A stretch of DNA of 64,000 nucleotides from an uncultured Eggerthellaceae bacterium (GTDB lineage Bacteria; Actinomycetota; Coriobacteriia; Coriobacteriales; Eggerthellaceae). The DNA lies in NCBI GenBank assembly GCA_944321455.1, contig CALULI010000002.1:62001-126000 (forward strand), read 5' to 3'. The translations under genes and the position numbers were made by a program. Shown here in pieces: positions 1 through 64,000 of this stretch. Below the pieces are notes generated by a model that was not told the DNA's origin, made no database searches, and worked only from the letters and a program-made list of their open reading frames with translations. Positions within the stretch are counted from its first letter, which is position 1. The number at the start of each line of letters is the position of its first letter.

Positions 1-1
1 T

Positions 2-1015
2 GAAATTAACAAGCAAGATATGGAAAATCACCTGACCCGCGAAGAAGTCCAGGAAGCGTTTGCGGGTGATGTAGGTGTTGCCGAACGTGACAGCGCAACT
101 GACGGAGAGCAGCGCATCTACGTAGCTGTTCCCGCGAATTTCCATGGCGATCAAGTTGTTCTTCGTTTGAGCGAAGAATCTAACACCGTTAACGCCATTA
201 CGGACAGCATCCTTATGACTGCTGTTGTGCTGGGTGTAGTGGGCGTTATCTTGGTAATCATTGTGGCTCTTTTCTCTTTGCGCAGAACAGTTCGCCCGTT
301 TAAGCAGTTAAATCAAGTTCGAACTGACTTTGTGGCTAACGCAAGTCACGAATTAAAAACGCCTGTTGCGGCAATTCGTTTGCTGTCAGAGGCAATCAAT
401 GACGCTGCTGATCTAGATGACAAGAAAAGCTTGAAATTGTTCCTAGCTCGCCTTGATGCAGAAGCGGACAGGCTTCAGCGTCTGGTAATTGATCTGCTTG
501 ACTTGTCACGCCTAGAAACTACACAAAACGAAGAATCAGAACCACGCACTGATCTGCATAGTACCTTGATGGCAAGCTACATGGGTCATCGCGATCAAGC
601 CGAAGAAAAAGGCTTGGAGATGAAGTTGATTGACAAGTCCTACCCTGCTGAAGACTGCTATGCAAAAGTTGAGCCATCGGATGCGTCGCTTATCTTTGAC
701 AACTTGATTGAAAACGCCATCATGTACACCGACGAAGGCAGCATTACCGTTACCTTTGAAGTGCATGTGCGCGAAATTACCGTATCGATTGAAGACACGG
801 GCATTGGCATTCCGCAAACTGATATCTCGCGTATTTTTGAGCGCTTCTATCGTGTTGACAAGGCGCGAAGCCGCGAAGTTGGCGGCACGGGCTTAGGTTT
901 GTCTTTGGTTCGCCATGCGGTTGATAGGTCTAATGGTGACATCAAATTGAAGAGCGAAGTTGGCGAAGGCTCTACCTTTACCGTATCGCTTCCAAAAGCA
1001 CGCGCGCGCAAGTAA
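2..1015 (+). CDS. Sensor histidine kinase, C-terminal part (5' end outside window)
   Basis: The reading frame is open to the left edge, so the start lies outside; the first in-window Met is at 20. Counting from that Met, a membrane segment spans about residues 62-85. The HisKA dimerisation helix carries the phospho-acceptor His110 (SHELKTP). The HATPase domain shows an N box (DNLIENAI), G1 (EDTGIGIP), an F box (IFERFYR) and G2 (GGTGLGLSLV). The layout fits PhoR/SenX3-type two-component kinases, which autophosphorylate on His and pass phosphate to a response regulator. The partner would lie upstream, outside the window, so the stimulus cannot be named. Confidence 0.93.
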   Translation, partial: EINKQDMENHLTREEVQEAFAGDVGVAERDSATDGEQRIYVAVPANFHGDQVVLRLSEESNTVNAITDSILMTAVVLGVVGVILVIIVALFSLRRTVRPFKQLNQVRTDFVANASHELKTPVAAIRLLSEAINDAADLDDKKSLKLFLARLDAEADRLQRLVIDLLDLSRLETTQNEESEPRTDLHSTLMASYMGHRDQAEEKGLEMKLIDKSYPAEDCYAKVEPSDASLIFDNLIENAIMYTDEGSITVTFEVHVREITVSIEDTGIGIPQTDISRIFERFYRVDKARSREVGGTGLGLSLVRHAVDRSNGDIKLKSEVGEGSTFTVSLPKARARK

Positions 1016-1050
1016 AGAAAGCGCTGGGTATCAACGCCAGTCTGCATGCC

Positions 1051-1150
1051 AGTGCCGCTTGGCGCGGTCAGCTAATGCTTTTTGCACAGCACTAGCGCTT
1101 AGCGCAAATCAGTAATGCTTGGCGCAGACCAGTGCCGCTTAGTGAGCATG
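1051..1150. repeat. Five-unit degenerate 20-bp tandem array
   Basis: Five consecutive units sit in exact 20-bp register between the histidine kinase stop and the sirtuin stop. The first half of each unit resembles AGTAATGCTT and the second half GGCGCAGACC; the first and last units both begin AGTGCCGCTT. It lies in the gap between two convergent genes and has no obvious hairpin or T-run. Function unknown. Confidence 0.8.
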
Positions 1151-1170
1151 AGCACCAAGAAACACACCCG

Positions 1171-1938
1171 TTAAAAGCTGAATACGTCTCCTACTTTGGC
1201 AGGAATGCACAGATCGGCATTTCGATCTACCGATGTAGGCTGCAAATTCACAATAGCTAGATGCGATCCATTGAAGTATTGCAGCAAGCCCGCGGCTGGG
1301 TATACCACAAGCGATGTTCCTGCTACCACCAACAGCGATGCATTCGCAATAGCGGTAACCGCACCTTGCATGACCTTTTGATCAAGTCCTTCTTCGTAAA
1401 GCACCACATCAGGGCGGACCACGCCACCACATTCCGTACAGCGCGGAATACCGTCTTCTGCCTGTTCATGAAGGTTGATTAATTCGGGCAGCGCATACTT
1501 CTTCTTGCAACGCATGCAATAGTTGCGCTCCGCACTGCCATGAAGCTCATACACCACGTCACATCCTGCTTTTTGGTGGAGTCCATCCACGTTTTGCGTA
1601 ACCACGGCACGCAAGGTACCCTCCCTGTACAACTCCCCCAGCTTTTTGTGAGCTTGGTTTGGCTGAACATCAGGAAAGATCATGTGCGTGAAATAGAAAT
1701 CGTAAAATTCCTTGGGGTGACGCTCAAAGAACGTATGAGAAACAATCTGTTCAGGCGGAATTTGATAGTTGCGCATAAACAGGCCGTTAGAACTGCGGAA
1801 ATCAGGAATGCCACTTTCAGTTGATACCCCTGCCCCACCAAAGAACACCATGCCGCCTTGAGGACAGCTTTTAATCCAAGAGCGCAGCGTTTCAATGTCG
1901 CGCTGAATATCTGGGGAGTATTGATTAGTAGAAGTCAT
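1171..1938 (-). CDS. NAD-dependent protein deacylase, sirtuin (Sir2) family
   Basis: A 255-residue protein with all sirtuin landmarks. The NAD-binding GAG is at residues 35-37, followed by GIPDFR. TQNVDGLH is at about 114-121, the catalytic His133 sits in ELHGS, and a zinc ribbon uses Cys141, Cys144, Cys167 and Cys170. Sirtuins remove acyl groups from lysines using NAD, releasing nicotinamide and O-acyl-ADP-ribose. Length and motif order match bacterial CobB-like enzymes. It is transcribed convergently with the sensor kinase and appears to be monocistronic. The substrate cannot be read from context. Confidence 0.95.
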   Translation of the reverse strand: MTSTNQYSPDIQRDIETLRSWIKSCPQGGMVFFGGAGVSTESGIPDFRSSNGLFMRNYQIPPEQIVSHTFFERHPKEFYDFYFTHMIFPDVQPNQAHKKLGELYREGTLRAVVTQNVDGLHQKAGCDVVYELHGSAERNYCMRCKKKYALPELINLHEQAEDGIPRCTECGGVVRPDVVLYEEGLDQKVMQGAVTAIANASLLVVAGTSLVVYPAAGLLQYFNGSHLAIVNLQPTSVDRNADLCIPAKVGDVFSF

Positions 1939-2031
1939 TGTTAGCCCTTCGCCAAGTCTACAAGCACTAGACTGCCCTTCGTTTAATAGACAAAATCAAA
2001 TCTGCAAGTCACAGGCAGTCCTTTGCCACGT

Positions 2032-3450
2032 TTACGAAGCTAAGTCTGCAACTTCGCCCATATCAGGAAGCCATAGATCTTCGGTATCTATCATAGTACC
2101 CACGCCAGCTTCTTGCTCTGCAAAACTGGAAGGAACGCTGCCTTCTAACTGACCGCGAACACTTTGCGCACGAACATCACAGAACTGGATGAAACTATCC
2201 ACACCTACGTGGAATTCGTCATAGGTAATAAAGCGTGTTGCATCCTCTTTCACGTAAGAATCAATCATCTGAGCCATCTCGCGCGCCTTAGCCTCAAAAT
2301 GGCCGCTTTCAAAATAATCTGCAACAAACTGATCCATCAGCTCGTAGTACCGAAGGAAATTATCCTGATCAAGCATCACATTATGGTACAAGGGGCGCTC
2401 GAGCATAATGTAGCCAGGCGCTGGCGTATCAATGGGGTAATTGACGTACTTTTCAGGATTGTTTTCCGCATTAGGCATACCCAAGGTGTAGGTTGCATAC
2501 GCCAGATTGTAGTCCCACGGCAAGGGGCAAATTTTGCCGTCTTCTTCATACAACAGATAATTGTGCCCCGTATAACCCAGATAGCCATCCAAATTTACGG
2601 TAAAGGTCTGAACCACAAAATAGCGAATCGTTTCTTCAACCATGACAACCGAATCAAGGTCTTCAAGAGAGCCCTTGGTTTCGACACTATTCAAAACGCG
2701 GAGTGCTTCAATCAGGTGCGCCTTATCCTCTTCAGTAATATCTACTAGCGCTTTGCGAAAGATATTGTCATACGATGCAGGATTGTCATCTATATAGCGA
2801 AGTGCCACGTCTGCGTTTTCATCGTAGAGGGACTTGTAATCAGGCTTATACAACACCCCATGATCAACCCCAAAATGACGGTCCAAAAACGCCTCTTCAG
2901 TTTCTTCGACCGCCAAATACAAGCCCCAGGGCTGGCCATTAACCAGCACCTGCACATAGCTGCACGCTGGCGTTGGAATGCCCATGAACTTCATCATGTC
3001 ATAGGACATATAGTTTTTGAGGTAGCTGTTGTCTTGAAACGACGCGTCCAGGGACAGCTTGTCTAGACCGTAGTAACTAATGCCGTCTTTAAAGTGGTCA
3101 AATTCTATCTTGAAGCTGTAGCGATCAAGACCGTATTCGGTAACCAAGGCGCGGGAATTGTTGCCCTTGATGCGGATACCTGCTCCTTCAAAGGGCTCCC
3201 CATCAATAGTCAGCGAACAGATGGTGTATTCATCTTCGGTTGCTTCACGCAAAAACGAATCCCAGTTATCAACCGTGATGTCTATGGTGTGAACCTTCGA
3301 ATCGTCAAACAGGCGCGATAAGTACTCAGGATTTGACGTTGAGGTGGTAATGCCAAGGCGCGACCAGCCAAATGCAAGCGCCACCAATGCAATGCCAACA
3401 AGCGACACTAAAACAATTGAGGCTATTTCGAAGCGCTTGGAGTGAAGCAT
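2032..3450 (-). CDS. CotH-family protein, membrane-anchored
   Basis: A 472-residue protein with an N-terminal hydrophobic anchor at about residues 9-29 and an extracytoplasmic CotH-like domain. Recognisable segments are RIKGNNSRA, LSLDASFQDNSYLKNYM, the GLYLAVEE region with LYKPDY after it, and PLPWDYNLAY, which carries the metal-binding Asp of the atypical kinase fold. It is last in a three-gene minus-strand operon after a VTC-domain protein and a DUF4956 membrane protein, with a 29-nt gap. This trio recurs in Gram-positive bacteria and is usually linked to cell-surface or polyphosphate-related functions. The substrate is unknown; a protein kinase role is known only for spore-coat CotH proteins. 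Confidence 0.87.
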   Translation of the reverse strand: MLHSKRFEIASIVLVSLVGIALVALAFGWSRLGITTSTSNPEYLSRLFDDSKVHTIDITVDNWDSFLREATEDEYTICSLTIDGEPFEGAGIRIKGNNSRALVTEYGLDRYSFKIEFDHFKDGISYYGLDKLSLDASFQDNSYLKNYMSYDMMKFMGIPTPACSYVQVLVNGQPWGLYLAVEETEEAFLDRHFGVDHGVLYKPDYKSLYDENADVALRYIDDNPASYDNIFRKALVDITEEDKAHLIEALRVLNSVETKGSLEDLDSVVMVEETIRYFVVQTFTVNLDGYLGYTGHNYLLYEEDGKICPLPWDYNLAYATYTLGMPNAENNPEKYVNYPIDTPAPGYIMLERPLYHNVMLDQDNFLRYYELMDQFVADYFESGHFEAKAREMAQMIDSYVKEDATRFITYDEFHVGVDSFIQFCDVRAQSVRGQLEGSVPSSFAEQEAGVGTMIDTEDLWLPDMGEVADLAS

Positions 3451-3479
3451 TGAACCACCGTAACTATGATCGCTGCTAC

Positions 3480-4151
3480 CTAGCCCATATAGTCGCCGTT
3501 GTAGGACACCAGCGCTACGTGGTTAACACCAGAAAGCTTCGACAAGTCATTAACAAATGCCGTGCGGTCTTCTTTGAGGCGCACTTCGTAGTTCAGCTCA
3601 ATTGAATCGGGCAAAACGGTTTTGCTTTTCAGTTTGAGCGCACGCGCATGTTCTTGCACCAATGTACGCGTTTGTTCTTCAACGTCTTCGTTAGCGCAAT
3701 GAAGCACCAAAATGTAGGGATTAACGGGATTGCGCCTGTTAGAAATCAAGAGCATTACCACACCAATGAACAGGCTACCGAAGAATGCCAGCATCAAAAG
3801 ACCTGCCGCCAACACAATACCAACCGCAATGGCCCAGAACAAAAAGACAATATCCATAGCTTCTTTGACTGGAGTTCTAAAGCGCACGATGGACAGCGCA
3901 CCAACCATACCCAAGGAAAGAATAACGTTGGTAGAAACCGCCAAGATAACCAAGGTGGTAATGAGGGTCATCAGAATGAGACTGGCACCAAAACTTGCCG
4001 AATACATAACGCCGCTGTAGGTTCTGCGATAAATCACAAAGATAAACAACCCCAACACAAGCGCCAGCACCATCGCCAAAACAGAATCAATCAGCGATGT
4101 TGTTGTCATACGCTCAAGAAAGTCTGAAGTAAAAATATCCTGGAATGTCAT
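3480..4151 (-). CDS. DUF4956 family integral membrane protein
   Basis: A 223-residue protein with about four hydrophobic helices in residues 20-140, including a first helix at about 21-43, followed by a soluble C-terminal domain of about 80 residues. The central MVGALSIVRFRTPVKEAMDI segment is characteristic of DUF4956. The gene lies 11 nt downstream of the VTC-domain gene and 29 nt upstream of the CotH gene, so the three are probably co-transcribed. Family members are repeatedly paired with VTC proteins, suggesting a membrane component of the same machinery. No biochemical function is established. Confidence 0.85.
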   Translation of the reverse strand: MTFQDIFTSDFLERMTTTSLIDSVLAMVLALVLGLFIFVIYRRTYSGVMYSASFGASLILMTLITTLVILAVSTNVILSLGMVGALSIVRFRTPVKEAMDIVFLFWAIAVGIVLAAGLLMLAFFGSLFIGVVMLLISNRRNPVNPYILVLHCANEDVEEQTRTLVQEHARALKLKSKTVLPDSIELNYEVRLKEDRTAFVNDLSKLSGVNHVALVSYNGDYMG

Positions 4152-4162
4152 GTTGTCCCTTC

Positions 4163-4861
4163 TTAATCTAAGCGCCTACAAAACGCGTATTTCGAATACG
4201 CGCGCGCCTGCTGACCCAAAGGCGAAACTGCCGTTTGAACAATCTCAGGCAGAAATTCGTCATACTTAACTTCAACTACCACAGCCCCATCCGTGACGGG
4301 CACACGCCCCACATCGGGCGTCAAAAAATCAATAACGTTCAAGCTTGAACGAAGGCCTCTATCAATGGTCACGCGAACATTGCCAGGCTTATAAGCAAAG
4401 GCTTCGCGCTCATAACGAACCACCACGCAGGGACGCAACAAATTGCCCTGCACCTTTGAATAGAAATCAATGCAGACAGGTTCTTCGCGATGAAGCAAGA
4501 AATCATACGATCCATTAAGAATCTGCGCCGCTTCTTCTGTGGTAAGCCTGGCGCTTTGTTTAGAGCACAGGCCTTGCATTTTGATTTTGCGCTCTAGCTT
4601 GATAAACGATGTATCCGTACCGTAATAGCGAAGGCGAAACTTTTCGCGCTTATCTATTCCTTCTATCTTTTGGCGAAGCGCCGCATCATACGGATCATCA
4701 AAATAAACGCTCGTAACATAATAGCGCCCCCGCTCCCCCGCGTTTTTATCGCGAGGGAACAGGCACGCTAATCGTTGTGAGAGCATATCTGCTTGTGCTT
4801 CGTTTGCAAGATGCTTCAGCTCGTGCCGAAATTTAAGAGATGTCTTATCCGCTACAAACAT
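4163..4861 (-). CDS. VTC-domain protein, putative polyphosphate polymerase
   Basis: A 232-residue protein with the triphosphate-tunnel fold signature of VTC domains. It has an N-terminal FRHELKHL, a basic tunnel strand set (REKFRLRYYG, IKLERKIK), and a C-terminal VVVEVKYDEFLP acidic/basic pair. In yeast Vtc4 this domain makes polyphosphate from ATP; for bacterial relatives the activity is inferred. It opens the operon with DUF4956 and CotH genes. There is no membrane segment, so it is probably tethered by the DUF4956 partner. The upstream gap of 71 nt to the lipoprotein gene leaves open whether all four genes share one transcript. Confidence 0.87.
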   Translation of the reverse strand: MFVADKTSLKFRHELKHLANEAQADMLSQRLACLFPRDKNAGERGRYYVTSVYFDDPYDAALRQKIEGIDKREKFRLRYYGTDTSFIKLERKIKMQGLCSKQSARLTTEEAAQILNGSYDFLLHREEPVCIDFYSKVQGNLLRPCVVVRYEREAFAYKPGNVRVTIDRGLRSSLNVIDFLTPDVGRVPVTDGAVVVEVKYDEFLPEIVQTAVSPLGQQARAYSKYAFCRRLD

Positions 4862-4932
4862 GACAAATCAAAAATAGTTTTACTTCATTCACGACCTCTG
4901 ACAAATCCTGCAATCACGTAAGTTTTAAAAAC

Positions 4933-5784
4933 TTAGTTATCGTAGGCAGAATCGCCGCCGTCGTTACCAGAATTTCCGTCATTGCCGGAATTTCCGTTAC
5001 CCGAGTTACCATTACCAGAATTGCCGTAGTCGGAATTACCGCCACCGCCGCCACCACCAGAAGGTGCAGCGCTGGATCCGCCATAGGCAGAATCGTTATA
5101 GTCTGTATGACCATAGCCACCACCAGAGGACTGAGCAGCTTGAGCCTGCTGAGCTGCGGCTGCTTCTGCTGCAGCTTGTTCAGCTGCGGCTGCTTCAGCT
5201 GCTGCTGCCGCTGCGGCTGCTGCCTTTATGTCTGCGTAGTCTGTGGCGCCGTCATTGTCAGGTCCATAGTCACTATCTCCATAGTTGGACCAACCGTAGG
5301 CGCTTTCGCCTTCAACAGCAACACTTACGGGAAGCTTCTGACCATCAGCATATTCATAGACACCATAAACAATGCCGCTTAAGAAGTTGTCAGAAGGAAC
5401 ACGAGAACCATCTTCTACTTCAATAGTGATTTGGTTACCGTCTGCTTCAGCTTCTTCGACAATGTATCCAGCGTCTCTGAGTTTACCAATGAGCATCTGA
5501 ACTACTTCATTACAGGTTTTACCTTCGAATTCAGCATCGTCAGTAATCAGGTTGCGTCCGTCGTCATTGCGACCTTCAACAGCAACTACCTTGCCGTCTT
5601 TGTCATACAAAACAGCAATTTCAGGATTTACCTTAACAATAAGAATTCCGCCTTCTTCAGGCATAGGTGTTTGTGCGGGCTGAAAGAGTGCACATCCACT
5701 TAAAAGCACACCAGCAATAACCATTGAAAGGATGGCAGTGAGTGTGAGGATGGACCCTTTGGCGTTCATGATCGTCCGGTTCAT
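4933..5784 (-). CDS. Lipoprotein with RsgI-middle-like domain and low-complexity tail
   Basis: A 283-residue lipoprotein: the signal peptide ends in the lipobox LLSGC with Cys31. Residues of about 45-165 (VKVNPEIAVLYDKDGKVVAV, then NDDGRNLI, then a helix and GYIVEE) resemble the middle domain of RsgI-type anti-sigma factors. Here there is no N-terminal sigma-binding domain and no adjacent sigma gene. The C-terminal third is a poly-Ala/Glu/Gln stretch, then a Gly-rich and GNSGNG-repeat tail ending in SAYDN. GGAG eight bases before the ATG supports the start. It lies upstream of the VTC/DUF4956/CotH operon and may be part of that surface system. The domain call rests on pattern memory only. Confidence 0.75.
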   Translation of the reverse strand: MNRTIMNAKGSILTLTAILSMVIAGVLLSGCALFQPAQTPMPEEGGILIVKVNPEIAVLYDKDGKVVAVEGRNDDGRNLITDDAEFEGKTCNEVVQMLIGKLRDAGYIVEEAEADGNQITIEVEDGSRVPSDNFLSGIVYGVYEYADGQKLPVSVAVEGESAYGWSNYGDSDYGPDNDGATDYADIKAAAAAAAAAEAAAAEQAAAEAAAAQQAQAAQSSGGGYGHTDYNDSAYGGSSAAPSGGGGGGGNSDYGNSGNGNSGNGNSGNDGNSGNDGGDSAYDN

Positions 5785-6089
5785 GGCACACGCTCCAATC
5801 TGTCATTCATGCAGATGGTAAGCTCTTGGCCTAACCAACGGATAAAGCAATAGATTTAAAAGCGATGTAGCGAATTCGCCTTCAAAAAATGTTGTGTCAA
5901 ACCTGACAAAACTCTAGTGCGTCATGCCGACGGATAGGAAGCATCCGAGCTTGAAATCTGCGGTATGGCGTTACTTTTATTTTATGGTATTAAAAGAGTA
6001 GTATTTAACAGATTTGGCTTATTTAACATCTGTACGCTAAAAATTTTTGTTGCTAAATTTTGGGCGAATTTTTGTATATGATTTTAGAC
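5785..6089. other. Intergenic region, no gene seen
   Basis: This AT-rich gap separates the lipoprotein start from the ddh terminator and must carry the lipoprotein promoter on the minus strand. I see no open frame with a ribosome site, no strong hairpin and no recognisable riboswitch core. Confidence 0.5.
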
Positions 6090-6120
6090 AAAAAAGAAAA
6101 GCCGTAAAGCACGGCTTTTC
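6090..6120 (-). terminator. Intrinsic terminator of ddh
   Basis: A nine-base stem (AAAGCCGT core at 6097-6105, partner at 6111-6119) with a five-base loop. On the minus strand it is followed by a T-rich run, 34 nt after the ddh stop. Confidence 0.85.
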
Positions 6121-6153
6121 AGGGGATTTAACATTTATGTTAAATGGAAACGC

Positions 6154-7137
6154 TTAGAGCATATGAGCACGTAATTCTTCGCCACTTTGAGCAGAAAGAT
6201 ACGCCGGAGCAATGTCAAAAATGGTCTTGCAGCCGCTCTGACCTTCCTGATTCATGCGGTATGCTGCACGTGCGCAAGCCGCCAAAACGCTACCCGTAAA
6301 CTCTGGGTTTGAATCAAGCTTCAACGAATATTCAATAACGTGCTTGTTTGTGCCATCACCCGTAACACCCGTGCGGAATACAGAACCGCCATGAGGAATA
6401 CCCTTGTGGTCACGGTCAAGCTCTTCCTGAGAAATGAAGGTTACCGTGGTGTCGTATTCATCAAAGTAATTTGGCATTTCAACAATCTGCTTTTCGATTG
6501 CTGCCAAATCTGCGCCTTCTTGGGCAACTACATAGCATTCGCGGGTATGCTTCTGACGCGTGGTAAGCGCTGGGTTTTCGCCAGCGCGAACAGCATTGAG
6601 AGCAGCTTCCACAGGAACGGTATATTGGCGAGCATCTGCAACACCTTCAATACGGCGAATTGCATCAGAATGACCCTGGGAAACACCGCGACCCCAGAAC
6701 GTGTAATCCTGTCCGTCAGGCAAAATGCAGGTGCTGTAGAGACGAGCAACGCTAAACATGCCTGGATCCCAGCCAACCGAAATAATGCCAATCTTGCCGC
6801 TTTCCTTAGCAGCAGTATCAACAGCAGCAAAGTGCTGTGGAATGTTTGCGTGAGTGTCAAAAGAATCAACAACGTTAAACAGCTTCACAGCTTCAGGGGT
6901 TTGCGTAGGCAGATCCGTTGCACTGCCACCACAAAGAACAAGAACGTCAACGTCTTCAGTGTGCTGTGCTAAATCCTGAGCAGAATAAACAGGCAAACCT
7001 TCAGTTACAGGAGTAACGGAAGAAGGATCACGACGGGTAAAGACTGCAACCAGTTCCATATCGTCATTTTTCTGAACTGCCAGTTCAACACCCTTGCCCA
7101 GGTTGCCATAACCTAAGATACCAATGCGGATAGACAC
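6154..7137 (-). CDS. ddh: meso-Diaminopimelate D-dehydrogenase
   Basis: A 327-residue protein, close to the 320-326 residues usual for the family. It has an N-terminal NADP-binding GILGYGNLGKGVE, then the characteristic VFTRRDP, LCGGSATDLPTQTPE and SVGWDPGMFS segments, and the RGVSQGHSDAIRRI loop. The enzyme makes meso-2,6-diaminopimelate from tetrahydrodipicolinate, ammonia and NADPH in one step, feeding lysine and peptidoglycan synthesis. The start is supported by a GAGGAGG ribosome site. It is monocistronic, with its own terminator. Its presence implies the short route to DAP in this organism. Confidence 0.96.
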   Translation of the reverse strand: MSIRIGILGYGNLGKGVELAVQKNDDMELVAVFTRRDPSSVTPVTEGLPVYSAQDLAQHTEDVDVLVLCGGSATDLPTQTPEAVKLFNVVDSFDTHANIPQHFAAVDTAAKESGKIGIISVGWDPGMFSVARLYSTCILPDGQDYTFWGRGVSQGHSDAIRRIEGVADARQYTVPVEAALNAVRAGENPALTTRQKHTRECYVVAQEGADLAAIEKQIVEMPNYFDEYDTTVTFISQEELDRDHKGIPHGGSVFRTGVTGDGTNKHVIEYSLKLDSNPEFTGSVLAACARAAYRMNQEGQSGCKTIFDIAPAYLSAQSGEELRAHML

Positions 7138-7242
7138 TGTCTTCCTCCTCGAACGATTATCTCTCTTAACTGAAGCCTAGTTTACTTGCTAATTGTTTCG
7201 AATAGGAAAACAAACCATAATGTATTAAGCTCTCTGCGATAT

Positions 7243-7334
7243 TTTTTGTGCGGCTGAATCATTTTTACGAGGCTGAATAATTTTGCGAGGCTGAAACTTT
7301 TTTGCTCGGCTGAATCATTTTTGCGCCGTTGAAA
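7243..7334. repeat. Five-unit degenerate ~19-bp tandem array
   Basis: Units of 17-20 bp with the pattern TTTTTGCGAGGCTGAATCA lie between the divergent ddh and NimA-like genes, ending about 26 bp before the latter start. Each unit has a T-run and a GGCTGAA core. The position suggests it overlaps promoter space, but no regulator is apparent. Confidence 0.75.
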
Positions 7335-7360
7335 CCTACAACTACAAGGATGGGTTACGT

Positions 7361-7879
7361 ATGGATTACACCACTACCGAAACAACAAGCGAATTTCACA
7401 CGCATCCTATGAGACGCAACAAGCAGGAAATCAGCCTTGACGAATGCCTTGCCATTCTAAAGAAAGCGCCTACGGGTGTATTAGCCTTGGTTGATGAAAA
7501 TAACCTTCCCTATGCTGTGCCACTTAATTTTGTGTATAACGAAGCATCCCGCAGCATTTTCTTTCACAGCGCCATCAGCGGACACAAAATTGATGCGCTT
7601 CGCAGTTCAAGTTCTGCATCCTTTTGTGTTATTGATGCCGATGATGTTGTTCCCGAAAAGTTTACAACAGCCTATAGAAGCATTATCGCCTTCGGTCAAG
7701 CTGAAATTGTGGAAGACGCAGACAGACGCCGCCACGGATTGCAGCAGTTAGCGCATAAATATTGCCCTGGTCTTGATAATGAAGCCAATAAAGAAATTGA
7801 CAGTGCTTTTGAGAGAACCTGCGTAATAGAGCTTCGAATTGAACATCTAACGGGCAAAAAGGGTTTAGAAACTGCTTAA
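7361..7879 (+). CDS. NimA-like pyridoxamine-phosphate-oxidase-fold flavoprotein
   Basis: A 172-residue protein of the PNPOx-like split-barrel family. Typical segments are MRRNKQEIS, TGVLALVDENNLPYAVPLNFVY, IFFHSA.SGHKIDALR, and the YRSIIAFGQAEIVED strand. Family members bind FMN or heme; some (Nim proteins) reduce 5-nitroimidazoles, while most are uncharacterised flavin reductases. AAGGA lies about ten bases before the ATG. It is divergent from ddh and convergent with the next gene, whose stop is 20 nt away. A drug-resistance role should not be assumed. Confidence 0.88.
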   Translation: MDYTTTETTSEFHTHPMRRNKQEISLDECLAILKKAPTGVLALVDENNLPYAVPLNFVYNEASRSIFFHSAISGHKIDALRSSSSASFCVIDADDVVPEKFTTAYRSIIAFGQAEIVEDADRRRHGLQQLAHKYCPGLDNEANKEIDSAFERTCVIELRIEHLTGKKGLETA

Positions 7880-7899
7880 TCTTTTCAAGCAAACAAGGC

Positions 7900-8271
7900 C
7901 TATTCGTAAAGTGACTGCTCAGGGAATCCAAACAAATCCGTCAAAAGGGAAACCATGTCATCAAAGCCCTCCGGGAACGCGTTGGATCCAGACCATTTCA
8001 TATCGTCAATTTCCAGATCCCACTGAATGCCATCAAGGACAGCTTCGTTAATGTAGTTATGATCCCAATTGCGCACACCAATTTCATCAAGCTTCTGGTC
8101 AAAGAGTTCAACTAGCAGCTTTGAAACCTTTTTAGGCATATTAGGCATGTCTTCATAAAGCGATTTAATGTTAAGGACGTATTTCTGATCTTCATCTTCA
8201 GTTGCTACTAACTGAATTTCATCATAACCAGCCAAATATCCACCTACATTGAATTTAAAAGTCTTAAACAT
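7900..8271 (-). CDS. Hypothetical acidic protein, 123 residues
   Basis: I do not recognise a named family. The protein is acidic and soluble, with no membrane segment. It has an N-terminal mixed beta-like stretch (FKFNVGGYLAGYDEIQLVA) and a C-terminal SGSNAFPEGFDDMVSLLTDLFGF that resembles Firmicutes hypothetical proteins known to me only as unnamed. It is convergent with the NimA-like gene and marks the left edge of the AT-rich accessory region. Its divergent neighbour starts at 8498. Confidence 0.75.
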   Translation of the reverse strand: MFKTFKFNVGGYLAGYDEIQLVATEDEDQKYVLNIKSLYEDMPNMPKKVSKLLVELFDQKLDEIGVRNWDHNYINEAVLDGIQWDLEIDDMKWSGSNAFPEGFDDMVSLLTDLFGFPEQSLYE

Positions 8272-8319
8272 AACAGCCCCCTAGCTCGTAAAATATTTCA
8301 TTATTGTACTTACTGAATG

Positions 8320-8346
8320 AATGCTTCAGTTTCAGGCATTTTTTCT
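8320..8346 (+). terminator. Possible terminator-like hairpin
   Basis: AATGCTT pairs with AGGCATT (one G-T pair) across a seven-base loop, followed by a T-run on the plus strand. It lies upstream of the 8498 gene, so it could end read-through from the left or attenuate that gene. Confidence 0.35.
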
Positions 8347-8497
8347 TCAACTTGATAGTACTAGCAAATATTGTTAGTAGGTTCTTAAAATACTGTTACC
8401 TCTATAATATGCAGCTATTTTATTTACATGTACGCCGTGTTGGACACATAATTTAAATGAATTGATTATCCTCAATTTATATTTAGAGGAGGTCACA

Positions 8498-9352
8498 ATG
8501 GGTTTAGACGCTTTTGTAAGATGTAATTGCTTCGAAGAACATAAACTTAAACCAGGACCTGTGCCTTACGAAGATTTATACATTGATGCTGACGGGTATC
8601 TTTCTTCTAGGAAGCTAGATTCAATGTGGCAAAAATACGACTTCGCTGGATTTGATGCACGGTACGGGGAACTCCAAGATCAGTTTATGGATTGGCGAGA
8701 ATCTTGCTGCGAACACGAAGATTGCAAATACTGTAATGAATGGGTGTCAAACTGGGCAGGTGTAATGCGTTTTAACTATCTTGTTGAAACTTTTGGCGGA
8801 AAAGAAAAGTATCCTCTCCTATCCACGTTGCTTCCAAGCGCAAACGGTGGTTATTATCCACTTGAAAAAGCAGAGGCGACACTACTTGAACTAGATGACT
8901 TTCTAAGCCATGTTGTCAAGCATGCTGAAACACGGCTGTTCAGAGCGGAAACCAACGAAATGATTCAATATATAGATAAAGAAAAGTCGCCCTGGTCAGA
9001 AATGATTATATCCTCTATTGATATCGCAGATGGTAAAGTTAAATTTACCGACTTCGCAAAGAAAGACACTTACTCTAATCACTTCAAAATCATCTTTTCG
9101 ACAGAAAAAGTAATTTCGCAAAAATATGGAGAAATTGGCATCTATGGGTGCGAAATTCATTTACTCGATCAAGGCAAAACTATTGTTTTGAGTAATTATT
9201 ATGGTTCTCGTCCTTCCATAATGGAATCTGAATATCTGTTCAAAACTGGACCAGCACGTTTTCTTTACGAAGGGAAATACCCCACAGGCGAACGAATTAA
9301 AAACTTACTAGTCGCCTCTTTAGAAACCGGAAATCCTATTGTGTGGTGTTAG
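8498..9352 (+). CDS. Hypothetical protein with Cys-rich N-terminal half
   Basis: 284 residues. An in-frame start exists at 8462, but AGAGGAGG seven bases before the ATG at 8498 fixes the start. The N-terminus MGLDAFVRCNCFEE and the CCEHEDCKYC cluster at about residue 70 give several paired Cys/His that could bind metal; there is no membrane helix or signal peptide. A TATAAT at 8403-8408 could be its -10 box. The next gene starts 4 nt after the stop, so the two form an operon. I do not recognise a characterised family and assign no function. Confidence 0.82.
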   Translation: MGLDAFVRCNCFEEHKLKPGPVPYEDLYIDADGYLSSRKLDSMWQKYDFAGFDARYGELQDQFMDWRESCCEHEDCKYCNEWVSNWAGVMRFNYLVETFGGKEKYPLLSTLLPSANGGYYPLEKAEATLLELDDFLSHVVKHAETRLFRAETNEMIQYIDKEKSPWSEMIISSIDIADGKVKFTDFAKKDTYSNHFKIIFSTEKVISQKYGEIGIYGCEIHLLDQGKTIVLSNYYGSRPSIMESEYLFKTGPARFLYEGKYPTGERIKNLLVASLETGNPIVWC

Positions 9353-9356
9353 AGCT

Positions 9357-10109
9357 ATGAGGAATAATATTATCTCGGACCCGCCATACGTAGAAGTCCC
9401 TATGCTAACGAACAGGGACCAGCGCATTCTAAATTGGCAAACCGTCTACAATAAACCAACCGTGAGCACGGCTGAAAAATGTGGCTGCTTTCACTGTGGT
9501 AGCACCTTTATCCCACGTGAAATCAAATCTTGGCTCAAGGAAGAAGACGGCCCAGAAACAGCACTTTGCCCTTATTGTTCTGACGAAAAAGTTATCATCG
9601 GAACACCAGAATTCCCGCTGAGCACTGCTCTCTTGAGTCTTCTGCATAAAGCATATTTCAATAACGAACTTGAAAAGCGACTTGAAAAATCTACATATGC
9701 GCCAGAATTCTCTGATGAAAATGACTATCTACGGAAAGGCGTCACATTTCTTTGCAAAGAAGACAGTAACGCAAAAATTGTTGGAAGAATTCGCCTTTTC
9801 CCAACGAGCTTAACTTCGAATGGATATATGAGCACTCACGATGGAACTGCCTGCAGAAACGTCGTAAAGAAATTTGGAGCTGGCACTGCTGGTGGAGTGG
9901 CAACCGTTGATGCTTACTATGACCCTGAGGGATATTTCTATTCAGATTTTATTACCGATTCAGGAGTGCGACTCCCCTTTGAGCCATTCAGCGGAGATGA
10001 AATAAATCTACTTGTTACTCTATCTGAACAGTATGGGAAAAATCTCAAAGCAGCGTTTGTAGAACCCAGCCCTTCTTTCGTTAATCTTTTTGTGAAAAGC
10101 TGCAAGTAA
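9357..10109 (+). CDS. Hypothetical zinc-ribbon-containing protein
   Basis: 250 residues from the ATG at 9357; an upstream TTG at 9339 overlaps the previous gene and is less likely. Near the N-terminus CGCFHCG and, about 35 residues later, LCPYCSDE form a four-Cys zinc-ribbon-like pair. The rest is soluble and mixed, with a Gly-rich KKFGAGTAGGVATVDAYYDPEG stretch. It is co-transcribed with the preceding unknown gene. The zinc site is inferred from cysteine spacing; function is unknown. Confidence 0.8.
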   Translation: MRNNIISDPPYVEVPMLTNRDQRILNWQTVYNKPTVSTAEKCGCFHCGSTFIPREIKSWLKEEDGPETALCPYCSDEKVIIGTPEFPLSTALLSLLHKAYFNNELEKRLEKSTYAPEFSDENDYLRKGVTFLCKEDSNAKIVGRIRLFPTSLTSNGYMSTHDGTACRNVVKKFGAGTAGGVATVDAYYDPEGYFYSDFITDSGVRLPFEPFSGDEINLLVTLSEQYGKNLKAAFVEPSPSFVNLFVKSCK

Positions 10110-10113
10110 AGTG

Positions 10114-10152
10114 TGTCAGTTAGACCTTCCTAAACGAAGAATCTAACTGACA
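10114..10152. terminator. Hairpin between convergent genes
   Basis: A perfect 11-bp inverted repeat (TGTCAGTTAGA and its complement) with an inner CTTC/GAAG stem, 4 nt after the zinc-ribbon gene stop and before the DUF262 gene end. It lacks a long T-run, so it may be a weak bidirectional terminator. Confidence 0.55.
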
Positions 10153-10228
10153 TATAACTAATTGCCTAACCCATTAAACCTATCGAAGAATTCCTTCAAA
10201 CGGTCTAGGACTCACTGCTTCATTACTG

Positions 10229-12052
10229 CTATAACGAAAATAGATCCAATACTTTCGATACCAATAGCTCGGTACGTTCTTCAATGTCTTTTGCTGTCCA
10301 AAAATCATGACGTGCTACATCTTCGTTGATGTTTAACCCATTCAAATAACCAACTTGGTTACCGTATTTATCTTTTCTGTTTTTCTTATCTATAAATGAC
10401 AGATTGCTTAAGGTGCTGTTATATCCAGTTAAAGTCAGATTTCCAAGAGTGTGAACATGCTCATGTTGAATCTCTTCGGCTTTGGCTATGTCTCCATTAG
10501 CTATCATTTTCACCCAGCTGTCAGGGATATTGCGTCCTTGAGGCAAGATATGCTCAATCGTCCAAACATAATTTCCTGACTTATAGCGATCCCAAAGTCC
10601 TTTCATTTCTTTCGTAACTGAAGGTTTTGCAAGGGTCGCTAAAATAAACCTTACTGTATCAGGATTAGACTCATATACAGATCCCCGCAACTTGTTTTCA
10701 AAAACCTCATCAGACGAAGATACCGCGATTAAACGTTCGCGAACAAATAAAACCAGATCTTTTCCCTTTAGCTTCTTATCATCTAACTCTTCGATTGTTC
10801 GAATAAACAAGCGGGTCAAATCTCTTGTCGGAGGCGTATCAGTTAAATTTCTACGAACGAAAAATTTAGTGAGCAATGAACACACTTCTGCTATTTCAAC
10901 ATCATTCAAATTTAACTCAGTAGATCGTTTCATTAAATTCAATAAAAGCAGGTAAGACGGAACACCCTGAACGTTAGCTAAGTCAAAAAGCGAATCTTCT
11001 AAGATCTCAGCTATATCATCATCGCTAACACGAATAATTTTCGAGTAAATCTGAGCGTTACTAATTAGCCAATCTAATGTTGAAAAAGGATCATTCCCAA
11101 TCTGAGCCTCATAAATTGAAAGTAGGTTTGATTTGGTTGCCACTGCACCTAAAGGGAATTTAGCATCCCCTTTGACAAAGGGTAAATTCACATCCCTTCT
11201 GAAAGCATCATAACTTTGACGGAAGAAACGCTCTTGGGTTTTATAATCATCGCCCAGAAGCATTAACATATATTGCCATTTATCAAAATAATTATCTAAT
11301 TCTGCATCATTAGTTCCAGCAAGTTTTGCAAGCAGTGTGTTTTTGATTAAATCAACAGCAGTTAAAGGCGTACCTCTGTTGTTAAGCGACTCAAATAAAA
11401 CATAAGCATCGGAATGAGAAGAAACGCTAATTTGCACCAAGACTGACGAGTTGATCTTCTTTAGTAAATCTAGTGCCTCATTGATGAAATCTTCAGAATT
11501 ATCAATCTTTTGCAATATACGCTCATGGAAATAACGATAAGCACGGTATATTTTTCTTAACCCAGCCTTTTTTGGCTTTGAGCTTTGGTAATCTAGCCCA
11601 ACAAATTCTGAAAGCAGTGCGCGATAATCCTCTAGATTTTTACTTTGAACTTGAGGAACGACCTTTGTCATTCCCTTTTTACCCTTGAGCAATAAACGAT
11701 TTTTAAGATTTAAATACGTACTATATATTTCATCGTCCTCAAGAAAGTCATTTTTATGTTCTTTAAAAATCGAATAAAACGCGGTCAATAAGATGCTTAT
11801 TGTTGTAAGCCTCTGTTGACCATCAATAACTTCGAGTTCTGTAATTCCTGTTTCAGGGTCATGACCATGATCGATAACTATGATTGAGCCCAGAAAATAA
11901 CCTGTTGGGTTTTCCATGACATCGTCAAAAAGATTTTCCCAATCTTTAATTTTCCACGTATATTCACGCTGATATCGAGGTATCCTGAAAACCACAGGTG
12001 ACTCTGGATCCAATAAAGCGCTAATGGTTGGCTTTGCAACATTTTCTATCAT
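10229..12052 (-). CDS. DUF262/DUF1524 (GmrSD-like) nuclease
   Basis: 607 residues from the ATG at 12052, chosen because GAGGG lies seven bases upstream; an in-frame ATG at 12073 overlaps this site. The N-terminal DUF262 domain has FRIPRYQREYTW (about 23-33) and the nucleotide-handling IDGQQRLTT (about 76-84). The C-terminal DUF1524 HNH-like domain has EHILPQ (500-505) and LGNLTLTGYN. The architecture matches GmrSD-like type IV enzymes, which cut modified DNA using nucleoside triphosphate. It lies 86 nt downstream of the restriction helicase on the same strand, suggesting one defence island. Cleavage of modified DNA is inferred from family only. Confidence 0.9.
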   Translation of the reverse strand: MIENVAKPTISALLDPESPVVFRIPRYQREYTWKIKDWENLFDDVMENPTGYFLGSIIVIDHGHDPETGITELEVIDGQQRLTTISILLTAFYSIFKEHKNDFLEDDEIYSTYLNLKNRLLLKGKKGMTKVVPQVQSKNLEDYRALLSEFVGLDYQSSKPKKAGLRKIYRAYRYFHERILQKIDNSEDFINEALDLLKKINSSVLVQISVSSHSDAYVLFESLNNRGTPLTAVDLIKNTLLAKLAGTNDAELDNYFDKWQYMLMLLGDDYKTQERFFRQSYDAFRRDVNLPFVKGDAKFPLGAVATKSNLLSIYEAQIGNDPFSTLDWLISNAQIYSKIIRVSDDDIAEILEDSLFDLANVQGVPSYLLLLNLMKRSTELNLNDVEIAEVCSLLTKFFVRRNLTDTPPTRDLTRLFIRTIEELDDKKLKGKDLVLFVRERLIAVSSSDEVFENKLRGSVYESNPDTVRFILATLAKPSVTKEMKGLWDRYKSGNYVWTIEHILPQGRNIPDSWVKMIANGDIAKAEEIQHEHVHTLGNLTLTGYNSTLSNLSFIDKKNRKDKYGNQVGYLNGLNINEDVARHDFWTAKDIEERTELLVSKVLDLFSL

Positions 12053-12137
12053 GTAATGTCCCTCTAAATTCATTATTGAAAATAACTACCAAGTTAACAC
12101 TGTAATCTTATAGCTAGAGTTAAACGCCAATCGGTTT

Positions 12138-15100
12138 TTATTTCCTTGCAAAATAGCTATCAACCAGCTCAGGCAATACTCCATCCTTAGCTGCAGTAGT
12201 CGCATCAGCCTCAACAAAGTTGGTTGTTTCGTCTTTGAGCTTTTCATTAAAACCAAGGATATAATTAGTCGCAATAAGATAAATAATTCGCGTAGGCGCC
12301 ATCCCATAGACTTGATGTTGCAAGATATGACGAATACGTTTTTCTTTATCAGGAAACTCCGCAATAATCTTAGGGCTGTTATATAAACGCTTAACAATCT
12401 CAGTAATGTACAAACCAGACTTCATATATAAATCTGCAAATGTATTGGTAGAATCATCGAAGCAGCCAGGATTTTCCTTCTCTAACTCATCAACCATCTT
12501 CTTTACTACCCAACGTGGAGTAAAAATCTGATTATTCTTTTGAGGAGGAATGTAGTCGAAAATATCCTCAATATTTGATTCATCAAAGTAATTGGCTAGC
12601 TCTTCACGTTTGTTTAAGAACTGCTGAATAGAGTCATTAAACACTACTTCATTGAATAAATGACCTTCAAAATGCTTTTCTTCTCCCGTTGCCTCATCGT
12701 TATACATGCCGCCATCACGCAAGAAGCGGAATTGTTCTTCAGTAATGCCTGTCACTTCTTCGAATACGGAATCTTCGGTATAATCATCAAAATTATCTAG
12801 GCGAAGATCCCTGTCTCCATAAGCCATAATAAAGCTAGGTATTGTTCGCGCGAAGCCACGCAGATGCGCTCTTACCATATCCTCTACGGTATTCTTTTCT
12901 TCCTGTGCTTTAAATTCCTCGACTTTTTTAGTTACTTCTTTTGGCTGATTTTCAGAAGTGGCTTTGACCATATTTTGCATAGCGACATTAAGAGAGGAAA
13001 GTGCCTCACTGACTGATTGATTGTAATCATCTTGAGCTTGCTCTACCTCTTTAGAGGTTTGTGCTTCAGCAATACGTTTATCTCTTTCGATTTCAGCTAT
13101 GCGCTTGCTTTGCATGAAATCTGCCTCGATACATTTCGCTTCGCGATCTATGGCATTATTAGATTCTTTAACTAGCTGATTCTTCTTACTCTTCTTTAAT
13201 CCATATTCATCTACTGCAAAATCTATTACGTGATGCTCAATACTGCCTTTTAGAGCCTCTGCGACGCGACGGACATTCTTCTGGACATCAGCACTGTCTT
13301 CCGTCGGATCGATATCGCCCAACGGATCAAGTACTTCATCTTGAATTACTTCATAAACCTTATCGCCGAAAAGAGCCTTCGATTTGCCTATTACATATTC
13401 ATCAGGCAAAGATACATCACCGTACTCATCAACAGGAATCTCACCCATTGCATCCAAGGTATTTTGCTTAGCATCAAATGATTTATTATCGCTCGGATTT
13501 AACTTAGTGATTATTTCCGTTACTGCCGAAGGTGCAGAAAAGATATTCCCGATATTGTCGAATAGATAGTTAGACATAAATCCATGACGAACAACTTCAA
13601 CGCTCTTCAGGCGACGCGGAATAGAAAGCACTTCTTGAGCATCAATTTCGACCATTTTTCCTTCGCTATCTTCACCAATTACGGGGAAGAAGTTTAGGAG
13701 TTCACGAATATTATTCTTGTGATCTGCAGCAGTTCCTTTACCTCCTGCAGTGCTGGCGTTTAAATTGTTGGCAAATTCTTCGTAGACAATCAGCGTTCTT
13801 GCGGGGTCGAAATCAAACACATATGCACGTTCTTTTTGGACTCGTACTTTCTTGCCATCGATAAACGCGTCGGTTTCGTAAGGGTTTTGAACACGGAAAG
13901 CTGCCTGCATATATGCAGAAGGACTTTTCATGTTGGAAAGCATTAAAACTGCCGACCACTCAGGCACTGTCACACCGACAGTTAACTGACCAACCGATAA
14001 CGTGATAGTCTTATCGTTTTCATTGATTGCTTTTCGAACTTTATCGAAAGCTTTTTCAGCGGCATCATCCACATCAAGCTTGCCATCACCAGCAGCCAGA
14101 ACAATCTCGTAATCTTTAAAAATCGGATGCTCTTTGAGCATTTTAGCTAACGCTTTAGCGCTTGCAACTCGATTCAACAGCCATAGTGTGTGAGGAAGCT
14201 CACCGCGTAGTTCCTGGGTAGAAAAGGGATATTTTTCCTGAACGGTTAACGCATCCAAAAACTTCTCAACTGAATCTTTGTGCTTGAAGATTCCACGTTC
14301 ATCTGTTTCGAAAAATTCATTAAGATCGAAAGTAAAATCTACGTTTCTATCTTCAGAAATAGCAGCGCCTTTTGCTAATTCACCCTCAATCATAGGGGAC
14401 ATTTGGTAGGTGAACATCTCCAATCGTGGAAGTTGTTCGTAGGCGTTATGAGTTAAACCATTCCAGGATTCTTTGGCTTTCTGTTCGTCTACGTAAGACC
14501 AGTTAAAAATTTGATCCGCTTCAAATCTGCCATCAGCTAAAGCTTTGAAGGGAGTACCCGATAGATACAAAGTATGCTTTCTCTTGATGTTATCGAAAGC
14601 GCGTTCGGTCTTTAAGGTATCAACACCTTCTTGAGACTCATCAACAATAAGCAGATCAAATTCGTTTTCTGAAATCCACTTTAGTTTGTCGAAATTGCCG
14701 CCAAAGTATACGGAGCCTTTCAAACCTTGCAAGGATTCAAAAGCGATCATGTTTGGTTTTTCACCAGTAGGAGCGTTAAGACGAATCTTTAGATATTCAT
14801 CACGAGAAACAACACCAGCGCTTTTGCTTAGTGCATCATTTTCAGAAACAAAGCAATATTTACCTCGCCATCCGATAAACTTATTGAAGTCTTCCGCCCA
14901 AGAGTTAGCAATGGCAGGGCGGTTGGTTACAACAAGAACCATCTTGAAGTCCATTTGTTGGACTAAATCATAGGCAGTTAACGTCTTACCAAAGCGCGGT
15001 TTAGCATTCCATAGAAATTCAGTTCCGCCTTTGGCAAAATATGATTTAGTAAGATCAACCGCTTCTGCTTGTTCAGGCCGAAGCTCATATTCAAAATGCT

Positions 15101-15473
15101 CATCATCGGCAATTATATTTGTGCGCTGAGCGAATTCATTGAAATACATGTACGCAGGCGCAGGCTCAACATGAAACCATTCATTGTCTTCACTTTGCTC
15201 CTGCTCAATACCTTTATGACGCTTTAGGTAATTGTGAAAATTTTTATCCGTAAAATATTCGCCAGAGCCATCCTTGTACATGGCATTGTCTTTCCATTCA
15301 AGCTTGGCTTTAACGTCAACGGTATGCGTTTGCTGTTTAATACGATCTTCGACTGTCTGCTTAGCGGTATAGCCGATCTTTGTCCAACCATCATGCCTTT
15401 TTATCTCTGGCGTGGTATAGGCATAAATCATTGGAATGATTGGTGCTAACGGTTTAATTACAGGAGCGGCCAT
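12138..15473 (-). CDS. Restriction protein: GIY-YIG-like, helicase, partial methylase domains
   Basis: 1111 residues. Residues of about 15-45 (YAYTTPEIKRHDGWTKIGYT) look like a GIY-YIG/T5orf172-type nuclease start. A superfamily 2 helicase follows, with LRPEQ, the Walker A variant AKPRFGKT (157-164), DESQ (278-281), SGTPF and AAFRVQNP. A Lys/Glu-rich coiled coil spans about 780-870. From 983 to the end is a methylase-like segment (IFTPRWVVKKM, then DLYMKSGLYITEIV) with no NPPY catalytic motif. It ends 1 nt before the next gene's stop region and is co-oriented with the Eco57I-type methylase. I infer the motor/nuclease subunit of a restriction-modification system. The GIY-YIG call is the least certain part. 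Confidence 0.87.
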   Translation of the reverse strand: MAAPVIKPLAPIIPMIYAYTTPEIKRHDGWTKIGYTAKQTVEDRIKQQTHTVDVKAKLEWKDNAMYKDGSGEYFTDKNFHNYLKRHKGIEQEQSEDNEWFHVEPAPAYMYFNEFAQRTNIIADDEHFEYELRPEQAEAVDLTKSYFAKGGTEFLWNAKPRFGKTLTAYDLVQQMDFKMVLVVTNRPAIANSWAEDFNKFIGWRGKYCFVSENDALSKSAGVVSRDEYLKIRLNAPTGEKPNMIAFESLQGLKGSVYFGGNFDKLKWISENEFDLLIVDESQEGVDTLKTERAFDNIKRKHTLYLSGTPFKALADGRFEADQIFNWSYVDEQKAKESWNGLTHNAYEQLPRLEMFTYQMSPMIEGELAKGAAISEDRNVDFTFDLNEFFETDERGIFKHKDSVEKFLDALTVQEKYPFSTQELRGELPHTLWLLNRVASAKALAKMLKEHPIFKDYEIVLAAGDGKLDVDDAAEKAFDKVRKAINENDKTITLSVGQLTVGVTVPEWSAVLMLSNMKSPSAYMQAAFRVQNPYETDAFIDGKKVRVQKERAYVFDFDPARTLIVYEEFANNLNASTAGGKGTAADHKNNIRELLNFFPVIGEDSEGKMVEIDAQEVLSIPRRLKSVEVVRHGFMSNYLFDNIGNIFSAPSAVTEIITKLNPSDNKSFDAKQNTLDAMGEIPVDEYGDVSLPDEYVIGKSKALFGDKVYEVIQDEVLDPLGDIDPTEDSADVQKNVRRVAEALKGSIEHHVIDFAVDEYGLKKSKKNQLVKESNNAIDREAKCIEADFMQSKRIAEIERDKRIAEAQTSKEVEQAQDDYNQSVSEALSSLNVAMQNMVKATSENQPKEVTKKVEEFKAQEEKNTVEDMVRAHLRGFARTIPSFIMAYGDRDLRLDNFDDYTEDSVFEEVTGITEEQFRFLRDGGMYNDEATGEEKHFEGHLFNEVVFNDSIQQFLNKREELANYFDESNIEDIFDYIPPQKNNQIFTPRWVVKKMVDELEKENPGCFDDSTNTFADLYMKSGLYITEIVKRLYNSPKIIAEFPDKEKRIRHILQHQVYGMAPTRIIYLIATNYILGFNEKLKDETTNFVEADATTAAKDGVLPELVDSYFARK

Positions 15474-15474
15474 T

Positions 15475-17448
15475 TTAGTCCATCTCCTTTACATGGGACT
15501 CGATGAACTGAATCTCCTCTTCACTAAGTCCGTATTTCTTATAAAGCTGTTTGTCGATGTCAGATACAGACTGTAACCAGTCTATATCCGACATCGACGT
15601 AAAGTCTTGCAGCGGAACATATTTCCATTTTTTAGGAGGATTGTCCTGCGTGACTTTTAATATTCCAAGCATCACTCGACAGAATTTGGCCTTTATATAC
15701 TTCAACGCATTTTGCGCTTCTTGTTGAGTCTCAAAAGAACCTATGCTTATGAATGATTCCGTATGCCCGATTAAGGGCTGCCCGATTAAGGGCGTAGTAA
15801 GAACTTCTCCTAACGCACCCGAACCATTTGATTTAGGAACAAATATTTTCCATCTATCCAGATTATCTACCTTGTTAACATATTCTCTTTTTATGTATTT
15901 GTATGTTCGTTTTCCATTTTCACGACCATATATCTGAATGTATTCCTCATTGTCGTTTGGCAAATTATCAGTAAAAACTTGCGGTAAGGTTTCAAATATA
16001 TTGGTTGCCATATCGTAATCGTGGCCATCGCTTAGGGCATCACGAGCTTCAGGAAAGTCTCTATGCATTTCATCGGTGAGTCGATAAACCGTTCGAGACC
16101 TTACGATTTCAGAGAAAGATTCAAAATCGTCCTTAGAAGAAACTTTTTTTAATATAGAATTTAATTCTTCAAAAGGTGTGAATGTCTCGATTGGCCCATA
16201 ATTTCTATCTAAATCGCGATATGTAATAGCAATACCGCCTTTAATGTCTTGATTCGGGAAGATAGTTCTAGAATCAACGCTATAGTCAAGAACTTTAAAA
16301 TGCACGTCATTTAGCATTTTTTTATTCCATGCAGAAGGCGTACTTCCAGCATTGAATAAAAATCTAGCAGGATGGATTAATTCAACTTTTCTCGAGACCT
16401 CATACGCACCATCCATAAATCTGTGATATACAGGCGGAGCGAAGTTTTTTTGATCGCCGACAGACTCTTCCTGATATGGCGGATTACCAATCACAAAATC
16501 AAATTTCATTTTTGTTCTCCCAAGCTGCATGTCGTTATATTCCAGCTCTGAATTATTTGACCAGTCATATATTTTAGCCAAAATCGCCTCGTGATTATTG
16601 GCTTCATCTGGTATTTCTTCGGTTTGAGTAAGTAAATCAAAAATGCTAGGTTGATAATAAGATTCATCTAGCGCTCTAAACGGTACGTAACCTGTCAGAC
16701 CGTCCATCTGCCAAAAATTCCAACTGATAATATTGGCAAGTTTTTTAAGATCGGCTGTTCTATATGACTCATATCCAGCTTCCTGAATAGCATCTTCTAA
16801 AGTTCTCAGAACATTAATTCGAGCGATGAGGAGATTGTCGCCTTGATATTCATACCCATACACAGATTCAAGTGCTTCTTTTGCCCATTTTTTCCAAGTA
16901 TCGCGGGAAGAAGCAATTTCTTTCACTACGGCAAGTTTTTTATCTAGGATCCCAATTCTTTCATTGAAAGGAACCACGGTTCCGTCTGCTGCATCGTATC
17001 TATTAACAATGAATGGAGCTTCGCCGCAAGTTATCTCTAATCGCTTAGAGCGAATGTATTCACGCTTCTTGTTTACGGTATCAAGATCTTCGGAAGTCCA
17101 ATCATTTAACTTATCTGCTTCATTAACCATGAATTCGCAAATCCACGTTGGTGTAAAAACTTCGGCAAAGCTTTTAGTTAAAGATGCTTGGTCCTCTACT
17201 GCTTTTTCTGCACGCGTTTTTATAACGCCAATGTTTTGACCAGTTATCGCTTCTTTTACAATTTCGGACTTCGGAGCATAATTAACACCACGATCTACAT
17301 GAGCTGATGTTGCCCAAACAATATTGTTCCCAGTTGATCTATCACAAAGCAAAACATCGAGAACGCCATTTTTCGCATAGCGCTCGATGTCTTCAGCAAA
17401 ATTAATTTTTATGTTCGTTAATGTTTCCAAAAAAACAATGACTCTCAA
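15475..17448 (-). CDS. Eco57I-type adenine-N6 DNA methyltransferase
   Basis: 657 residues. EVFTPTWICEFMV (about 96-108) is the methylase motif X region; RLEITCGEAPF (136-146) stands where motif I normally lies; FVIGNPPYQ (318-326) is the catalytic motif IV. The remaining 330 residues would hold the target-recognition domain. It methylates adenine in a recognition site, protecting host DNA. No ATG is available: the first start is TTG at 17448, with another TTG 18 nt later just after a run of seven T. The stop abuts the start of the helicase gene, so the two subunits are translationally close. Confidence 0.87.
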   Translation of the reverse strand: MRVIVFLETLTNIKINFAEDIERYAKNGVLDVLLCDRSTGNNIVWATSAHVDRGVNYAPKSEIVKEAITGQNIGVIKTRAEKAVEDQASLTKSFAEVFTPTWICEFMVNEADKLNDWTSEDLDTVNKKREYIRSKRLEITCGEAPFIVNRYDAADGTVVPFNERIGILDKKLAVVKEIASSRDTWKKWAKEALESVYGYEYQGDNLLIARINVLRTLEDAIQEAGYESYRTADLKKLANIISWNFWQMDGLTGYVPFRALDESYYQPSIFDLLTQTEEIPDEANNHEAILAKIYDWSNNSELEYNDMQLGRTKMKFDFVIGNPPYQEESVGDQKNFAPPVYHRFMDGAYEVSRKVELIHPARFLFNAGSTPSAWNKKMLNDVHFKVLDYSVDSRTIFPNQDIKGGIAITYRDLDRNYGPIETFTPFEELNSILKKVSSKDDFESFSEIVRSRTVYRLTDEMHRDFPEARDALSDGHDYDMATNIFETLPQVFTDNLPNDNEEYIQIYGRENGKRTYKYIKREYVNKVDNLDRWKIFVPKSNGSGALGEVLTTPLIGQPLIGHTESFISIGSFETQQEAQNALKYIKAKFCRVMLGILKVTQDNPPKKWKYVPLQDFTSMSDIDWLQSVSDIDKQLYKKYGLSEEEIQFIESHVKEMD

Positions 17449-17489
17449 TATTTCTATAATCTAATTCTAAAAATTATTTCTTCTTCTGT

Positions 17490-18059
17490 TCAATTTAATT
17501 TATAGATTGCTTTCGCAATTTCCCGTAAATCTTTCTCGATTTTTTCAATGGCAATCTTTACTTGATGATTATCGCTTTTCACAATCAAGGATCCGATCAA
17601 AGATGAATAATCTAGAATGAATGTTTCTTGCATTTTCTTTCTACTTCGGATGAATCCCTTAACGTAATAAGAAACAACCACTGGAGACGCTTTGCTCTCC
17701 AACAATTTTCCACTTGGTCCAGAAATCACTGTAGAACGAATACCTCCTGGAACAAGAACAGGGATCCCTCTTTCAATGAACGTATCTTTTATATAATTCA
17801 CTGTCTTCTCATCATATATTGAACTGTCAATTTCTGAAAAAGAAAGTTCGAATGCAACACCTTTACCGGTATTTTCTACAATGAATAAAAACACATTTTT
17901 ATCAGGATCAGCTTCAATGTGTACAACTATCTGCGGAAGTCCGGATTGATAGTATGCTCGAACTGTGATGAAAAGCGCTACTAACGAAACTACAAGAGCC
18001 CCAAAAGTTGCAATATTAGCAACGATTTCTGTTATAAATTCCCAGTCAATATCAATCAT
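17490..18059 (-). CDS. Small membrane-anchored protein in restriction island
   Basis: 189 residues with one N-terminal membrane helix at about 14-36 and a soluble remainder rich in beta-like strands (PQIVVHIEADPDKNVFLFIVENTGKG) and a C-terminal helix. A GGAG four bases before the ATG supports the start. It is the first gene of the minus-strand run leading into the methylase, with 41 nt between them. Family not recognised. Its position suggests an accessory or regulatory partner of the restriction system, but nothing in the sequence shows a mechanism. Confidence 0.78.
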   Translation of the reverse strand: MIDIDWEFITEIVANIATFGALVVSLVALFITVRAYYQSGLPQIVVHIEADPDKNVFLFIVENTGKGVAFELSFSEIDSSIYDEKTVNYIKDTFIERGIPVLVPGGIRSTVISGPSGKLLESKASPVVVSYYVKGFIRSRKKMQETFILDYSSLIGSLIVKSDNHQVKIAIEKIEKDLREIAKAIYKLN

Positions 18060-18154
18060 ATTACTCCATTACCAGACAACAAAGTTAAATAGCAAGATGC
18101 GCTATGTGTTCTGATCGTTTATTCGAAACGATATATCACTACATCTGCTGATAA

Positions 18155-18208
18155 ATAGCTACAATTAATAATTAGCGAAAACGTTCTTATACATTTTATT
18201 GTAGCTAT
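18155..18208. promoter_or_regulatory. 11-bp inverted repeat between divergent genes
   Basis: ATAGCTACAAT at 18155-18165 and its exact complement at 18198-18208 are spaced 32 nt apart, in the gap between the divergent 18059 and 18298 genes. This is a good place for a shared operator or a cruciform; no regulator gene is obvious nearby. Confidence 0.5.
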
Positions 18209-18238
18209 TATCATGGTAGTAATACTGTCAGCTTTAAT

Positions 18239-18257
18239 CCTTAGCTGCCAGCTAAGG
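18239..18257 (+). promoter_or_regulatory. Leader hairpin before the 400-residue gene
   Basis: CCTTAGCT and AGCTAAGG form a perfect 8-bp stem around GCC, followed by a T-rich stretch, about 40 nt before the start codon at 18298. It could terminate or attenuate transcription into that gene. Confidence 0.5.
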
Positions 18258-18297
18258 ACGTTTGTTTTTCTCTGTTAATAAGCAAAGGCTATAACCA

Positions 18298-19500
18298 ATG
18301 AATGAAAAGAACCCTATTCTGTCTAACAATCCAAATGAAATTACTCCTTTAGATCTTCATTTAGCTCCAGAAGATATCGAAATTTCAGTTGATAACGTCT
18401 TCAAACTTCCCTTTGATCAGATTCCAGCATTAGGAACCGCATTTGCATCATTACCTGAACAATTTCGGACCATTACTTCAACCGCTTCAGGACTGACAGG
18501 GTTTATGCCTGTAGATAAATTCGGAACTCCGCTAGACCCTAGTATTTTGTTTTACGCACACAATGGAGTTGGCGTAGTCGGCAGCTTTATGGAACAAAAC
18601 GGAAATTTAAACGTTGCACGCTGGGTTGAGTTAAATGGGCCCCAAGCGGCAACAACCACTATCCCCTACAACCCAGCATTACTTTTCATGGCTGTTGCTC
18701 TTGCTCAAGTAAATCAAAAGCTAGATTCCATTCAAGAAACGCAAGAAGAAATGTTTGAATACCTAAAGCAGAAAGACAAGGCTGCTATTCATGGAAATAT
18801 TCAAGCACTAAATAATGTTTTATTAAATTACAAGTTCAACTGGGATAACGAACTGTATATCAAAAACACTCATATGAAAATTCTTGATGTAATTCAAGAA
18901 ACTGACCAACAAATAGTGCACTTACGCGCACAAATTAAATCCAAACTGGAGGATAAAAAATTCCTTCAAAGTCGCATAAGCGTTAATCATCAGATCAATG
19001 ATTTAGTAAATTTGCTTAAAGACTATCAACTAGCAAACTATGCTTACTCATATGCTTCTTTCCTAGAGCCCATGCTTAGTAAGAATTTCAAAGAAGATTA
19101 TTTAAACCTTATAGAGCATCGCCTATCTGAATACTCAATTAAATTCCGTAAATTATATTCTGAGTGCTATTCGATAATCGAAAAGAACCTTTCAGGATCA
19201 ATAGATAAAAATATCTTGAAAGGTGTTTCCTTCGCAAGTAAAAAACTCGGAAACGCCGTTGCAAAAACACCTTTAGGTAAAGCCTCTCCGTTAGATGAAG
19301 CACTCTTAAAGGCAAGTGACGAAGTACAAGATTTCAATGAAGATCAGTCAACAGGGATGCTTAAAAAACTTCAGGCTGCCAAAGATCCAAATGTTGCTGT
19401 ATTTCAACAAACTATTTCTAAACTTAACCAATTGCATAATACGCCCATGCAGCTAGCAGCAGACAAAGATAACTTGTATGTGATTCCGCAAATCGCTTAA
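18298..19500 (+). CDS. Unknown 400-residue coiled-coil protein
   Basis: No family recognised. The first 140 residues are mixed and hydrophobic in places (SGLTGFMPVDKFG, NPALLFMAVALAQVNQKLDSI). Residues of about 150-330 are strongly helical, with long Lys/Glu/Gln runs that suggest coiled coils. There is no signal peptide or clear membrane helix. The gene is divergent from the restriction run, with an inverted repeat and a leader hairpin in its upstream region, so it may be tightly controlled. Its place between a membrane protein and an ABC-F gene suggests an island cargo gene, possibly defence related; that is inference from context. Confidence 0.78.
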   Translation: MNEKNPILSNNPNEITPLDLHLAPEDIEISVDNVFKLPFDQIPALGTAFASLPEQFRTITSTASGLTGFMPVDKFGTPLDPSILFYAHNGVGVVGSFMEQNGNLNVARWVELNGPQAATTTIPYNPALLFMAVALAQVNQKLDSIQETQEEMFEYLKQKDKAAIHGNIQALNNVLLNYKFNWDNELYIKNTHMKILDVIQETDQQIVHLRAQIKSKLEDKKFLQSRISVNHQINDLVNLLKDYQLANYAYSYASFLEPMLSKNFKEDYLNLIEHRLSEYSIKFRKLYSECYSIIEKNLSGSIDKNILKGVSFASKKLGNAVAKTPLGKASPLDEALLKASDEVQDFNEDQSTGMLKKLQAAKDPNVAVFQQTISKLNQLHNTPMQLAADKDNLYVIPQIA

Positions 19501-19713
19501 TGTCTTAATTAAGCCTAACGCTTCTTACCTACCCGCATACGGCGGCTTTGTACAGCAGCAACTAAACTACCAGTAAAACCATCAAAGTCGTTTAGAAGCG
19601 TTCGTTACGTATCCCCCTTTATTTTACGGGAAGTTGAATGCAAATAGAGGAAGTTTGACGCAGTCGGTTAATTTCCGATATCGGAAATTCTCAAAACATT
19701 TTTGAAAGAATGC
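19501..19713. promoter_or_regulatory. Intergenic stretch with 20-bp perfect palindrome
   Basis: The palindrome AATTTCCGAT/ATCGGAAATT occupies 19670-19689. It is exactly symmetrical, like a dimeric regulator operator. It lies downstream of both flanking convergent genes, not in a promoter, so it could be an operator left from a lost gene. Confidence 0.5.
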
Positions 19714-20091
19714 TTATCCACGTTTTGATCCCTGGCGAGAAATACCGCCTTTATGACCAGAAGCTTTATTGGGACCCATTCCCTTCTGAGCACGTGAATT
19801 CAATCCCGCTTTGCCAGGCTGTACATTCCAGCCTTGGGCGCATGCTTTCTTGAATGCTTTTCTGTTCAGTTGTTGATTGATCTGATCCCACGTGGGTTTA
19901 TTGCAAGATGCTTTCTTAAAGCGTCCATTAGAATCCTGCGCACGAGCGTTAGAATCCTGAGCGCGAGCGGTAACGCCCTGCATGCGAACGTTAGTATTTT
20001 TCGCACAAACATTGCTATCTTGTAAGTGGGCGTTAACGTCTTTCGCACGAGCACTACTATCCGAATTTGACGTATTTGATTTAGTACTCAT
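19714..20091 (-). CDS. Small basic protein with seven heptapeptide repeats
   Basis: 125 residues. Residues 12-60 are seven tandem 7-residue units of the type SNARAQD, encoded by seven 21-bp DNA units at 19912-20058. The C-terminal part is strongly basic (WDQINQQLNRKAFKKACAQGW, then a Gly/Lys/Arg-rich tail), suggesting nucleic acid binding. AAGGGGG precedes the ATG by about a dozen bases. The family is not recognised. Translation is probable rather than certain, because the repeat looks like the non-coding arrays elsewhere in this window. Confidence 0.6.
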   Translation of the reverse strand: MSTKSNTSNSDSSARAKDVNAHLQDSNVCAKNTNVRMQGVTARAQDSNARAQDSNGRFKKASCNKPTWDQINQQLNRKAFKKACAQGWNVQPGKAGLNSRAQKGMGPNKASGHKGGISRQGSKRG

Positions 20092-20153
20092 GCGTGATAG
20101 AATCCCCCTTGGTAAGTTAAAACATATTTAGGCTACCACACTTATTCACCCCG

Positions 20154-20278
20154 CAAAGGCCCATATGCCAAGCCTTTGTTCGTGTTAGGAGATTGATCAG
20201 TGAAGTTCTAAACAGACATCCCTCTGTTTGTACCTCTTATGTACCGCTGCCCTGTTGGTATGTTGGCTTAATTGCCAA
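20154..20278 (+). promoter_or_regulatory. Structured leader with 3-codon upstream ORF before ABC-F gene
   Basis: CAAAGGC and GCCTTTG form a hairpin at 20154-20178. AGGAGA precedes GTG AAG TTC TAA at 20200-20211. The stop codon overlaps a second hairpin (AAACAGA/TCTGTTT, 20210-20229), and a third lies at 20263-20278. Tiny leader ORFs that sense stalled ribosomes are known upstream of some antibiotic-resistance ABC-F genes. No U-run follows, so if it regulates it is more likely at translation. Confidence 0.45.
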
Positions 20279-20342
20279 TAGTGCACTTGCAAAGCTACTA
20301 ACAGCCAAAGATGCACGGTACGCTAATAGAAAGAACTTCATC

Positions 20343-21839
20343 ATGACTCAATCAAATTCTGTACTTACCTTATCTCATATTACCTATACCTATCCAGGCG
20401 CCTCTAATCCTGCTCTTGCGAACGCGTCCGCTACCTTTTCGCGTGGTTGGACTGGCATCATTGGCAACAATGGATGTGGCAAAAGTACCCTTGCACGCAT
20501 TGCTTGTGGCATTATCACACCCGAATTTGGCTCAATAACGCCCTTTTTAACCTTTGCCTACTGTGAACAAGATGCAGGCAATGAGCCCTCTATGCTTTTC
20601 GATTTCGCCTGCGATTACAGTCCAACAGCTCAGCAATTACGCAGTATCCTCAACATTGAAGATGACATGCTTTGGCGTTTTACTGAATTGAGTAGTGGCG
20701 AACAAAAGAAAATACAAGTTGCTACCGCCCTTTGGATGGAACCAGAGCTCTTAGTGCTCGACGAACCAACCAATCACGTTGATGCTGTGTGTCGGGCTGA
20801 AATTCAAAAAGCACTTGCTACCTATAAAGGTATTGGCCTGTTAATTTCTCATGATCGAACGCTGCTTGATGCGCTTGCCTCCAACTGCCTGTGTTTTGAG
20901 GGCAGTCAGGCTGTTATGAGACCTGGAGGATATTCTCAAGCAAAAGCACAAGCACAGCAAGATATACTTACAGCGACCCGTACCAAAGAAGCCCAGAAAG
21001 CCAAAGTACAAAAACTACAAGCCGAATATGCGCAGAGAGCAAATAAGGCAAGTCAAACAGCGTCGCGCAGAAGCGCACGAAACTTAGATAAGCACGATCG
21101 CGATGGTAGAGCAAAAATAAAGCTTGCCATCTATACAGGACAAGACGGTAAAGCAGGATCTTTGGCGGCAAATATGGATGCGAGGCTTTCCAAAGAACAG
21201 GATAAGTTAGCTGACATGTTTATTGCTAAAGAATACAAGAGCACACTTTGGCTTGAAGCTTCACCGTCGCCGCGCAAAACGCTCCTGCATCTTCCTGCCC
21301 ATACCATGACTACCCTACAAGGAGAAACCCGATCGATCCCAACAATCAACTTGGAAAATACGACCCATCTTGGAATACGTGGACCTAACGGCATTGGAAA
21401 AACAACGCTTATCAATGAACTGTTACAGGTACTTCAAAATCAGGCAGAACAGGCACCTCTGCGAATACTGTATCTGCCACAAGAGCTTACGAAGTCCGAT
21501 CGTAAAACCTTGCTTGCAAGAATTACGGCTCTACCAAAAGAAGAAAAGGGGAAATTACTCTCTATAGTGGCGCAACTAAATTCTGATCCAAAACGAATCC
21601 TATCAGGTGCATCAACCAGTCCAGGTGAAGCGCGAAAGCTTTTCTTGGCACACGGAATTATGAATGCTCCAGAACTGATTATCATGGACGAACCTACTAA
21701 TCACCTGGACTTACATTCTATCGAAGCACTTGAACAGGCTCTTGTTAATTTCCCGGGTGCTTTGGTGCTGGTAAGTCACGATGAAGCATTCATGAAAGCG
21801 ACTACCACAGACATTATTGAGCTTGCGGTGGAAAACTAG
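20343..21839 (+). CDS. ABC-F family ATPase, possible ribosome protection
   Basis: 498 residues from the ATG at 20343; the frame extends upstream to 20193, but the conserved ATP-binding start fits the later ATG. Two ATPase domains are present with no membrane helices. The first has GNNGCGKST, ELSSGEQKK and LVLDEPTNH; the second has GPNGIGKTT, the unusual signature STSPGEARK and IIMDEPTNHLD. A charged linker of about 80-100 residues joins them. ABC-F proteins act on the ribosome; some dislodge antibiotics. Resistance is suggested by the leader and the island edge, but the length of the linker alone does not prove it. Confidence 0.87.
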   Translation: MTQSNSVLTLSHITYTYPGASNPALANASATFSRGWTGIIGNNGCGKSTLARIACGIITPEFGSITPFLTFAYCEQDAGNEPSMLFDFACDYSPTAQQLRSILNIEDDMLWRFTELSSGEQKKIQVATALWMEPELLVLDEPTNHVDAVCRAEIQKALATYKGIGLLISHDRTLLDALASNCLCFEGSQAVMRPGGYSQAKAQAQQDILTATRTKEAQKAKVQKLQAEYAQRANKASQTASRRSARNLDKHDRDGRAKIKLAIYTGQDGKAGSLAANMDARLSKEQDKLADMFIAKEYKSTLWLEASPSPRKTLLHLPAHTMTTLQGETRSIPTINLENTTHLGIRGPNGIGKTTLINELLQVLQNQAEQAPLRILYLPQELTKSDRKTLLARITALPKEEKGKLLSIVAQLNSDPKRILSGASTSPGEARKLFLAHGIMNAPELIIMDEPTNHLDLHSIEALEQALVNFPGALVLVSHDEAFMKATTTDIIELAVEN

Positions 21840-21858
21840 TTTTATTAGCCTGGACAAT

Positions 21859-22683
21859 TTAAACTTTGCGTTTGATGCTTGCCTGGACACGTCGCTTTTG
21901 TATTGATGCAACAAACAAACCAAAAGCACCTGCAAGCGCTAAAACAACGAGTACTATTTTAGAATTTCCCATCGGATCAGCTGTTTGAGGAAAATCGTTT
22001 CCGTTTGCTGAAGTGTCATTATGTGACTGACCAGATTCAGGATTGTTGGATCCATTATGATTGGGTGAGTCAGAACCTGGCGTATCAGGATTTGGAACGT
22101 CAGGGTCTGGTACTTCTGGATCGGGCGCATCAGGATCCTGGCTACTCTCATACAAATCACTAACCTTAACCCGCTTCATGGTCAAAAGAGAATGAGGGTT
22201 TTCCTGGTCGTATCCCAACACGTAGAAATACCCATTAGGCATTACCACACCTTGAGCATCAACCATCTTAAACGTAGAGAGTTGCTTGTTCGCAACAGAC
22301 CATTCGTTAGTTTCAATATCGTAGATAAAGGTATCGGACACAATACCATTTTCATCTGCTTGCGCAGCGCGCAAACCAGAAACAAGAATTTTGCCGTCCG
22401 CAAACGCAGTTGCAGCTACACGCTGTTGATTTTCAACAAGCAGAACAGGATCATCAACTTCGCTCCACTGCGTCGCGTCCTCATGAAGAATTTGCATGCT
22501 ATGCGGAACAATCAAGGAGCTATCTTCATCATAGGTTGCTCCTGGAGCGGCGACTAATGTGCCATTTGCATTAAGCAATTCTCCCGTTATGCTGGCGTCA
22601 ATAAGCGCAGGCTGGGCTTGGGATTGAAGCTGGGGGTATCTTCGCCTGGCGCAAAATGCGCAAGTAGGGCGAAATGAAAACGC
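21859..22683 (-). pseudogene. Remnant of a kelch-like cell-surface protein
   Basis: Only the C-terminal part survives. There is no ATG, signal peptide or ribosome site: the frame opens after a stop at 22684 with TTG as the first possible start. Two kelch-like segments (TAFADGKILVSGL and VMPNGYFYVLGYD) precede a Pro/Asp-rich stalk (DPEVPDPDVPNPDTP), then FPQTA where a sortase LPXTG would be, a membrane helix and a basic tail. A second frame over 22590-22700 reads protein-like (GEDTPSFNPKPS), suggesting an additional frameshift. It lies directly downstream of the tRNA cluster, a typical place for deletions. Confidence 0.7.
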
Positions 22684-22756
22684 TCACCGTTTTCGCATAG
22701 AGAAGCTCTCGCCTCTCAAACATACAAAAGCTCGGCATATAGGCATATAGGACAAA

Positions 22757-22796
22757 TATACAAAAGCTCTCACCTTATGTTTCAAAGGTGAGAGCT
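22757..22796 (-). terminator. Terminator of the tRNA cluster
   Basis: A perfect 12-bp stem (AGCTCTCACCTT and complement) lies 8 nt beyond the tRNA-Arg CCA on the minus strand and is followed by TTTTG. A degenerate copy of its outer half is at about 22705-22735. Confidence 0.75.
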
Positions 22797-22804
22797 GAAC
22801 TAGC

Positions 22805-22881
22805 TGGCGCGCCCAGTAGGATTCGAACCTACGACCTTTGGATTAGAAGTCCACTGCTCTATCCAGCTGAGCTATGGGCGC
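22805..22881 (-). tRNA. tRNA-Arg(TCT)
   Basis: Cloverleaf read on the minus strand: acceptor GCGCCCA/TGGGCGC, anticodon loop CTTCTAA, T loop GTTCGAATC, and an encoded CCA. 77 nt including CCA. Confidence 0.95.
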
Positions 22882-22954
22882 AAAAGCAGATTGATTATAG
22901 CGCAGAAGCGTATAAACAAAAAATCCACCAGGATGTCCTAGTGGAAAATCTTCA

Positions 22955-23028
22955 TGGAGCGGGTGACGGGAATCGAACCCGCGTGACCAGCTTGGAAGGC
23001 TGGAGTTCTACCATTGAACTACACCCGC
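22955..23028 (-). tRNA. tRNA-Gly(TCC)
   Basis: Minus strand: acceptor GCGGGTG/CACCCGC, anticodon loop with TCC, T loop GTTCGATTC, encoded CCA. 74 nt. Lies between the Pro and Arg tRNA genes. Confidence 0.95.
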
Positions 23029-23036
23029 AAAAAAAA

Positions 23037-23113
23037 TGGTCGGGACGACAGGATTCGAACCTGCGACATCCTGCACCCAAAGCAGGCGCGCTACCAAACT
23101 GCGCCACGTCCCG
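23037..23113 (-). tRNA. tRNA-Pro(TGG)
   Basis: Minus strand: acceptor CGGGACG/CGTCCCG, anticodon loop TTTGGGT, T loop GTTCGAATC, encoded CCA. 77 nt; first gene of the three-tRNA transcript. Confidence 0.95.
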
Positions 23114-23146
23114 ACAACGGTTAACAATTATAACAAAAGATTTTAG

Positions 23147-23740
23147 TTATGCTAGTACTTTTTTTAATTCCCTTAACGCATTTCCACGATGGGATACTTT
23201 GTTCTTATTTTCCTGGGTAACTTCAGCAAGCGTGCATTCAAAATTGAAACACTCAGGCCAAAAGAGCGGATCGTAGCCAAAACCACCATCGCCCTTGAGT
23301 TCGTAACCAATTCTGCCTTCAACACTTCCCTGTGCAACAGTTTCTGATCCGTCTTCATCAATAAAGACCAGCACACACATAAAGCGTGCGCTACGCTGTT
23401 CGTCAGGAACGCCCTCAAGCTCGTGCAAAAGCTTTGTATTATTGGCGCCGTCATTGCCATCCTCGCCCGCATAGCGCGATGAATACACGCCAGGAGCGCC
23501 ATTCAAGGCATCAACAACCAAACCCGAATCATCGGCTAATACAGCGGCTCCTGTAAGCTCATGGACAGCACGCGCTTTAATGCGAGCGTTTTCTTCAAAC
23601 GTGGTGCCTGTTTCTTCGGGGGAAGATTCAATACCCGCTTCTTTAAGGCTCTTAAATTCCCAACCCTCAAAGTTGAGCGCTGTTTCAATTTCTTCAACCT
23701 TATGTGCGTTATTAGTTGCAATGATTACGGTTTTAGCCAT
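23147..23740 (-). CDS. rdgB: Non-canonical purine NTP pyrophosphatase (RdgB/HAM1)
   Basis: 197 residues, the normal family length. The N-terminal IIATNNAHKVEEIE, the middle TTFEENARIKARAV with ADDSGLVVDAL, and SHRGNALRELKK near the end are all diagnostic. The enzyme hydrolyses ITP, dITP and XTP to monophosphates, keeping deaminated purines out of nucleic acids. It follows murI on the minus strand with a 61-nt gap; murI-rdgB pairing is common in Gram-positive bacteria. The three tRNA genes start 33 nt beyond its stop. Confidence 0.96.
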   Translation of the reverse strand: MAKTVIIATNNAHKVEEIETALNFEGWEFKSLKEAGIESSPEETGTTFEENARIKARAVHELTGAAVLADDSGLVVDALNGAPGVYSSRYAGEDGNDGANNTKLLHELEGVPDEQRSARFMCVLVFIDEDGSETVAQGSVEGRIGYELKGDGGFGYDPLFWPECFNFECTLAEVTQENKNKVSHRGNALRELKKVLA

Positions 23741-23801
23741 CTTTATTCCTTACATCATGCAGTTCTTTGCAAAAGCATTCTCTGGGCACTCTACAAGCGC
23801 G

Positions 23802-24677
23802 CTATAGCGTGACCTGCTCCAAAAAGTCCATTGGGAAGCGCAACACGCGCGCGCCAAAGTCACGGAATTCGTCAAGGTTTTCACCCGTTGTATAGAAGTG
23901 GTGATACGGCGTTTGGTTAGGATCCGCCAACGAGCCACGACGGGTAAGCAAATCCGTACAATCCTTCGCAACCTCTTCGGCAGAATTGATAAGCGTCACG
24001 CGCGAACCAATAACGCCACCAATAAGCGCTTTAAGCAGCGGAAAATGCGTGCAACCCAAAACAAGCGTATCAATATCACAGCGACGCAGCGGATCAAGGT
24101 AGTCTTGGGCAATCTCTTGGAATTCTGGGCGAATATAAACCTTTGAAGCAAGGGACGTGTAATTTTCAATGGGACCACGAGCCATGCGAATACCCAGCTC
24201 TGCAATTTCAACAAAGCGCGGCGTTGCCGTTGAAAACACGGTAATGCCCGCGTCAATATTGCGAATAGCCTTCGTGTAGATGCCCGATTCAACCGTACCT
24301 TTAGTGGCAATAACACCAACGTGACGATTGCGCGTTGCACGCACTGCCGCACGAGCACCTGGCTCAACAACGCCAATCACGGGAATTGAAAACGTTTGCT
24401 GGGCAGCCACAAGACCTGCTGCTGTTGCCGTATTGCAAGCAATAACAATCATCTTGACGTTTTTGTCTACCAACCACTGCCCTATTTCCAAAACGAAGCT
24501 TTGGACCTCTTTCTGGTCACGGGGACCATACGGACAGCGCTTAGTATCGCCAAAATAGATAATGTTTTCGTGAGGTAGGGCTTTTATGATTTCGCGCGCA
24601 ACGGTAAGTCCGCCGAAGCCCGAATCGAAGACGCCAATAGGTGCATTATCAAAGGTTGTTTCTGCCAAAGCATCCAC
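23802..24677 (-). CDS. murI: Glutamate racemase
   Basis: 291 residues, slightly longer than the usual 265-275 because of a short N-terminal extension. Motifs are IGVFDSGFGGLTV at the N-terminus, catalytic Cys81 in ACNTATAAG and catalytic Cys209 in LGCTHFPLL. It makes D-glutamate for peptidoglycan. The start lies 3 nt after the L,D-transpeptidase gene, so the two wall genes are translationally close. Confidence 0.96.
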   Translation of the reverse strand: MDALAETTFDNAPIGVFDSGFGGLTVAREIIKALPHENIIYFGDTKRCPYGPRDQKEVQSFVLEIGQWLVDKNVKMIVIACNTATAAGLVAAQQTFSIPVIGVVEPGARAAVRATRNRHVGVIATKGTVESGIYTKAIRNIDAGITVFSTATPRFVEIAELGIRMARGPIENYTSLASKVYIRPEFQEIAQDYLDPLRRCDIDTLVLGCTHFPLLKALIGGVIGSRVTLINSAEEVAKDCTDLLTRRGSLADPNQTPYHHFYTTGENLDEFRDFGARVLRFPMDFLEQVTL

Positions 24678-24680
24678 CCC

Positions 24681-26363
24681 TTAGTAATGCGTGATAACGC
24701 ATACACCGATTGAAATGTTCTGATAGAACCACTGAGCATCAGAAAGAGACAAGTTAACGCAGCCATGAGATCCATAGCCGTCTTTATAGCGCGTTCCGCC
24801 AAATGCTGATTGCCAAGTAGCGTCATGTAAACCTACCGAATTGCCAATAAACGGCATCCAATACGATACGTGTGACTCGTAATCAATTTCACCATTATCT
24901 TTGTAGCCAGTAAGAACCGATGGGCTTTGCTTGCTGTTGAGGTAATAAATACCTGTTGGCGTGTCATGACCCGCAATAGTGGATCCTGTTACGCATGGTG
25001 CCGAATGAAGCAGATTGTCGTTGGCATCATAGTAGCGAACCGTTTGCTGGCTAATATCAACGTCAACGTAAGCACCCCAGTCACGCTTTCCTGCGCCGTT
25101 ATAGACATCAGCCGACTGAGAGCACGGAATGTCTACGGTAGAAGGAGCGCCTGTGTTAATGCCGTCAATAACCGACTGAGCCAGCGTTTCCGTATTTACC
25201 TGCCAGCCGTAGGTGCCGCCTCCAACAGAGCACTTCTTACCATCTGCACGCGTCCAGGTGCGCGTCGTGCCTACGGTGTTGAATTCTTCACCCTTAGGGC
25301 CCGCCCAATTGACTACCGCGTCATTATTGAGCGAAGGCTGCAAGTCTTTGTCCAGCTTTACCCATGAAGCAATGGTCTTGGAGTCAATCGTGCCAGCATC
25401 AACGCCCGACATAGTAAGCGTTACCTCTGCAGCAGCAATCTTGTTTGCTGCCTCAATGGTTGCTGGAAAGCGTTCGTCATCGGAGAAAATAGTTGGCTGC
25501 ACTAAATCTTCTTCGGTAAGTTCGTAATCAGAAATCATTGAACGAATGCCTTCGTCAATCCTTTGGACAAGACGTTCTTTATCAATCTGGTCGCCGTAAA
25601 CCTCTTTTTTAACTTCGAAGGTATTTTCTTCGTCATTCCATGTAATAGTGGCATTTTGAGTTGGCAGACGATCAGTGTTGTAGGCATCAACCGCAGCACC
25701 AAGAAGATTGTTGAGCTCTTCCTGATCATACGTTGCGCTAACCAGATCAGAAATGTCGTGCGTCATGAAAATCTCAATAGGCCATGCCCAGTTGTTTTGG
25801 CTAGCAGAGGCATCTTGGGCAATCTTGTTTTGATCCACCACAATGCCCGCCTGGTTTGCATCTAAGTTAAATTCGAAATCAAGACCCGTGATATTGAGCT
25901 TGTAGTTGAATGCTTTTTGGCGAATGTCTTCAGCAAATTCATCGCTTGATTGCAGGGAAAGATCCTGCGTACCCAAGAACGTATTGGGGAAAAAGTGATT
26001 CGAGAAAAACAGTGCGCCAGCAAGGTAGACAATGACCAATAAAACGCCACATGATCCGCCCGCGATAGCAGCAACCTTCTTTTTGTTGACCTGCTTAGTT
26101 TTCTTTGGCGCGTGCTGGCCAATGGTTGCGTAGGCCTTCTTGATTAATTCTTGATCATTAAGATCATATTGAGGCGTAGGTTTCATTTGTTTAGTTTGAC
26201 CTGCTTGAGGTTTACTGTGTTTTGAGCTCTGGGCTTTTCCTTTTTTAGCATTATAGGTTTGATTGACGTTGAGCGGACGCGTAGAACCAGCCGCCTTACC
26301 CGTTTTGGGGGCTGCATGGTTGCCGTTCTTCATATGTTTAGCGTTAGCTTTCTTTTTAATCAT
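24681..26363 (-). CDS. L,D-transpeptidase with basic N-terminus
   Basis: 560 residues. The first 90 are Lys-rich and cytoplasmic; a single helix spans about 97-118; an extracytoplasmic peptidoglycan-binding-like region (PG_binding_4 type) follows. The C-terminal YkuD domain has GHDTPTGIYYL and the catalytic HGCVNL with Cys535. The enzyme forms 3-3 cross-links in peptidoglycan or attaches wall proteins, using meso-DAP stem peptides, which agrees with ddh in this window. It heads the murI-rdgB run. A TATAAT at about 26416-26421 on the minus strand is a likely -10 box. Confidence 0.92.
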   Translation of the reverse strand: MIKKKANAKHMKNGNHAAPKTGKAAGSTRPLNVNQTYNAKKGKAQSSKHSKPQAGQTKQMKPTPQYDLNDQELIKKAYATIGQHAPKKTKQVNKKKVAAIAGGSCGVLLVIVYLAGALFFSNHFFPNTFLGTQDLSLQSSDEFAEDIRQKAFNYKLNITGLDFEFNLDANQAGIVVDQNKIAQDASASQNNWAWPIEIFMTHDISDLVSATYDQEELNNLLGAAVDAYNTDRLPTQNATITWNDEENTFEVKKEVYGDQIDKERLVQRIDEGIRSMISDYELTEEDLVQPTIFSDDERFPATIEAANKIAAAEVTLTMSGVDAGTIDSKTIASWVKLDKDLQPSLNNDAVVNWAGPKGEEFNTVGTTRTWTRADGKKCSVGGGTYGWQVNTETLAQSVIDGINTGAPSTVDIPCSQSADVYNGAGKRDWGAYVDVDISQQTVRYYDANDNLLHSAPCVTGSTIAGHDTPTGIYYLNSKQSPSVLTGYKDNGEIDYESHVSYWMPFIGNSVGLHDATWQSAFGGTRYKDGYGSHGCVNLSLSDAQWFYQNISIGVCVITHY

Positions 26364-26545
26364 GTCCTGTTTTCTTAAACACTCAAGAAAATTAACCCAC
26401 TATTTCGTCTTTGAAATTATACTCGTTTGCGCTGTTAGTATGTGTAGATATGATTAAACAATCGGCACTTATACAGGAAAATGACACCAGCATTAATCTG
26501 CTTCAACGCAGGGTCAACAAATCCATGACAGAAATGCGCATATCA

Positions 26546-26573
26546 TTGACAGCGTTGAGTGCCTGAGTAGAAT
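26546..26573 (+). promoter_or_regulatory. Promoter of ssrA
   Basis: Consensus TTGACA at 26546-26551, a 16-nt spacer, and TAGAAT at 26568-26573, about 60 nt upstream of mature tmRNA. A 7-bp stem (AGGTTGT/ACAACCT, 26586-26627) lies in the precursor leader. Confidence 0.8.
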
Positions 26574-26633
26574 AGTAAATCTTTCAGGTTGTCGTTGAAT
26601 TTTCCTGAAGGCGAACTTTCACAACCTAATAAT

Positions 26634-27003
26634 GGGGGCGACTGGTTTCGACATGGTAAGTTGAATCCGAAGAGCAAGTCGTGGTCTCCTCGCCACGCTA
26701 AACAGGGGTACCGTCAAGTTAATTGGCAAATCTAACACTCAGAGCGCTCCTGCGCTCGCTATGGCTGCTTAATTAAAGCCTAGCTGTCGACCTGGTGAAT
26801 TTCCCCGCCACTGGGAAGGCATTATTTTAGGGGAACGCTCTTTGGCACGTAGTTGGTATGGCCAAAGCTAAGATCGAACCAGCTAGGACGTATCTCGCCT
26901 GTCAATGGGCAGGATGCTTCCGAAGCTAATACATTGACTAAGCTTGTAGCGCTTCGAGGACGATTTAGTATGGACCGGAGTTCGATTCTCCGCGCCTCCA
27001 CCA
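26634..27003 (+). ncRNA. ssrA: Transfer-messenger RNA (tmRNA)
   Basis: 370 nt. The 5' end GGGGGCGACTGG pairs with the 3' CGCCTCC, followed by A and an encoded CCA; the T arm is GGAGTTCGATTCTCC. The tag frame starts with Gly at 26725 and ends at a TAA at 26770-26772. The tag reads GKSNTQSAPALAMAA, ending in the hydrophobic AA expected for protease recognition. tmRNA rescues stalled ribosomes with SmpB, encoded at 56.6 kb. Confidence 0.96.
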
Positions 27004-27012
27004 ATGACTACA

Positions 27013-27052
27013 GAGGGGTCTGTCTGTTTTAGCGGATAGGACCCTTTTTTAT
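27013..27052 (+). terminator. Terminator of ssrA
   Basis: GGGTC pairs with GACCC around a loop, followed by a run of six T on the plus strand, starting 10 nt after the tmRNA end. Confidence 0.75.
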
Positions 27053-27173
27053 TTAGCGAAGGCGAGCACGAACACCTAATTTCTCACACGAGGACTTTTC
27101 GATTTGCTTCAACACAAATTCAGTAAGCCTTCCATTTATTTTCAGGCTCTTGGAAAACAATACATTCTGTACG

Positions 27174-27204
27174 TAAAAAGCTAGGCTTCTTTCGAAGCCT
27201 AGCT
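27174..27204 (-). terminator. Terminator of the lipoprotein gene
   Basis: A perfect 11-bp stem (AGCTAGGCTTC, 27179-27189, and 27194-27204) with a TTTC loop, followed by TTTTTACG on the minus strand. Confidence 0.85.
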
Positions 27205-27304
27205 AAAACTTCAGTCAATGTGTCCCACAACCTCATTGACGAATATCTCTAGATTAATAAGCAAAAAACAAAGTACACCTCAATAAAACCTGTCGACCTA
27301 AGAA

Positions 27305-28255
27305 CTAAAACGTAAGGCTTGCCTCAGTATCGCCTGCCAACGTGTTGTATTTTTCGTCAATAAGCGAATAGGTGAAGGTTACATTCGTAATAGAGTCATT
27401 CAAGTCAGACAACTCTGCCTCTTCCAGATAATATGACAAATCAACGGTTGCAACACGTTTTTTGCCTGGTTCAAGATAAACACTTTCTACCGCATACTCA
27501 TAAGCAAGCTGGTCGTTAACCTTTAAGTGGTGACATTGCATAATCATAGGAACGTCAGTAGTGTTTTCTACTTCAAACATCAAAGCGTTTTCGCCATCAC
27601 TGTTCTTTGCAAGCACAACCGTATTGAACTGCAAACCGTTATAGGTCAACGCACCAAGATCAGCATTTGAGTTCGTTATTGTTGCATTTAATGCACTTTG
27701 AATTGATGAATCGTTGATAGCGTCCTTAAATGAAGAATCGGAATAGCTATCACCAAGCGATGTCTTAATGGTCGAAACATCTTGGTATACCGTATCGTAG
27801 TTTGAGTCAGTAGCGTAAATGCCAAGACCAATATCATTAATGCCCTTGATGCCATACATACGCAATTCATCTAAAGAAAAAGACGCTTCGGCGGTTTCAG
27901 TTGCTCCTGCGGCTACATCTTTGTCGAACCAACCGTCGGGAACCATATAGCCATTAATGAAGTTTGCAGGATAGGCAAGCGTTGATGCAGCAACTTGTAA
28001 TTCGCCTGCTGTTTTGTTGGTGATAGTAAGCGCTAACGTAGCCTGATTATTCTCATACGTAAGCTCGTCGGCGGTTACCGTCAAAATATCATTGTCAACT
28101 ATGGTCGTCTTTTCGATGGTTCCGTCGTAGTTAAAAGCGGGCGAACCTCCATTTGAACCAGACGATCCACTGCTACCAGAACTGCATCCCACAAGGGCAA
28201 ACATGCCAAGTGCCACACAGAGGGCAACCGCAACTATAGGAAAAATTCGTTTCAT
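27305..28255 (-). CDS. Secreted lipoprotein with Ig-like domains
   Basis: 316 residues from the ATG at 28255, chosen because GGGGAG lies six bases upstream; the frame extends 14 codons further. A signal peptide ends in the lipobox ALVGC, followed by a Ser/Gly-rich linker. Two beta-sandwich-like domains contain repeated LTITNKT, LMFEVENTTDVP and YLEPGKKRVATVDL patterns, as in DUF5067/FxLYD-like proteins. It lies just downstream of a Ser/Thr kinase whose outer domain has a similar pattern, and both share an upstream motif. A partner or sensor role is inferred, not shown. Confidence 0.8.
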   Translation of the reverse strand: MKRIFPIVAVALCVALGMFALVGCSSGSSGSSGSNGGSPAFNYDGTIEKTTIVDNDILTVTADELTYENNQATLALTITNKTAGELQVAASTLAYPANFINGYMVPDGWFDKDVAAGATETAEASFSLDELRMYGIKGINDIGLGIYATDSNYDTVYQDVSTIKTSLGDSYSDSSFKDAINDSSIQSALNATITNSNADLGALTYNGLQFNTVVLAKNSDGENALMFEVENTTDVPMIMQCHHLKVNDQLAYEYAVESVYLEPGKKRVATVDLSYYLEEAELSDLNDSITNVTFTYSLIDEKYNTLAGDTEASLTF

Positions 28256-28335
28256 AACATCTCCCCTCTCAGAACAGAATGCCATTGTTACTTTCAATGG
28301 TTGCGCATTCCATTCTGAAGAAACCGGGTGTGTGT

Positions 28336-28359
28336 TTCCTCAGTTGGCAACTGAATTTT
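28336..28359. promoter_or_regulatory. Shared palindromic motif, copy upstream of lipoprotein
   Basis: TTCCTCAGTT, three bases, then AACTGAATTTT on the plus strand. The core TCAGTT/AACTGA is palindromic. The lipoprotein start is 81 nt away. A near-identical copy lies upstream of the kinase at 30332. Confidence 0.6.
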
Positions 28360-28393
28360 AGGAAGGAAAAGGCCTAAAGAGGCGAAATAAACC

Positions 28394-30220
28394 CTACCAA
28401 ACTTGTGCATACAATTCATAGGTTGCGTAGTCGGGAGCATCAAAACATAAAATTTCGAACGGGACCGAAGACGATTGAGATGGCTTGCCAGCATCAATGG
28501 AGTTTCCGTATACAATGTTGCCCGCCTCATCACGCAAAATGACGGTAACCAATACGCCAAACATTCCTTGTTCAGGATACGTACCACTATCAAGGGCAAC
28601 TTCGCCCGTAAACGTCATGCCACCATGCGCCGCGCGCGCATGAGCGTTATCAATGCGGAAGCGAGCATTATCACTAGCTTCAGCAGGCACTAAATCGTAT
28701 TCGTTGGGGGCAAGCGCCTTGAATTCGACTGTGGCAGGAATTGCAGACCCATCCCCTGCCGTGGATCCGTAGCACACCGTTTCTCCAGGCTGGATATACA
28801 TGAGCGGTTGCTCTTCAGAAAATAAAATGGTGCCGTCTTCTGATTTACCCACGATAGAAATTGCAGGCACCTCTACCCCATAATTTGAATCCGTGTTCTG
28901 CAGGGTAATGCCAAAATGCACGACGCCGTATTCGTCAGCCGTCCACCCTGATTCTGTTATTACCAGCATTGATTCAAGAGATGCTCCAGCTTCAGACGAA
29001 GAGCCAGCTTCTGTGCTGTTAGGAACTGAAGATGCGCTCTTTTCTGTTAGCGAAGATGACGAATCAGCTTGTTGGGGCGCAGAATCTGCTGGATTGTTTG
29101 TCATCTGGAAGACAAAGACCATTAAGACTACCAGTAGAACCACAACAGCAGCTCCGCCACCAATTAAGGCAGCTTTTTTCTTTCGATCAAGCGTGCGCCA
29201 CGCCTGTCCGATAGCGTTTCGCGAAGTTGATTCTGCTGCCGAATTCGGCGGTGCCCCATTGTGTGGTGCTGGCGTTGGTTGAGGAGTCGGCTGTACACCA
29301 GGCTGAGCACTAGGCTGCGATGCCGCAGCAGCTTGCGGTGCTGACTGTGCACCAGGCTGCGATGCCGCAACAGTTTGCGGTGCTGACTGTGCAGCAGCGA
29401 GGTGTGATATCGTTGGTTGGCTGCTCGTTGATTGCGTCAAACCCAGCGCATAACGAAGCTGATCAAGTGCTTGGACAAATTCATCGCAAGTTTGAAAGCG
29501 AGCGCTTGGCTCAAAAGCTGTTCCCTTGGAAAGAAAATCCTGCAAAGGCTGCGGAACACTTGAGGAAAGAAGCCACTGATTAAACTGCTCCTGGTCAGGC
29601 AGATAACCACTCACCATATACCCAACAAGCCTGCTGAGCGAATAGATATCGCTTCTCTGATCTGCGGATGCAAACCCATACTGTTCTGGTGCGGCAAACC
29701 CCCACGTACCCAAGGTTGCCATCTTGGCATCAGATGTGCTGCGCGTACCAATGTGCTGTGCAATACCGAAATCAATTACGTGAGCGCCATCAGCGGCAAT
29801 AATGATGTTTCCTGGCGCTAAATCACAATGGACAAGACCATGACGATGCAAATCCGCTGCTGCCTCTGCTAGTTCATAGGCTACCGAAAGCGCCTCTTCA
29901 ATGGCAAGACGACCATTACCTGCAACCACCTGCTCCAACGTATCACCAGGTATATAGTCATACACCACAATGAATTGATCAGGCATTTCGTAGGTAACTG
30001 CAATTTGAGGAAGGCGCGGATTAGAACACTCCGCAAGAGTGGCCCATACGTTTCGCTGGGCAAGTTTTAAAGGAATCTTTTTACGAACAAACGGTCCAAC
30101 ACCTTCAAAGGTGACAACTTCAGTAACACCAAGATTGCTACGAGCAAGCACGCGCTCAACCGTGTAAGCATCGTCAATACTCATGGCATGCAAAACTTGC
30201 TCTTCGTTCAATCGGAACAT
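28394..30220 (-). CDS. Transmembrane Ser/Thr protein kinase, non-RD type
   Basis: 608 residues. The N-terminal kinase domain has a weak Gly-rich loop, likely ATP lysine 47 or 48, HCDLAPGN at 131-138 in place of HRDLKPxN, and an intact DFG at 150-152. A Pro/Ala/Gln linker, a membrane helix (about 350-371), a Ser-rich stalk and an outer beta-rich domain follow. The loss of Arg and catalytic-loop Lys suggests altered activity or a pseudokinase. An HTH protein gene lies upstream and a lipoprotein gene downstream. The linker contains a 42-bp direct repeat. The start is uncertain because the upstream GAGG touches the ATG. Confidence 0.88.
   Translation of the reverse strand: MFRLNEEQVLHAMSIDDAYTVERVLARSNLGVTEVVTFEGVGPFVRKKIPLKLAQRNVWATLAECSNPRLPQIAVTYEMPDQFIVVYDYIPGDTLEQVVAGNGRLAIEEALSVAYELAEAAADLHRHGLVHCDLAPGNIIIAADGAHVIDFGIAQHIGTRSTSDAKMATLGTWGFAAPEQYGFASADQRSDIYSLSRLVGYMVSGYLPDQEQFNQWLLSSSVPQPLQDFLSKGTAFEPSARFQTCDEFVQALDQLRYALGLTQSTSSQPTISHLAAAQSAPQTVAASQPGAQSAPQAAAASQPSAQPGVQPTPQPTPAPHNGAPPNSAAESTSRNAIGQAWRTLDRKKKAALIGGGAAVVVLLVVLMVFVFQMTNNPADSAPQQADSSSSLTEKSASSVPNSTEAGSSSEAGASLESMLVITESGWTADEYGVVHFGITLQNTDSNYGVEVPAISIVGKSEDGTILFSEEQPLMYIQPGETVCYGSTAGDGSAIPATVEFKALAPNEYDLVPAEASDNARFRIDNAHARAAHGGMTFTGEVALDSGTYPEQGMFGVLVTVILRDEAGNIVYGNSIDAGKPSQSSSVPFEILCFDAPDYATYELYAQVW
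29307..29390. repeat. Two-copy 42-bp direct repeat in kinase linker
   Basis: Two adjacent 42-nt units, 29307-29348 and 29349-29390, differ at only a few positions and encode two 14-residue units of Ala/Gln/Pro-rich linker. They look like a recent in-frame duplication. Confidence 0.8.
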
Positions 30221-30331
30221 CCTCGATCTTGGCGAAATAATATGAAGTCACCTCTTTTCGAACCGCTTGAATTGTTTACTGCTAAACCGAAGCGTGTCCT
30301 TCACGGAATTATAGGAAAGCACTTTGGTTGA

Positions 30332-30355
30332 TTCCTCAGTTCGTAACTGAATTTT
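30332..30355. promoter_or_regulatory. Shared palindromic motif, copy upstream of kinase
   Basis: TTCCTCAGTT, three bases, AACTGAATTTT, identical in both half-sites to the copy at 28336, 112 nt before the kinase start. It is a candidate operator or promoter element for the kinase/lipoprotein pair. Confidence 0.6.
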
Positions 30356-30364
30356 TGCACGGCA

Positions 30365-30430
30365 TGCGATAGCAGAACCACCATATCGTGATAGCAGAAG
30401 CACCCCATCGTGATAGCAAAGAATCACAAC
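30365..30430. repeat. Three-unit 22-bp tandem array
   Basis: Three units of 22 bp with a shared GTGATAGCAGAA core, in the gap between the HTH gene stop and the kinase start, about 10 bp from the palindromic motif. Confidence 0.75.
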
Positions 30431-30445
30431 GCTGGCACCCATTCG

Positions 30446-30880
30446 CTACGAGAGCGGACTTGTACCCAGCAGGGTTTTCTCCTCAAAATTCCATAGCTCA
30501 TCATCGCATGCTTCGCGCGACATACCCTGATTTATACACCAGATAATAATGGCGTCGCGACGCACTTTAGGCCAAAGTTCTGAAACACCAGCTAAGCGCA
30601 AAATTCTCTGCGTCTCGCGCAGCGATGCATGCAAACCAAACGCAAGCATGATGGCATTGTTGCGACCAGGTTTACTCTTGCCAGCAAAAATATCGTAGAC
30701 AACCGTTGGATTAAGCCCTGATGCACGCACCACATCGGCACGTCTGATGTTACGATCTGCCAAGAGCTCCACTAGATACTCAGAAAGTTGCCTATCAATG
30801 GTTTCGTCTTGGTCAAAATAATCTTGAGGAGAATCCGAAGCAAGCAAGCGTGCTAAAAGATCTTCCGTAAGACGTTCCAT
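30446..30880 (-). CDS. HTH protein of the kinase-associated family
   Basis: 144 residues. An XRE-like HTH spans about 45-80 (RRADVVRASGLNPTVVYDIFAGKSKP), followed by the family-typical LRETQRILRLAGVSELWPKVRRDAIIIWCINQG. Relatives in Gram-positive bacteria are often encoded next to Ser/Thr kinases, as here. GAGGAA eight bases before the ATG supports the start. It is a candidate DNA-binding partner, possibly acting on the palindrome between it and the kinase. The phosphorylation link is inference. Confidence 0.85.
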   Translation of the reverse strand: MERLTEDLLARLLASDSPQDYFDQDETIDRQLSEYLVELLADRNIRRADVVRASGLNPTVVYDIFAGKSKPGRNNAIMLAFGLHASLRETQRILRLAGVSELWPKVRRDAIIIWCINQGMSREACDDELWNFEEKTLLGTSPLS

Positions 30881-30901
30881 GCCCAGAATTCCTCTCTTAC
30901 A

Positions 30902-30930
30902 AAGATGCCCACCAAAATGGTGGGCATCTT
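30902..30930 (-). terminator. Terminator-like hairpin of ppdK
   Basis: A 13-bp perfect stem (AAGATGCCCACCA and complement) with a three-base loop, between the ppdK stop and the HTH gene start. The T-run is short, so activity is probable, not certain. Confidence 0.7.
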
Positions 30931-30982
30931 CAAACGTTTCATTAGGTATACGCTCTCACCTAAGCGTGAGAATCATAACCAC

Positions 30983-33703
30983 TTACTTGTTTGCCAAAGC
31001 AGCCTGTGCAGCAGCCAAACGTGCAACAGGTACACGATAAGGCGAGCAGCTTACGTAGTTAAGACCGATTGCGTTGAAGGTCTTAACGGAATCAGGATCG
31101 CCACCATGTTCGCCGCAAACGCCGCAAACAATGTCAGGATTGCCCTGGTGACCAAGTTCAACACCCATCTTAACCAACTTAGCAACGCCTGGGTCGATAG
31201 TTGCAAATGGGTTGTAAGGAAGCAGGCGTTCCTTGAGGTACTGAGGAACGAATTCTGCCTCAACGTCGTCACGGGAGAAACCGAAGGTGGTCTGCGTGAG
31301 GTCGTTAGTACCGAAGCTGAAGAAGTCAGCCTGCGTTGCAATTTCGTCAGCCGTAACAGCAGCACGAGGAAGCTCGATCATGGTACCAATAGGAATCTCA
31401 AGAGAAATGCCTTCTGCTTCTTCTACTTCCTTGATGGTTTCTTCAGCAATACCGCGAAGCTTTTCAAGCTCAGGAACAACTGATACCAAAGGAATCATGA
31501 TCTCTGGCTTAGGATCAAGACCCTGCTTCTTCAGCTGAGCAGCAGCGGTTGCGATTGCGCGAACCTGCATCTTAGGAAGAATAGGATAAACAATGCCCAA
31601 ACGGCAGCCACGAAGGCCAAGCATTGGGTTCTGTTCGCTCATAGCGTCAATCTGCTCCATGAGCTTGCGCTTCTGAGCAATAACGTCTGCGTCTCCGCCC
31701 GTAGCCTCAAGGCGAGCAATCTCAACATCAAGAGCGCGTGGGCTTTCAAGGAACTCATGCAGAGGTGGGTCAAGCAAACGAACGATAACAGGCAGACCGT
31801 CCATAGCCTTGAACATGCCAAGGAAGTCTTCAGTCTGAGCGTTGAGCAGGTCGTTTACTGCCTTTTCGCGAACAGCTTCGTCCTCATTCAAAATGAAGGT
31901 CTGAATGATCTGCTTGCGTTCACCCAAGAACATGTGCTCGGTACGGCAAAGGCCAATACCCTGTGCACCAAAGTTGCGAGCAAGTTCTGCATCCTCTGGG
32001 TTGTCAGCATTAGCGCGAACACCCATGGTGCGGAATTCGTCTGCCCATTCAAGGATAGTGTCAAGGTCACCAGCAAGTTCAGGCTGAACAAGCTCAACAG
32101 CGCCAAGAACAACAATGCCCGTGCCGCCGTCCAAGGAAATCATGTCGCCTTCCTTGATAACAATGTCAGTGCCCGTAATAGCTGCCTGCTTTGCTTCAGC
32201 ATCAATCTTCAATGCTTCAACACCGCAAACGCAAGGAGCGCCCATGCCACGAGCAATAACGGCTGCATGAGAAGTCTTGCCGCCGTGAGAGGTCAAAATA
32301 CCTTCAGCAGCAATCATGCCTGCCAAGTCGTCTGGCGTGGTTTCCCAACGTACCAAAACGGTCTTGCGGCCTTCTTCAGCAGCTGCAACAGCAGCCTCGG
32401 AAGAAAAAACTGCTTCACCAACAGCAGCACCAGGGCTTGCGTTAAGGCCTGTTGCAACAACGTCATAGTCAGCGTTGGTGTCAAACTGAGGATGGAGAAG
32501 CTGGTCAAGCTGTTCGGGGTCTACACGCTGAACTGCTTCTTCCTTAGTAATAAGGCCTTCTTCAACCATGGAAATTGCAATGTGAAGTGCAGCTTGTGCG
32601 GTACGCTTACCAACACGGGTCTGGAGCATCCAGAGCTTGCCCTGTTCGATGGTAAATTCGATGTCGCACATATCACGGAAGTGATTTTCAAGAATAGTGA
32701 ATACTTCTTCGAGTTCACGGCCAGCCTCTTCAAGGCCTTCAACATGCTTCAGATCAGAAATTGGGCTGGTGTTACGAATACCAGCTACAACGTCTTCGCC
32801 CTGAGCATTTACCAGATAGTCGCCGTAGAATTCTTTTTCACCCGTTGCAGGGTTACGCGTAAAGGCAACGCCCGTTGCAGACGTGTTGCCCTTGTTACCA
32901 AAGATCATTGACTGTACGTTTACAGCGGTACCAAGATCGTCAGAAATCTTGTTCTGCTTGCGGTACAGGATAGCGCGAGGATTGTTCCAAGAGCCAAATA
33001 CTGCTTCGATTGCCAAACGCAACTGAACGTCAGGATTCTGTGGGAAGCAAACTTTGCCGTCCTCAACCAGTGAAGGATATTCATCTGCGTTGACATTTTC
33101 GGAGAAGATTGCCTTGAATTCTCCTACCAATTCTTCCAGATCTTCTGCGGAAAGGTCGGTGTCGCTTTCTACGTTGCGAGCACGCTTCATAGCGGTGATG
33201 GCATTTTCAAAGAGGTCGCCATCAAGACCCATTACAACATTCGAGAACATCTGAATGAAGCGACGATATGAGTCCCAAGCAAAACGAGGGTTGTCCGTCT
33301 GCTTGATAAGGCCGTGAATAGATTTGTCATTCAGGCCCAAATTCAAAACCGTGTCCATCATGCCTGGCATAGACATAGGTGCGCCAGAACGAACCGAAAC
33401 TAATAGTGGATCTTCTGCGTCACCAATCTTTTTGCCGATACGTGCTTCAAGATCTTCACGATACTCTTCGATAGTATCCAAAGCACCTTCAGGCCAGGTG
33501 TTGTCAGCGTTTGCATATTCCATGCAAGTCTGGCAGGAGATCGTGAATCCCGGAGGAACCGGAAGACCGATATTGGCCATTTCAGCAAGGTTAGCGCCTT
33601 TGCCACCAAGGACTGCCTTCATGTTTGTGTTGCCCTCGGTAACGTTGTTACCATTTGCGTCTTTGCCAAATGCATAGACGCGCTTAACTTGGTCAGCCAC
33701 CAT
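30983..33703 (-). CDS. ppdK: Pyruvate, phosphate dikinase
   Basis: 906 residues, the usual length. The N-terminal ATP-grasp domain has KAVLGGKGANLAEM and PVPPGFTIS. The central swivelling domain has the phospho-His motif GGKTSHAAVIARGMG, and the C-terminal barrel has CRTEHMF, the GTNDLTQ segment and catalytic Cys in CGVCGEHGGDP. It interconverts pyruvate, ATP and phosphate with PEP, AMP and pyrophosphate. It follows the gene for its regulatory protein by 12 nt, so the enzyme and its control protein are co-expressed. Confidence 0.97.
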   Translation of the reverse strand: MVADQVKRVYAFGKDANGNNVTEGNTNMKAVLGGKGANLAEMANIGLPVPPGFTISCQTCMEYANADNTWPEGALDTIEEYREDLEARIGKKIGDAEDPLLVSVRSGAPMSMPGMMDTVLNLGLNDKSIHGLIKQTDNPRFAWDSYRRFIQMFSNVVMGLDGDLFENAITAMKRARNVESDTDLSAEDLEELVGEFKAIFSENVNADEYPSLVEDGKVCFPQNPDVQLRLAIEAVFGSWNNPRAILYRKQNKISDDLGTAVNVQSMIFGNKGNTSATGVAFTRNPATGEKEFYGDYLVNAQGEDVVAGIRNTSPISDLKHVEGLEEAGRELEEVFTILENHFRDMCDIEFTIEQGKLWMLQTRVGKRTAQAALHIAISMVEEGLITKEEAVQRVDPEQLDQLLHPQFDTNADYDVVATGLNASPGAAVGEAVFSSEAAVAAAEEGRKTVLVRWETTPDDLAGMIAAEGILTSHGGKTSHAAVIARGMGAPCVCGVEALKIDAEAKQAAITGTDIVIKEGDMISLDGGTGIVVLGAVELVQPELAGDLDTILEWADEFRTMGVRANADNPEDAELARNFGAQGIGLCRTEHMFLGERKQIIQTFILNEDEAVREKAVNDLLNAQTEDFLGMFKAMDGLPVIVRLLDPPLHEFLESPRALDVEIARLEATGGDADVIAQKRKLMEQIDAMSEQNPMLGLRGCRLGIVYPILPKMQVRAIATAAAQLKKQGLDPKPEIMIPLVSVVPELEKLRGIAEETIKEVEEAEGISLEIPIGTMIELPRAAVTADEIATQADFFSFGTNDLTQTTFGFSRDDVEAEFVPQYLKERLLPYNPFATIDPGVAKLVKMGVELGHQGNPDIVCGVCGEHGGDPDSVKTFNAIGLNYVSCSPYRVPVARLAAAQAALANK

Positions 33704-33715
33704 TTTCTCCTTAGA

Positions 33716-34621
33716 TTAATTTACATTTTCCCCGTTATTTCGCAGTCGTTTTGACTGTGGATGAGCAGTTTCATAATACCGCAAAATCTCCTGCGCTGTT
33801 TCTTCAATCGCACGATTATCGGTGCGAACGATGATGCAACCGAGTTTTCGCATCAAATCACGCGCTTTTTCAAGGTCTTGGCACACGCATTCCAGATCTG
33901 CGTACGAACCAGCTATATTGAGCGCGTTTCCAAGGCGACGTTTGCGGATATCTGACAAAATTTCAGGCGAAATCATAAGACCAAAGAGGCGCGTTGAATC
34001 AACCTGGTAGATTTCTTTAGGTGGAGCCGTTTGGGGGTCAAGCGGCACGTTAGCCACCTTGTATCCCATCTGCGAAAGGTAGATGGAAAGCGGCGTTTTA
34101 GAAGAGCGCGACACGCCAATAAGCACAATGTCAGCTTCGGTTAAATCTTGTGGGTTGCGGCCATCGTCATGAGAGATGGTAAATTCCATGGCTTCGATGC
34201 GCTTGAAATAGTGGGCGTTGACCGAATGGAGGATGCCTGGTTTGGCCATAGGAGTCTTGCCCGTAGCCACAGAAATGGCATTCACCGCGTTAGTCAGCAG
34301 GTCAACCGCCACAACACCTTCATGTTCATCTGCCCACTGCATAAGGGCACCTTTGAGGGTGTCATCCACCAGCGTGAAGAACAGAAGAAACGTTGTGCCC
34401 ACATTGGCGCGCTTATGAAGGTCCAAATGTGCCGAAAGCTCTTCAAGTATCTGGTCTTTGCGCGAAATATGCGGAAGAATCTCAATCGGTGGATCAAAGA
34501 CACCAAAACTAGCAGAAGCAGCACGCGCCATAGCTTGTGCGGTTACCCCCACCGAATCCGACACAATGTGGATGGTGGGCATATCTGCCTCAGAGTCTCC
34601 TTGGGAAATCCAGTCTTGCAC
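33716..34621 (-). CDS. PPDK regulatory protein (DUF299 kinase/phosphorylase)
   Basis: 301 residues. The start is GTG at 34621 with AGGAGG five bases upstream; an internal ATG at 34582 is an alternative. IHIVSDSVGVTAQAMARAA marks the N-terminus and GVSRSSKTPLSIYLS is the P-loop. The family inactivates and reactivates PPDK or PEP synthase by ADP-dependent threonine phosphorylation near the catalytic His. The adjacent ppdK gene makes PPDK the target. It sits 9 nt after glyS. Confidence 0.94.
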   Translation of the reverse strand: MQDWISQGDSEADMPTIHIVSDSVGVTAQAMARAASASFGVFDPPIEILPHISRKDQILEELSAHLDLHKRANVGTTFLLFFTLVDDTLKGALMQWADEHEGVVAVDLLTNAVNAISVATGKTPMAKPGILHSVNAHYFKRIEAMEFTISHDDGRNPQDLTEADIVLIGVSRSSKTPLSIYLSQMGYKVANVPLDPQTAPPKEIYQVDSTRLFGLMISPEILSDIRKRRLGNALNIAGSYADLECVCQDLEKARDLMRKLGCIIVRTDNRAIEETAQEILRYYETAHPQSKRLRNNGENVN

Positions 34622-34630
34622 GAAAACCTC

Positions 34631-36703
34631 CTACTTTGACAGAGCAGAAAAATCAGCAATGTGAGCAAACACCGCAACGAAGCGGTTGAGCAGTGCCAAG
34701 CGGTTTGTACGCTTTGCTTCGTCTTCGTCCATGATCATGACTTCCTCAAAGAAGGTGTCAATTGGATCACGCAAATCGGCCAATGCCTGCAGCGCTGCTT
34801 CGTAGTTGCCCTGCGAAAGCGCTTCTTCCACGTGCTGATTTGCCGCCTCAATTGCGTGGTCAAGCGCTGATTCGGCATGAATAAACAGATCAGCGTTAAC
34901 TGCCACGCCTACTGCTTCATCGCGAAGGTTGTTAGCACGCGCAAATGCCGTTGCCAGGTTATCCATAGTTTCAGGCATCTGGTTGCGGATAGTTTCAAGC
35001 GCCTGAACGCGCGACGCAATGATGGCAGGCTCGGAAACGCCGCATGCCAGCACTGCATCAATGGCATCAGGAGATGCGCCATTGTCCTTCAAGATAACCT
35101 TGGTACGAGTAATAAAGAAATCCTTGACAGCTGCCAAAACGGCTTCACTATCAAAGTCAACAAAGTCAAACGATTTCAAAGCGCATGCGATGGCAGCATC
35201 AAGCGAAATAGGCAAGCCAGCCATAAGCATGTTGATAATGCCAATGGCGCTTCGACGAACAGAAAATGGATCCGAAGAGCCCGTAGGACCCTGATCAATA
35301 GCGAACAGACCGCATACCGTATCCAGCTTGTCAGCTAAGGCTACCAACTGGCCAACGGTTGTCTCAGGCAGATTGTCACCTGCGAAACGAGGCTGATAGT
35401 GCTGCTCAATGGCTTGCGCAACCTGGGCATTTTCGCCCGATGCAAGCGCATAGTAGGAGCCCATAACGCCCTGTACCGACGTGAATTCAATAACAGCACT
35501 GGTAACCAAGTCTGCCTTGCACAGACGTGCGGCACGCAAGGCATCAGCAGCGTTTTCAGCATCAAGGTTAGCATCTTCTACCAGATGACCCACAAGAGCT
35601 TCGATGCGGCGGGTCTTATCAAGCATGGTACCCAACTTTTCCTGGAATACCACGTCACTCAAGCGATCAACGTAGGCTTCCAGAGGCTGTTTTAAGTCTT
35701 CGTCATAGAAGAACTTCGCGTCAAACAAGCGGGCACGAACCACGCGTTCGTTGCCGTCAATAATGGTTTCAGAATAGGCAGGATCGCCGTTTGAAACTAC
35801 CAAGAACTTGTTGGTCAGCTTGCCCTGGTTGTTGTAGAGAGGGAAATAGCGCTGATGCATAAGCATGGCATCAACAATAATTTCTTCGGGAACCTCCAAG
35901 AATTCTTCGTCGAAGGTGCCCATAACAACGGTTGGATATTCGGTCAGGTTAATAACCTCAACCAGCGTTTTATGAGGAAGCGTAGCGGTAAGGCCTGTCT
36001 TTTCCTCAATGTCTGCCACACCTTGGCGAATAACAGCCTCACGTTCTGCCTCAGAAGGAACCACGTAGGCATCGCGCACCGTCTGGAGCAGATCATCGGC
36101 GCTGCTTACTTCGAAGGGACCAGGTGCCAAGAAACGATGACCATAAGTCAAGCGGTCTGCCGTCAGGCCAGCAAACATGAAGTCAACCAGCTCTTCGCCA
36201 AACAGCGCTACAAACCACCTGATAGGACGGCTGAAGTATTCACTTTCACTTCCCCAACGCTGGGATTTTGGCCAATTAATGCCGCGCACAATGCTGTCCA
36301 AAACAGCGGAGAGCAAATCCTTAACAGGAACGGAAGGAGTCTGCGTTTTTGCAAACACATAATCAACGCCGTCAACCGTTTCTACCACCAAGTCTTTTGC
36401 ATCAACGCCTTTGCCGCGTGCAAAGCCAAGCGCAGCTTTGGTGGGCTCACCGTTTTCATCAAAGGCAATTTTTGCAGAAGGGCCCTTGAATACTTCAGAT
36501 TTTGCTTCGGTTGCTTCAGGCAAATCATGTGCCAAAACAATCAAGCGGCGTGGTGAGCAGTAGATCTCAACATCACCATGAGGAATGGCCGCGTCATCCA
36601 ACAGACGAGGAACCAAGGTTTGCAGCTGCTTTACGGCTGCAGACAGGTCGAAGGCAGGAATTTCTTCAGTACCAATCTCAAACGCAAGCGTACGTGTTTC
36701 CAT
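34631..36703 (-). CDS. glyS: Glycyl-tRNA synthetase beta subunit
   Basis: 690 residues, full length. Starts with LAFEIGTEEIPAFDL, contains the family segments EFTSVQGVMGSYYA and HQRYFPLY, and ends with a DALR-type anticodon domain. The subunit binds tRNA-Gly and, with the alpha subunit, aminoacylates it. Its ATG overlaps the glyQ stop by one base (TAATG), so the two are translationally coupled. GGAGG lies upstream inside glyQ. Confidence 0.97.
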   Translation of the reverse strand: METRTLAFEIGTEEIPAFDLSAAVKQLQTLVPRLLDDAAIPHGDVEIYCSPRRLIVLAHDLPEATEAKSEVFKGPSAKIAFDENGEPTKAALGFARGKGVDAKDLVVETVDGVDYVFAKTQTPSVPVKDLLSAVLDSIVRGINWPKSQRWGSESEYFSRPIRWFVALFGEELVDFMFAGLTADRLTYGHRFLAPGPFEVSSADDLLQTVRDAYVVPSEAEREAVIRQGVADIEEKTGLTATLPHKTLVEVINLTEYPTVVMGTFDEEFLEVPEEIIVDAMLMHQRYFPLYNNQGKLTNKFLVVSNGDPAYSETIIDGNERVVRARLFDAKFFYDEDLKQPLEAYVDRLSDVVFQEKLGTMLDKTRRIEALVGHLVEDANLDAENAADALRAARLCKADLVTSAVIEFTSVQGVMGSYYALASGENAQVAQAIEQHYQPRFAGDNLPETTVGQLVALADKLDTVCGLFAIDQGPTGSSDPFSVRRSAIGIINMLMAGLPISLDAAIACALKSFDFVDFDSEAVLAAVKDFFITRTKVILKDNGASPDAIDAVLACGVSEPAIIASRVQALETIRNQMPETMDNLATAFARANNLRDEAVGVAVNADLFIHAESALDHAIEAANQHVEEALSQGNYEAALQALADLRDPIDTFFEEVMIMDEDEAKRTNRLALLNRFVAVFAHIADFSALSK

Positions 36704-37665
36704 TATTCACCCTCCACCGTTTTGTCTTCGTCGTTGTTAGTTTCGTCGTTGTTGTCTTGGTAAACCACATTGTTCAAATACGATTCGCAGCATGCCTTTG
36801 CAATGGTGCGAACGCGCAAAATGTAGCCCATGCGCTCCGTTGCGCTGATAACGCCGCGCGCATCAAGCAGGTTAAACGCATGAGAGCACTTGAGAACGTA
36901 GTCATAGGCAGGCAGTGGCAAGTTTTGTTCCAAAACGCGCTTGCACTCTGCTTCGTAGCGATCAAATTCGCCAAAGAGCAAATCAGTGTCTGCCACTTCA
37001 AAGTTATAGGTAGAAAATTCGCGTTCGTTTTCCAAGAACACGTCACCATAGGTAAACACCGTGCCATCAGCGCTGCGAGCCCAGATAAGGTCATAGACCG
37101 AATCAACGCCCTGGATATACATTGCCAGGCGCTCAAGACCATAGGTGATTTCAGAAGGAACAGGGCTGCACTCAAAGCCACCAACCTGCTGGAAGTAGGT
37201 GAACTGGGTTACCTCCATGCCGTTGAGCCATACTTCCCAGCCAAGACCCCACGCACCAAGTGTTGGGCTTTCCCAGTCGTCTTCGACAAAGCGAACGTCG
37301 TGCTTTTCTACTTCAATACCAATAGCACGAAGGGAATCGAGATAAAGATCTTGCACGTTATCAGGCGAAGGCTTCATGAGAACCTGGAACTGATAGTAGT
37401 GCTGCATACGGTTTGGATTTTCACCATAGCGACCGTCAGTTGGGCGGCGGCATGGCTGCACGTACGCTGTTTTCCAGGTGTCAGGACCTAAGCTTCTCAG
37501 CGTTGTAGCAGTGTGAAAGGTACCAGCGCCTACTTCATTGTCGTACGGCTGCATGATGACACAGCCCAAATCGGCCCAGTAGCGCTGCAAGCGCAAAATG
37601 ATGTCCTGAAAGGTCAAAACATCGTCCGCGGTGGACAGATGTGCTGAAGATTCAACAGTAGACAT
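36703..37665 (-). CDS. glyQ: Glycyl-tRNA synthetase alpha subunit
   Basis: 320 residues, slightly longer than usual because of an acidic C-terminal tail ([17 protein letters not shown]). Diagnostic stretches include [28 protein letters not shown], and the active-site region [17 protein letters not shown]. It forms the adenylation core with glyS. The heterotetrameric type contrasts with the single-chain GlyRS of most Actinomycetota. Confidence 0.97.
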
Positions 37666-37697
37666 ATCGCTCCTTATCTCAATGGTTGAATTGATTA

Positions 37698-38285
37698 TTA
37701 GTTCAAAAGACCAATGTCGTTTAATGGCCAGTAGATCAAGATTGCTTTACCAAACAGCGTGTCTTCATCAATAGGACCAAAGTAACGCGAGTCAAGTGAA
37801 TTCGTGCGGTTGTCCCCCATCATCCACACGCAGCCTTCGGGGATGGTGTAGGGATAGGAAATGCTGACGTTGCCAGCAGTGGAAAGAGGATAGGTTGGTT
37901 GCCCTAAGGTGTAGAATTCGGGCAGCTCCGTGCCATCAACATAGACTTTGCCGTCAACTAAATTGATAGTTTGACCTTCTGTTGCGATGACACGCTTAAC
38001 CAAGGTGCGTGAAGGAATTTGAGGATCAGCGAATACGGCAATATCACCTTGTTCAGGTTCGCCGAATTGATAGGAAAGCTTTTCAGCAAAAATGTAATCG
38101 CCTGTCATGATGGTTTCTTCCATGGAAGCGGAAGGAACCTCAAAGGGCTCGCACACATACGTGCGAATCAAAAACGCGCAACCAAGCACCACCACAACCA
38201 TTACTACAAAGCTGAAAAAGCGTCGTAGAATGGATGGACGCTGGAATTCTGCGTGACGGCCAGAGTCCAACACTAATCCTTTCAC
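37698..38285 (-). CDS. lepB: Signal peptidase I
   Basis: 195 residues with one N-terminal helix (about 24-43). Catalytic Ser54 is in SASMEETI, Lys97 in TLVKRVIA, and box E is [15 protein letters not shown]. It removes signal peptides on the outer face of the membrane. The first codon is GTG at 38285; a second GTG four codons on has AAAGGA before it, so the exact start is uncertain. It closes the trmD-side operon. Confidence 0.94.
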
Positions 38286-38344
38286 ATGTTCAAATACACA
38301 AGATTACATGATAAAACAAATACCGCGTTGAACTTGAGTAGGGC

Positions 38345-39061
38345 CTATAATTCCAAAAAATCTTTTTCTTCTGGGGTAAGGTTTGCACTTTCAAGCAAGT
38401 CAGGGCGCCACTGTTTGGTGCGAAGCAAGCTCTGCTTGCGGCGCCATGCCGCAATGTTGGCATGATGGCCTGAGAGCAGAACTTCGGGAACGTCCATGCC
38501 GCGGTAGTGCGCAGGGCGCGTGTATTGCGGGTATTCCAGCAAGCCGTCGTAGAAGCTTTCGTCTACCGCGCTGCCTTCATCCCCCAAAACGCCATCAATG
38601 CGGCGAACCACCGCATCAATAATGACCATGGAAGCCAATTCCCCACTGGTTAAGACGTAGTCACCAATAGAGAGCACCTCATCTGCCAGCGTATAGGCGC
38701 GCTCGTCAATACCTTCGTAGTGGCCGCAAATGAAAAAGAGATGGTCTTTCTGGGCAAGTTCAACGCTTTTCGCGTCATCAAAGCGCGTGCCTGTTGGGGA
38801 TAAGAAAATGACGTAGGGTTTTGTTTCGTAGCGGGCAAAGATGTCATCCGTTGCCTCAAAGATAGGTTCGCACTTCATGACCAACCCTTGACCGCCACCG
38901 TAGGGTTCATCGTCGGTGGTGCGGTGCTTGTCATGAGTCCAATCACGCAGGTCATAGGCGTAAAAGTCAAGAAAACCCTTATCTTGGGCTCTCTTCATAA
39001 TGGATTCATTCATGATTGAATCGTAGCAATGCGGAAACACCGACAGCGTTTCAATCTTCAT
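38345..39061 (-). CDS. trmD: tRNA (guanine37-N1)-methyltransferase
   Basis: 238 residues from the ATG at 39061; an upstream in-frame ATG at 39082 is less likely because family members begin MKIETLSVFP. The trefoil-knot SAM site has LSPTG, ICGHYEGIDERA and SIGDYVLTSGELA. It methylates G37 of tRNAs to prevent frameshifting. It is in the classical rpsP-khpA-rimM-trmD order, separated from rimM here by a repeat-containing gap. Confidence 0.96.
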   Translation of the reverse strand: MKIETLSVFPHCYDSIMNESIMKRAQDKGFLDFYAYDLRDWTHDKHRTTDDEPYGGGQGLVMKCEPIFEATDDIFARYETKPYVIFLSPTGTRFDDAKSVELAQKDHLFFICGHYEGIDERAYTLADEVLSIGDYVLTSGELASMVIIDAVVRRIDGVLGDEGSAVDESFYDGLLEYPQYTRPAHYRGMDVPEVLLSGHHANIAAWRRKQSLLRTKQWRPDLLESANLTPEEKDFLEL

Positions 39062-39088
39062 AGTGTCTCTACCCTTCGTCATGAAGTT

Positions 39089-39158
39089 TTCTGTGCGAAT
39101 AATCGGTTCTGCACGAATTCTTGATCCTGCGCGCTCTTGGTTCTGCGTGGATGAATAA
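39089..39158. repeat. Four-unit ~18-bp tandem array in rimM-trmD gap
   Basis: Units of 18, 18, 16 and 18 bp with a TTCTGCGCGAAT-like core, inside an operon where rimM and trmD normally abut or overlap. Confidence 0.7.
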
Positions 39159-39169
39159 TTCCGTGGATA

Positions 39170-39685
39170 CTATTGATCAAGCAATCCTTGGGGCAAGTCC
39201 AGCGTAAGTGTTGCCGCCTCTTCATCAAAGTTCACGATGAAATCATCAACAAGCGGAATTAATACGTTGCGTCCCTGATAGTCAACCACCAGCAGCGGGT
39301 GCGCAGGATTTTCTTCAACGCGCATAACGCTGCCCAACTGACCTTCTGCAAAATCAAAAACCACAACGCCTGCAAAGGCCGATCCGCTTTGCTGGTCCCA
39401 CCCTTCTGGCAAGTCCTCCTTGCGAACCAAACAATAATGACCAACCAACTTTTCAGCATCGGTCATTGACGTGATGTCCGCAAAATAAACCAGATAGGTT
39501 GAACCGCCCTTGTGGTCAAGTTGCGTTATGCGCGAAGAACGAGGGAGCTTAAGCACAGGAGGCACAAAGGTGACCTCCATACCTTCTTCCAATAAAAAAG
39601 GAAGACCTTCTGTGGCACACACAGAAAGCCCTCCTTCAAGGGTTTTCGCTTTCGTTAATAGCGCAACGTTTTTCCAAGCACCCAT
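39170..39685 (-). CDS. rimM: Ribosome maturation factor RimM
   Basis: 171 residues: an N-terminal beta-barrel and a C-terminal PRC-like domain (SVMRVEENPAHPLLVV, then VLIPLVDDFI). It binds S19 and assists 30S head assembly. Its ATG overlaps the khpA stop (TGATG). The N-terminus WKNVALLTKAKTLEGGL is divergent from the usual GxIxxxHGLxGE, but the operon position makes the call firm. Confidence 0.88.
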   Translation of the reverse strand: MGAWKNVALLTKAKTLEGGLSVCATEGLPFLLEEGMEVTFVPPVLKLPRSSRITQLDHKGGSTYLVYFADITSMTDAEKLVGHYCLVRKEDLPEGWDQQSGSAFAGVVVFDFAEGQLGSVMRVEENPAHPLLVVDYQGRNVLIPLVDDFIVNFDEEAATLTLDLPQGLLDQ

Positions 39686-39942
39686 CAGTCGATCAGTTCG
39701 ATTTCTACATGCATGTCATTGCGAGAACCTGCCGCACGGCATACGGTGCGGATGGCCTTGATAACGCGACCTTGGCGACCAATGACCTTGCCTGCATCTT
39801 CTTCATTAACCTGAATTTCAACCAAAATGGTACCGTCTTCTGGTTCAGAAGAGGTGATTTCAATTTCTTCAGGAAAATCAACCAGCGGGGTTACGAGGCT
39901 ACGAACGAGATTTGCGATATCTTCGTTAGCTTCGGCCATCAT
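39685..39942 (-). CDS. khpA: KH-domain RNA-binding protein KhpA
   Basis: 85 residues, a single KH domain with the GxxG loop VIGRQGRVIKAIRTV. KhpA is a small RNA chaperone that often works with KhpB. Both ends overlap neighbours (TAATG with rpsP, TGATG with rimM), showing tight translational coupling. Confidence 0.94.
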   Translation of the reverse strand: MMAEANEDIANLVRSLVTPLVDFPEEIEITSSEPEDGTILVEIQVNEEDAGKVIGRQGRVIKAIRTVCRAAGSRNDMHVEIELID

Positions 39943-40187
39943 TAATCGTTCTTACGCTGAGCTTCAATAAGACGAGCAACGGTGTCAGTAGGGATAGCGC
40001 CCTTGCCAATCCACTCATCAATCTTTTCGATGTCCATGTTAACTGCAGCAGGTTCTACACAAGGATTGTAGGTGCCAACCTGCTCAATGTAACGACCATC
40101 GCGACGAGCGCGAGAGTCAGCTACAACTACGCGGTAATAAGGTGCCTTTTTAGCGCCGTGACGGGCGAGACGAATCTTGACTGCCAT
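39942..40187 (-). CDS. rpsP: Ribosomal protein S16
   Basis: 81 residues beginning [24 protein letters not shown], with [14 protein letters not shown], diagnostic for S16 of the 30S subunit. It follows ffh after a 97-nt gap in the ffh-rpsP-khpA-rimM-trmD order. Confidence 0.97.
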
Positions 40188-40284
40188 TGAGTTAAACTCC
40201 TTCTATCTTTCTATAGTGTATGCGGCCAACGAATAAGCGAATGGGGCCGCAAAACAGCAATTTGATATTGTACTCGTAAAAACT

Positions 40285-41706
40285 TTATTCATCAAGACCA
40301 GAAAGCATGTCTTGCATCTTCTTCAGATCTGACATACTCATGCCACCCATTCCTGGGATTCCACGACGCGTCTTCTTGCGCTTCTTGCCTTTTTTACCTT
40401 TCTGATTTTGTGCTTGCTGGGTAGCACCCATCATCTGCTTCATCATCTTGCGCGTTTCGGTAAAGCGCTTAAGCAGCTGATTGACCTGGAATACTTGCAC
40501 ACCAGCACCTGCTGCAATGCGGGCTTTGCGCGAACCGTTGAGAATTTCAGGATGTTCGCGCTCTTCCTTCGTCATCGAGTTGATGATAATAACAAAGTCA
40601 TCAAGCGCATGTTCGTTAACATTGCCTTGCTTTAAGGCCTTGTCACCACCAGGAAGCGCGGAGAGCAGCTTGGAAATACCACCCATCTTGGAAATTTGCT
40701 GCTGCATCATGATGAAGTCATTCATGTTCAGCGTCCCACGCGCCATGCGCTCAGCTTCGTCTTCTTGAATTTCATCAGCTTCCATCTTTGAAGCCGTTTC
40801 AATGAAGCTGATCATGTCACCCATACCCAAGATACGCTTGGCCATGCGATCAGGATGGAATTCCTCTAAGGAATCAGGCTTTTCACCCGTGGAAATAAAC
40901 TTGATTGGTTTGCCCGTTACCTGGCGAATGGAAAGCGCGCCACCACCACGAGCATCGCCGTCCATCTTTGACATGATGACGCCGTCAAAATCAACGCGCT
41001 GCGCAAAAGCATCTGCTACGTTGACCACATCCTGACCAGTCATGGCGTCAACCACCATCAAGATCTGATCAGGCTTAACGGCAGCCTTAATGGCTTCAGC
41101 TTCTTGCATCATGTCTTCATCAACGTGCAAGCGGCCTGCCGTGTCAATAATGACCACGTCACGCAGCGAATCAATAGCATCGCGAACGCCCTCTTGAGCA
41201 ATTTTGACAGGATCTTGTCCTTCGCCACGATAGACGCGCACGCCCATTTCGTCACCTAAGGTTTGCAGCTGATCTGCTGCAGCAGGACGATACACGTCGC
41301 AGGCGACAAGCAGCGGATTGTGCTTTTGCTGCTTTAAGAGGTAAGCAAGCTTAGCTGCGGCGGTCGTTTTACCTGAGCCCTGCAGGCCAACCAGCATGAT
41401 GACGTTAGGGATACGCGAAGACATAACCAGCTTGGAATCGGTGCGACCAAGCAGTTCGGTCAGTTCGTCAAGAACCACCTTGACCACATTTTGTGCAGGT
41501 GTGAGCGATTCCATAACGTCGGCCGTTAAGCAGCGCTCCTTGGTGTTTTTGATAAAGGTTTTAACAACCTTGAAGTTAACGTCAGCTTCCAACAGCGCCA
41601 TGCGAATTTCACGCATTGCTGAATCAATGTCTTCTTCGGTCAGGCGACCCTTGCTGCGCAGACCACTAAAGATTGATTGAAGCCTCTCTGAAAGATTCTC
41701 AAGCAT
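40285..41706 (-). CDS. ffh: Signal recognition particle protein Ffh
   Basis: 473 residues from the ATG at 41706; GGAG nine bases upstream supports this over the ATG at 41721. The N domain (MLENLSERLQSIF) precedes the GTPase with GLQGSGKTT, DTAGRL and SKMDGDARGG, then a Met-rich M domain for signal peptide and 4.5S RNA binding. It targets nascent membrane proteins. Its start overlaps the ftsY stop by 8 nt (ATGCTTGA), so receptor and SRP protein are co-translated. The C-terminal tail is Lys-rich. Confidence 0.97.
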   Translation of the reverse strand: MLENLSERLQSIFSGLRSKGRLTEEDIDSAMREIRMALLEADVNFKVVKTFIKNTKERCLTADVMESLTPAQNVVKVVLDELTELLGRTDSKLVMSSRIPNVIMLVGLQGSGKTTAAAKLAYLLKQQKHNPLLVACDVYRPAAADQLQTLGDEMGVRVYRGEGQDPVKIAQEGVRDAIDSLRDVVIIDTAGRLHVDEDMMQEAEAIKAAVKPDQILMVVDAMTGQDVVNVADAFAQRVDFDGVIMSKMDGDARGGGALSIRQVTGKPIKFISTGEKPDSLEEFHPDRMAKRILGMGDMISFIETASKMEADEIQEDEAERMARGTLNMNDFIMMQQQISKMGGISKLLSALPGGDKALKQGNVNEHALDDFVIIINSMTKEEREHPEILNGSRKARIAAGAGVQVFQVNQLLKRFTETRKMMKQMMGATQQAQNQKGKKGKKRKKTRRGIPGMGGMSMSDLKKMQDMLSGLDE

Positions 41707-42616
41707 GTGACATATCTCCAATCAGCGCTCGTGCAAAATCATGAGCGTCAAAGTCTTGCAAATCTTCAATGCCCTCTCCTACTCCAATCTTGTAGATTGG
41801 CAGGGACAGTTCATGCGAAATGGCCAGTGCAATACCACCTTTTGCGGTGCCATCAAGCTTGGTCACAATCACGCCATCCAAATCAAGCGCCTTGTTGAAT
41901 TCGCGTGCCTGCTGAAGACCGTTTTGACCCGTTGTAGCATCAATAACCAAAAGCGTCGCAACAGGCATTTGGGAGCGCTTGCGCACCACCGACACCACCT
42001 TTTGCAGCTCACGCATCAAGTCATCAGAGGTGTGAAGGCGACCAGCCGTATCAATCAAAACCAAGTCCGAATTAAGCTGTTCGGCGCGCTCAATAGTCTC
42101 ATAGCACACGCTGGCAGGATCACTACCACGCTCACGCGTCACAATTTCAACGTCAGCGCGGTTTGCCCACACTTCAAGCTGTTCAATGGCAGCTGCGCGG
42201 AAGGTATCAGCGCTACCTAACAAAACGCTGCGACCATCATCATGCGCTGCAGCGGCAATCTTGCCAACCGTGGTAGTTTTACCCGAACCGTTGACACCCA
42301 CAAACATAACCAGCTGAGGGTTTTTCTCAAATAGATCTTCTTCTGCCTCAAAAAACGTATCGGCAATTTGGTCGGTCAACATGTCAAGTACCGATTGCGC
42401 ATCAGGCAATGCCTTGCGCTTTGCCTGGTCACGCAAGTTTTCAACAATTTCATCGGCAGCCTGAACGCCAATATCGCCTAAGATGAGCGTTTCTTCCAAG
42501 GACTCCCAAAAATCTTCGTCCACATCAGGACCGCGGTCGAGCAAAACATTTAACTGCTCCTTGAAGCGGTCACGCGAACGGTTGAGGCCTTCACTAATTC
42601 GATCAAAAAAGCCCAT
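41699..42616 (-). CDS. ftsY: Signal recognition particle receptor FtsY
   Basis: 305 residues, a short form with the NG core and no long acidic N-terminal region. Motifs are VGVNGSGKTTT, DTAGRLHT and TKLDGTAKGG, ending IEDLQDFDAHDFARAL. It docks the SRP-ribosome complex at the membrane. The ATG immediately follows the smc stop codon and the gene overlaps ffh. Confidence 0.96.
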   Translation of the reverse strand: MGFFDRISEGLNRSRDRFKEQLNVLLDRGPDVDEDFWESLEETLILGDIGVQAADEIVENLRDQAKRKALPDAQSVLDMLTDQIADTFFEAEEDLFEKNPQLVMFVGVNGSGKTTTVGKIAAAAHDDGRSVLLGSADTFRAAAIEQLEVWANRADVEIVTRERGSDPASVCYETIERAEQLNSDLVLIDTAGRLHTSDDLMRELQKVVSVVRKRSQMPVATLLVIDATTGQNGLQQAREFNKALDLDGVIVTKLDGTAKGGIALAISHELSLPIYKIGVGEGIEDLQDFDAHDFARALIGDMSHA

Positions 42617-45600
42617 TTACTTCTCCTTGGATTGTGCGTTTTCCAATCGCTGGCTTAATACCTTCGTTACGCCATCAGCCTGCATGGATACGCCATAGAG
42701 AATGTCGGCAGATTCCATGGTACGACGCTGATGCGTAATCATTATAAACTGCGTGTAGTGGCGCAAGGTATTAAGATACGCAATCAAACGGCGCAGGTTT
42801 GTGTCGTCAAGCGCCGCCTCAACTTCGTCAAGAATATAAAACGGTGTCTGGCGAATACGATAGACCGCAAACAGAAGCGCCATAGCCGTCATAGACTTTT
42901 CGCCACCTGACAACAGCGACATCTTCTTGACGCGCTTGCCTTCTGGCTGCGCATTAACGTCAACACCTGTTGTTTCTAAATCATCAGGATCGGTCAGCGT
43001 TAAGAAGGCATGACCACCAGGGAACAGCGTCTCAAAGATTTCAGAGAAGTTGTCATTGACCTGGTTAAATGTATCAATGAAGTCATCCTTCATACGATTA
43101 TCAATAGCATCAACAATGCGTGAAAGTGCCTGACGTGCCACCTTCATGTCTTCAAGCTGGTTGATCAGATACTCGTAGCGCTCTTTGACCTGCTCATAAT
43201 CGTGCGCTGCATCAGGGTTGATAGTGCCCAAGTTCTTAATGCGGCGCTCCAGTGAGCTTACCTTTTGATCTGCCTTTGCACGCTCTTGGCGCTCTTCAAG
43301 TTCAGGTAACTTCATGGCTGTCTCAAGTGAGGTATTGCAATCTTCCACAATCACCTTAATAGCGGCCTCAACTTGAACTTCCAGACGGCCCTTTTCAACG
43401 CGCAGTTCTGCCATCTGCGCTGTGAAGCGATCAAAAGTATCGTGCTTTTCGCGCGAATCGCGGGTGGCAGCAGCAATCTGTGCGTGCAAACCTTGTGAAG
43501 ACATTTTGGCATCACGCGATTGCTCTTCAAGCCTGAGTGCTGTCAAACGAGCCGCATCATCAATCAAGCCGAAAGCCTTCAGCAGCGGATCAATGTCTTC
43601 CAAAAGCGCACGAGATTGCTTAACACCACGCTGAGCGTTGTGGTCAGTGCGTGTTGCTGATTCAATTTCTTGCTTGCGCGTTTGCACCATACGGTCCGCA
43701 TACGCGCTGCGCTCACTCAAGCGGGCCACTTCCAAACGAGCCTGCGAAAGCTGTTCGGAAAGCTTAATGACCATACGCTGAATGGGACTGACGCTCTTTT
43801 CCAATTCTGCAATAGCTTCTTTATTCTGTTGAAGCTTAGCCTCTAAGGCAGCCTGTTCCTGCGCCAAGTTATCAGCATCAGGCTGGCTCTGCTCTAAAAG
43901 CGCTTCGTTTTCCTGCTGATCTTTTTGCAGACGTTCATATTCTTCGCGAATATCATTGAGCGTTGTTTCAGCGTTTTCATGGTCAAGCACACACGCATCA
44001 AAGCGGCCTTTCAGCTGAGCAGACTGCTCAGAATACTGCAAGGATTGCGTTTGCTTGGTACGCAGCGTTTCTTCTGCGTGGTTGGTTTGTTCTAACAGAT
44101 CATCATAGCGATCCGAATACTGCGCTTCATCGTGGCGCAGCTGTTCAAGCTTGCGATGACGCGCAAGTGCGCTGTTGGCCTTGTCAGCCTCTGAATAGCG
44201 AATGACACTCATGCGGCCATCGCTTGCAGCAATAAAGCCTTGCGCTGTTGCAAAGCGGGCTGGCTGCTGCGCACTGTGCACCAAAGCAAGGGCATCATCA
44301 ATGGTGTCCACCACCACAACGTCACCTAAAAGCGTTGCGACGATAGCTTCATAGCCTGCATCAATTTCCACGAGGTCCATAAGTGGCGTACCCTTTGAAG
44401 CCTGTGTTGCTGCCTGTGCGGTAGCGGATGCTGTCTGGTTTGCTGCAGGAGCAGTGTTTTCAGCTGCCGCAGCATCCCACAGCACCACTTCGCCCACCAC
44501 ATCACGGTCATAGAGCGCATGAACCAAGGCTTTGGCTTCGGCAGAAGTCTTAACGGTAAGGGCATGAATGTCATCACCCAGCAGCGCTTCTACCAGCGTT
44601 TCTACCGTGCTTTGCGCCTTAACCACATGAGAGAGTGGCAAGACCTTATCAGCGTGACCATGATCATCATCAAGCACCCACGTAAGAGCAGGATTTGATG
44701 ATTCTGCGGCACGCTCCATTTCTTCAAGGGCAGTTCGCTCTGCACTGGTCTGCGTCAAGGTTGAACGAACGTCATCCAATTGGGCACGCAGACTATCACG
44801 CGCACTTAATGCCTGCCCTACTTCTTCACGGGCGGTACGCTCTGCATTGCGCACTGCATCATATTCTTGTTCAAGGGTTTCGCGCTGCTGCTTGGCTGTT
44901 TCAAGCTGAGCTTGCGCTGCCTCAAGACGCGCCTGGGCATCCGTCACATGGGCAGCAATAACCTGAGCTCGCGCACGGCGTTCGTTTAAATTTTCACGCA
45001 GTGCTTCCTGCGTTGCCTGAATGGTTTCAATTTTGTGGACAAAGCCACGCTGTTCTGCCGTCAGGGTCTCAATCTTGCGTCGCAGGCCATTGCGCTGCTG
45101 GACCTGCTCTTTATGCTGAGCATCCAACGATTCAAGCGCCTCTTGCGCCTGCGTAAAGGCAGCCTTAACCTCTTCGGCCTGCTGCTGGACGCTTGCTAGT
45201 TCTTTATGGGCGTTTTCGTAGCGAATCTTGCTTTCTTCCACTTCGCGACTAAAACGCTCCATATCCTGCTGCGCCTGACGACGCTTTTCGCGCAAAACCA
45301 AAATGGTGGAATTCAAACGCTCCGCACTTGATTCTGCACGACGATGCGTTTCGTTAAGATTGTTTTCTTTAATACCGCGCGTCTGAAGCTGCTGCTGAAG
45401 GGAATCTAAGTGCTCTTCTGCATCGGTGAGTGCCTTACGAGCCACCTCTACCCTTTGCGTTAGCTCCGTTTCTTGTGCCTGGGCACTATCCCAGCTTTTT
45501 TGCAGCTGGCGCAAATCATCAACGGCAACATGCAGTTTCAAGTCTGCCAATTGCGCGGCAAGATCTTTGTAGGTAAGCGCGCGCTTTGCTTTGCGCTCTA

Positions 45601-46213
45601 ACGGCTTTAACTGGCGCTCAACCTCTGCCGTGATGTCATTGACGCGGTTTAAGTGATTGTCCATCTGAGCAAGCTTGCGCTCACTTTTTTGACGGCGTTC
45701 TTTATGCTTGAGAATGCCTGCCGCTTCTTCAATAAGGGCGCGCCTGTCTTCTGGCTTAGAGGACAAAATAGAATCAAGATTACCCTGAGAAATAATGGAG
45801 TTTGTTCCCGTGCCTAAGCCTGAATCATGAAGAATATCAAGCACGTCCATACGGCGAACCACATTGCCATTGACCAGGTATTCACTTTCACCACTACGAT
45901 ACATGCGGCGGCCAATGGAAACTTCATCAAATTCTACGGGTAGTGTGCCATCAGAATTGTCTAAGAGAAGCTCAACTTCGGCAACGCTTACGGGTTTACG
46001 TGCAGATGATCCTGCAAAAATAACGTCTTCCATGGACTGGCCACGAAGATTTTTTGCGTTGCGTTCACCTAAAACCCATAAAACGGCATCAGAGATATTG
46101 GACTTACCGGAGCCATTAGGACCTACGATAGCAGCCAGGCCTGGCTCAAATTTCATAACCGTGCGGTCAGCAAAGGACTTGAAGCCCTTCAAGGTCAGCG
46201 ACTTAAGATACAC
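42617..46213 (-). CDS. smc: Chromosome segregation protein SMC
   Basis: 1198 residues, starting with GTG at 46213. Walker A GPNGSGKSN (32-39), two long coiled coils, a hinge at about 520-670, then LSGGEKSMTAMALLFA and ILDEVEAALDD. It forms the condensin-like ring with ScpA and ScpB. The hinge carries an extra Ala/Thr/Gln-rich stretch (about 573-600) that is not typical. It lies between rnc and ftsY, a classical Gram-positive order. Confidence 0.97.
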   Translation of the reverse strand: MYLKSLTLKGFKSFADRTVMKFEPGLAAIVGPNGSGKSNISDAVLWVLGERNAKNLRGQSMEDVIFAGSSARKPVSVAEVELLLDNSDGTLPVEFDEVSIGRRMYRSGESEYLVNGNVVRRMDVLDILHDSGLGTGTNSIISQGNLDSILSSKPEDRRALIEEAAGILKHKERRQKSERKLAQMDNHLNRVNDITAEVERQLKPLERKAKRALTYKDLAAQLADLKLHVAVDDLRQLQKSWDSAQAQETELTQRVEVARKALTDAEEHLDSLQQQLQTRGIKENNLNETHRRAESSAERLNSTILVLREKRRQAQQDMERFSREVEESKIRYENAHKELASVQQQAEEVKAAFTQAQEALESLDAQHKEQVQQRNGLRRKIETLTAEQRGFVHKIETIQATQEALRENLNERRARAQVIAAHVTDAQARLEAAQAQLETAKQQRETLEQEYDAVRNAERTAREEVGQALSARDSLRAQLDDVRSTLTQTSAERTALEEMERAAESSNPALTWVLDDDHGHADKVLPLSHVVKAQSTVETLVEALLGDDIHALTVKTSAEAKALVHALYDRDVVGEVVLWDAAAAENTAPAANQTASATAQAATQASKGTPLMDLVEIDAGYEAIVATLLGDVVVVDTIDDALALVHSAQQPARFATAQGFIAASDGRMSVIRYSEADKANSALARHRKLEQLRHDEAQYSDRYDDLLEQTNHAEETLRTKQTQSLQYSEQSAQLKGRFDACVLDHENAETTLNDIREEYERLQKDQQENEALLEQSQPDADNLAQEQAALEAKLQQNKEAIAELEKSVSPIQRMVIKLSEQLSQARLEVARLSERSAYADRMVQTRKQEIESATRTDHNAQRGVKQSRALLEDIDPLLKAFGLIDDAARLTALRLEEQSRDAKMSSQGLHAQIAAATRDSREKHDTFDRFTAQMAELRVEKGRLEVQVEAAIKVIVEDCNTSLETAMKLPELEERQERAKADQKVSSLERRIKNLGTINPDAAHDYEQVKERYEYLINQLEDMKVARQALSRIVDAIDNRMKDDFIDTFNQVNDNFSEIFETLFPGGHAFLTLTDPDDLETTGVDVNAQPEGKRVKKMSLLSGGEKSMTAMALLFAVYRIRQTPFYILDEVEAALDDTNLRRLIAYLNTLRHYTQFIMITHQRRTMESADILYGVSMQADGVTKVLSQRLENAQSKEK

Positions 46214-46223
46214 CCAAACCCCT

Positions 46224-47081
46224 TTACTGCTGCTTTTTCATACGAGCACGCTCTGCATGACGACGTGCTTTTTCTTCTGCTTTTGCGGCTTTGATGGCAG
46301 CCTTTGCATCTGCCTTGCGCTTTTTGTCTTTGGAATCCTTCGCTTCAAAAAATGAGCTCAGCACCTCAAGCGCTGATTCTGCTGCATGGCTTTCCGATTC
46401 CTTCTTGGTGCGACCAACGCCGCGCGCAAGCGACTGAACGCCCACAAATACCTGGGTAACGAAGGTTCTGTCATGAGGAGGTCCTTGCGTTTCCACCAAA
46501 CGATACGTTGGCGTAATGCCGTCTTCTTGGAGGCGTTCCTGCAGGACGCTCTTGGGATTTTCAGGTTCTTTTGCCATGTCAGGGCTCATATGAATGAGGA
46601 GCGTGCGCTTGACGAAAGCAGCCGTTGGCTCAAGACCGCCATCAAGGTAGAGAGCAGCTACCAGCGCCTCGTACACATTTTCAAGTGCCGAGTGAAGTCC
46701 GCGGCGACCCGTGCCCCGCTCAGAGGAACCAAAAATAATGATGTCAGCAACGCCAAGACCTTCCGCAACCTTTGCCAGCGAAGCGCCCGATACCAACGAC
46801 ACCTTGATGCGGGTTAACCCGCCTTCATCAAGCTGCGGATATTCATGAAAGGCTGCATACGAAACAATGGCGCCCAAAATACTGTCTCCCAGAAATTCCA
46901 AGCGCTCATACGAATCAGAAATAGAATGGCCTTCTGCCGCCGAAGGATGCGTCAGAGCAGCAAGCAAGACAGAACGATCCTTGAATGAATACTCAAGGAT
47001 GCCCTCCGCTTGATCAAGCTTTGCCTTATGCTCTTCGATTGACGGCACGATGTCCTTTCTCTTTTGTGATCCGACGTTCAT
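46224..47081 (-). CDS. rnc: Ribonuclease III
   Basis: 285 residues, longer than the usual 220-250 because of a Lys/Arg/Ala tail after the dsRNA-binding domain (about 185-250). The signature ERLEFLGDSILG is at 59-70. It cuts double-stranded RNA in rRNA processing. A GTG at codon 12 with AAGGA upstream is an alternative start, since the conserved part begins near residue 15. Confidence 0.95.
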   Translation of the reverse strand: MNVGSQKRKDIVPSIEEHKAKLDQAEGILEYSFKDRSVLLAALTHPSAAEGHSISDSYERLEFLGDSILGAIVSYAAFHEYPQLDEGGLTRIKVSLVSGASLAKVAEGLGVADIIIFGSSERGTGRRGLHSALENVYEALVAALYLDGGLEPTAAFVKRTLLIHMSPDMAKEPENPKSVLQERLQEDGITPTYRLVETQGPPHDRTFVTQVFVGVQSLARGVGRTKKESESHAAESALEVLSSFFEAKDSKDKKRKADAKAAIKAAKAEEKARRHAERARMKKQQ

Positions 47082-47098
47082 ATAATCAACCGTCTAGT

Positions 47099-48103
47099 TT
47101 ACTCGCTTACCTGGGTCTTTGAAACAGCCTGCTCAATTTTTCCCGAAACATCCAAACGAACCGTTTTAGCGGTCATCAAGACGCCATTTTTGATTGCTTC
47201 TTCGTTAGAAGACCCATGGCCTACCAGGCATGCGCCTTTAACACCCAACAGAGGAGCTCCGCCGTAGGTGTCAGCCGAAATGGTGTTTTTCAGTTCGCTG
47301 ATGTTGTTCTTAACAGCAAGACCTGCCAGCTTCGTCTTAAACGAAGACATAAACAGATCCTTCACCGTGCCCAAAAGCACCTTCATGGAGCCTTCGAGGG
47401 TCTTTAAGCACACATTGCCCGTAAAGCCGTCCGTAACAAAGACATCGAACGTACCTGCCAAAAGATCACGGCCTTCGGCGTTGCCAACAAAGTTAGGTAG
47501 GTTTTCCTTTAAGAGCGCATGCGCTTCAAGGGCAAGCTGAGAGCCCTTTGTTTCTTCTTCACCAATGTTGAGCAGGGCAACACGAGGGTTTTTAATATTT
47601 AAGACCTCTTCAGCATAGATGGATGCCATCTGCCCGAACTGAAGCAAATAGGAAGGCTTGCAGTCTGCGTTTGCTCCCACGTCACACATAACGGCGGGCT
47701 TAATAGGTGAAGGAATAACCGTTGCAAGCGCAGGTCGTGCTACCCCTTTGATACGGCCCGTTACCAACGTGGCCGCCGTTAAGCAGGCGCCCGTGGAACC
47801 TGCCGAGAAAAAGCCCTGTGCTTTTTCTTCCTTTACCAAGCGGCATCCAACAACAATGCTGGAGTCCTTCTTCTTACGAACAGCCTGAGCAGGGTGTTCG
47901 TCCATTGCAATTTCTTCGGTGGTAACCTGCGCAATGCAGCGCTCATGATTTTCCGCAAACGGAACTACCACATCTTCTGGACCGCAGAGAATTACTTCAA
48001 TATCAGAGTCAGCTTTAAGGGCGGACGCAACACCTGCCAACACAACGGGTGCTCCTGCGTCACCACCAAGCGCGTCAACAGCAATTGTGACTTTATCTGC
48101 CAT
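47099..48103 (-). CDS. plsX: Phosphate acyltransferase PlsX
   Basis: 334 residues from the ATG at 48103; GGGAG five bases upstream and the conserved IAVDALGGDAGAPVVL start exclude the longer frame. It converts acyl-ACP to acyl-phosphate for phospholipid synthesis. Further family marks are FFSAGSTGACL and VTDGFTGNVCLKT. It lies after a strong terminator behind rpmF, so it probably has its own promoter in the 48104-48289 gap. Confidence 0.96.
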   Translation of the reverse strand: MADKVTIAVDALGGDAGAPVVLAGVASALKADSDIEVILCGPEDVVVPFAENHERCIAQVTTEEIAMDEHPAQAVRKKKDSSIVVGCRLVKEEKAQGFFSAGSTGACLTAATLVTGRIKGVARPALATVIPSPIKPAVMCDVGANADCKPSYLLQFGQMASIYAEEVLNIKNPRVALLNIGEEETKGSQLALEAHALLKENLPNFVGNAEGRDLLAGTFDVFVTDGFTGNVCLKTLEGSMKVLLGTVKDLFMSSFKTKLAGLAVKNNISELKNTISADTYGGAPLLGVKGACLVGHGSSNEEAIKNGVLMTAKTVRLDVSGKIEQAVSKTQVSE

Positions 48104-48289
48104 GCATTCTCCCATCAAATACTGGTTGGTATTAAAAGCGAGCGACACCGAGTCACTCACGGTAAGCGGATTGAAATCACGTTGCGTGCTAAGAGCTCAG
48201 CTGCTCAACGCCCGCGAAGACAACACCGCTCATTCATCATTTTATAGTAGCGAGACTGAGCCTATTTGCCCCTGTCAACTTGCGCTATA

Positions 48290-48324
48290 CACAAAAAAAT
48301 CCCTTGGAAGCCTCCAAGGGATTT
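48290..48324 (-). terminator. Terminator of rpmF
   Basis: A 12-bp perfect stem (TCCAAGGGATTT and complement) with a four-base loop and a seven-T run on the minus strand, 24 nt after the rpmF stop. It separates rpmF from plsX. Confidence 0.9.
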
Positions 48325-48347
48325 GAACTGCAAAAAGAAAGAAATTT

Positions 48348-48527
48348 CTATGCGGTTTGAATAACTTCGCGATCACGATAGTAGCCGCAGTTAGGGCATA
48401 CGCGATGAGGAAGCTTTACTTCGCCGCACTGAGGGCACACGGAGCGTGCTGGTGCTGCGATTTTGTCGTTTGCGCTGCGACGAGCATGGGTACGAGCACG
48501 ACCAGTCTTACGTTTAGGCACTGCCAT
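48348..48527 (-). CDS. rpmF: Ribosomal protein L32
   Basis: 59 residues: starts MAVPKRKTGRARTHARRSAN and has the zinc-binding pairs CPQC and CPNC, then GYYRDREVI. It is a 50S protein. AGGAG lies just upstream of the ATG. It follows yceD, the standard neighbour of rpmF. The plsX gene normally follows directly; here a terminator intervenes. Confidence 0.97.
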   Translation of the reverse strand: MAVPKRKTGRARTHARRSANDKIAAPARSVCPQCGEVKLPHRVCPNCGYYRDREVIQTA

Positions 48528-48633
48528 GGTGTTGATCTCCTTCTAAAACGACAGGGTTAAACCTGAAATGTACGAATCACGCAACAAATTACTTTACCAA
48601 AGAACAATCTTGATAGCAAGGTTTATTCACTAA

Positions 48634-49188
48634 TTATTCATTGTCGAAGTGGTAATTCTTCAGCACAGCAAAAGGATTCATGTCGTCAACATCATCATCT
48701 TTGTTACACGTGCATGTTTCCGTGTTCAAGTTTGCGCCACAGGTAGGACAAATTCCTTTGCAATCTTCTTTGCAAAGCGGAATGTAGGGCATATCAAGAA
48801 CAAGCGCGGCACGAAGCAGGGGCTCAAGGTCAATCACGTGATCTTCGCCAAGCGTTTCGTATTCGTCTTCCTCTTCTTCGGTAAGTTCCCTATCAGAACC
48901 AGGAAGTAAGAAATACCCCTCCACTTCCCCTGTTAAATGATAGTAAGCATCTTCTAAGCAACGAGCACATTCAGTAACCGCATCGCCTTCAACAACGCCG
49001 CCCACGTAAAGCGCTCCACCCGTGTTGCTTATGGTGATATGCCAGTCAAGCGGTGCTTCAAAGCGATACTCGCCAGCATTTTGCGTAATGGATCCAGGCT
49101 GATAGGCTCCGTCAAGCGAAACACTTTCTGCAGGAATAAACAGATTGTCAGGAACCGTAATTACAAGCGAATCCACACTGATCACCAA
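48634..49188 (-). CDS. yceD: YceD family protein (DUF177)
   Basis: 184 residues. The family core ECARCLEDAYYHLTGEVEGYF is followed by a Glu/Asp stretch and a C-terminal zinc-like CKEDCKGICPTCGANLN with CTC. YceD proteins accompany rpmF and are tied to 23S rRNA accumulation in other bacteria. It begins 8 nt after the preceding coiled-coil gene and is followed by rpmF. Confidence 0.92.
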   Translation of the reverse strand: MVISVDSLVITVPDNLFIPAESVSLDGAYQPGSITQNAGEYRFEAPLDWHITISNTGGALYVGGVVEGDAVTECARCLEDAYYHLTGEVEGYFLLPGSDRELTEEEEDEYETLGEDHVIDLEPLLRAALVLDMPYIPLCKEDCKGICPTCGANLNTETCTCNKDDDVDDMNPFAVLKNYHFDNE

Positions 49189-49196
49189 GATAGTGC

Positions 49197-49670
49197 TTAG
49201 CGGCCCTGATTGAGAGAATTAGCGTTAAGACGATCGCGGCAACGACGAACACTGCTCAGTGCCGTATCAAGGCTTTGCTCCACATGGCTAAAGACTTCGT
49301 CAGCAAAATCTTCTGCACCAGCACGCGTCTGGCGTTCAAGCTCACGAGCTTCTGCCATGATGGTGTCTGCCTGCTGCTGAGAGATGCGAACAATTTCCTG
49401 TTCGCTTGCAATGGTAATAGCCTGACTACGAGCATCTTCAATCAAGCGGCTAGCCTGAGCCTCCGCTTCATCAAGAAGTGCCTGACGTTCACGAATAACC
49501 TGACGTGCCTGAGCGAATTCACTAGGAAATGTGTCGCGAATTTCATCAAGAATTTCAAAAGCAGCCTGAGCGTCAACCTGCCTTAAACCATTCTTACCGA
49601 AAACCGGCTTTGAATCCTCAATGAGAACTGAAAGTTCCTCGACAAGATTCAATACTCCTGTTTCGTCCAT
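49197..49670 (-). CDS. DivIVA-like coiled-coil protein
   Basis: 157 residues from the ATG at 49670, chosen because GGAAGG is six bases upstream; the frame extends ten codons further. A short N-terminal region (LVEELSVLIEDSKPVF) precedes a long helical Glu/Ala/Gln-rich domain, as in DivIVA/SepIVA-type or ATP synthase subunit b-like proteins. It lies between coaD and yceD. A role in cell pole or division organisation is a guess from shape. Confidence 0.75.
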   Translation of the reverse strand: MDETGVLNLVEELSVLIEDSKPVFGKNGLRQVDAQAAFEILDEIRDTFPSEFAQARQVIRERQALLDEAEAQASRLIEDARSQAITIASEQEIVRISQQQADTIMAEARELERQTRAGAEDFADEVFSHVEQSLDTALSSVRRCRDRLNANSLNQGR

Positions 49671-49837
49671 ATTCATCCTTCCAAATCGTGCACTAAGCAC
49701 GAACTAACCAGATCAGTCTATAAGTGTATCAAAAAAATACCATACCCGAAAAATTAGACACATCAAGACCATGACCCGAACAGTCTTTGTTCAAAATTTG
49801 AAGCGTTGGGGCCCCGCGTTGAGGGTTGCCGCAAGCG

Positions 49838-50359
49838 CTATTTAATGTTGGTTGAACCGTGCTTTTCTGCCAAAGCGTACGCTTCGCTGAAGTGTGCACG
49901 CAGCTCTTTTTCTACACATGCAGGCACAAAACCCGTTAAGCTGCCGCCCATTGATGCCATTTCGCGCACGATAGATGACGAAAGATACATGTACTTAGGA
50001 GGCGACATGATAAAAAACGTCTCAAGGTTTCGGTTCAATTCATAATTGAGAGCCGTCATCTGGAATTCGTATTCGAAGTCCGTAATAGCGCGCAAGCCCT
50101 TAACAACCGCGTGAGCGTCATAGTCGCGAGCCAAATCAACCAGCAGGCCGTCAAACGAAATAACACGAACGTTAGCGAATTCAGCCGTTGCTTCCTTGCA
50201 CAGGCGAACGCGCGTCTCTTGATCAAACAGAGGATTTTTCTTAACCGATGCCGCTACCGCGACAACAACATCATCAAAAATGAGCGATGCACGCTTGATG
50301 ACATCCACATGACCTGCCGTGATGGGGTCAAAGGTGCCTGGTACAATTGCGCGTTTCAT
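49838..50359 (-). CDS. coaD: Phosphopantetheine adenylyltransferase
   Basis: 173 residues. The nucleotidyltransferase motif GTFDPITAGHVDVI (His17) and the C-terminal YMYLSSSIVREMA are diagnostic. It makes dephospho-CoA from phosphopantetheine and ATP. The ATG overlaps the rsmD stop (ATGA). Confidence 0.97.
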   Translation of the reverse strand: MKRAIVPGTFDPITAGHVDVIKRASLIFDDVVVAVAASVKKNPLFDQETRVRLCKEATAEFANVRVISFDGLLVDLARDYDAHAVVKGLRAITDFEYEFQMTALNYELNRNLETFFIMSPPKYMYLSSSIVREMASMGGSLTGFVPACVEKELRAHFSEAYALAEKHGSTNIK

Positions 50360-50937
50360 TCGCCATCCTTTCTAGCCAAGACAACTGAGGTGTCTCCATA
50401 GTCCTTAGCCGTAACCATGACATACGTGTGTGCACTCAAAACCGAGAGCACGTGTTCTTTATCTTTACGAGCGAACTCATAAATTATAAGCGCATTTTGG
50501 GTAATCAGATGAAACTGATCTAATTCATCTATAAACCGTATTACATCCTCGGCGTCAAATGCGTAGGGCGGATCAAGAAAAACAAGATCGAACGGACTGC
50601 TCTGGAGGGTACGCGGCAGAGAAAAGGTGTCGCCTCGATACAGCGACCACGCGTCGTGATTAATGTTGAGGCTTTTCACGTTGCCCTGAATGACCGCCTG
50701 TGCAGGGCGCGCTTGGTCAGCGAACAGCACAAACGATGCACCGCGACTGAGCGCTTCAATACCAAGCGACCCACTTCCCGCAAACGCATCCAGCACGCGA
50801 GCGCCTTCCAAATCCCCGTAGTGAGAGCGTACGCTACTCATGAGCGCCTCTTTAACGCGATCCGTTGTGGGGCGCGTGGCATCACCCTTGAGGGTTTTTA
50901 GGGAACGACCGCGATACTGACCTGCTATAACTCTCAT
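50356..50937 (-). CDS. rsmD: 16S rRNA (guanine966-N2)-methyltransferase
   Basis: 193 residues. Starts RVIAGQYRGRSLKTL, has VLDAFAGSGSLGIEALSRGA for SAM binding and VFLDPPYAF as the catalytic motif. It methylates G966 of 16S rRNA. It starts 3 nt after the recG stop and overlaps coaD, the usual recG-rsmD-coaD order. Confidence 0.95.
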   Translation of the reverse strand: MRVIAGQYRGRSLKTLKGDATRPTTDRVKEALMSSVRSHYGDLEGARVLDAFAGSGSLGIEALSRGASFVLFADQARPAQAVIQGNVKSLNINHDAWSLYRGDTFSLPRTLQSSPFDLVFLDPPYAFDAEDVIRFIDELDQFHLITQNALIIYEFARKDKEHVLSVLSAHTYVMVTAKDYGDTSVVLARKDGE

Positions 50938-50940
50938 AGA

Positions 50941-53136
50941 TCACCGCTCCTTTACCACGAGTCGTTTTTCCTGGCGCACCAAGGAACGCTCTTCAGCACT
51001 AAACCCACGTCCATGAAGAAAATCATACGCATCTTGGTGAGCGGTTTCGATTACCGCTTTATCGCGAATCACGTTAACGAGCTTGAGTGTTGAAGCGCCA
51101 TGCTGACGATCCCCAAAGATGTCGCCTTCTTTGCGAAGGGACAAGTCATACTCTGAGAGCGCAAAGCCGTCTTCGGTGGCTTCCATCATGCGAAGGCGCT
51201 CCAGTGAATCAGGGGCTTTTGAGCGCGATACCAAAAATACCCGACCAGGCTTTGTGCCACGACCAACGCGTCCGCGTAACTGATGAAGCTGCGCTAAGCC
51301 AAAGCGGTCGGCATCTTCAATAATCATCACGGTTGCATTGGACACATCAACACCAACTTCAACCACCGTGGTAGAAACTAAAATATCAATGGCTCCGTCG
51401 CGGAATTGCTGCATGATATTGTCTTTTTCCTGAGAAGTTAACTTGCCGTGCAACAGGCCCACCTTCGCCTGAGGAAACACCTGGTTTTGCAAAATTTCAG
51501 CATGCTGGGTAGCAGCACGAAGCGGAGCAGAAAGACTCTCAGATTCCATTCCCCACTCCACGGCAGCATATTCAACGTGAGACACATCATCTTCGCGGGC
51601 GTCTTCGTCTTGTTCGTCTGCGTCAAAGGAAATGCCAATAAGCGGACAAATGATATATGCCTGCTCTCCCCGCTCAAGCGCTTCGCGTACGGCATCATAG
51701 GCAAAGCCCTCTTCGCTGAAGTGACACACCTTTGTGGTGCGCGTGCCACGACTACCTTCAAGGGGCTTGAGATAGGAAATACTTTGATTGCCGTAGAGCG
51801 TCAGTGCAAGGGAGCGCGGAATAGGAGTTGCCGTCATGGAGAGCACATCCGCACCAGGAGCCTTTTCCAAGAGGGCTTCACGCTGATGCACACCAAAGCG
51901 CTGCTGTTCGTCTATGCAGACAAACGATGCCTGAGCAAATTCCACATCGTCTTCTATAAGCGCATGGGTGCCAAACAATACGCCTAGCGATCCACTACGC
52001 GCTTGCGAGAGAATCTTCGCACGTTCAGCTGCAGTAGTAGTACCCGTCAGAATAGCCCACGAAATACCCAGTGCCTCTAAAAAGGGGCCGAGGGCTTGAC
52101 CGTACTGGCGGACGAGCACTTCCGTCGGGCCCATCATGACGGCTTGATAGCCTGATGCGGCAGCCGCCACCAAGCCAAATGCGGCGACGATGGTTTTACC
52201 CGTACCAACATCACCTAACAAGAAGTGATTCATCGGAAACAAATCGGCCATGCGTAAAAACATATCTGCAATTGCTGCTTCTTGGTCCTCAGTCAACGTA
52301 AAAGGCAGCAACCCCTTAAAAGCGGCAATGGTGTCGTTTGTCACATCGTGAACAAAAGGATCATGAGCTAAGGCACGAACCTCTTCGGCCTCCATCAAGC
52401 CAAGCTGCACATGGAATAGCTCTTCGTAGATCAGCCTGCGTTTGGCCTGCGCAACTTCTTCCATCGAATGAGGTGCGTGGATGGACCGCCATGCGGAAAA
52501 GCGCGAATAGAGATTGTAACGGCTGCGCAGCGAAACAGGCAACGGATCGTAGACACCCTGCACCTGGGCTAAGGCCTGGTGAATTATACGGCGCAAAAGA
52601 GTCTGCGAAAGCGAAGCGTTGCTGGGATAGACAGGGACGATCAATCCTTCAAAATCATCATGAGGATCAACAGACTCCAAGTAAGGATTCTTCATGCGCT
52701 TAAAACCATAGTTGAATTCAACCTTGCCCGATACGCGCAACAGCATTCCTGGTTTCAGCTGGTCAGCAAGCCACGGCTGGTTGAAGCAGGTGATTATCAT
52801 GATGCCGCTTTGGTCCACCAGCGAAATTTCAACCAGGGTCAACCGTGGGCGCGGTTCTTTCTTTTTTAATTCATAGACCGAACCAACAATGGTGCACTGC
52901 TGCCCTATGGTGGCGTGCAGCGTGTCCGTCACCGTAGACATATCAATATAGCGACGCGGAAAATGATTGAGCAAATCACGAACGGTCACAACGCCCAATG
53001 ATTGCAGAGCCGCTTCGCGTTTGTCGCTCACGTTCTTAAGAACCGAAACAGGAGAATCAAGGTATGAAGTAATAGAAAAGCGGTCAGGAATTGCTTCCTG
53101 ATCCGCTTGAGAAGTCATGCTGTGTGATGCGCTCAC
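50941..53136 (-). CDS. recG: ATP-dependent DNA helicase RecG
   Basis: 731 residues, the first codon GTG. A wedge OB domain (about 60-190) precedes helicase motifs LLGDVGTGKT, CIDEQQRFGVHQRE and MTATPIPRSLALT, then VVEVGVDVSNATVM and LHQLRGRVGRG. It regresses stalled forks and resolves branched DNA. An internal ATG at codon 7 is an alternative start. It follows the DAK2-family gene by 25 nt. Confidence 0.96.
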   Translation of the reverse strand: MSASHSMTSQADQEAIPDRFSITSYLDSPVSVLKNVSDKREAALQSLGVVTVRDLLNHFPRRYIDMSTVTDTLHATIGQQCTIVGSVYELKKKEPRPRLTLVEISLVDQSGIMIITCFNQPWLADQLKPGMLLRVSGKVEFNYGFKRMKNPYLESVDPHDDFEGLIVPVYPSNASLSQTLLRRIIHQALAQVQGVYDPLPVSLRSRYNLYSRFSAWRSIHAPHSMEEVAQAKRRLIYEELFHVQLGLMEAEEVRALAHDPFVHDVTNDTIAAFKGLLPFTLTEDQEAAIADMFLRMADLFPMNHFLLGDVGTGKTIVAAFGLVAAAASGYQAVMMGPTEVLVRQYGQALGPFLEALGISWAILTGTTTAAERAKILSQARSGSLGVLFGTHALIEDDVEFAQASFVCIDEQQRFGVHQREALLEKAPGADVLSMTATPIPRSLALTLYGNQSISYLKPLEGSRGTRTTKVCHFSEEGFAYDAVREALERGEQAYIICPLIGISFDADEQDEDAREDDVSHVEYAAVEWGMESESLSAPLRAATQHAEILQNQVFPQAKVGLLHGKLTSQEKDNIMQQFRDGAIDILVSTTVVEVGVDVSNATVMIIEDADRFGLAQLHQLRGRVGRGTKPGRVFLVSRSKAPDSLERLRMMEATEDGFALSEYDLSLRKEGDIFGDRQHGASTLKLVNVIRDKAVIETAHQDAYDFLHGRGFSAEERSLVRQEKRLVVKER

Positions 53137-53161
53137 TGTGTCAGCACCCGATTACGCGTTC

Positions 53162-54790
53162 TTATTCAACCGAAAGAATGATTGGATAGAGAGGCTGCTC
53201 ACCGCGATTTGCATCAATTTCAAGATCTTCGAATTCCTCTTCAATTTGAGCAACAAGAGCATCAAAGTCTTCGTCGGAATAATCGCAGCCAGCCAAGATG
53301 GTCAGCGTGTCGGCAAAGTCTGCATCCATAACGTGGAGCAAATTAATGGTTGCCTTTTCAATTGAGTTGCTAACCACTTCGATGGATCCGTCAGCAATAC
53401 CAATAACGTCGCCGTCATGGATAGGACCACCGTGAGCATCTTTTGCATCTTTAATGGCGTAGGTGATTTCGCCTGTTTTAACGTCTTCAAGTGCTTCGGT
53501 CATTTCAGCTACGTTTTCTTCAAGGGAAGCATCCTCATCAAAGGCAAACATGACCGAGAACGATTCAGGAACACTTTTCGTAGGAACAATACCGCATGGC
53601 TTTTCAGAAACTTCAGCGCAGCTTTGAGAAGCCATGATGATGTTGCTGTTGTTAGGGAAAATGATGACGCTTTCTGCGTTGACCTTGTTAACAGCATCAA
53701 GCAGGTCCTTGGTGGAAGGATTCATGGTCTGACCACCAGAAACAACCACATCAACGCCTAAGCTTTCAAGAATGCGCGCATTGCCTTCACCAGCAGCAAC
53801 CGCAACAAAACCAATAGGCTTTGGCTCTTCGGTCTGTTCAGCTTCAATTTTTGCCGTGCGTTCTTCGCTTTGAAGCTTCATGTTGTGAATGAAAACCTCA
53901 GAGATTTGACCGCGCTGGAGGAAGTAAGCCAAAACCTGATCAGGATGGTTAGAGTGAACGTGAACCTTGAACTTAGGATTGCTGCCAACGCACAATTCGC
54001 AGTCACCCATGGTAGACAGGAAGTTGAGGGCCTCTTCGGCGTTTAACGTATCAGAATCAACCAGGAATTCGTTGCAGTACATGTAGGCAGAGCCTTCCCA
54101 GTCGTTGATCTGTTCAATTTCAACCTTAGGAGCTTCTGCTGGAATGGTTACGAATTCTTCGCCAACCGTTTCTGAACGGCCCGTTAAAGCAGCCACAAAC
54201 GAATCAATGAAAATTGCCAAACCAAAACCGCCAGCGTCAACAACGCCGTTTTCACGCAAAACAGGCAGAAGTTCAGGCGTACGCTGAACTGAAGCGTAGG
54301 ATTCGGAAACAATAAACTGCATTGCCTCTTCCAAATCCATCTTCTTCTTGCGTGCCTTTTTCGCAGCAGCTGCCGTGTCATGCAAAACGGTAAGAATGGT
54401 GCCTTCAACTGGCTTGCGAACTGCCTTAAAAGCAACTTCTACAGCAGAGGCGAACGCATCATCAATGGCAACAACATCAAATTCATCATGACCTTCAAAC
54501 CCTTCGCAGAAACCGCGAAGAATCTGAGAGGTAATAACGCCTGAGTTGCCGCGTGCGCCCATGAGTGCGCCCGTGGTAATAGCATGGCGACGGTCAACCG
54601 AGGTTGCTCCCGCAGGAAGCTTAGAGAGATGTTCGACAACCGTAGCAAGCGTCAATGACATATTGGTACCCGTGTCACCATCGGGGACAGGGAAAACATT
54701 TAAACGGTTTATTTCTTCCTTGCGTTTGTCGAGGGTCCTTGCAGCAACAATAATCGCGTTAACGACATCGTTAGACGTGTAATTGCTCAT
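53162..54790 (-). CDS. DAK2-domain protein, FakA-like fatty acid kinase
   Basis: 542 residues. The N-terminal DAK2 ATP-binding domain has NRLNVFPVPDGDTGTNMS and GARGNSGVITSQILRGF; a middle domain has KFKVHVHSNHPDQVLAY; the C-terminal domain resembles DegV-like regulators. FakA phosphorylates fatty acids bound to FakB proteins. No fakB is in the window. It follows asp23, as in the Firmicutes asp23-fakA-recG order. Confidence 0.92.
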   Translation of the reverse strand: MSNYTSNDVVNAIIVAARTLDKRKEEINRLNVFPVPDGDTGTNMSLTLATVVEHLSKLPAGATSVDRRHAITTGALMGARGNSGVITSQILRGFCEGFEGHDEFDVVAIDDAFASAVEVAFKAVRKPVEGTILTVLHDTAAAAKKARKKKMDLEEAMQFIVSESYASVQRTPELLPVLRENGVVDAGGFGLAIFIDSFVAALTGRSETVGEEFVTIPAEAPKVEIEQINDWEGSAYMYCNEFLVDSDTLNAEEALNFLSTMGDCELCVGSNPKFKVHVHSNHPDQVLAYFLQRGQISEVFIHNMKLQSEERTAKIEAEQTEEPKPIGFVAVAAGEGNARILESLGVDVVVSGGQTMNPSTKDLLDAVNKVNAESVIIFPNNSNIIMASQSCAEVSEKPCGIVPTKSVPESFSVMFAFDEDASLEENVAEMTEALEDVKTGEITYAIKDAKDAHGGPIHDGDVIGIADGSIEVVSNSIEKATINLLHVMDADFADTLTILAGCDYSDEDFDALVAQIEEEFEDLEIDANRGEQPLYPIILSVE

Positions 54791-54845
54791 AATTGTGTTT
54801 TCTCCTTGAAAGCAGACGAATATACCGAGTGATCAACTGGTTGTC

Positions 54846-55193
54846 TTAGCGACGCACTTTGATGCCCTGGACGTGTACTCCTACACCACGAAGAGGTGTC
54901 TGTACAAATTCTTTCAAGGCAAAGGTTACTTGATCAACAAGATTAGTTGAAACGGTATTTATGTTGACGCCATGTTCCAAAATGACGTAAAGGCTGATCA
55001 GCGTGCCGTCTTCGTCAGAGGTGACCACTACACCGCGACGAGAACGAGAATGAGGCAAGAGCTTAGCTAACCCATCCGTGGAAGATGGAGTTGCCATACC
55101 AACCACGCCATAGCACTGAAGAGCTGCATGACCAGCTACTTCGGCAATTACATCTTCAGAAACAACAAGCGTGCCTGCGACTTCATTACCCAT
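54846..55193 (-). CDS. Asp23/Gls24 family envelope stress protein
   Basis: 115 residues of a single Asp23 domain: ISEDVIAEVAGHAALQCYGVVGM, VTSDEDGTLISLYVILEHGVNI, and VNTVSTNLVDQVTFALKEF. These proteins bind near the membrane and are induced by envelope stress in other Gram-positives. AAAGGA before the ATG supports the start. It opens the fakA-recG-rsmD-coaD run. Confidence 0.93.
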   Translation of the reverse strand: MGNEVAGTLVVSEDVIAEVAGHAALQCYGVVGMATPSSTDGLAKLLPHSRSRRGVVVTSDEDGTLISLYVILEHGVNINTVSTNLVDQVTFALKEFVQTPLRGVGVHVQGIKVRR

Positions 55194-55353
55194 GATTATC
55201 CTTTCAAAAAATAGGTACCCCTATCTGATATCTCATTGATTATACCTGATTGGCACATAAGAGACGTATTGGTATAACTTATCACATGAAACGCTTAAAC
55301 GCTTTTTTGCACAAACAATCACCGTTGTCCTTTGCATGTGCAATTACCGTTAT

Positions 55354-55395
55354 CAAAGCAGCATGACTTCTGACCAAAGCAGTATGACCTCTGTG
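55354..55395. repeat. Two-unit 21-bp tandem repeat
   Basis: CAAAGCAGCATGACTTCTGA-like units at 55354-55374 and 55375-55395, differing at three or four positions. Confidence 0.7.
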
Positions 55396-55471
55396 GAGGC
55401 GAAGATTGTTTATGAAATTTGAAAATGATGAGGATTTTTCTTTCCGCTTATCTTTCCGCCGAAAAAATCCT

Positions 55472-55499
55472 TTGTGTTCCAACATGAGTGTGCTATAGT
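55472..55499 (+). promoter_or_regulatory. Probable rpmB promoter
   Basis: TTGTGT, a 16-nt spacer and TATAGT at 55494-55499, about 65 nt before the rpmB ATG. Confidence 0.55.
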
Positions 55500-55564
55500 T
55501 TTCAAGCTATCTGTAAATAGCGACTGATGTCGTATAAATACGTAAGTAATGGAGTTGATTAAGA

Positions 55565-55753
55565 ATGTCCAAGGTTTGTGAGATCTGCGGTAAGGCACCT
55601 AGCGCTGGTCGTAACGTCAGCCACTCCCACCGCGTTACCAATCGTACCTTCCGTCCTAATATCCAGAAGGTCACCATCAAGGTTAACGGCAAGGTAAAGC
55701 GTGCTAATGTTTGCACCAAGTGCATGAAGGCTGGCAAGATCGAGCGCGCTTAA
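55565..55753 (+). CDS. rpmB: Ribosomal protein L28
   Basis: 62 residues: [31 protein letters not shown], followed by a basic [15 protein letters not shown] end. Cys pairs CEIC and CTKC form a zinc site, the C+ form of L28. The GGAG site lies about nine bases before the ATG. It is the only plus-strand housekeeping gene in this half of the window. Confidence 0.97.
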
Positions 55754-55794
55754 TGGCGTAATCGCTCCTTTTTGGAATACTTCATCACCAAAAA

Positions 55795-55819
55795 GCAAGG
55801 ACCCCAATGGGGTCCTTTT
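55795..55819 (+). terminator. Terminator of rpmB
   Basis: A nine-base stem AAGGACCCC with complement GGGGTCCTT and a three-base loop, then TTTCTT. A T-run on the other strand suggests it also works for the convergent gene. Confidence 0.85.
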
Positions 55820-55852
55820 CTTATGCCCTGAGGAATGCTTCTTGTCTGCCAC

Positions 55853-55912
55853 GTTAGCATCTGCAACATTCACGTCTGTGACATTAGCATCTGCGTGATT
55901 AGCGCCTACGGC
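55853..55912. repeat. Degenerate 15-18-bp tandem array
   Basis: Four units resembling CACGTTAGCATCTGCAA, in the rpmB-convergent gap and just inside the neighbouring gene. The core resembles units of the heptad repeat in the 19714 gene. Confidence 0.5.
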
Positions 55913-56438
55913 GACGAGGCCCCTTGCCTTTAATATCGAAGGAGCTCTTAATGTCTGACATAGCATCGGTCAGCTCAGAAACAGCTTCCCTACCATCGCG
56001 ATAGATTGCTCCTAAAGCGCGGGTAGCTTCGCCAAAGTTTTCTTTCATGTCATCGGTGATTATCTGGCGCTTAGAATCTGCGTCACCTTTGCCTTCTGCA
56101 GTATCTTCAGCAGCCACAACTTCGCCCTTGTGAGCATTGTCATCGCCTGCCTGAACTGAATCGGCATGCGTTGCTGCCTGGTCTGCATCTGCAGCGCCTG
56201 CACCAGCAGCGCCCTCACCCGTGGTGCCCGCACCAGCCGCATCTTCAGAAGCCGTTTCTGGATGAGCTCGCTTCAAGCGCTTTTCCAGTTCCACCTGAAC
56301 CAGATAGATCTGGTCATCAATTTTATCGAGACGCTTTGCGTAGCCTTCCAGTTCCATATCGCATTGATTGACGACCGCCGTCACGTCATCGAGACGCGCA
56401 TGAAGCCTTCCAATCATATCGAGAACATCTTGATTCAT
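55899..56438 (-). CDS. Unknown small acidic protein with coiled coil
   Basis: 179 residues. N-terminal coiled coil (MIGRLHARLDDVTAVVNQCD to EKRLKRAH), then an Ala/Gly/Asp-rich disordered stretch (about 60-120), then a helical segment and an Arg-rich end (GKGPRRRRR). It reads like a small regulatory or scaffold protein; the family is not recognised. A degenerate tandem array with GTTAGCATCTGC cores (55853-55912) reaches into its 3' end. Confidence 0.7.
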   Translation of the reverse strand: MNQDVLDMIGRLHARLDDVTAVVNQCDMELEGYAKRLDKIDDQIYLVQVELEKRLKRAHPETASEDAAGAGTTGEGAAGAGAADADQAATHADSVQAGDDNAHKGEVVAAEDTAEGKGDADSKRQIITDDMKENFGEATRALGAIYRDGREAVSELTDAMSDIKSSFDIKGKGPRRRRR

Positions 56439-56458
56439 GAAACCTGCCTTTTATCGTG

Positions 56459-56502
56459 TGTGCGAAGCTGCCGCTATCAATGTGCGAAGCCGTCGCTATC
56501 AA
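56459..56502. repeat. Two-unit 22-bp tandem repeat
   Basis: TGTGCGAAGCTGCCGCTATC units at 56459-56480 and 56481-56502, differing at three positions, upstream of the 55899 gene. Confidence 0.75.
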
Positions 56503-56568
56503 CAAGGTGTTTGAAGTTTGCTCTTTCAACCTACTCACGATGAGCATGTTATAAAGCAATCCAGCCCC

Positions 56569-57036
56569 TTAGCGATAACGCTGCTTGAGCGCACGTTCAA
56601 TTTCACGCTTAGAATCGCGCTCTGCCATGGCAGCACGCTTGTCATACAATTTTTTACCGCGCGCAAGCGCTATTTCAACCTTCACGCGAGAATTCTGGTC
56701 GAAATAGATTTTAAGCGGCACTAAAGCCATGCCTTTTTCTTGCGTCTTTTGCGTAAGCGTCCTGATTTCACGACGATGAAGCAAAAGCTTACGCTTGCGA
56801 TCAGGGTCAACGTTGGCAATATTGCCGTGGCTATAGGGCGCAATATGAAGGTTGTTTAACCACACTTCGTTGTTGCGAATAAGCGCAAAGCAATCCGTTA
56901 GCTGGCAGTTGTTTTCACGCAGAGAACACACTTCGGTACCCGTAAGCACAATGCCCGCTTCATACGTTTCAACAATTTCATAATCGTGAAACGCTCGTCT
57001 ATTTTTTGCAATAAGTTTAGTCTGCTGAGCCATCAT
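56569..57036 (-). CDS. smpB: SsrA-binding protein SmpB
   Basis: 155 residues. Diagnostic stretches are NRRAFHDYEIVETYEAGIVLTGTEV, LNNLHIAPY and RKRKLLLHRREI, ending in a basic KREIERALKQRYR tail. It delivers tmRNA (at 26.6 kb) to stalled ribosomes. The ATG directly follows the M42 peptidase stop codon. Confidence 0.97.
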   Translation of the reverse strand: MMAQQTKLIAKNRRAFHDYEIVETYEAGIVLTGTEVCSLRENNCQLTDCFALIRNNEVWLNNLHIAPYSHGNIANVDPDRKRKLLLHRREIRTLTQKTQEKGMALVPLKIYFDQNSRVKVEIALARGKKLYDKRAAMAERDSKREIERALKQRYR

Positions 57037-58104
57037 CTACATTCCTGGAACAAACGAAACGTCCGCATCGAGATCAAGAATAAAGCGTGTCAAGACGCGA
57101 ACCGTCTTTTCAAGATCCTTCAAGCAGATAACTTCGGTTGGCGTATGCATGTAACGCAGTGGAATGGAAAGTAATCCACAGGCCTTACCACCCTGCTGAA
57201 TCTGCATAGTGCCCGCATCCGTACCCGTAACACCTGGTTCTGCTTCAATCTGAATCTTGATGTTTTCTTCTTCGGCAGCCATCAAAAGACGCTCAAATAC
57301 CACGGGATTGATATTAGGACCGCGCGCAATCACGGGGCCGTCCCCACAGACAATCTTGCCGTACTTGGTTTGATCAATGCCAGGGTAATCAGTGGCATGC
57401 GTCACATCAATAGCAATTACGACATCAGGGTTAACGCCAAAGGCTGACGTGGTGCCACCGCGCAAGCCAATTTCTTCCTGAACCGTTGTTGCACAAATGT
57501 AGTCACCCTGAGCGCCACCAGCGGCCTTAAGTTCTTCCATGATGCGCGTAGCTACATACACGCCTGCTTTGTCATCAAAAGCACGCGATACCGCCATGCC
57601 TTTACCAAAACGCTCAAAGCCAACGCCATAGGTAATAACGTCACCAATTTTGACAAGCTTCTTTACCTGCTTAGCAGGCATGCCCAAATCAATGACCAGT
57701 GAGGAAAGCGGCGTTACCTTTTTGCGTTCATCAGGTTCAATCAGATGAATGGGCTTACGGCCAACCACGCCACGATAAGTTCCCGTATCAGTATGAACAT
57801 CAACGCGCATACCAGGCAAAACCGCAGCATCAACGCCACCAACCGACGACACGCTCAAGTAACCCGCATCATTGATGTAGGTGACCATCAGACCAACTTC
57901 GTCCATGTGGGCAGCAATCAAAACAGAAGGTGCCGTACCCGTGCCCTTCAAGACTGCATGAACAGAGCCCATGACGTTCGTTTCAATTTCATCAGCAACA
58001 GGTGACAGACGCTCACGCACCAACGAAGCAACCTTTGTTTCAGTGCCCGTTACGGAAGGCGTTTGCACCAGAGATTTCAGGTAGTGCTTATCTACTTTTG
58101 TCAT
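57037..58104 (-). CDS. M42 family aminopeptidase
   Basis: 355 residues. Metal ligands and active-site segments include AAHMDEVGLMV (His66, Asp68), SRAFDDKAGVYVA, TVQEEIGLRGG and the DVTHATDYPG loop. These dinuclear metal enzymes form large cytosolic tetrahedral assemblies and cut N-terminal residues from peptides. It sits between rnr and smpB in a minus-strand run. Confidence 0.94.
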   Translation of the reverse strand: MTKVDKHYLKSLVQTPSVTGTETKVASLVRERLSPVADEIETNVMGSVHAVLKGTGTAPSVLIAAHMDEVGLMVTYINDAGYLSVSSVGGVDAAVLPGMRVDVHTDTGTYRGVVGRKPIHLIEPDERKKVTPLSSLVIDLGMPAKQVKKLVKIGDVITYGVGFERFGKGMAVSRAFDDKAGVYVATRIMEELKAAGGAQGDYICATTVQEEIGLRGGTTSAFGVNPDVVIAIDVTHATDYPGIDQTKYGKIVCGDGPVIARGPNINPVVFERLLMAAEEENIKIQIEAEPGVTGTDAGTMQIQQGGKACGLLSIPLRYMHTPTEVICLKDLEKTVRVLTRFILDLDADVSFVPGM

Positions 58105-58190
58105 AATCCCCTCTTTCTATAAGGACATGAACATACAGAACATGAACATTCAAACAGTAGTGTCTGTGTTTCTCTGCAATTATAGCTTGT

Positions 58191-60254
58191 CTAATTTAAA
58201 GGCGTGCTGCCGTAGGCATCAGAGCGCTTAAAACGCAAAATTCGTCTGCGGGGATTAGCTTCCACCAACACAGCCTTGATGCTTTGACCTAGGCGATACA
58301 CAATTCCTGTATCAGTACCTGTCAGGGTGAAGCGCTCAGGATCGTAGGAGAAGTATTCATCCCCTAAATCATCTAAGGGCAAAAGACCTTGAGCGGTGTT
58401 GTCCATGCGCAAGGTAACCCCGAAGGTAGACACATTGGAGATGATGGTGTCGAATTCCTGCCCAACAAATGCCTGCAGGTATTCAATAATCTTGACCAGC
58501 TGAGACTCTTGGGAGGCCTTATCAGCAATGCGTTCCATCTTGGATGAATGCTCTGCCAAAAATTGCAGTGAATTCTTTTGTGCTTCGTAGGTTGCCGTAT
58601 GACCAAAGATTTTTTCCTTGCACATACGATGAACCAACAGGTCAGGATAGCGCCTAATAGGTGACGTGAAATGACAGTAGCAATCAAGCGCCAAACCATA
58701 GTGAGCGCTATTTTCCGTGGTGTATATAGCCCGCTTCATACTGCGCAACAAAAGCGAGTTGAACAGCTCTTGAGCCGCCGTATTTTCCACCAAACGCAAC
58801 GCATGCTGCAGCGTCTGAGGATCGCCATCACAAAACGATTGCTTATCAATTCCCTTAAACAGAGGAAACTCTTGGAGAATTTTGTAGAGCGATGCAAGCG
58901 ATAAGCTATCAGGAGCATCATGAACACGGAAGACACACGGCATTGCTTCCGAAACAAGCCAGGTGGCTACCGTAGTATTAGCCAAAATCATGCACTCTTC
59001 AACAACCTGCGTAGCATCAGTGCGGCGGCGATACATAATTTCTAGCGGCTTGTTGTCAGCGTCTAAGCGAACGCGTGCCTCAACGCGGTCAAAGTCCATA
59101 CAACCCTTTTGGTAGCGAACCGAAAAGAGCGTTTTCGCCAGCTTGCGCAACGAAATAATGCGATCACGCACATCAAGAATTGTTTGATCATCAAGAGGAA
59201 GGGCGCCTTGGGGCGTTTCGCTCTGTTTGAACTGTGCCAACGCGAAATCCTTATGTTCGTCCAACAACACTTCAGCCTGATCATACGACAAGCGTGCTTT
59301 CGACTGAATAATGGCAGGATAGACCTCAAAGCCAACCACCGTGCCATCAGGCTTCAAGGTAACATCAACGCTCATTGTCAAGCGCGGCTGTCCTGGAACA
59401 AGCGAACACAAGTTGTTGCTGATTTTTTCGGGCAGCATAGGAAGCACGCGATCAACCAGATACACCGATGTGGCGCGTTTGCTGGCATCCATGTCAAGCG
59501 CCGAATTATAGCGAACATAGTGGGACACATCTGCAATGTGAACACCAACGTGATAGAGACCATCTTCTAAGCTCAAGGAAAGCGCATCGTCAAAGTCGCG
59601 CGCATCAAAGGGATCAATGGTGAAAATAAGACGATCACGAATATCGCGATACCCATGCGCAAGCGCCCAATCAACATCCATCGAAAGCTCTTCTGCTTCA
59701 TCTAATGCCGACTGGCTGAATTCTGTTTCAAGCTGATACTGCGCAATAATCAAATCAACCTCAAGGGTGGCATCCCCCGCATGACCTAAAACGCGCTCAA
59801 TCACACCCGTGGCAGCGGTATTGCGCGACGGAAATTCGGTAATGCGAACTTCAACCACATCTCCATCGTGCACCTGAGGATTATCACGATGAAGGGTAAA
59901 AATATCGCACGGAATTCGTGGGTCTTCAGGAACCACAACGCCAAACGGCTCAGCAATTTCATAGTGACCGAAGACGGTGTCTTGGGCACGCATAAGAATC
60001 TTGGTAACGCGACCCGTTGGGAGCTTATTTTTGTTTACATAGTCTGAAGCGCTGTGTTTGTGAGATTCTTTATGAGAAGAAACGCGTGAAACTTCAACCA
60101 AATCACCAGGGAAAGCGCCCATGGTCTTAGATGCAGGAATAAAGAATTCTCCTTCAGCGGTTTTTACAAAGCCAAACCCACGCGCATTAAGGTCGATAAC
60201 ACCTTGTGGTTTTGATTTGGGGTGACGCCTGGCCTTCGATGATCTCCGTGCCAT
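58191..60254 (-). CDS. rnr: Ribonuclease R
   Basis: 687 residues from the ATG at 60254; AGGGTG seven bases upstream supports it over the TTG at 60260. Cold-shock-like domains (GVIDLNARGFGFVK; GHYEIAEPFGVVVPED) precede the RNB catalytic domain (FTIDPFDARDFDDALSL with the metal-binding Asp residues; HIADVSHYV) and a C-terminal S1 domain. A 3'-5' exoribonuclease that degrades structured RNA and works with tmRNA in quality control. Confidence 0.96.
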   Translation of the reverse strand: MARRSSKARRHPKSKPQGVIDLNARGFGFVKTAEGEFFIPASKTMGAFPGDLVEVSRVSSHKESHKHSASDYVNKNKLPTGRVTKILMRAQDTVFGHYEIAEPFGVVVPEDPRIPCDIFTLHRDNPQVHDGDVVEVRITEFPSRNTAATGVIERVLGHAGDATLEVDLIIAQYQLETEFSQSALDEAEELSMDVDWALAHGYRDIRDRLIFTIDPFDARDFDDALSLSLEDGLYHVGVHIADVSHYVRYNSALDMDASKRATSVYLVDRVLPMLPEKISNNLCSLVPGQPRLTMSVDVTLKPDGTVVGFEVYPAIIQSKARLSYDQAEVLLDEHKDFALAQFKQSETPQGALPLDDQTILDVRDRIISLRKLAKTLFSVRYQKGCMDFDRVEARVRLDADNKPLEIMYRRRTDATQVVEECMILANTTVATWLVSEAMPCVFRVHDAPDSLSLASLYKILQEFPLFKGIDKQSFCDGDPQTLQHALRLVENTAAQELFNSLLLRSMKRAIYTTENSAHYGLALDCYCHFTSPIRRYPDLLVHRMCKEKIFGHTATYEAQKNSLQFLAEHSSKMERIADKASQESQLVKIIEYLQAFVGQEFDTIISNVSTFGVTLRMDNTAQGLLPLDDLGDEYFSYDPERFTLTGTDTGIVYRLGQSIKAVLVEANPRRRILRFKRSDAYGSTPLN

Positions 60255-60265
60255 ACGCAATCACC

Positions 60266-61522
60266 CTACCTTTCTGAATGAGCAAGCGCTAATTCATACG
60301 CAACTTCATATTGAGATTCCTGAGAAGCAACCTCTACATCAGGATACACCCCCGCGCCGTCAATTGCTCTACCTGCAGCTGTTAAATATGTTGCAGCGGT
60401 ATAGCGAAGCGCGCCACCAAATGAAAGGGGCTGCATAACCTGAACGGAGCCCTTGCCCTGCGTTGTTTGTCCCACAACCGTTGCGCGACCTGATTCCTGA
60501 AGGGCTGCTGCCAAAACTTCAGCAGAACCTGAGGTGCGCTCGTTTACCAACACGACCAAAGGAAGCTGAGTGATACTTTGTCCATCGGCTGACTTTGTGG
60601 TGACATTGTCATTCGTTTGGATTTGTACAACGGTACCACTCGAAATAAAAAGCGATGCAATATCAACAGCCTGCGTTAAGTAACCGCCAGGAATATCGCG
60701 CAGATCAAGAATAATGCCCGAAATATCACCGCTGGCATTGTTTTCAATTACTTGACGCACAACTGAGCTTGAGTCAGAAGCAAGCTGAGATATCTCAATA
60801 TAGAGCACCGAACCATCTACGGATGAATGAATGTTAGTTGCCGTAGAAGCGGTATAGATAAGGTTGGTGCTGTAAATTTCACCAGGATTGAGCGGATCAT
60901 CGTTAGAGCGCTGCCAGGTGATGAACACTGACTGACCATCATCACGTGAAAGCGCATTCACCACATCAGGCATTGACCAGGTATCCTGTTCTGAACCGTC
61001 AATGGAAACAATACTGTCCCCTTCGTGGACTCCTGCAAGCGCTGCTTCGGAATTTTCAAAGACATCAAACACGTAGCATTCGCCTTCGATTTCGCCGAAC
61101 AGCACACCAACACCTGAATCAGTATGAGCAGCGTTTGAAAGATAGGCTTGATAGCTTTGCTCGTCAAAGTAGCGCAGATACGGATCTCCCGCAGATGCTA
61201 AGAACGAATCAAGGACCGCTTTTGTTGCCGTATTAAGGTCATACGTATCAAGGCTTTCCTGCGAAAGGGTGCCTTCAACTTCTGCTACACGTGCTGAAAT
61301 TGAATCATAGGTATTGCCCGTAACGGTCATACCAGCATTTTGGTCTTCGGAGACATTAATATCGGAAAAGCCCAGGGCTTGAAGCAGCTGGTCATTGCCA
61401 CGCACCAAAAAGCCCGCAAAAAAGACAGCGCACACTAAAATGCAAGCACCGAGAACCTTCACGATGCTTGCATTGTGTTTATAGATACTACTGAGCTTAG
61501 ATTGTTTACCCGATTCAGCCAC
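60266..61522 (-). CDS. S41 family C-terminal processing protease
   Basis: 418 residues, first codon GTG. N-terminal membrane helix (about 23-43), a PDZ domain (EGDSIVSIDGS), and the protease domain with the catalytic Ser in RTSGSAEVLAAALQ and Lys in TTQGKGSVQ. It cleaves C-terminal tails of envelope proteins outside the cell. It lies between ftsX and rnr, 5 nt before the rnr frame. Confidence 0.94.
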   Translation of the reverse strand: MAESGKQSKLSSIYKHNASIVKVLGACILVCAVFFAGFLVRGNDQLLQALGFSDINVSEDQNAGMTVTGNTYDSISARVAEVEGTLSQESLDTYDLNTATKAVLDSFLASAGDPYLRYFDEQSYQAYLSNAAHTDSGVGVLFGEIEGECYVFDVFENSEAALAGVHEGDSIVSIDGSEQDTWSMPDVVNALSRDDGQSVFITWQRSNDDPLNPGEIYSTNLIYTASTATNIHSSVDGSVLYIEISQLASDSSSVVRQVIENNASGDISGIILDLRDIPGGYLTQAVDIASLFISSGTVVQIQTNDNVTTKSADGQSITQLPLVVLVNERTSGSAEVLAAALQESGRATVVGQTTQGKGSVQVMQPLSFGGALRYTAATYLTAAGRAIDGAGVYPDVEVASQESQYEVAYELALAHSER

Positions 61523-61542
61523 CGCTGTTTACTTCACCCGAT

Positions 61543-62460
61543 TTATACCTTGAGATAACGGCGCATAGCCAACAACGAACCAAACAGACCAATCAACAGA
61601 CCTGCTACTACCAACGCAGCATAGATAAGCAGGAACAGGGACAGATCAATCTGCAGTGGCAACCATGGGAGAGCCGCTGTAATGCGAGGCAACACAATGT
61701 TGCGCAGAACTTCCATGATGCCAATAGCTAAAGCCGCACCGATCAAAGCGTGAAGAGCACCTTCAGCCAAGAATGGCCCGCGGATAAAGCCGTTTGATGC
61801 ACCTACCAAACGCATGATTGCAATTTCGCGACGACGAGCCAGAATTGCCAAGCGAATGGTGTTGTTGATAAAGATGAAGGCAATGAAGATTAACAAGGCA
61901 ACCAGCGCAATACCAATGATGCGAACCGCATTGGTCAACTGGAAGAGACGATCAACCGTCTGCTGGCCATATTCCAAGGAATTAGCAGCATCCGCTGGGT
62001 CATCTTCATCGCAGATTTCCTGGAATGGTGCATAGGATGCAATTTCTTGAGCAATGGTTTCTACCTGCTGAGCATCTTGAAGCTCTACTTCAATAGAAGC
62101 AGGGAGTGGGTTTTGCCCATCAAGCTGATCAACAATGTTGGAGTTAGACGTAGTGCTGGAGAAGTCTTCTAATGCCTGATCCTTCGTAGTGAAGGAAACA
62201 TTTTGAACATCAGGAAGATTGCGAATGTAGTCCATCACTTCATCAATTTGGTCCTGCTCTGCTTCGTCAGCAACATAGCAGGTGATAGAAACTTGATTTT
62301 CTACGGAAGAGACAACGTTGTTAACAACGGCACCACCAACGCAGAAAATACCGATGATCAAAAGCGATAAGAAAATAGTAATGATAGAGCCCAACGTCGT
62401 AGAAAGATTACGCGTAAAGCCCGTAAGAGATTCGCGGAAGAAATAGAAAATACTAGACAT
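61543..62460 (-). CDS. ftsX: Cell division protein FtsX
   Basis: 305 residues from the ATG at 62460; the frame extends upstream into ftsE, but [18 protein letters not shown] is the family start. Four membrane helices with a large extracytoplasmic loop after the first. With FtsE it relays to peptidoglycan hydrolases. It overlaps the ftsE stop by 8 nt. Confidence 0.95.
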
Positions 62461-63298
62461 CGAAACCGTACACCCCCCTGTCCTGGTCACGCATGAGACG
62501 ACCGCGATCAAGCGCGATAACACGACGCCTCATGTTGTCAACCATTTCACGGTCATGCGTGGCTACCAAAACGGTAGTGCCCGTACGGTTAATGCGTTCA
62601 AGCAAGTCCATAATGCCGCGAGAGTTTTGAGGGTCAAGGTTACCCGTTGGCTCGTCGCAGATCAGCAATGGTGGGCGGTTAACAATAGCACGTGCAATAG
62701 AAACACGCTGCTGTTCACCACCTGAAAGCTGATCAGGGCGCTTATCAAGTTTGTCCTGCAAACCAACAAGACGCACTACTTCAGGAACTTGCGTGCGAAT
62801 AACGTGACGTGATTTTCCAATTACCTCCAAAGCAAAAGCAACGTTTTCAAAAACGGTTTTGTTTGGAAGCAGCTTAAAGTCCTGGAAAACACAGCCGATA
62901 TTGCGGCGAAGATAAGGTACACGCCAATTACGCATGGTGGTCAAATCTTCATCTGCAACATAGATATGACCTTGCGTTGCTTTGATCTCACGGGTGAGAA
63001 GCTTGATGAAGGTCGATTTACCCGAGCCAGAATGGCCTACCAAGAAGACGAATTCGCCAGGGAAAATGTGAAGCGAAATATCTTCCAATGCAGGCTTGGA
63101 AGGCTGAGCAGCATAGATCTTTGTTACATGATCAAAGGTAATTACAGGATTGCCTGTATTTTGGGCGATGGAATCAACGTTGACGACTGGCAACGATTCC
63201 GAAAGCTGGGAAGCAACGCTTGAATGCGATGGCGCAGGTCTTCTCTGCGCGCGGGCACCGTGCTTACCAAGCACCTCCCTACTATGGTCATTTGTCAC
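62453..63298 (-). CDS. ftsE: Cell division ATPase FtsE, N-terminally extended
   Basis: 281 residues; typical FtsE has about 225-230. The ATPase starts near residue 52 ([11 protein letters not shown]), with Walker [10 protein letters not shown] (88-96), [14 protein letters not shown] and [13 protein letters not shown]. About 50 extra N-terminal residues are Ser/Arg/His-rich and look disordered; no later ATG fits, so the extension appears real. Pairs with ftsX directly downstream. Confidence 0.94.
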
Positions 63299-63343
63299 AG
63301 TATGCTCCGTTCATGTTGTTTATTCTGAGACAAAAAAAGTATA

Positions 63344-64000
63344 TCAGTGTTGCTTGCGTTCCAAAACCCTTTTCACAGCTTGTACAAGTGCTTGTGAATC
63401 TAAGTTGAAATACTCCATCAACTCTTCAAATTCTCCCGACTTGCCAAAACGGTCACGCATGCCCACCAACTCAAGAGGCATTGGGCACTGCTGGGCGCAC
63501 AATTCGCTCACGGCAGAACCAAGACCGCCGTAGATTGAGTGCTCTTCAGCAACAACAGCACATCCCGTTTTTTCAAGCGAAGCAACAATGGTTTCTGCAT
63601 CAAGCGGTTTGATGCTAAAGGCGTCGATCACTTCAGCAGAAATGCCTTCTTCGGCCAAGAGGTCTGCCGCTTTGTTTGCTTCTGCAATTTCAACGCCACA
63701 CGCAATAATTGATACGTCACTGCCTTCACGCAGCACATAGGCGCGTCCCACTTCAAGTTCAACATCAGGCGCATACACGGCAGGAACTGAAGCGCGACCC
63801 ATGCGTACATAGACAGGGCCTGGCGTTTTAGCAGCTAGACGAAGCGCCGAACAGGCTGCGGCGTAGTCTGCAGGAACCAAAACTTTCATGCGAGGAAGAC
63901 CCCTCATCAGCGAAATGTCTTCAAGCATCTGATGCGATCCGCCATCAGGGCCAACCGAAATACCCGCATGCGTTGGGGCAATTTTGACGTTTAAGTTGGA
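63344..64000 (-). CDS. Transketolase, C-terminal subunit, partial
   Basis: The frame remains open to the right edge (residues before the internal Met read IAPTHAGISVGPDGGSHQ). The visible part covers the end of the pyrimidine-binding domain and the full C-terminal domain (MGRASVPAVYAPD; VEIAEANKAADLL; VAEEHSIYGGLGSAV). This matches the split, two-gene transketolase type. It serves the non-oxidative pentose phosphate pathway, moving two-carbon units between sugars. Confidence 0.92.
   Translation of the reverse strand, partial: SNLNVKIAPTHAGISVGPDGGSHQMLEDISLMRGLPRMKVLVPADYAAACSALRLAAKTPGPVYVRMGRASVPAVYAPDVELEVGRAYVLREGSDVSIIACGVEIAEANKAADLLAEEGISAEVIDAFSIKPLDAETIVASLEKTGCAVVAEEHSIYGGLGSAVSELCAQQCPMPLELVGMRDRFGKSGEFEELMEYFNLDSQALVQAVKRVLERKQH

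Follow-up and report, generated by a model that had tools for sequence, protein, structure and literature searches.

Setting of the locus

The locus described here raises the question whether five adjacent genes of an uncultured Eggerthellaceae bacterium, encoding a GmrSD-type nuclease, a helicase-nuclease, an N6-adenine methylase, a one-helix membrane protein and a helical 400-residue protein, form a single defence system or a restriction-modification (R-M) core with unrelated neighbours. The whole stretch of DNA that was analysed, here called the window, comprises 64,000 nucleotides (C2:62001-126000) of a genome of 1.55 Mb, from a family to which Adlercreutzia and Slackia relatives also belong; positions are those of the window unless a locus number (L) precedes them. 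Coordinates and strands of all five genes agreed with the open reading frames (ORFs) of the window. The GC content between about 8 and 20 kb is 0.36-0.42, compared with mostly 0.46-0.52 (about 0.48) elsewhere in the window, and this stretch is a compositionally foreign low-GC island. A first-pass annotation had proposed a composite restriction island, which is supported, and the DUF262/DUF1524 nuclease, the GIY-YIG-like/helicase protein and the Eco57I-type methylase that it named were all recovered as Pfam matches.

A probable remnant of the 3′ end of ygiQ (19720..19800, minus strand; a 27-aa match with 67% identity, E 3.5e-4) lies at the right edge of the island, and no second ygiQ match was present elsewhere in the same genome. 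Since only this C-terminal remnant is found, while a same-genus relative (L092) retains ygiQ approximately 8 kb from the dap dehydrogenase gene in matching order and orientation, the sequences suggest that the body of ygiQ was lost at this edge. The remnant lies in a region (19714-20091) that is read as a low-complexity ORF of 125 aa, the C-terminus of which matches the end of ygiQ. An empty-site comparison within the genus located the dap dehydrogenase in two relatives, in both with other genes around it and no ABC-F gene. Two more ORFs of the island (8462-10109) encode proteins of 296 and 256 aa, the latter with Cys-rich, zinc-ribbon-like motifs; neither gave a family match.

Helicase-nuclease and methylase

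The three enzyme genes are all located on the minus strand, with gaps of 1 nt between methylase and helicase genes and of 64 nt between helicase and GmrSD genes. The helicase-nuclease (1111 aa, 12138..15473) combines a GIY-YIG domain of the T5orf172 family (residues 16-105, 15159..15428; Pfam E 1.5e-4) and an SF2 helicase, the N-terminal half of which is recognised as ResIII (residues 129-309, 14547..15089; E 5e-12), in one chain. The GIY-YIG motifs IYAYTTP, KIGYT, RIKQQ and EWF are well conserved among the aligned close relatives, with L067 diverging. Full-length relatives with 48-53% identity were found in Actinomycetota, Treponema, Enterococcus and Pediococcus, and the gene is present in 15 of 138 Eggerthellaceae genomes. 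A search of the PDB yielded no useful sequence match for either the helicase or the methylase protein.

The partial methylase that had been proposed for the C-terminus of this protein was confirmed by blastp, in which residues 930-1111 aligned with the N-terminal part of methylases encoded as separate genes in related loci (E 1e-15 to 3e-6). In the alignment the segment, called lobe B, covers residues 959-1111 (12141..12599, minus strand), and the homologous region constitutes the first ~100 residues of free-standing B-C methylases of 500-600 aa in other Actinomycetota. The separate Eco57I-type N6-adenine methylase (657 aa, 15475..17448, with TTG as the probable start codon) was identified by Pfam (E 7e-17), PADLOC and alignment.

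Alignments of the relatives distinguish three methylase modules. Module A has an FTP motif, a modified motif I (EITCGEAPF) and the acidic YGYEYQGDN; module B has FTP (motif X), the motif I FADLYMKSG (FADLYMKSGLY in the window) and YGMAPT, and is without NPPY; module C contains NPPY and the target recognition part. The 657-aa protein consists of an A lobe (approximately residues 1-308) and a C lobe with NPPY (approximately residues 309-657), and the PADLOC 'Type II methyltransferase' models PDLC03390 (A) and PDLC03375 (C) correspond to these two halves. A direct homology of the A and B lobes of the window type was considered as well, and a profile comparison gave no match; weak similarity to the B profile was seen only for some A lobes of the other class (4e-6, 1e-4).

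The modules are joined in various ways. An A-C methylase next to a helicase with a B lobe is found in the window and in several Eggerthellaceae (L058, L060, L062, L063, L065), and three separate genes for A, C and helicase-B are present in L059, L061, L064 and in Bifidobacterium (L004). A Pediococcus plasmid (L005) encodes A and a helicase-B-C protein, and Enterococcus plasmids (among them L003) have helicase-B-C beside a small gene annotated as N-6 DNA methylase, probably A. Separate genes for A, B-C and the helicase occur in the wider Actinomycetota (L069, L110, L111, L112, L114, L116). In Treponema, C and helicase-B genes were seen, and any A gene would lie past the end of the sequence read. 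Because the fusion partner of C is A in some genomes but B in others, the re-splitting and re-fusing of the three lobes across phyla argues that the methylase and the helicase-nuclease are very likely parts of a single enzyme. We found no description of this A/B/C lobe arrangement in the open-access literature. The re-fusions make a split methylase, with two front lobes and one catalytic lobe, accessible to testing.

Comparison with known restriction systems

Helicase and methylase proteins map onto pieces of one PADLOC 'Type IIG' model, PDLC03626 (model match, E 5e-24), a fused helicase-methylase of 1359 aa with the order helicase, B lobe, C lobe and with a separate M subunit (PDLC03390). The Pediococcus plasmid has this layout with a separate A, and the Enterococcus plasmids probably have it too. 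The window differs in that C is fused to A and not to B, so that a single chain holds the whole methylase and an extra lobe is left on the helicase; its helicase chain carries lobe B only and no C lobe with NPPY of the PDLC03626 type. The DnmA-YeeB-YeeC proteins of Bacillus subtilis, with homologues in Vibrio crassostreae, likewise comprise an N6-adenine methylase, an SF2 helicase and a T5orf172 GIY-YIG domain and are located on an island, but the methylase is MmeI-like, and helicase and GIY-YIG reside on separate proteins (PMC9973331). Type ISP enzymes such as LlaGI and LlaBIII, like the window, couple nuclease, SF2 motor, methylase and target recognition; they are, however, single chains with an Mrr-family nuclease, whereas the window has two chains and a GIY-YIG domain and thus does not belong to Type ISP. 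Among the window proteins scanned there was no HsdS and no HsdR_N domain, as would be expected for Type I R-M, and no PglZ or BrxL match that could accompany a PglX of the BREX type. The R-M core is of a known general kind, with a distinct arrangement of lobes and a commonly linked GmrSD protein.

We consider it probable, from the gene content and the homologies, that the island encodes an ATP-dependent, sequence-specific R-M enzyme formed by the methylase and the GIY-YIG-helicase, followed by a GmrSD-type modification-dependent nuclease, with the membrane and coiled-coil genes as accessories that move independently. The C lobe with NPPY and target recognition would cooperate with lobe A, its neighbour in the 657-aa protein, and probably also with lobe B of the helicase protein, so that methylation and restriction would share one recognition module. 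An unmethylated site would presumably activate the helicase motor and lead to cleavage by the GIY-YIG domain, and at methylated host sites the helicase-nuclease would stay silent. Several observations count against this model. Motif I of the window's lobe A is modified and lobe B is without the acidic motif II residue, so that either lobe may be the one that binds AdoMet. The profile comparison of the window-type lobes A and B gave no homology, and dnmA-yeeB-yeeC of B. subtilis, a set of similar kind, did not restrict the phages tested (PMC9973331).

The GmrSD-type neighbour

The 614-aa protein (10229..12073, minus strand) contains both domains of the type IV GmrSD enzymes, which cleave modified (glucosylated hmC) DNA, namely DUF262/GmrSD_N (Pfam E 3e-37) and DUF1524/GmrSD_C (E 1e-17), and is classified by PADLOC as Orf5/HEC-06/SspE-like; DUF262 relatives have solved structures in the PDB. 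GmrSD proteins embedded in or beside R-M loci are documented, including RloF and TgvAB in Type I loci (PMC4619093, PMC11411939), and the phages on which TgvAB acts from within its Type I locus are hypermodified (PMC11411939). As with RloF and TgvAB, a DUF262+DUF1524 protein lies beside R-M genes in the window, but these are of the helicase/GIY-YIG kind. The protein probably cuts phage DNA carrying a base modification against which the R-M enzyme would be powerless.

Of the 23 actinobacterial loci read with flanks, 10 have a DUF262 gene linked to the R-M genes (L058, L059, L061, L063-L065, L069, L107, L108, L114). The linked proteins fall into divergent groups that are only ~25% identical to that of the window, compared with 46-56% identity of the helicases in close relatives. 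Since the DUF262 proteins are far more divergent than the helicases, their linkage is better explained by a complement that was recruited repeatedly than by an obligate subunit.

Other genes were noticed beside the related R-M genes. A three-gene block encoding proteins of 437 aa, 403 aa (ParB-like, by eye) and 650 aa (an SNF2-type helicase) directly follows the helicase gene in L060 (L060:11616-16057), also in L061 and L108 and in part in L065; a DUF262 gene comes next after this block in L061, L065 and L108. In L059 (L059:7191-8261) and L062 (L062:11567-12637) a gene for a DUF1016/YhcG-like nuclease, named by its sequence, is located directly upstream of the helicase gene.

The two additional genes are not conserved with the restriction genes

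The membrane protein gene (189 aa, 17490..18059, minus strand) and the divergently oriented gene for the helical protein (400 aa, 18298..19500, plus strand) had been suggested in the first-pass annotation to add an effector layer to the restriction genes. To such a dedicated five-gene system we assign very little probability. The five genes are adjacent, and the membrane gene is co-directional with the methylase gene and lies 41 nt upstream of it, so that both are possibly co-transcribed. The five-gene set was, however, seen in this genome only: neither extra gene is present in any of the 23 related actinobacterial loci that were fetched with flanks, 9 of which are closely related and complete, nor in any of the four plasmid loci. 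Both extra families occur without window-type R-M genes everywhere else they were seen. The neighbourhood survey contradicts a conserved five-gene set, and by the criterion that the first-pass annotation itself had set, the suggested effector layer is not supported. Helicase and coiled-coil genes are found together in three of 138 Eggerthellaceae genomes, compared with ~1.5 expected by chance, and in two of these three they are on different contigs. Both families are associated with defence genes and phages in their own right, and we assume that they are mobile accessories of defence islands or prophages that stand beside the R-M genes by chance.

The membrane protein family

The protein has a single strong hydrophobic helix (residues 12-30), as the first-pass annotation had described, followed by a soluble domain, and a domain search gave no significant family match. 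Its homologues have the N-terminal helix and the motifs NxG and LxPGxxR in common. Seven homologues were found outside the window, and no relatives in the plasmid and phage collections searched. Three are located in or beside methylase-based systems. In a BREX locus (L127:6937-7503) pglZ and pglX are followed, after a gap of 2 nt, by the membrane gene, which overlaps the start of brxL; in a PstI-like R-M operon (L126) the membrane gene is third after the methylase and the BsuBI/PstI endonuclease; and in L056 a frame-broken copy lies beside hsdM. Another three are located in prophages: one adjoins an integrase gene with a repressor gene near (L057), one lies between a directly adjacent CI-like HTH gene and a serine recombinase gene (L128) and was also recovered from a viral contig (L132), and one is near phage replication genes (L129). 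The seventh, close to the end of its contig, matches over 36 residues only. Window-type R-M genes were not found near any homologue whose flanks were read.

These neighbourhoods would be compatible with a true accessory of methylation-based defence in general, in which a tethered domain adds a second layer that may block DNA entry, sense arrested infection or restrain the restriction enzyme. Four of the eight copies, that of the window included, are in or directly beside four different kinds of methylase-based system (the window R-M, BREX, BsuBI/PstI R-M and hsdM), and the shared helix and motifs extend across the copies. A random 20-gene neighbourhood holds 0.56 defence genes (PMC9973331), from which a chance of direct adjacency of ~5-6% can be estimated as against three of seven homologues, a tiny sample compared with a yardstick from other genomes. 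We nevertheless regard such an accessory role as unlikely: no more than eight copies are known, of which one is a fragment at a contig edge, another, the one next to hsdM, is broken and three belong to prophages, and the gene is absent from every relative of the window R-M system. Defence islands attract cargo, and the adjacency may thus be hitch-hiking. It is to the same degree doubtful that the 189-aa protein represents an undescribed family of membrane-anchored accessories common to GIY-YIG helicase R-M, BREX, Type I and PstI-like Type II systems and to prophage immunity regions, which would link modification-restriction to the membrane. Of all observations on the island, the recurrence of this family with methylase-based systems is the one that deserves to be followed, as the presence of such a gene inside BREX and R-M operons would lead one to ask whether restriction can be coupled to the membrane.

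The coiled-coil protein family

The divergent ORF of 400 residues is present, and the coiled coil that had been proposed for its protein is a candidate feature, residues 126-322 being mostly helical in an AlphaFold model of low confidence (pLDDT 51.5). The family occurs in 14 of 138 Eggerthellaceae genomes (about 10%) with a patchy distribution and in seven of 396 Actinomycetota, all of the same order, and is centred on the Coriobacteriia; it is present also on two viral contigs and, among the plasmid and phage collections searched, in one weakly matching phage record. A profile search of contigs with a narrower alignment gave six loci, of which the named ones are all from Eggerthellaceae.

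A solitary antiphage gene that is carried by islands and prophages is a possible function of this protein, to which we give somewhat less than even chances. Besides the patchy distribution, the neighbours point in this direction: homologues lie directly beside Lamassu genes (L042), an Abi_2 gene (L049) and the gene of a MutH/Sau3AI-like endonuclease (L044, L047; a C5 methylase gene and phage genes accompany it in L047), an Mrr gene is nearby in L043, and in L086 the homologue is found among phage structural genes. The enrichment of defence neighbours is suggestive only, L044 and L047 representing one genome, and the homologues of L048, L050 and L053 have no recognisable defence neighbour. Domain and PDB searches, moreover, gave no significant family match and no solved relative. 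In three further loci (L051:2549-4981, L054:2072-3702 and L052:1167-3697) the homologues adjoin genes for DUF4230 membrane proteins, with which they are co-directional in two of the three cases.
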